NCBI GenBank assembly: GCA_905234305.1
Contig: CAJOHT010000020.1
Location: 2,032 to 15,170, forward strand
Direction of reading: 5' to 3'
DNA: 13,139 bases
Origin: an uncultured Ruminococcus sp.
GTDB lineage: Bacteria; Bacillota; Clostridia; Oscillospirales; Acutalibacteraceae
Shown here: positions 1-13,139 of the stretch, one piece after another
How the letters are laid out: each line of letters opens with the position of its first letter
How positions within the stretch are numbered: position 1 is the stretch's first letter
The notes under the pieces: model-generated
The model's input: only the letters and a program-made list of their open reading frames with translations
Told to the model about the DNA's origin: nothing
The model's database searches: none
Translations under genes and position numbers: made by a program

Positions 1-237
1 AAATTCAAGATGCTTTACAATATCGTCGAAGCATCTGTCGCAGCGGGTGGTATAATCAAAAACCGCTTTTACCTTAAGCTCAACAAGACTTGCTCTGTTG
101 ACCGCCGACGCGCTCACTTTGACGGGCGATTTGAATGGATAATCACCGTTAATGTCGAAGTCGTTCATCGGCAAGGAATAGTCAACCTCAAGCCTGCGGC
201 CTTCGTTTAAAAAGACTTCCTTTAACTGAAGAAGCAT
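1..237 (-). CDS. yceD: DUF177/YceD-family protein, C-terminally truncated by the window edge
   Basis: Reading down from an ATG at 237-235, 79 codons stay open to base 1, starting MLLQLKEVFLNEGRR. The visible part has the DUF177 pattern: an N-terminal strand region, a middle segment DINGDYPFKSPVKVSASAV, then a CxxC pair (CDRC) near residue 70, typical of this family in Clostridia. Family members are linked to 23S rRNA or large-subunit accumulation and usually lie directly upstream of rpmF (ribosomal protein L32), which would fall outside this window. The start is supported by a GGAGGTG ribosome binding site at 242-248 and a consensus promoter just upstream. The family call is from recognition only; the C-terminal half is not visible. 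Confidence 0.8.
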   Translation of the reverse strand, partial: MLLQLKEVFLNEGRRLEVDYSLPMNDFDINGDYPFKSPVKVSASAVNRASLVELKVKAVFDYTTRCDRCFDDIVKHLEF

Positions 238-272
238 ATTGCACCTCCACTTAAAATAAAACGCTATTTAGA

Positions 273-301
273 ATTATACAAAAACAGCCCTTTTTTGTCA
301 A
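273..301 (-). promoter_or_regulatory. Perfect consensus sigma-70/sigma-A promoter for the DUF177 gene
   Basis: On the minus strand, TTGACA (296-301) and TATAAT (273-278) are separated by exactly 17 bp. Transcription would start near 266, giving a leader of about 29 nt before the ATG at 237. Both hexamers match the consensus completely, so strong constitutive transcription of the DUF177 (and probably rpmF) unit is expected. Confidence 0.85.
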
Positions 302-322
302 TACTTTTTTATTTAAAAATAT

Positions 323-574
323 TTATTCTTCGTCGTTGTCGCCGCTTTTAGTAAAAACAGTGAAAACAAGACCTAAAACCGCGAGTACGGTTGAGCATCC
401 CGCTAGGATTATTGTCAGATTACCCGTAGATACTACAGCCTTTACGGGCATCGGCAAAATCGAAAACGCCGCGCACATAACTATCGAAACTAAAAGAAGC
501 AATACAATTACGGGAACAATAATGATCATAACTTTCTGTAATTTGTTATATTTTGAAATTCCGCTGTTCTTCAT
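323..574 (-). CDS. Small two-helix membrane protein, 83 aa
   Basis: This is an 83-residue protein with a short basic N-terminus, a hydrophobic helix at about residues 15-37, a second at about 52-75, and an acidic C-terminal tail (GDNDEE). I do not recognise a family. Its start lies inside the upstream 78-aa gene (29-bp overlap), with an AAGGA motif (580-584) five bases before the ATG, so it is probably translationally coupled. It is the last gene of the rsmF-rsmA operon and resembles its upstream neighbour in size and helix layout. Two small inner-membrane proteins in a row suggest a pair or a diverged duplication, but no function can be assigned. I see no hairpin terminator between it and the DUF177 promoter. 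Confidence 0.65.
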   Translation of the reverse strand: MKNSGISKYNKLQKVMIIIVPVIVLLLLVSIVMCAAFSILPMPVKAVVSTGNLTIILAGCSTVLAVLGLVFTVFTKSGDNDEE

Positions 575-782
575 CTTTATCCTTCTTCCCTTTGTTTCTG
601 AGCTTTATTAATATCAAAACCAGACTGATAATTCCTATAAACGCCGACACAGCCGCGAATACTACCGAAAGAATGGAATCGTTCCCCTCGGCGGCATGAG
701 CCCCCATAGCGACAATCAAAAAGGAAAAAGCGAGAACTATCGCGATAATCAGTATAAGATTAAACACCTCATTCTTTTTCAT
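546..782 (-). CDS. Small two-helix membrane protein, 78 aa
   Basis: This is a 78-residue protein with hydrophobic segments at about 7-28 and 36-60, a short polar loop (AAEGNDS) between them, and a highly charged C-terminal tail (KGKKDKDEEQR). The ATG (782-780) overlaps the rsmA stop codon as ATGA, the classic arrangement for coupled translation, which supports it being a real gene. No family is recognised. It could be a membrane-anchored accessory protein or a recently arisen operon passenger. Confidence 0.65.
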   Translation of the reverse strand: MKKNEVFNLILIIAIVLAFSFLIVAMGAHAAEGNDSILSVVFAAVSAFIGIISLVLILIKLRNKGKKDKDEEQRNFKI

Positions 783-1633
783 AGGCTTATCCTCCGCGCG
801 ATCTCGGCGAAATCCTCGAGCTTTAATTTTTCAGCTCTCGACTGCGGATTGATTTCACATTCTAATAATAACTCATTTACATACTGTTTTTCAAGCCCTA
901 ATGACGAACTTATTGAATTTAAAACGGTTTTTCTTCTTTGGGCGAAAGCAGCCTTTACTACCGTGAAAAATTTCTTATCGTCCTCAAGCTCAACAGGCGG
1001 CTGTTTATACACGTTAAGCCTCATTACGGCGGAGTCTACCTTAGGAGCGGGCATAAACGAACCCGCGCTTACGGAAAAAAGCATTTCGGGCTTGCTGTAG
1101 AAATTGACCGCGGCGGTAACGGCTCCGCACTCGCGGCTGCCAACCTCGGCGCAGATCCGCTGAGCCGCTTCCTTCTGAACCATTACGGTAATATAATCTA
1201 TCGGGAGCTTGTCCTCGAGCAGCTTCATAATAACGGGTGAGGTTATATAATACGGCAGATTAGCGCATACTACTACCCTCATCCCCTGAAACTCATCCTC
1301 GATAAGCTTATTTAAATCGAGCTTTAAAACGTCATCGTTAATAACCTTAAGGTTATCGAATTCGCCGAGCGTTTCCCTTAGTACGGGGATAAGCCTTTTA
1401 TCTATTTCTACGGCGACGACCTTATCGGCTAAAGCGCAAAGCTCCTGAGTCAGCACACCGATACCGGGACCGATTTCGATTACGCCTACACCCTCGCCCG
1501 CTCCGCTGAGTTCAGCCATTCTCGGACATACCGAGGGATTAACAAGGAAATTCTGACCGAGCCCCTTAGAAAAGCTGAAGCCGTGACGTGAGAGGATATC
1601 TTTAATTGTACCTATGTCGGATAATCTTTTCAT
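779..1633 (-). CDS. rsmA: 16S rRNA dimethyladenosine transferase RsmA (KsgA)
   Basis: The 284-residue protein has normal family length. RsmA uses S-adenosylmethionine to dimethylate two adjacent adenines (A1518 and A1519, E. coli numbering) in helix 45 near the 3' end of 16S rRNA, a late small-subunit assembly step. Visible motifs are GLGQNFL at residues 24-30, the SAM-binding EIGPGIG at 53-59, the catalytic motif IV NLPYYITS at 125-132, and the FMPAPKVDSAVM segment in the C-terminal part. Its ATG overlaps the rsmF stop (ATGA at 1630-1633) and its own stop overlaps the next ATG, so it sits mid-operon. Pairing with another rRNA methyltransferase is functionally coherent. No lesion is seen. Confidence 0.95.
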   Translation of the reverse strand: MKRLSDIGTIKDILSRHGFSFSKGLGQNFLVNPSVCPRMAELSGAGEGVGVIEIGPGIGVLTQELCALADKVVAVEIDKRLIPVLRETLGEFDNLKVINDDVLKLDLNKLIEDEFQGMRVVVCANLPYYITSPVIMKLLEDKLPIDYITVMVQKEAAQRICAEVGSRECGAVTAAVNFYSKPEMLFSVSAGSFMPAPKVDSAVMRLNVYKQPPVELEDDKKFFTVVKAAFAQRRKTVLNSISSSLGLEKQYVNELLLECEINPQSRAEKLKLEDFAEIARRISL

Positions 1634-2955
1634 AAAGTTCTGAGTCCTTTAGGATATTTATTCTTAAGCCTTCCGCCCGAAGCCTTACCGAAGCCCGTCG
1701 TAATTCCGTTAACGCATACGACGGTATAGCCTTTAAGCGAAGGGCTGACCTCTATTTCTTCTCCGTGGAGGAAATTTTTTATCTCTTTGCCGTTGATATC
1801 TAAATCAACAGCTCTATTACAGCTTTCTTTATTCAGCGTCATAAAGATATGATGGGCAGGCTCTACCCTGTTTTTCTTGATTTCGCCTATTAATACACCT
1901 TTTCTCAGTATATTAAGGCCGCGCGTGTCGGGTATATAAAATCCCGCGTAGATATTTTTCCCGATTATCTCCAGATTACCGCGCAGTGTTTCATCTTTAA
2001 AAGAGTTGTCATAAAATTCATATACAAAATCGGGAATTTTACAAGCCTCGCGCTTTATATCGGGAACCGATACGGTATCCGCGTCCTTCCTAAGTTTTAC
2101 CGCGAAATGACCTTCTCCGCCGTCCATAGGAAAAATCCTGCGGGCGTATTCCAGAGTCGGTCTGCCGAAGATAACGCCGCTGTCAACTACTGAAAACTCG
2201 GGATTCTGCTCTAAAAATTCCGTAATAACGCCCTCATTTTCCTCATAGGAAAAAGTACAGGTCGAATACACAAGCTCTCCGCCGCCCTTAAGCGCGTATT
2301 TGGCGGAATTCAGAATATTAAGCTGTCTTTGAGCGCAGCTTTTAACGTGTTCAACGCTCCATTCCGACTGAGCCTCGGAGTTTTTGCGGAACATTCCCTC
2401 ACCGCTGCACGGAGCGTCTACAAGTATCTTATCAAAATATCCGCCGAGCTTTTCGCAAAGTATATCGGGGCGGCAGCTTGACACTACCGCGTTTTTTATT
2501 CCCATGCGCTCAATATTCGATAAAAGAATATTAGCGCGTGATTTTACAATTTCATTACTCCATAGAAACCCTTTTCCGTTGAGTTTAGAGGCAATCTGCG
2601 TACTTTTACCCCCCGGGGCGGCGCATAAATCGAGAACCTTGTCGCCCTCTTTTACGCCGAGCATTTCGACAGCCGAAGCAGCGGAAGGCTCCTGAACATA
2701 AAACGCGCCCGCGTGATGGAGCGGATTGTTGCCGATTGAAACAATTTCCTCGGGCAAATAGAATCCCTCTTTACAAAACGGAGTGCTTTTAAGCTCAAAA
2801 CCGATAATCGATTTCAGCTTTTCGCAGGAGCATTTAAGAGTGTTAACTCTTATTCCGCGAAAAACCTTACCGCTGTTATAGTATTCCAAAAAAGCGTCGA
2901 ACTCGCTGCCGAGCAGCGACTTCATTCTATCTAAAAAAACCGAAATATTTTCCAT
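1630..2955 (-). CDS. rsmF: RsmF-type rRNA (cytosine-5) methyltransferase, NOL1/NOP2/Sun family
   Basis: The product is 441 residues from the ATG at 2955-2953. The family methylates cytosine C5 in rRNA with SAM; RsmF members act on 16S rRNA, though the exact target base here is inferred. Visible motifs are the N-terminal FRGIRVNTLK, the SAM-binding VLDLCAAPGGKSTQIA, the catalytic DAPCSGEGMFRK and the second cysteine motif YSTCTFSYEENE. The C-terminal region from about residue 300, ending RLKNKYPKGLR, fits the PUA-like extension typical of RsmF. An in-frame TTG at 2961 would add two residues. I chose ATG because it gives the usual N-terminus, but neither start has a clear Shine-Dalgarno, which is odd for this window. 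It is the first gene of the rsmF-rsmA operon. Confidence 0.9.
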   Translation of the reverse strand: MENISVFLDRMKSLLGSEFDAFLEYYNSGKVFRGIRVNTLKCSCEKLKSIIGFELKSTPFCKEGFYLPEEIVSIGNNPLHHAGAFYVQEPSAASAVEMLGVKEGDKVLDLCAAPGGKSTQIASKLNGKGFLWSNEIVKSRANILLSNIERMGIKNAVVSSCRPDILCEKLGGYFDKILVDAPCSGEGMFRKNSEAQSEWSVEHVKSCAQRQLNILNSAKYALKGGGELVYSTCTFSYEENEGVITEFLEQNPEFSVVDSGVIFGRPTLEYARRIFPMDGGEGHFAVKLRKDADTVSVPDIKREACKIPDFVYEFYDNSFKDETLRGNLEIIGKNIYAGFYIPDTRGLNILRKGVLIGEIKKNRVEPAHHIFMTLNKESCNRAVDLDINGKEIKNFLHGEEIEVSPSLKGYTVVCVNGITTGFGKASGGRLKNKYPKGLRTL

Positions 2956-2995
2956 AACCAAGTATAAAACTAAAAAATCTGTAAAGCCTAACTAC

Positions 2996-3008
2996 AAGGA
3001 GGTGATCC
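2996..3008 (+). promoter_or_regulatory. Full-length Shine-Dalgarno of the 38-aa peptide gene
   Basis: AAGGAGGTGATCC is complementary to the whole 13-nt conserved 3' end of bacterial 16S rRNA. It sits three bases before the ATG at 3012 when measured from its last base, with the GGAGG core nine bases away. The other genes here match only 5-8 bases, so this site implies unusually strong ribosome recruitment. Confidence 0.8.
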
Positions 3009-3011
3009 TCA

Positions 3012-3128
3012 ATGAGCGATTATCAGGATAAAAATACTCAGAACAATAAGCAGAATAAACAGAACAAGCAGAATCAGAACAAAAAGCAGCAAGGCGATCA
3101 GAACAAAAACAATAAAGAATGTAAATAA
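3012..3128 (+). CDS. Very small Asn/Gln/Lys-rich protein, 38 aa
   Basis: The peptide starts MSDYQDKNTQNN and is built almost entirely of N, Q and K (repeating KQN, NKQ and similar triplets), ending KECK with a single cysteine. Composition predicts a disordered, basic, highly soluble protein. The exceptional ribosome binding site directly upstream and a rho-independent terminator directly downstream show a compact single-gene unit, so I consider it real despite its size. It diverges from rsmF with only 56 bp between starts. Small hydrophilic proteins of this kind occur in spore-forming Clostridia and a spore role is possible, but it lacks the sequence of classical alpha/beta SASPs. No function is assigned. 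Confidence 0.6.
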   Translation: MSDYQDKNTQNNKQNKQNKQNQNKKQQGDQNKNNKECK

Positions 3129-3135
3129 TTTTAAG

Positions 3136-3166
3136 AAACAGCCTCCCGCATAGGAAGGCTGTTTTC
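3136..3166 (+). terminator. Rho-independent terminator after the 38-aa gene
   Basis: The left arm AAACAGCCTCC (3136-3146) pairs with GGAAGGCTGTTT (3153-3164) around a short loop, with one mismatch, and is followed by TTTTCATTATAT. It starts eight bases after the stop codon. Confidence 0.8.
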
Positions 3167-3207
3167 ATTATATCACAAACGTATTATTTTTCAAGAATTT
3201 TATTATA

Positions 3208-3416
3208 AGGATTCAGGATGTAGGATTAAGGGGTTAGGGAACGAGCAGGCAGCTCGACTAAATCAATCTCAACGGTATCCCGAAGGAATTTATATGCAAG
3301 CTCCGCTTGCGAAGCATATCAATTCGGTCGGGAAATAAACGTTATCTATATATAAATCTGTCTTCCCGACCTTCCCTACATCCTAAATCCTAAATCCTAA
3401 ATCCTACACCCTAAAT
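3208..3416. repeat. Intergenic repeat element: inverted heptanucleotide arrays flanking a long palindrome
   Basis: This fills the 300-base gap between the 38-aa gene and the amidase. The left edge has five 7-bp units (AGGATTC, AGGATGT, AGGATTA, AGGGGTT, AGGGAAC; 3208-3242). The right edge has six units in opposite orientation (CCTACAT, three CCTAAAT, CCTACAC, CCTAAAT; 3375-3416). Between them lies a long imperfect hairpin: CCCGAAGGAATT (3279-3290) against AATTCGGTCGGG (3321-3332), with ATATGC/GCATAT and AAGC/GCTT pairs inside. A smaller dyad GAGC-aggca-GCTC lies at 3243-3255. No credible ORF is present. It resembles dispersed palindromic or STRR-type repeats; whether it is repeated elsewhere in the genome cannot be seen here. 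Confidence 0.7.
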
Positions 3417-3426
3417 ACATACTAAA

Positions 3427-3975
3427 TCAGCTTCCCGGTTCCACAAACGGTACGCCGAGAGTTTCAGCTACGGATTTAGAAAGATTTTTCGCGATAGCGT
3501 TAATATTATCCCTTATCCACCTCGCGTCCTCAACATTATCGTGATAGGCTACCTCAATAAGCGAGGCGGGCGCTCTCGTAAGCCTGAGTTCCCCGAGAGT
3601 CGTTGTCGGGATAGTTTTCACCTTAGACGGCTCGGGATACAAATCAGAGAAATTCGTTGCCAATATATCGGCGAAATTCTGTCCTTTTGTACTGTTCGGG
3701 TAATAGTAGACCTCAACTCCCCTGTTTTGACCCGCGTTATTCTCGCCTGAGGCGTTTGAATGAATAGCGAGGTGCAGGTCGTAATTGCCCGCGTTGCTGT
3801 CGGCGATTGCCTGGCGCAGCGTCATCTCGGGACGGTTGCGTTTAAAGTCGATACCGCTCGCTCTAAGATACGGCTCCATAGCGTCCGCTATCAAATTCAT
3901 GTAGTATTCCTCGTTACCGCCGTCAACGTACGGGTTCCATTCCTGAAGCGACGGACTTAAATAAATAGTCGGCAT
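3427..3975 (-). CDS. N-acetylmuramoyl-L-alanine amidase family (Amidase_3-like), 182 aa
   Basis: The single-domain 182-residue protein starts MPTIYLSPSLQEWNPY and has no signal peptide or cell-wall-binding repeats. Amidase_3 enzymes are zinc hydrolases that cut the bond between N-acetylmuramic acid and L-alanine in peptidoglycan. Recognisable elements are EEYYMNLIADAM with the expected metal-ligand Glu at residue 22 or 23, HLAIHSNA with His72, and LIEVAYHDN with Glu141 as likely catalytic acid. The first histidine ligand, normally in a DPGHGG-like motif, appears replaced by SPSLQEW (Gln11 at that place). Activity is therefore inferred rather than certain. The start is backed by GGAGGA (3981-3986). 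Without an export signal it may act after lysis, in the mother cell, or in the cytoplasm. Confidence 0.8.
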   Translation of the reverse strand: MPTIYLSPSLQEWNPYVDGGNEEYYMNLIADAMEPYLRASGIDFKRNRPEMTLRQAIADSNAGNYDLHLAIHSNASGENNAGQNRGVEVYYYPNSTKGQNFADILATNFSDLYPEPSKVKTIPTTTLGELRLTRAPASLIEVAYHDNVEDARWIRDNINAIAKNLSKSVAETLGVPFVEPGS

Positions 3976-4043
3976 AAAATTCCTCCAAAAAAAGTATTCG
4001 TTATAATATATTTACGGAAGTATTTTTTTATTCATAAATACAT

Positions 4044-4057
4044 TCCGCTTTTGCGGA
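4044..4057. other. Short perfect hairpin in the amidase-rubrerythrin divergent spacer
   Basis: TCCGC-TTTT-GCGGA forms a 5-bp hairpin in the 201-bp spacer between the divergent amidase and rubrerythrin genes. It has no adjacent T-tract on the plus strand, so it is not an obvious terminator. I could not find a convincing sigma-A promoter for the amidase in this spacer. Confidence 0.35.
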
Positions 4058-4099
4058 CTAATGCTGACTATCAATTGCTGATTTTATTAAAAATTTCAC

Positions 4100-4128
4100 T
4101 TTACAAACCCCCGCTTAAATGGTAAAAT
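4100..4128 (+). promoter_or_regulatory. Promoter of the rubrerythrin gene
   Basis: TTTACA (4100-4105) and TAAAAT (4123-4128) are separated by 17 bp, and the -10 box carries an extended TGG just before it. The predicted transcription start is around 4135, giving a leader of about 42 nt before the ATG at 4177. Confidence 0.7.
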
Positions 4129-4131
4129 AAA

Positions 4132-4148
4132 TAAAAGTAATACTTTTA
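4132..4148. promoter_or_regulatory. 17-bp perfect palindrome over the predicted rubrerythrin start site, candidate operator
   Basis: TAAAAGTA-A-TACTTTTA has 8-bp arms around a one-base centre. It overlaps the predicted transcription start of the rubrerythrin gene, where a repressor would block initiation. It does not match the PerR consensus well, so the regulator is unknown. An oxidative-stress or redox repressor is only an inference from the downstream gene. Confidence 0.5.
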
Positions 4149-4176
4149 AAAATTTTAATCCAAGGAGGACAATATT

Positions 4177-4725
4177 ATGAAGAAATTTGTATGCTCAGTA
4201 TGCGGTTACGTTCACGAGGGAGATACACCTCCCGAGGTATGCCCCGTATGTAAGGCTCCTGCCGAGAAATTCAACGAGGTTAAAGGCGAAGCAAGCTACG
4301 CTACGGTACATATCGTAGGCGAAGGCAAGGCTGAGGGCGTAAGCGAGGATATTATCAAGGATTTACGCGACAACTTCACTGGCGAATGCACCGAGGTAGG
4401 TATGTATCTTGCTATGGCTAGAGTTGCCGACAGAGAAGGCTATCCCGAAATCGCCGCCGCTTTTGAAAAATACGGCTTAGAGGAAGCTGTTCACGCAGCT
4501 AAATTTGCCGAGCTTTTAGGCGAGGTTATCACCGACTCTACCGCAAAGAACCTTAAAATGCGCGCTGACGCTGAAGCTGGCGCCTGCGAGGGTAAGTTCG
4601 ATTTAGCTAAGAGAGCTAAAGCCGCTGGACTCGACGCTATCCACGATACAGTTCACGAAATGGCTAAGGACGAGGCTCGACACGGCGCAGGCTTCGCAGG
4701 ACTTTTAAAGAGGTATTTCGGTTAA
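4177..4725 (+). CDS. Reverse rubrerythrin (rubredoxin domain N-terminal), peroxide/oxygen reductase
   Basis: The 182-residue protein begins with a rubredoxin-type Fe(SCys)4 domain (C6-x2-C9-G and C22-P-x-C25). A ferritin-like four-helix domain follows, with carboxylate and histidine ligands in [27 protein letters not shown] and [10 protein letters not shown]. In classical rubrerythrin the rubredoxin domain is C-terminal, so this is the reversed type known from clostridia, which reduces H2O2 and O2 with electrons from NADH through carrier proteins. It acts in the cytoplasm in oxygen defence. The start is set by AAGGAGG (4162-4168). The final 15 codons ([15 protein letters not shown]) and stop recur at 4945-4994 downstream, with only synonymous changes. 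Confidence 0.93.
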
Positions 4726-4727
4726 GG
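4678..4727 (+). repeat. Rubrerythrin 3'-end repeat, original copy
   Basis: These are the last 15 codons, the stop and two following bases of the rubrerythrin gene. 45 of 50 bases match the downstream copy at 4945-4994. A shorter match to the AGGTATTTCGGTTAA core lies at 5383-5397. Confidence 0.85.
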
Positions 4728-4735
4728 AGTATCAA

Positions 4736-4933
4736 ATGGAAAAAGGCAATAAAGAGTTATTGACCGAATTATTGATCGATACCGAAAAGAAAAATCTTGA
4801 AACGGAAAAGGAAGTTCTGCAAGAGCTGTCTAAAATCCGAAAATGGGTCGAATTCTTTGGCATTGTCACCATTATCAGTCTTGTCGGCAGTGTTATCGCT
4901 GTATTTGCTGTGATAAGCAATCTCAGATATTGA
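4736..4933 (+). CDS. Small single-pass membrane protein, 65 aa
   Basis: The protein has a charged, probably helical N-terminal part (residues 1-36, rich in E and K) followed by one hydrophobic segment at about 38-61 and a short NLRY tail. AAGGAG overlaps the end of the rubrerythrin gene eight bases before the ATG, so it is probably co-transcribed with it. No family is recognised. The gene lies between two copies of the rubrerythrin 3' end, which suggests it came into this place with a duplicated or foreign rubrerythrin tail rather than being an old operon member. Confidence 0.6.
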   Translation: MEKGNKELLTELLIDTEKKNLETEKEVLQELSKIRKWVEFFGIVTIISLVGSVIAVFAVISNLRY

Positions 4934-4944
4934 TCGCGGCATCA

Positions 4945-4994
4945 AGACACGGCGCGGGCTTCGCGGGACTTCTTAAGAGGTATTTCGGTTAAGG
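4945..4994 (+). pseudogene. Rubrerythrin 3'-end fragment (second copy)
   Basis: This reads [15 protein letters not shown] and a TAA in one frame, identical in protein to the rubrerythrin C-terminus. All five base differences from 4678-4727 are synonymous (CGA to AGA, two GCA to GCG, and TTA to CTT for a leucine). Sequence similarity stops abruptly upstream of the Arg codon. The pattern implies descent from a functional, diverged rubrerythrin gene whose body is missing here. The similarity also continues slightly into the spacer before the next gene's ATG. Confidence 0.8.
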
Positions 4995-5001
4995 TGTAGA
5001 T

Positions 5002-5373
5002 ATGGCGAAAAAAAGCAAAAGAAGGCAAACAATACTGGTTTTAGTGAATTTCGCGCCGCTGATCATCGGACTGGCAACAGTCTTTTTCTACAAAGATATT
5101 TTCGCGGTACTGTTCCCTGTTTTACAAATCGCGGTTTTTGTATTAGATATCGTATTATCTCATGGTCGAGCTCAGTTTATTCCGCTTGCCATAAGCTTCG
5201 CGGTTTCAACAGCGTTGTATTTGCTTTCTAACTATCTTTTATATAACGCCCATATCACTAAGGGAAACGTTGTCTTTTTGATAGGCTACGAATCCACTCG
5301 GTTACTTGTTCCGATATGGATTATTGGAATAGTCTTTTGCTTCGCGTTCAAGAAATCTGATGAATATAACTGA
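5002..5373 (+). CDS. Four-helix integral membrane protein, 123 aa, unknown function
   Basis: The 123-residue protein has a basic N-terminus (MAKKSKRRQ) and hydrophobic segments at about 10-30, 33-52, 57-79 and 92-117. Positive residues at the start suggest a cytoplasmic N-terminus. I do not recognise a family. AAGGTG (4991-4996) precedes the ATG by five bases, and this spacer resembles the one between rubrerythrin and the 65-aa gene. It follows the second rubrerythrin tail directly and is itself followed by a short third tail-like stretch. It is probably transcribed from the rubrerythrin promoter, ending at the hairpin at 5463-5500. Confidence 0.65.
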   Translation: MAKKSKRRQTILVLVNFAPLIIGLATVFFYKDIFAVLFPVLQIAVFVLDIVLSHGRAQFIPLAISFAVSTALYLLSNYLLYNAHITKGNVVFLIGYESTRLLVPIWIIGIVFCFAFKKSDEYN

Positions 5374-5380
5374 ACGCGAA
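5341..5380. other. 10-bp perfect inverted repeat spanning the stop codon of the 123-aa gene
   Basis: TTCGCGTTCA (5341-5350) and TGAACGCGAA (5371-5380) are perfect complements with a 20-nt loop. The right arm contains the TGA stop. Its last bases also pair in an alternative small hairpin CGAAAT-aggt-ATTTCG (5376-5392), so the two folds compete. It could slow decay or translation termination; function unknown. Confidence 0.5.
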
Positions 5381-5382
5381 AT

Positions 5383-5397
5383 AGGTATTTCGTTTAA
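5383..5397 (+). repeat. Third, short rubrerythrin-tail match
   Basis: AGGTATTTCGTTTAA matches 14 of 15 bases of the rubrerythrin end (RYFG and stop; here it would read RYFV and stop). It lies ten bases after the 123-aa gene, in the position the tail has after the 65-aa gene. Because half of it also forms a hairpin arm, chance or structural selection cannot be excluded. Confidence 0.45.
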
Positions 5398-5462
5398 TCC
5401 AAAAGTAACATCAATACTGTTTTATAAATATAATTCTAATTCAGAAAAATAGCACGAAAAAT

Positions 5463-5500
5463 GGCAGAGTGAAATTTTTAAAACACTCTGCCTTATTTTA
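5463..5500. terminator. Bidirectional terminator hairpin, copy 1 of a repeated family
   Basis: Stem GGCAGAGTG (5463-5471) pairs perfectly with CACTCTGCC (5484-5492) around a 12-nt A/T loop, followed by TTATTTTATT on the plus strand and by ATTTTTCG on the minus strand. It lies between convergent genes (the 123-aa gene and the 164-aa paralog). The same stem recurs at 7020-7047 and 8469-8496. Confidence 0.8.
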
Positions 5501-5522
5501 TTCGCTTTTTATCTGCCGTAAT

Positions 5523-6017
5523 TTATGGCGCGAGGATATTGATCATCATATTGTACTCATCCTCTACAAGCTCGTTATCGCCCATAAAGATAAGCGCGAT
5601 GAATGTAGCGAACATACCCCTTGACTCGGGCTTTAACTTACCCGAAAGCTCAGATAAATCAAATTCAGTCTTATTGATTTTTTCAATATCTTCCGCGAAG
5701 GGCTGTCCGAATAGTCCGATAGTTTCCATAATATCATCGAGGACTTTTTCCTCCTCCAAGGCAAAATCTTTATCGACAAAAGCCGCCGCGAGTACGATTT
5801 GGCATAAAAACTCGTAATATGAAGTACATTTAAAATCCTCGACCTTTATCCCCCTAAGCTCAGGCTCCAGCGCCTTATACGAAATTTGTGCCATAGACTT
5901 TTTCTGCTCAGGCGTCATTTTCATAATATTCTCAGCTGTACCGCTTATGAAATTTTTTATCGCTTCCTGCTTTTCCTCGGGCAAGGAAGCGAATGATGTA
6001 TTTTTATTATCTGACAT
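5523..6017 (-). CDS. Uncharacterised acidic helical protein, 164 aa, paralog of its upstream neighbour
   Basis: This is a soluble, acidic, probably all-helical protein. It shares an extended pattern with the adjacent 170-aa protein: LPEE at the start, MTPEQKKSM against MTREQRESM, EPEL, the VDKDF/VDKRF segment with a following acidic helix, LKPESRG, and the end ALIFMGDNELVEDE with a terminal AP. The alanine-rich helix with VDKDFALEEE faintly recalls TerB-like domains, but I cannot establish this. The start is supported by AGGAGG (6024-6029). A 35-bp spacer separates it from the paralog, so both form an operon. No catalytic motif, signal or membrane segment is seen. Confidence 0.7.
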   Translation of the reverse strand: MSDNKNTSFASLPEEKQEAIKNFISGTAENIMKMTPEQKKSMAQISYKALEPELRGIKVEDFKCTSYYEFLCQIVLAAAFVDKDFALEEEKVLDDIMETIGLFGQPFAEDIEKINKTEFDLSELSGKLKPESRGMFATFIALIFMGDNELVEDEYNMMINILAP

Positions 6018-6052
6018 AATTACCCTCCTGTAATACTTGTTATAAAAACTAT

Positions 6053-6565
6053 TTACGGTGCCGCAATATGGAGCATAATATCGAATTCATCCTCGGCAAG
6101 CTCCTTATCGCCTAAGAAGATAAGCGCGGTAAATGTACAGAACAGACCTCTTGACTCAGGCTTCAGCATTTTTGAAACATCAATCAGATTGAGCTTAACG
6201 TTTTTAACGTTCTCGATATTTTCCTTAACGATATCTTTAGCGTACGGCTGGCGGACTAAGCCGAGCATTTTTCTTATCTCGTCAACAGCGCGCCTTTCGG
6301 CGAAGGAAAACCTTTTATCAACAGCAGCTGCGGAAAGCGCCATCTGATATAAAAACTCGTCGTACGACTCGCAGTCAAATTCCTCGACGCTTATAGAAGC
6401 AAGCTCAGGCTCCAGCTTTTCGTAGCAGATTTTAAACATAGACTCCCGCTGCTCGCGCGTCATACTTAAAATATTATCGGCAGTATTATTTACAAAAAGT
6501 TTAACAACGTCCTTCCTCTCCTCGGGCAAAGAGTCATACGGAACGCTTTTCTGATATTCAGCCAT
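6053..6565 (-). CDS. Uncharacterised acidic helical protein, 170 aa, first of a tandem paralog pair
   Basis: I place the start at the ATG at 6565-6563 (MAEYQKSVPYDSLPEER) because AAGGAGGA (6571-6578) sits five bases upstream. An open frame continues 22 codons further upstream but crosses the predicted -10 region, so the longer form is unlikely. The protein aligns with the downstream 164-aa protein along most of its length and ends DKELAEDEFDIMLHIAAP. The pair probably arose by tandem duplication. It diverges from the structured-RNA transcript on the other strand. Function is unknown; TerB-like is a weak guess. Confidence 0.7.
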   Translation of the reverse strand: MAEYQKSVPYDSLPEERKDVVKLFVNNTADNILSMTREQRESMFKICYEKLEPELASISVEEFDCESYDEFLYQMALSAAAVDKRFSFAERRAVDEIRKMLGLVRQPYAKDIVKENIENVKNVKLNLIDVSKMLKPESRGLFCTFTALIFLGDKELAEDEFDIMLHIAAP

Positions 6566-6602
6566 AGTTCTCCTCCTTAAAAAGATACTTTTTATTAAAA
6601 AT

Positions 6603-6631
6603 ATAATACCATACGCAGATTTAAAATACAA
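6603..6631 (-). promoter_or_regulatory. Promoter of the tandem paralog pair
   Basis: On the minus strand, TTGTAT (6626-6631) and TATTAT (6603-6608) are 17 bp apart, with an extended TGG before the -10. Transcription would start near 6596, about 31 nt before the chosen ATG, which supports the 170-aa start. Confidence 0.65.
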
Positions 6632-6648
6632 TATTTTTATACTAATTA

Positions 6649-6677
6649 TTGCTTTTTCAGCTCTAATATGCTACAAT
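6649..6677 (+). promoter_or_regulatory. Promoter of the structured RNA
   Basis: TTGCTT (6649-6654) and TACAAT (6672-6677) are separated by 17 bp and the -10 is extended (TGC). The expected start is G6684, exactly the first base of the outer RNA stem. It diverges from the paralog-pair promoter, with 17 bp between the two -35 boxes. Confidence 0.7.
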
Positions 6678-6683
6678 TTTCTT

Positions 6684-6839
6684 GTCACACAAAGTTTTAT
6701 TATTGTAGTTTTTTAGGCTGTATTTTTGTTTCGGCAAAAATACTAGCTCAATATTCTGCAACCTAAAAGGCTACGAGTATTTTGTGTGACAACAATGAGC
6801 TGTGTATTTTTCGTGCGCGGCTTCGGTCGCGCATTTTTT
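6684..6839 (+). ncRNA. Candidate structured RNA of about 156 nt (small RNA or riboswitch/attenuator leader), class not recognised
   Basis: Read on the plus strand, the transcript folds into nested helices. The outer stem is GTCACACAAA (6684-6693) with TTTGTGTGAC (6781-6790). A middle helix GTAGTTTTTTAGG (6705-6717) pairs with CCTAAAAGGCTAC (6762-6774), the only non-Watson-Crick pairs being two G-U. An apical hairpin is GTATTTTTG-tttcgg-CAAAAATAC (6720-6743). AGCTCA (6745-6750), unpaired in this fold, is complementary to TGAGCT (6796-6801) just outside the outer stem, giving a possible pseudoknot. A second GTATTTTT at 6803-6810 could compete for CAAAAATAC. A promoter lies at its 5' end and an intrinsic terminator at its 3' end, followed by a small ORF. 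Either it is an independent small RNA or it controls that ORF by termination. It does not resemble 6S, SRP, RNase P, tmRNA or any riboswitch I can recall. Confidence 0.6.
6814..6839 (+). terminator. Strong intrinsic terminator with UUCG tetraloop
   Basis: TGCGCGGC (6814-6821) and GTCGCGCA (6826-6833) form an 8-bp stem with one G-U pair, capped by TTCG and followed by six T. It ends 16 bases before the start of the next ORF, so transcription of that ORF requires readthrough. Confidence 0.9.
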
Positions 6840-6855
6840 ATTTTAGGGGTAAAAT

Positions 6856-7080
6856 ATGGATTTTGAAAAGGCTTTTTCCGATTTTATAGACAATACAGAA
6901 TACGACGAGGCTCAAAGCGCTCTATTTAAAATAACAAGAGAAGCGTTTAAAGCGGGCTTCAAAGCTGCTCAAAACTCCCCTCCCCCGAAAAATAAAATAC
7001 TCGAAATAAACGCAACTAAGGCAGAGTGTTTTAAAATTCACTCTGCCTTACTTACATATTATTTTATGAATAAGATTTAA
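6856..7080 (+). CDS. Small hypothetical protein, 74 aa, downstream of the structured RNA
   Basis: The first 50 residues (MDFEKAFSDFIDNTEYDEAQ...GFKAAQNSPPPKNKILE) look like a genuine small helical protein with an amphipathic region and a proline-rich linker. AGGGG (6845-6849) six bases before the ATG supports translation. The last 20 residues are encoded by the hairpin at 7020-7047, and the 3' end overlaps the convergent Big_2 gene by 17 bp. The C-terminal tail is therefore probably not functional, and a nearby earlier stop may have been lost. Family unknown. Expression presumably depends on readthrough of the terminator at 6814-6839. Confidence 0.55.
   Translation: MDFEKAFSDFIDNTEYDEAQSALFKITREAFKAGFKAAQNSPPPKNKILEINATKAECFKIHSALLTYYFMNKI
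7018..7049 (-). terminator. Terminator hairpin, copy 2 (inverted), for the Big_2 gene
   Basis: The GGCAGAGTG/CACTCTGCC stem lies at 7020-7028 and 7039-7047, extended by AA/TT. It lies 15 bases past the Big_2 gene stop on the minus strand. Read on the minus strand, its 28 bases are identical to those at 8469-8496. It also falls inside the end of the plus-strand 74-aa ORF. Confidence 0.75.
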
Positions 7081-8179
7081 ACCCGATATCGGAAAGCGAC
7101 ATATTTAATTCTTTATACAATAATGAATCAAAACACTTTAAGCCCAGATTAAAATCAGTAGTAACATATTGAACAATCTTATCTTTACTGAGTGTATATG
7201 TATTGCTCGTTACCTTTACATCCGGAGCGGTACTGTCAGGATTATAACCCGCCGTTTTAATTTTTATTTCTGCCGAATAGCTGGCGGAAGGATTTCCATT
7301 GCTTTCATAATATACATTAACGTGATTTGCCGTTACATAATCATAACCAGAAAGGCTGTATTTAAACGAAAAAGACGAGCTTATTTTATATTCATCAGGT
7401 TCGTCAGAGTATTCGCTGTAATATGTAAACACAAGCATATCATCCTTTGAATCATAAATTATAGAAGCAGAATCATCAGAAGCATCATCATAATAGCTGT
7501 CAAAAATACCAAAATCTCCGCCTCGACTTTTTTCGCCATTTTTCAGAATGTGTTTTTTTACAGCGCTGAGGTTTTCTTTGACCTTTGAATCAGCATTTTT
7601 ATTATTTACGTATACCGTACATTTCGCTTTTAATTTCGTACCGTCGGTAGTAGCGGCGGTAACAGTAGCAATACCTGAGTTTTTGGCTGATACCTTTCCG
7701 TTTTTTACAGTAACGATATTTGAGTTTGAGCTTGTCCATTTTATCTTTTTAGAAGCTGACGAAGGCTTAACGGTACATTTCAGAGTAGCTTTTTTCCCTT
7801 CTGTAAGTTTAAGTTTTGTTTTAGAAAGGGAAATCTTTTTTGTTTTAGACAGCTTAACTGTTACTTTAAGCGTTAACTTTTCGTTAGTCTTGCTGTTCTT
7901 AACGGTAATATTAGTTTTACCGCTATTTTTTGCTTTTAAATATAGTTTGATTTTATTGCCGCTCCATTTTCCCCATTTCGCGGAACAGATTTTTGACTTC
8001 GAGATAGTATATTTCAGCGAAGCCCGCGTTGTTGAGGTTATTGTTACTGTTGCCGACTTAGTAATAGATATTTTTGTTTTATTCGCGTAAAAGCTCTTGC
8101 CTTTTGCCGACGTCAATATTGCCGATGATAAAACAAGAATAATAACGCACAATGTTACAGATACTATTTTTTTAAACAT
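7064..8179 (-). CDS. Secreted protein with a bacterial Ig-like (Big_2) domain, 371 aa
   Basis: The N-terminus MFKKIVSVTLCVIILVLSSAILTSAKG is a typical Sec signal peptide with cleavage near residue 25. A lysine/serine/threonine-rich beta region follows (about 30-110). A Big_2 domain then occupies roughly residues 115-192, with the diagnostic pattern LTEGKKATLKCTVKP, KKIKWTSSNSNIVTVKNGKVSAKNSGIATVTA. The remaining 180 residues are rich in Y, D and S and unrecognised. No LPxTG, SLH or other anchor is visible, so it may be secreted or non-covalently surface-bound. The start is set by AAGAGGTG (8187-8194). A strong promoter lies upstream and overlaps the operator-like repeats of the divergent HTH gene, which may control it. 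Confidence 0.85.
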   Translation of the reverse strand: MFKKIVSVTLCVIILVLSSAILTSAKGKSFYANKTKISITKSATVTITSTTRASLKYTISKSKICSAKWGKWSGNKIKLYLKAKNSGKTNITVKNSKTNEKLTLKVTVKLSKTKKISLSKTKLKLTEGKKATLKCTVKPSSASKKIKWTSSNSNIVTVKNGKVSAKNSGIATVTAATTDGTKLKAKCTVYVNNKNADSKVKENLSAVKKHILKNGEKSRGGDFGIFDSYYDDASDDSASIIYDSKDDMLVFTYYSEYSDEPDEYKISSSFSFKYSLSGYDYVTANHVNVYYESNGNPSASYSAEIKIKTAGYNPDSTAPDVKVTSNTYTLSKDKIVQYVTTDFNLGLKCFDSLLYKELNMSLSDIGFKSYS

Positions 8180-8200
8180 ATTTTTTCACCTCTTAAAAGC

Positions 8201-8229
8201 ATTATAATCAATACGTTAAGTATAGTCAA
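8201..8229 (-). promoter_or_regulatory. Promoter of the Big_2 gene
   Basis: On the minus strand, TTGACT (8224-8229) and TATAAT (8201-8206) are 17 bp apart. One mismatch to consensus makes this a strong promoter, and its -35 overlaps the repeat cluster next to the HTH gene. Confidence 0.8.
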
Positions 8230-8255
8230 GAGTTTAAGTATGATACTCTTAAACT
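8216..8255. promoter_or_regulatory. Operator-like cluster of dyads between the Big_2 and HTH genes
   Basis: TTAAGTAT occurs twice in direct orientation (8216-8223 and 8234-8241), 18 bp apart. Overlapping dyads are AGTTTAAG/CTTAAACT (8231-8238, 8248-8255), AAGAGT/ACTCTT (8228-8233, 8245-8250) and AGTAT-G-ATACT (8237-8247). They cover the -35 box of the Big_2 promoter and the presumed -10 (TATGAT, 8239-8244) of the HTH gene. Binding by the small HTH protein would give autoregulation and control of the divergent gene. This is inference. Confidence 0.5.
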
Positions 8256-8265
8256 GGTGAGAAAA

Positions 8266-8469
8266 ATGATTTCATACAAACCGTTTTATGAAACTTTAAT
8301 AAAAAAGAATATAACTGAGTATCATTTGATTTTTAAAGAGGGTGTATCGGCAAACACTCTCCACAGGATAAAAAACGGGTTGCCGATTACTACAAAAACT
8401 CTCGACACTCTTTGCTTTATCCTCGACTGTGAGGTAAGCGATATAATTAAACACGATAAAAACAATTAG
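8266..8469 (+). CDS. Small Cro/CI-type helix-turn-helix regulator, 67 aa
   Basis: The 67-residue protein from ATG 8266 (MISYKPFYETLIKKNITEYHL) is a single helix-turn-helix domain of the XRE/HTH_26 type. A first helix pair is followed by EGVSANTLHRIKNGLPITTKTLDTLCFILDCEVSDII, with the usual recognition-helix and LDCEVSDII ending. A GTG nine bases upstream is in frame, but GGTGAG (8256-8261) fits as the ribosome site for the ATG. It diverges from the Big_2 gene and a dyad cluster fills the spacer. It probably represses its own gene and perhaps the secreted protein. Its TAG stop is contiguous with the terminator stem. Confidence 0.8.
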   Translation: MISYKPFYETLIKKNITEYHLIFKEGVSANTLHRIKNGLPITTKTLDTLCFILDCEVSDIIKHDKNN

Positions 8470-8505
8470 GCAGAGTGAATTTTAAAACACTCTGCCTTAT
8501 TCTTT
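8469..8505. terminator. Bidirectional terminator hairpin, copy 3
   Basis: GGCAGAGTG (8469-8477), loop AATTTTAAAA, CACTCTGCC (8488-8496), then TTATTCTTT. It exactly fills the space between the convergent HTH and EamA genes: the HTH stop ends at its first base and the EamA stop begins right after its last. On the minus strand it is followed by TAATTGTTTTT. Confidence 0.85.
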
Positions 8506-9492
8506 ATTGTTTATATTGTCCCTCAACTTATCAAGTGCGGAAAAAGCGTCTAACGTCTCGCCGTTTTCAATCTGAGTTTCCGCATTTTTGAGTTTATTAT
8601 TTAATCTTATACTCCTTAAATCAACCTGCGCGAGTATTACGGCGATAAATACCAAAGCGCAGCCCGATAATTCTTTTAAAGAAAGATTTTCGCCGAGTAT
8701 TATCCAGCCAGCGAGTGCCGCGAATACGGACTCTAAGCTCATAATAAGCGTCGCGAGGGTAGGCGTAGTATAGCGCTGGCCGATAATCTGTAGCGTATAG
8801 GCAACGGCGCTCGACATAATGCCCGTGAATAAAATCGAAAAACGGGCATTTATAATTCCCTCGATAGTCGGAGTCTCAAAAACAAAGGTCGGAATTATCA
8901 TCATAATCCCCGCCGACCAGAATTGCACGCACGCCATAACAAGCGCGTCGGCTCCTTTTTCAAGGAAGCGGTCTATTACCGTAATATGAGCCGCGAATCC
9001 TACCGCGCACGCGAGTAGAAAGCCGTCGCCCGCCGAAAGACTGAAATCGTTTTTTATACAAAGAAGGTAGAATCCCGCTATCGCGAGCAGTACACACAGC
9101 CATATTTTTTTAGGCTGTTTATTACCCATAACAAGGGCGATTATCGGAACGATAATAACGTAAAGCGCGGTAATAAATCCCGCTTCTCCCGCGGTAGTTG
9201 ACACAATACCTATCTGCTGTAAGGTACTTGCTATACCGAGTACGAGTCCGCAGCATATTCCTCCGATAACGGTAGTTTTTATATTAACAGGCTTATAATT
9301 TTTTGAGCGTTTCTCGAAATGTTTAAAAATCAGAACAACGGGTATTAGTACAACAGCCGCCAAAAAAGTACGGGTCATATTGAAAGTATACGGTCCTACG
9401 TAATTCATACCGTCGCTCTGAGCGACAAACGCCGTACCCCATATCAGCGCCGTAACAAGAAGTATTAAATTACCCTTCATATTTTTGAGCAT
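8497..9492 (-). CDS. EamA/DMT-family membrane transporter, 331 aa
   Basis: The protein begins MKGNLILLVTALIWGTAFVAQ, the hallmark of the EamA (drug/metabolite transporter) fold, and shows about ten hydrophobic helices in two repeated halves (roughly residues 5-145 and 150-292). The second half contains the conserved PTLATLIMSLESVFAALAGWIILGE segment. A hydrophilic C-terminal tail of about 35 residues follows. Members export or import small metabolites such as amino acids; the substrate cannot be read from sequence. GGGGG (9498-9502) precedes the ATG by five bases. It is a single-gene unit with its own promoter at one end and a shared hairpin at the other. Confidence 0.9.
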   Translation of the reverse strand: MLKNMKGNLILLVTALIWGTAFVAQSDGMNYVGPYTFNMTRTFLAAVVLIPVVLIFKHFEKRSKNYKPVNIKTTVIGGICCGLVLGIASTLQQIGIVSTTAGEAGFITALYVIIVPIIALVMGNKQPKKIWLCVLLAIAGFYLLCIKNDFSLSAGDGFLLACAVGFAAHITVIDRFLEKGADALVMACVQFWSAGIMMIIPTFVFETPTIEGIINARFSILFTGIMSSAVAYTLQIIGQRYTTPTLATLIMSLESVFAALAGWIILGENLSLKELSGCALVFIAVILAQVDLRSIRLNNKLKNAETQIENGETLDAFSALDKLRDNINNKE

Positions 9493-9513
9493 ACAATCCC
9501 CCGTTTCGGAATG

Positions 9514-9542
9514 ATTGTAGCATAATTCAGAGGTTATGGCAA
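9514..9542 (-). promoter_or_regulatory. Promoter of the EamA gene
   Basis: On the minus strand, TTGCCA (9537-9542) and TACAAT (9514-9519) are 17 bp apart, with an extended TGC immediately before the -10. Transcription would start near 9507, giving a very short leader of about 15 nt. Confidence 0.7.
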
Positions 9543-9544
9543 GT

Positions 9545-9576
9545 AAAACCCGACCCCCTTCAGCAAGAGGGTCGGG
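9545..9576 (-). terminator. Terminator of clpC
   Basis: Read on the minus strand, CCCGACCC and GGGTCGGG (9569-9576 and 9549-9556) form an 8-bp stem with additional CTT/AAG pairing inside, followed by TTTTAC. It lies 13 bases past the clpC stop. Confidence 0.85.
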
Positions 9577-9588
9577 AATGTTGTAAAA

Positions 9589-11971
9589 TTATTCAAATAC
9601 AAACTTACCGTCTTTAAAGTCGCAGGTAATCTTATTATTCTTGCTTACGGAGCCGTCAAGGATTTTCTCAGAGAGTTCATCCTCGATTTTACTCGTAATA
9701 GCTCTTCTAAGCGGTCTCGCGCCGTAGTTCTCGTCGTAGCCCGCGTTAGATATCTCGGTAATCGCGTTGTCGGTAAAGTCAACCTCAATTTCGAGAGCCT
9801 TTAAGCGCTCCTTAAGGTTATCGAGCATCTTAGCGGCAATCTCCTTTATCTCGTCCTGAGTGAGCTTATTAAACACGATTATATCGTCGATACGGTTAAG
9901 GAACTCGGGGCGGAAGGTGTTTTTGAGTTCGCCCATAACGATATCCTTAATGTTCTCGCTTTCCTTCTCCTTATCCTCGGTAAATCCGAGGCTCGCCTGC
10001 TTATCGGTAATGAGCCTTGCGCCGACGTTACTCGTCATAATGATTACCGTGTTTTTAAAGTCTACGGTTCTGCCCTGGGAGTCTGTAAGACGTCCGTCAT
10101 CGAGAATCTGGAGCAGAGTGTTGAAAACGTCGGGATGAGCTTTTTCGATTTCGTCAAAAAGGATTACCGAATACGGCTTTCTCCTTACCTGCTCGGTAAA
10201 GTGGCTGCCCTCGTCGAAGCCGACATATCCGGGAGGCGAACCTATTAACTTAGACACGGTATGCTTCTCCATAAACTCGGACATATCGAGTCTAATCATA
10301 GCGTTCTCATCGCCGAACATCGCCTGCGCAAGCGCCTTGCAAAGCTCGGTTTTACCTACGCCCGTTCGGACGCTTCGGGTCCTTAAGACCGACTCTGCCG
10401 CGGCGGATTGCCTTAGCTACGGCTTTTACTGCCTCGTCCTGACCGATAACTCTATCGTGGAGAACGTCCTCCATCTTAAGCAGGCGCTCGCTCTCCTCCT
10501 CGGTAAGCTGGACTACAGGTATACCCGTCCACTGGGACACGATTTGAGCGATATCCTCGGCATTAAGCTCGCCTGTCGCGGAGTTCTGGTTTTCCTGCCA
10601 TTTCTGCTTTTCATCCTCAAGCTGTTTAGAAACTTCCTTCTGCTCATCGCGGATTTTAGCGGCACGCTCAAAATCCTGCTCGTTAACGGCGCTGGATTTT
10701 TCAGCCTCAAGGTCCTTTACCTTCTGTTCAAGCTCCTTTAATGAATTCGGAGCGGTCAAGCTCTTGAGTCTTATTCTCGACGCGCCCTCGTCGATAAGGT
10801 CGATAGCCTTATCGGGCAGGAAGCGGTCGGCGATGTATCTTGAGGAAAGCTCTACAGCAGCCTTAATAGCCTCGTCCGAGATTTTAACCTTATGGTGGGC
10901 TTCGTAACGGTCGCGGAGTCCCTTTAAAATCAGTATAGTTTCTTCCTCGCTCGGCTCGCCTACGTTAACGGGCTGGAACCTGCGCTCTAAAGCCGCGTCC
11001 TTTTCAATATACTTTCTGTACTCGGAGATAGTAGTCGCGCCGATAACCTGGAAATCGCCTCTCGCGAGCGACGGCTTTAATATATTAGCCGCGTCGGTGC
11101 TGCCCTCGGCGGAGCCCGCTCCTACGATAGTATGAAGCTCGTCGATAAAGAGGATAACATTTTTAGCCTTTTTAACCTCGTCGATAGCTTCTTTTATTCT
11201 CTCCTCAAAATCGCCGCGGTATTTAGCTCCCGCTACCATACCCGTAAGGTCTAAACTTACGATACGCTTGTCGCGGAGGATCTCGGGCACTTTGCCTTCG
11301 ACGATTTTAAGCGCTAAGCCCTCGGCTACAGCGGTTTTGCCTACACCAGGCTCGCCGATCAAAACAGGGTTGTTCTTAGTACGGCGGGAGAGTATCTGGA
11401 TAACTCTTTCGATTTCCTCTTCCCTGCCGATTACGGGATCTATCTCGCCTTTCTTAGCGGCTTCGGTCAAGTCGCGTCCGAATTTATCGAGCCCCTTTGT
11501 ATTTGAATTATGCTTAGAGTTATTATCATTTTCATTACCGACATAATCCTCGGCGGTATCCATAACCGTATTGAGGTTAACTCCAAGCTCGTTTAAGAAA
11601 TTATAAGCATAGCTGTCGGTTTCCTGCATAATGCTGAAAAGCAGATGCTCTGTACCGACATAGTTATTACCGAGCTTCGAGGCGATAAGCAGCGCATTCT
11701 GCATTACGCGCTTGCTTCTCGGGGTAAAGTCGTTGGGAGTGAGCTTTACGGGCGAAGCCGTTCCTACGCTCTCCCTTATTCTTTCCTCAAGCTCAGAGGC
11801 GTTCAATCCCGCCTGAGATAAGGTAACAGCTGCAACTCCGCTGCCTTCCTTAATCAATCCGAGAAGGAGATGCTCGGTACCGATATAGGTATGTCCCATT
11901 TCACCCGCCGAGTTAATAGCGATGTTCAAAGCCTTATTTGCTTTTTGGGTAAAGTTTCTGAATTCATACAT
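9589..11971 (-). pseudogene. clpC: clpC, Hsp100 ATPase of the ClpCP protease, frameshifted in the second ATPase domain
   Basis: ClpC is a hexameric AAA+ unfoldase that feeds proteins, including arginine-phosphorylated ones, to ClpP. The first open part (10352-11971, 539 codons) shows two Clp_N repeats (1-145), D1 with Walker A GEPGVGKT (206-213), pore loop KYRG (250-253), Walker B ILFIDE (about 273-278), and a UVR/coiled-coil M domain (about 410-465). It ends [11 protein letters not shown] and stop. The second part continues in another frame from [19 protein letters not shown], with pore loop [12 protein letters not shown], Walker [12 protein letters not shown], the ClpP-contacting LGF loop and the normal C-terminus. 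Relatives have SFIFLGPT between PNG and GVGKT. Those eight residues are absent, which fits a 26-nt deletion and restores an 802-codon gene. AGGAGG (11980-11985) precedes the ATG. A sequencing or assembly error is possible. Confidence 0.88.
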
Positions 11972-12004
11972 AACAAATTCCTCCTTTTTTATATCTCCAC
12001 GTCA

Positions 12005-12070
12005 GGCGTGGACGTTCCTATCTTCAATCCATATCCCCCGTACGTTTAGCATTCTATGAAATTTTGGATA
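12005..12070. repeat. 66-bp direct repeat, copy A
   Basis: It begins GGCGTGGACGTTCCTAT and ends TTTTGGATA. 61 of 66 bases match copy B at 12158-12223, and all differences are transitions. It lies in the 319-bp clpC-mcsB spacer and contains the palindrome CGTACG. Together with CCACG at 11997-12001 its start can form a small hairpin. Confidence 0.85.
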
Positions 12071-12074
12071 TATA

Positions 12075-12128
12075 GGATAGGTTCATCTTTTTGCCGTTGA
12101 TAAAATTTTGACTATATTTTACCTATCC
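12075..12128. other. 8-bp inverted repeat enclosing the CtsR-like box
   Basis: GGATAGGT (12075-12082) and ACCTATCC (12121-12128) are perfect complements with a 38-bp loop that contains most of the CtsR-like site. The right arm overlaps one half of that site. Confidence 0.5.
12107..12123 (-). promoter_or_regulatory. CtsR-like heat-shock operator upstream of clpC
   Basis: On the minus strand the sequence is GGTAAAA-TAT-AGTCAAA. The CtsR consensus in Firmicutes is a tandem heptad RGTCAAA-NAN-RGTCAAA. Here the second heptad and the spacer match fully and the first differs at one base. It lies about 136 bp upstream of clpC. This suggests separate CtsR-controlled transcription of clpC, but I could not find a convincing -35/-10 pair next to it. 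Confidence 0.5.
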
Positions 12129-12144
12129 ATAGGCGGCTTTGGCT

Positions 12145-12159
12145 CCGACAGCTTGTCGG
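12145..12159. other. Short hairpin at the edge of repeat copy B
   Basis: CCGACA-gct-TGTCGG is a 6-bp perfect stem whose last two bases are the first two of direct-repeat copy B. No T-tract follows, so it is unlikely to be a terminator. Confidence 0.45.
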
Positions 12160-12223
12160 CGTGGACGTTCCTATTTTCAATCCATATCTCCCGTACGTTT
12201 AGTATTCTATGAAGTTTTAGATA
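12158..12223. repeat. 66-bp direct repeat, copy B
   Basis: The second copy of the 66-bp unit, in the same orientation and 153 bp from copy A, ends TTTTAGATA. The two copies flank the CtsR-like box and inverted repeat, so the spacer may have grown by duplication or insertion of a repeated element. Confidence 0.85.
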
Positions 12224-12255
12224 CTTGGGAAATGTTCTGCGTTCGACTAATACAA

Positions 12256-12311
12256 ATTACCTATTACTTATTACCTATTACCTTAAATTCTTAATTCTTA
12301 CCTCTTAATTC
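12256..12311. repeat. Heptanucleotide array running into the 3' end of mcsB
   Basis: Eight consecutive 7-bp units with changing sequence can be read: ATTACCT, ATTACTT, ATTACCT, ATTACCT, TAAATTC, TTAATTC, TTACCTC, TTAATTC. The last three lie inside the mcsB coding region, covering its stop codon (12291-12293) and final residues. The same 7-bp periodicity appears at 3208-3416 with other unit sequences. Confidence 0.65.
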
Positions 12312-13139
12312 TTCACTAACTATCTCCGCTCTTAAAATATCGCGGTCGTGCGGAGAGATTTTCTCGTTTTTATTCACCATCATCGTAGCGGGCTGGATAT
12401 CGCTAATGAGCTTATCGATTGTTTCAATATCGACGTCCTTTATCACTCCGCTGTTGATGCCGAAGCGCACGTTCGAGAGAAGCTCTAAAGCCTCCTTACA
12501 GCTTATCAGCTTAGCGTATTTTAGAATTCCGAGGCTTCTCGAAATCTTATCCTGAGTTTCTAAACTTTCTATCATACGCTTCTGAGCCTGAAGCTCCTGG
12601 GTAACAAGCTGGTCGGCTATATTCTTAAGATTTTCGACCGCGGCTTTCTCGGAAATGCCGAGCGTTACCTGGTTAGAGAGCTGGTACATAGCGCCCTCGG
12701 GCTCGCTTCCTTCGCCGTAAGCTCCGCGAATAGTAAGACCGAGCTATGAGAGATTGCCCGCGATCCTGCCGATAGCCTTTCCGCTCTTTAAAGCGGGAAG
12801 ATGGAGCATTACGGAAGCTCTCATTCCCGTGCCGAGGTTAGTCGGGCACTGGGTAAGATAACCGAGCTTACTATCGAAGGCAAAGTCAAGATTTTCGTCG
12901 AGCAGGGTATCGAGCTTATCAGCGGTATCATACGCTTCCTCGAGCTTAAAGCCCTTATATAGAATCTGGAGCCTTATATGGTCCTCCTCGTTTATCATAA
13001 TGCTCATTGTCCTGTCCTTGGAGAGGATAAGCGCTCTGCCCGCGGAATCGCTCATAAACTCGGGACTCGCAAGATGCTGTTCCACAAGCGAGATCCGCTG
13101 AGCCTCGGTCAAATCCCTTACGTACAGCACGTCGAGTTC
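12291..13139 (-). pseudogene. mcsB: mcsB, protein-arginine kinase, 5' end outside the window and interrupted by an in-frame TAG
   Basis: McsB phosphorylates arginine residues of misfolded proteins, marking them for ClpCP, and also inactivates CtsR. About 281 codons of the usual 350 are visible; the N-terminus is beyond base 13139. Recognisable parts are NEEDHIRLQ, the catalytic-site TQCPTNLGTGMRASVMLHLPAL, the loop RGAYGEGSEPEGAMYQLSNQ, and the C-terminal RDILRA, matching the RDxxRA phosphoarginine pocket. Between GRIAGNLS and LGLTIRG, a TAG (12744-12746) replaces a codon that is lysine in relatives. The frame is otherwise open on both sides, so one base change (AAG to TAG) explains it. The downstream neighbour clpC is also broken. 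It could be a true nonsense mutation, a suppressed amber codon or a sequence error. Confidence 0.88.

Follow-up and report, generated by a model that had tools for sequence, protein, structure and literature searches.

A structured RNA between a promoter and a small ORF

What is the RNA encoded between a predicted promoter and a small open reading frame (ORF) in this 13,139-nucleotide stretch of DNA (the window), and does it control the gene behind it? A preliminary description had proposed an attenuating riboswitch or a small RNA of unrecognised class. The fold energy of positions 6684–6855 was -57.2 kcal/mol, compared with -34.0 ± 3.2 kcal/mol for 200 dinucleotide shuffles (z = -7.2; 0/200 shuffles as low). 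The structured RNA at 6684–6839 is genuine, its fold lying far above chance. It lies on the forward strand, as do all elements described for it below. Its promoter, recognised from the sequence and the family pattern, spans 6649–6677 and consists of a -35 element TTGCTT (6649–6654), a 17-nt spacer, TGn and a -10 element TACAAT (6672–6677). A 6-nt gap separates the -10 element from the predicted first transcribed base, G6684, as in the family pattern.

A closing stem of 10 bp starting at G6684, an inner helix of 13 bp and a hairpin of 9 bp had been described. All three are present in the minimum-energy fold, but they are longer than proposed. The outer stem P1, whose first base is the predicted transcription start, has 12 pairs (6684–6695/6779–6790), P2 has 15 (6703–6717/6762–6776) and P3 has 10 (6720–6729/6734–6743). 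P1 and P3 are supported by the fold and by covariation in the family, P2 by the fold and by six covarying pairs of the family model. The U-rich 5' strand of P3 has a rival: AAAAATAC (6736–6743), part of the 3' strand of P3 (hereafter the A-strand), is complementary to GTATTTTT at both 6720–6727 and 6804–6811. Next to the A-strand, AGCTCA (6745–6750) is complementary to TGAGCT (6796–6801) beyond P1, as had been noted. Because this pseudoknot pairing and the alternative pairing of the A-strand are collinear, they make up a single long-range helix, P4 (3' strand 6796–6811), with a duplex energy of -14.5 kcal/mol; AAAAATAC is thus common to P3 and P4.

The fold is followed by an intrinsic terminator (6813–6839; helix 5 of the family), a 9-bp hairpin (6813–6821/6826–6834) with a T run to 6839. 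A further pairing, absent from the preliminary description, is an 11-bp antiterminator (6797–6807/6813–6823). Its 5' strand lies within the 3' strand of P4, and its 3' strand comprises the 5' arm of the terminator and two loop bases. The antiterminator alone has an energy of -13.5 kcal/mol and the terminator hairpin -15.5 kcal/mol. In minimum-energy folds of the growing transcript, the antiterminator forms earlier than the terminator.

Directly behind the terminator, where a ribosome site and ORF had been expected, we found a weak Shine–Dalgarno-like AGGGG (6845–6849) and an ORF of 74 amino acids (6856–7080). This ORF has four homologs besides itself and no signal peptide by our heuristic. In another species of the genus, a homologous ORF (51% over 51 amino acids; L015) lies behind a homologous RNA. 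The window ORF is probably the regulated gene. In its last third, a 12-bp inverted repeat (7017–7028/7039–7050) is perhaps a terminator common to the ORF and the convergent gene. On the other side of the RNA, the adjacent minus-strand ORFs 5523–6017 and 6053–6631 look paralogous by eye, the second being divergent from the RNA promoter. Further away, a 53-nt direct repeat (91%; 4679–4731 and 4946–4998) repeats, behind a small intervening ORF, the 3' end of a presumably rubrerythrin-like gene. On the minus strand, a presumably ClpC-like gene is split into two frames (9589–10320 and 10352–11971), its ATP-binding stretch spanning the break; the split may reflect a faulty assembly or a genuine lesion. 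Upstream of it, a gene that we assume to encode a McsB-like arginine kinase is likewise in two frames (12291–12689 and 12744–13139, minus strand).

A multi-copy RNA family of gut Clostridia

A blastn search with the window RNA over 59 genomes gave matches in 30 (E ≤ 0.01). The whole architecture was common, by eye, to 19 of these 30 loci, the window's included; the remaining 11 were partial or unrelated and were left out. Fourteen loci were aligned (A1) to build a covariance model, R1. In A1, 91.7% of cells were paired and 17 pairs showed two-sided changes, compared with 9.4 in shuffles; the weakest helix was P2 (72.8% paired). R1 matched 102/295 genomes of the order (E ≤ 1e-3). A second covariance model of the family, R2, was used for the genus and class searches and matched 47/60 genomes of the genus, with up to 14 matches per genome (G015 and G031), and 80/291 genomes of the class. 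The latter were mostly from other orders, which rules out restriction to one order. Outside the class, 0/383 genomes had an R1 match (E ≤ 1e-4, strict filters). An R1 search of the phylum matched only the window's own genome among 398, of which 15 belong to the class. That genome carries a second, weaker copy (E 2.4e-5 with R1, 1.8e-5 with R2), which precedes an ORF with a signal peptide by our heuristic (L128). The window RNA is thus one member of a large, multi-copy family of gut Clostridia, a big group of bacteria, mostly uncultured, in which the family is common. When named species genomes were scanned for an exact pattern, 66 stretches were returned. Their titles name Clostridia, Oscillospiraceae, Ruminococcaceae, Ruminococcus and similar, or Bacillota, and a label of the herbivore or rumen type stands in over half of them.

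Copies of the RNA can stand in tandem before one gene. By eye, contig 20 of G015 has one full unit followed by two shortened ones, in which the 5' halves of P1–P3 are missing and the A-strand, the pseudoknot strands and the terminator are kept. In the second copies of L064 and L117, the pseudoknot and antiterminator strands are altered and still seem complementary by eye. L170 carries three tandem terminator units (2025–2430, minus strand), the later of which seem, by eye, to take the T run of the preceding terminator as 5' strand of P3. A full copy, the only exact-pattern stretch among viral contigs, also lies at 6412–6577 of L127, where a contig with a viral label (IMG/VR) ends. Given this label, a phage or prophage may carry the element.

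We then aligned 95 distinct sequences of the family (A4). P1, P2, P3 and the terminator were paired in 97.2% of cells, compared with 32–53% in a control with slid partners; 30/37 pairs showed two-sided changes, and 365 double-change cells were counted against 86 in shuffles. A later match set fitted with R2, which includes seven opposite-strand shadows and some A4 sequences, was 96.1% paired, with 503 double-change cells against 111. Both alignments were built on the nested structure and are biased towards it, and the shuffle controls leave kinship among the sequences in place. Near-invariant positions are several P1 pairs, one G of the P3 loop and the CAA that follows P1; in P1, the near-invariant pairs stand beside freely varying ones.

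Competing long-range pairings

P4 and the antiterminator are absent from every covariance model. In A4, 96.4% of P4 cells were paired, with 66 double-change cells compared with 16.8 in shuffles and two-sided changes in 5 pairs compared with 2.2. One P4 pair occurs as UA in 41 sequences, CG in 27 and UG in 27, and is broken in 0/95; another, at the edge of the pseudoknot (columns 101/175), is unpaired in 31/94. The proposed pseudoknot and the proposed switching of AAAAATAC between its two partners both covary across these 95 sequences. The antiterminator was paired in 96.7% of cells, with 16 double-change cells compared with 8.6 in shuffles; pairs with two-sided changes were not in excess (2 compared with 2.2), and one pair was unpaired in 18/91. 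Covariation of the antiterminator in A4 is modest.

We also compared the duplex energy of each RNA's own strands with that of strands from other RNAs (partner swap). The elements could be placed in 98 of the 110 sequences of the first set and not in 12, and removal of one opposite-strand shadow left 97. The A-strand and the 3' U strand gave z = -4.2 (22 distinct pairs), the pseudoknot z = -3.4 (82 distinct pairs) and the antiterminator z = -4.5 (75 distinct pairs); all nine A-strand/3' U positions pair in 89/97 sequences. In 74 later sequences, none of which was in the set used to build R2, z was -7.0 for P4, -9.1 for the antiterminator and 0.1 for one negative control. For this later set, 12 of 86 sequences were removed because they matched A4 rows exactly, were repeats or were too short; 8/78 candidates came from the 14-sequence R1 seed, and one has its 3' part in common with a cut-off A4 row.

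The helices share strands in a chain: the A-strand is used by P3 and P4, the strand after P1 by P4 and the antiterminator, and the 5' arm of the terminator by the antiterminator and the terminator. From the aligned sequences, this chain of exclusions would leave two states, P3 with the antiterminator (ON) and P4 with the terminator (OFF); P4, formed with P1 and P2 intact, is a predicted pseudoknot. Mutual exclusivity of two covarying pairings, P4 and the antiterminator, suggests that the RNA is probably a bistable transcription attenuator. Family median energies (164/173 RNAs) were -8.7 kcal/mol for P3, -15.4 for the P4 duplex, -19.1 for the antiterminator duplex and -16.8 for the terminator; duplex energies omit the cost of loop closure and are not directly comparable with those of hairpins.

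Promoter geometry and downstream genes

In 82 of the 94 copies with upstream DNA, the best-scoring -10 element ends exactly 6 nt before P1. The spacer is 17 nt long in 77/94 and TGn is present in 84/94; a promoter score of at least 9/12 was reached by 78.7% of the 94 copies, compared with 14.8% of shuffles. Weak opposite-strand matches beneath strong ones (shadows) were removed, 3 from the 110 copies of the first set, leaving 107, and 7 from the second. A chosen ORF with a Shine–Dalgarno-like site within 160 nt of the terminator was found in 82/107 copies of the first set, at a median distance of 22 nt; the other 25 lack one over this distance, some because the contig or locus ends. In the second set, a gene was chosen in 58/77 copies and none in 19/77. 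Since many chosen genes start close behind the terminator, there is little room for another promoter, and their expression should depend on readthrough from the RNA's own promoter or from further upstream. That the chosen gene starts within 50 nt in 71/107 copies favours an attenuator over a stand-alone RNA.

By a home-made heuristic, 44/61 downstream ORFs of at least 100 amino acids have a signal peptide, compared with 30/273 background ORFs (Fisher p = 1.8e-21); the background was drawn from both strands of L061–L126 only, and some of its ORFs may be spurious. In the second set, a signal peptide was called in 37/49 entries, one L170 gene being counted twice and L195 yielding two overlapping entries. 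Pfam domains were tallied for 79 of the 82 chosen ORFs of the first set and 53 of the 58 of the second. BspA-type LRR_5 repeats were found in 16/79 and 15/53, HTH_3 in 4/79 and 5/53, AMP-binding in 4/79 and 1/53, and PadR in 4/53 of the second set; others were CHAP, dockerin, ricin lectin and peptidases. The predicted regulon thus consists mainly of secreted or surface proteins, plus some small DNA-binding regulators.

A putative switch and its signal

The window RNA very probably belongs to a cis-acting family of transcription attenuators, multi-copy in gut Clostridia and not in Rfam 15, that would switch between P3 with the antiterminator and P4 with the terminator. As in an attenuator, a predicted terminator and a mutually exclusive antiterminator lie ahead of a gene. 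The mechanism that follows appears well supported by the comparisons. Transcription would start at the first base of P1, and P1, P2 and P3 would fold in the nascent RNA. The strand after P1 (GGAGCUAUG-type; GAGCUGUGUAU in the window) would have two alternative partners. In the ON state it would pair with the terminator's 5' arm to form the antiterminator, P3 would be kept and the gene would be read. In the OFF state it would reach back through P1 to pair with the GCUC loop strand, and strand exchange would invade P3, pairing AAAAAYRC with GYRUUUUU and freeing the terminator. The balance between ON and OFF would be set by a signal stabilising either P1/P2/P3 or the pseudoknot, most likely a small molecule.

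A new riboswitch class with a putative ligand is our leading idea: a conserved, covarying fold lies before genes together with a predicted expression platform. A riboswitch class that heads many unrelated genes typically reports a global signal. We tentatively propose, as a plausible if not quite probable account, a new class for such a signal, which might be a second messenger or a metabolite from the community or the host. Across gut Clostridia this class would govern surface proteins together with regulators of the transition type, and toehold strand exchange from P3 to P4 would link a promoter-locked aptamer to the terminator. The near-invariant P1 pairs, the G of the P3 loop and the CAA after P1 may mark a candidate binding site. 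This reading is weakened because the CAA seems, by eye, to be part of the antiterminator as well in some members, and a metabolite pocket is not obvious because few unpaired positions are strictly conserved.

Known effectors were compared between genomes with the family and those taken as family-negative, that is, without an R1 match under strict filters (8 of these 22 were negative with R2 as well). GGDEF domains were found in 21/47 family-positive and 14/22 family-negative genomes. This distribution makes c-di-GMP unlikely as the general ligand, and no c-di-GMP riboswitch model of Rfam matched. CsrA was present in 3/48 family-positive and 3/22 family-negative genomes, and LoaP exceeded the cut-off in only 1/70 genomes, one taken as family-negative (0/48 family-positive), making either unlikely as a general factor.

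The same attenuator might instead answer to a protein, an RNA-binding antiterminator or a terminator-promoting factor. The near-invariant P1 pairs and CAA amid freely varying pairs would fit recognition by a protein, but neither of the two factors examined, CsrA and LoaP, follows the family, and we consider a protein signal unlikely, if worth keeping in mind. A switch that senses a physical state (temperature, the speed of RNA polymerase or NusA/NusG) and has no specific ligand would agree with the AU-rich P3 and with the nearly equal energies that the window's antiterminator and terminator have. It is rather improbable, as the conserved P1/P2 architecture and the near-invariant unpaired bases would then seem superfluous.

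Could the RNA act in trans, the gene behind it being incidental? It has its own promoter directly before the first stem, followed by a fold and a terminator, and some tandem copies lack a gene of their own (L101, L064). A stand-alone small RNA is nevertheless improbable: the short median distance to the chosen genes, the strong bias towards genes for secreted proteins and the recurrence of the window's RNA–ORF pair in another species argue for action in cis, and the conserved antiterminator would have no obvious role. It is hardly conceivable that the RNA is a chance fold or represents the palindromic ends of a mobile element. The copies are multiple and dispersed, and one full copy lies on the viral-labelled contig, but compensatory changes occur in all nested helices, the promoter and terminator are conserved, blastn of phage and plasmid records gave no match at E ≤ 1e-5, and the z-score of the fold speaks against chance. 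Transposon ends in particular are excluded by the compensatory changes and the promoter–terminator layout with a gene behind it. The original proposal of an attenuating riboswitch or small RNA, with pseudoknot and switching, is supported by the covariation of P1, P2, P3, the terminator and the pseudoknot with its alternative pairing among the homologs and by the lack of an Rfam match. Neither a lack of covariation nor a fit to transposon ends, two outcomes that would have spoken against it, was observed.

Gut bacteria may thus contain an extensive regulatory system that has escaped notice. The covariance model lets its regulon be read from genomes, the competing helices yield precise mutational predictions, and the identity of the signal would reveal how these bacteria choose what to display and secrete.

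Comparison with known RNAs

None of the Rfam 15 covariance models reached its gathering score over the motif. The 43 sources searched, some of them the same place under two identifiers, were the window (E ≤ 1) and sets of 18 (E ≤ 1), 7 (E ≤ 10) and 17 loci (E ≤ 1). Matches overlapping the motif (mir-651, Ocean-V, RsaF, ncS54, IsrM and others) were all far below gathering score. A Gut-1 RNA (RF01706) over gathering score lies about 250 nt from an RNA copy (L162, 1904–1975, minus strand), and a weak Gut-1 match occurs in L009.

A 2017 survey reportedly described 224 structured RNAs. Listings and abstracts of the literature contained no matching description, although an earlier account in supplements or subscription papers is possible. 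The candidate structured RNAs of comparative-genomics surveys (PMC2864571, PMC8632094, PMC11109978, PMC8040213) appear, from the parts consulted, to be the same kind of element. No description matching the RNA stood in passages of PMC11109978, PMC8040213 and PMC2864571, or was returned by a term search of PMC8632094. A passage of one survey notes that terminators overlap the crcB and pfl RNAs (PMC2864571).

Like the ZTP/pfl, fluoride/crcB and preQ1 riboswitches, the new RNA is a 5' leader with a predicted pseudoknotted fold and a terminator, in which readthrough would be decided by strand competition. These three are transcription-terminating riboswitches with pseudoknotted aptamers. The new RNA differs from them in having no Rfam match and another arrangement of helices, in its predicted targets, which are mostly secreted proteins rather than one metabolic pathway, and in a predicted start site locked to the first stem. 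In scale it resembles the c-di-GMP riboswitches GEMM-I (which we take to be RF01051) and c-di-GMP-II (presumably RF01786), which stand in many copies per genome ahead of genes for surface or secreted proteins; unlike them, it has no Rfam match, and 26/47 family-positive genomes are without a GGDEF match. BglG/RAT and ANTAR are protein-dependent antitermination leaders. With these the new RNA shares the choice between antiterminator and terminator within a 5' leader; it is, however, longer and pseudoknotted, and its choice would be made by strand exchange.
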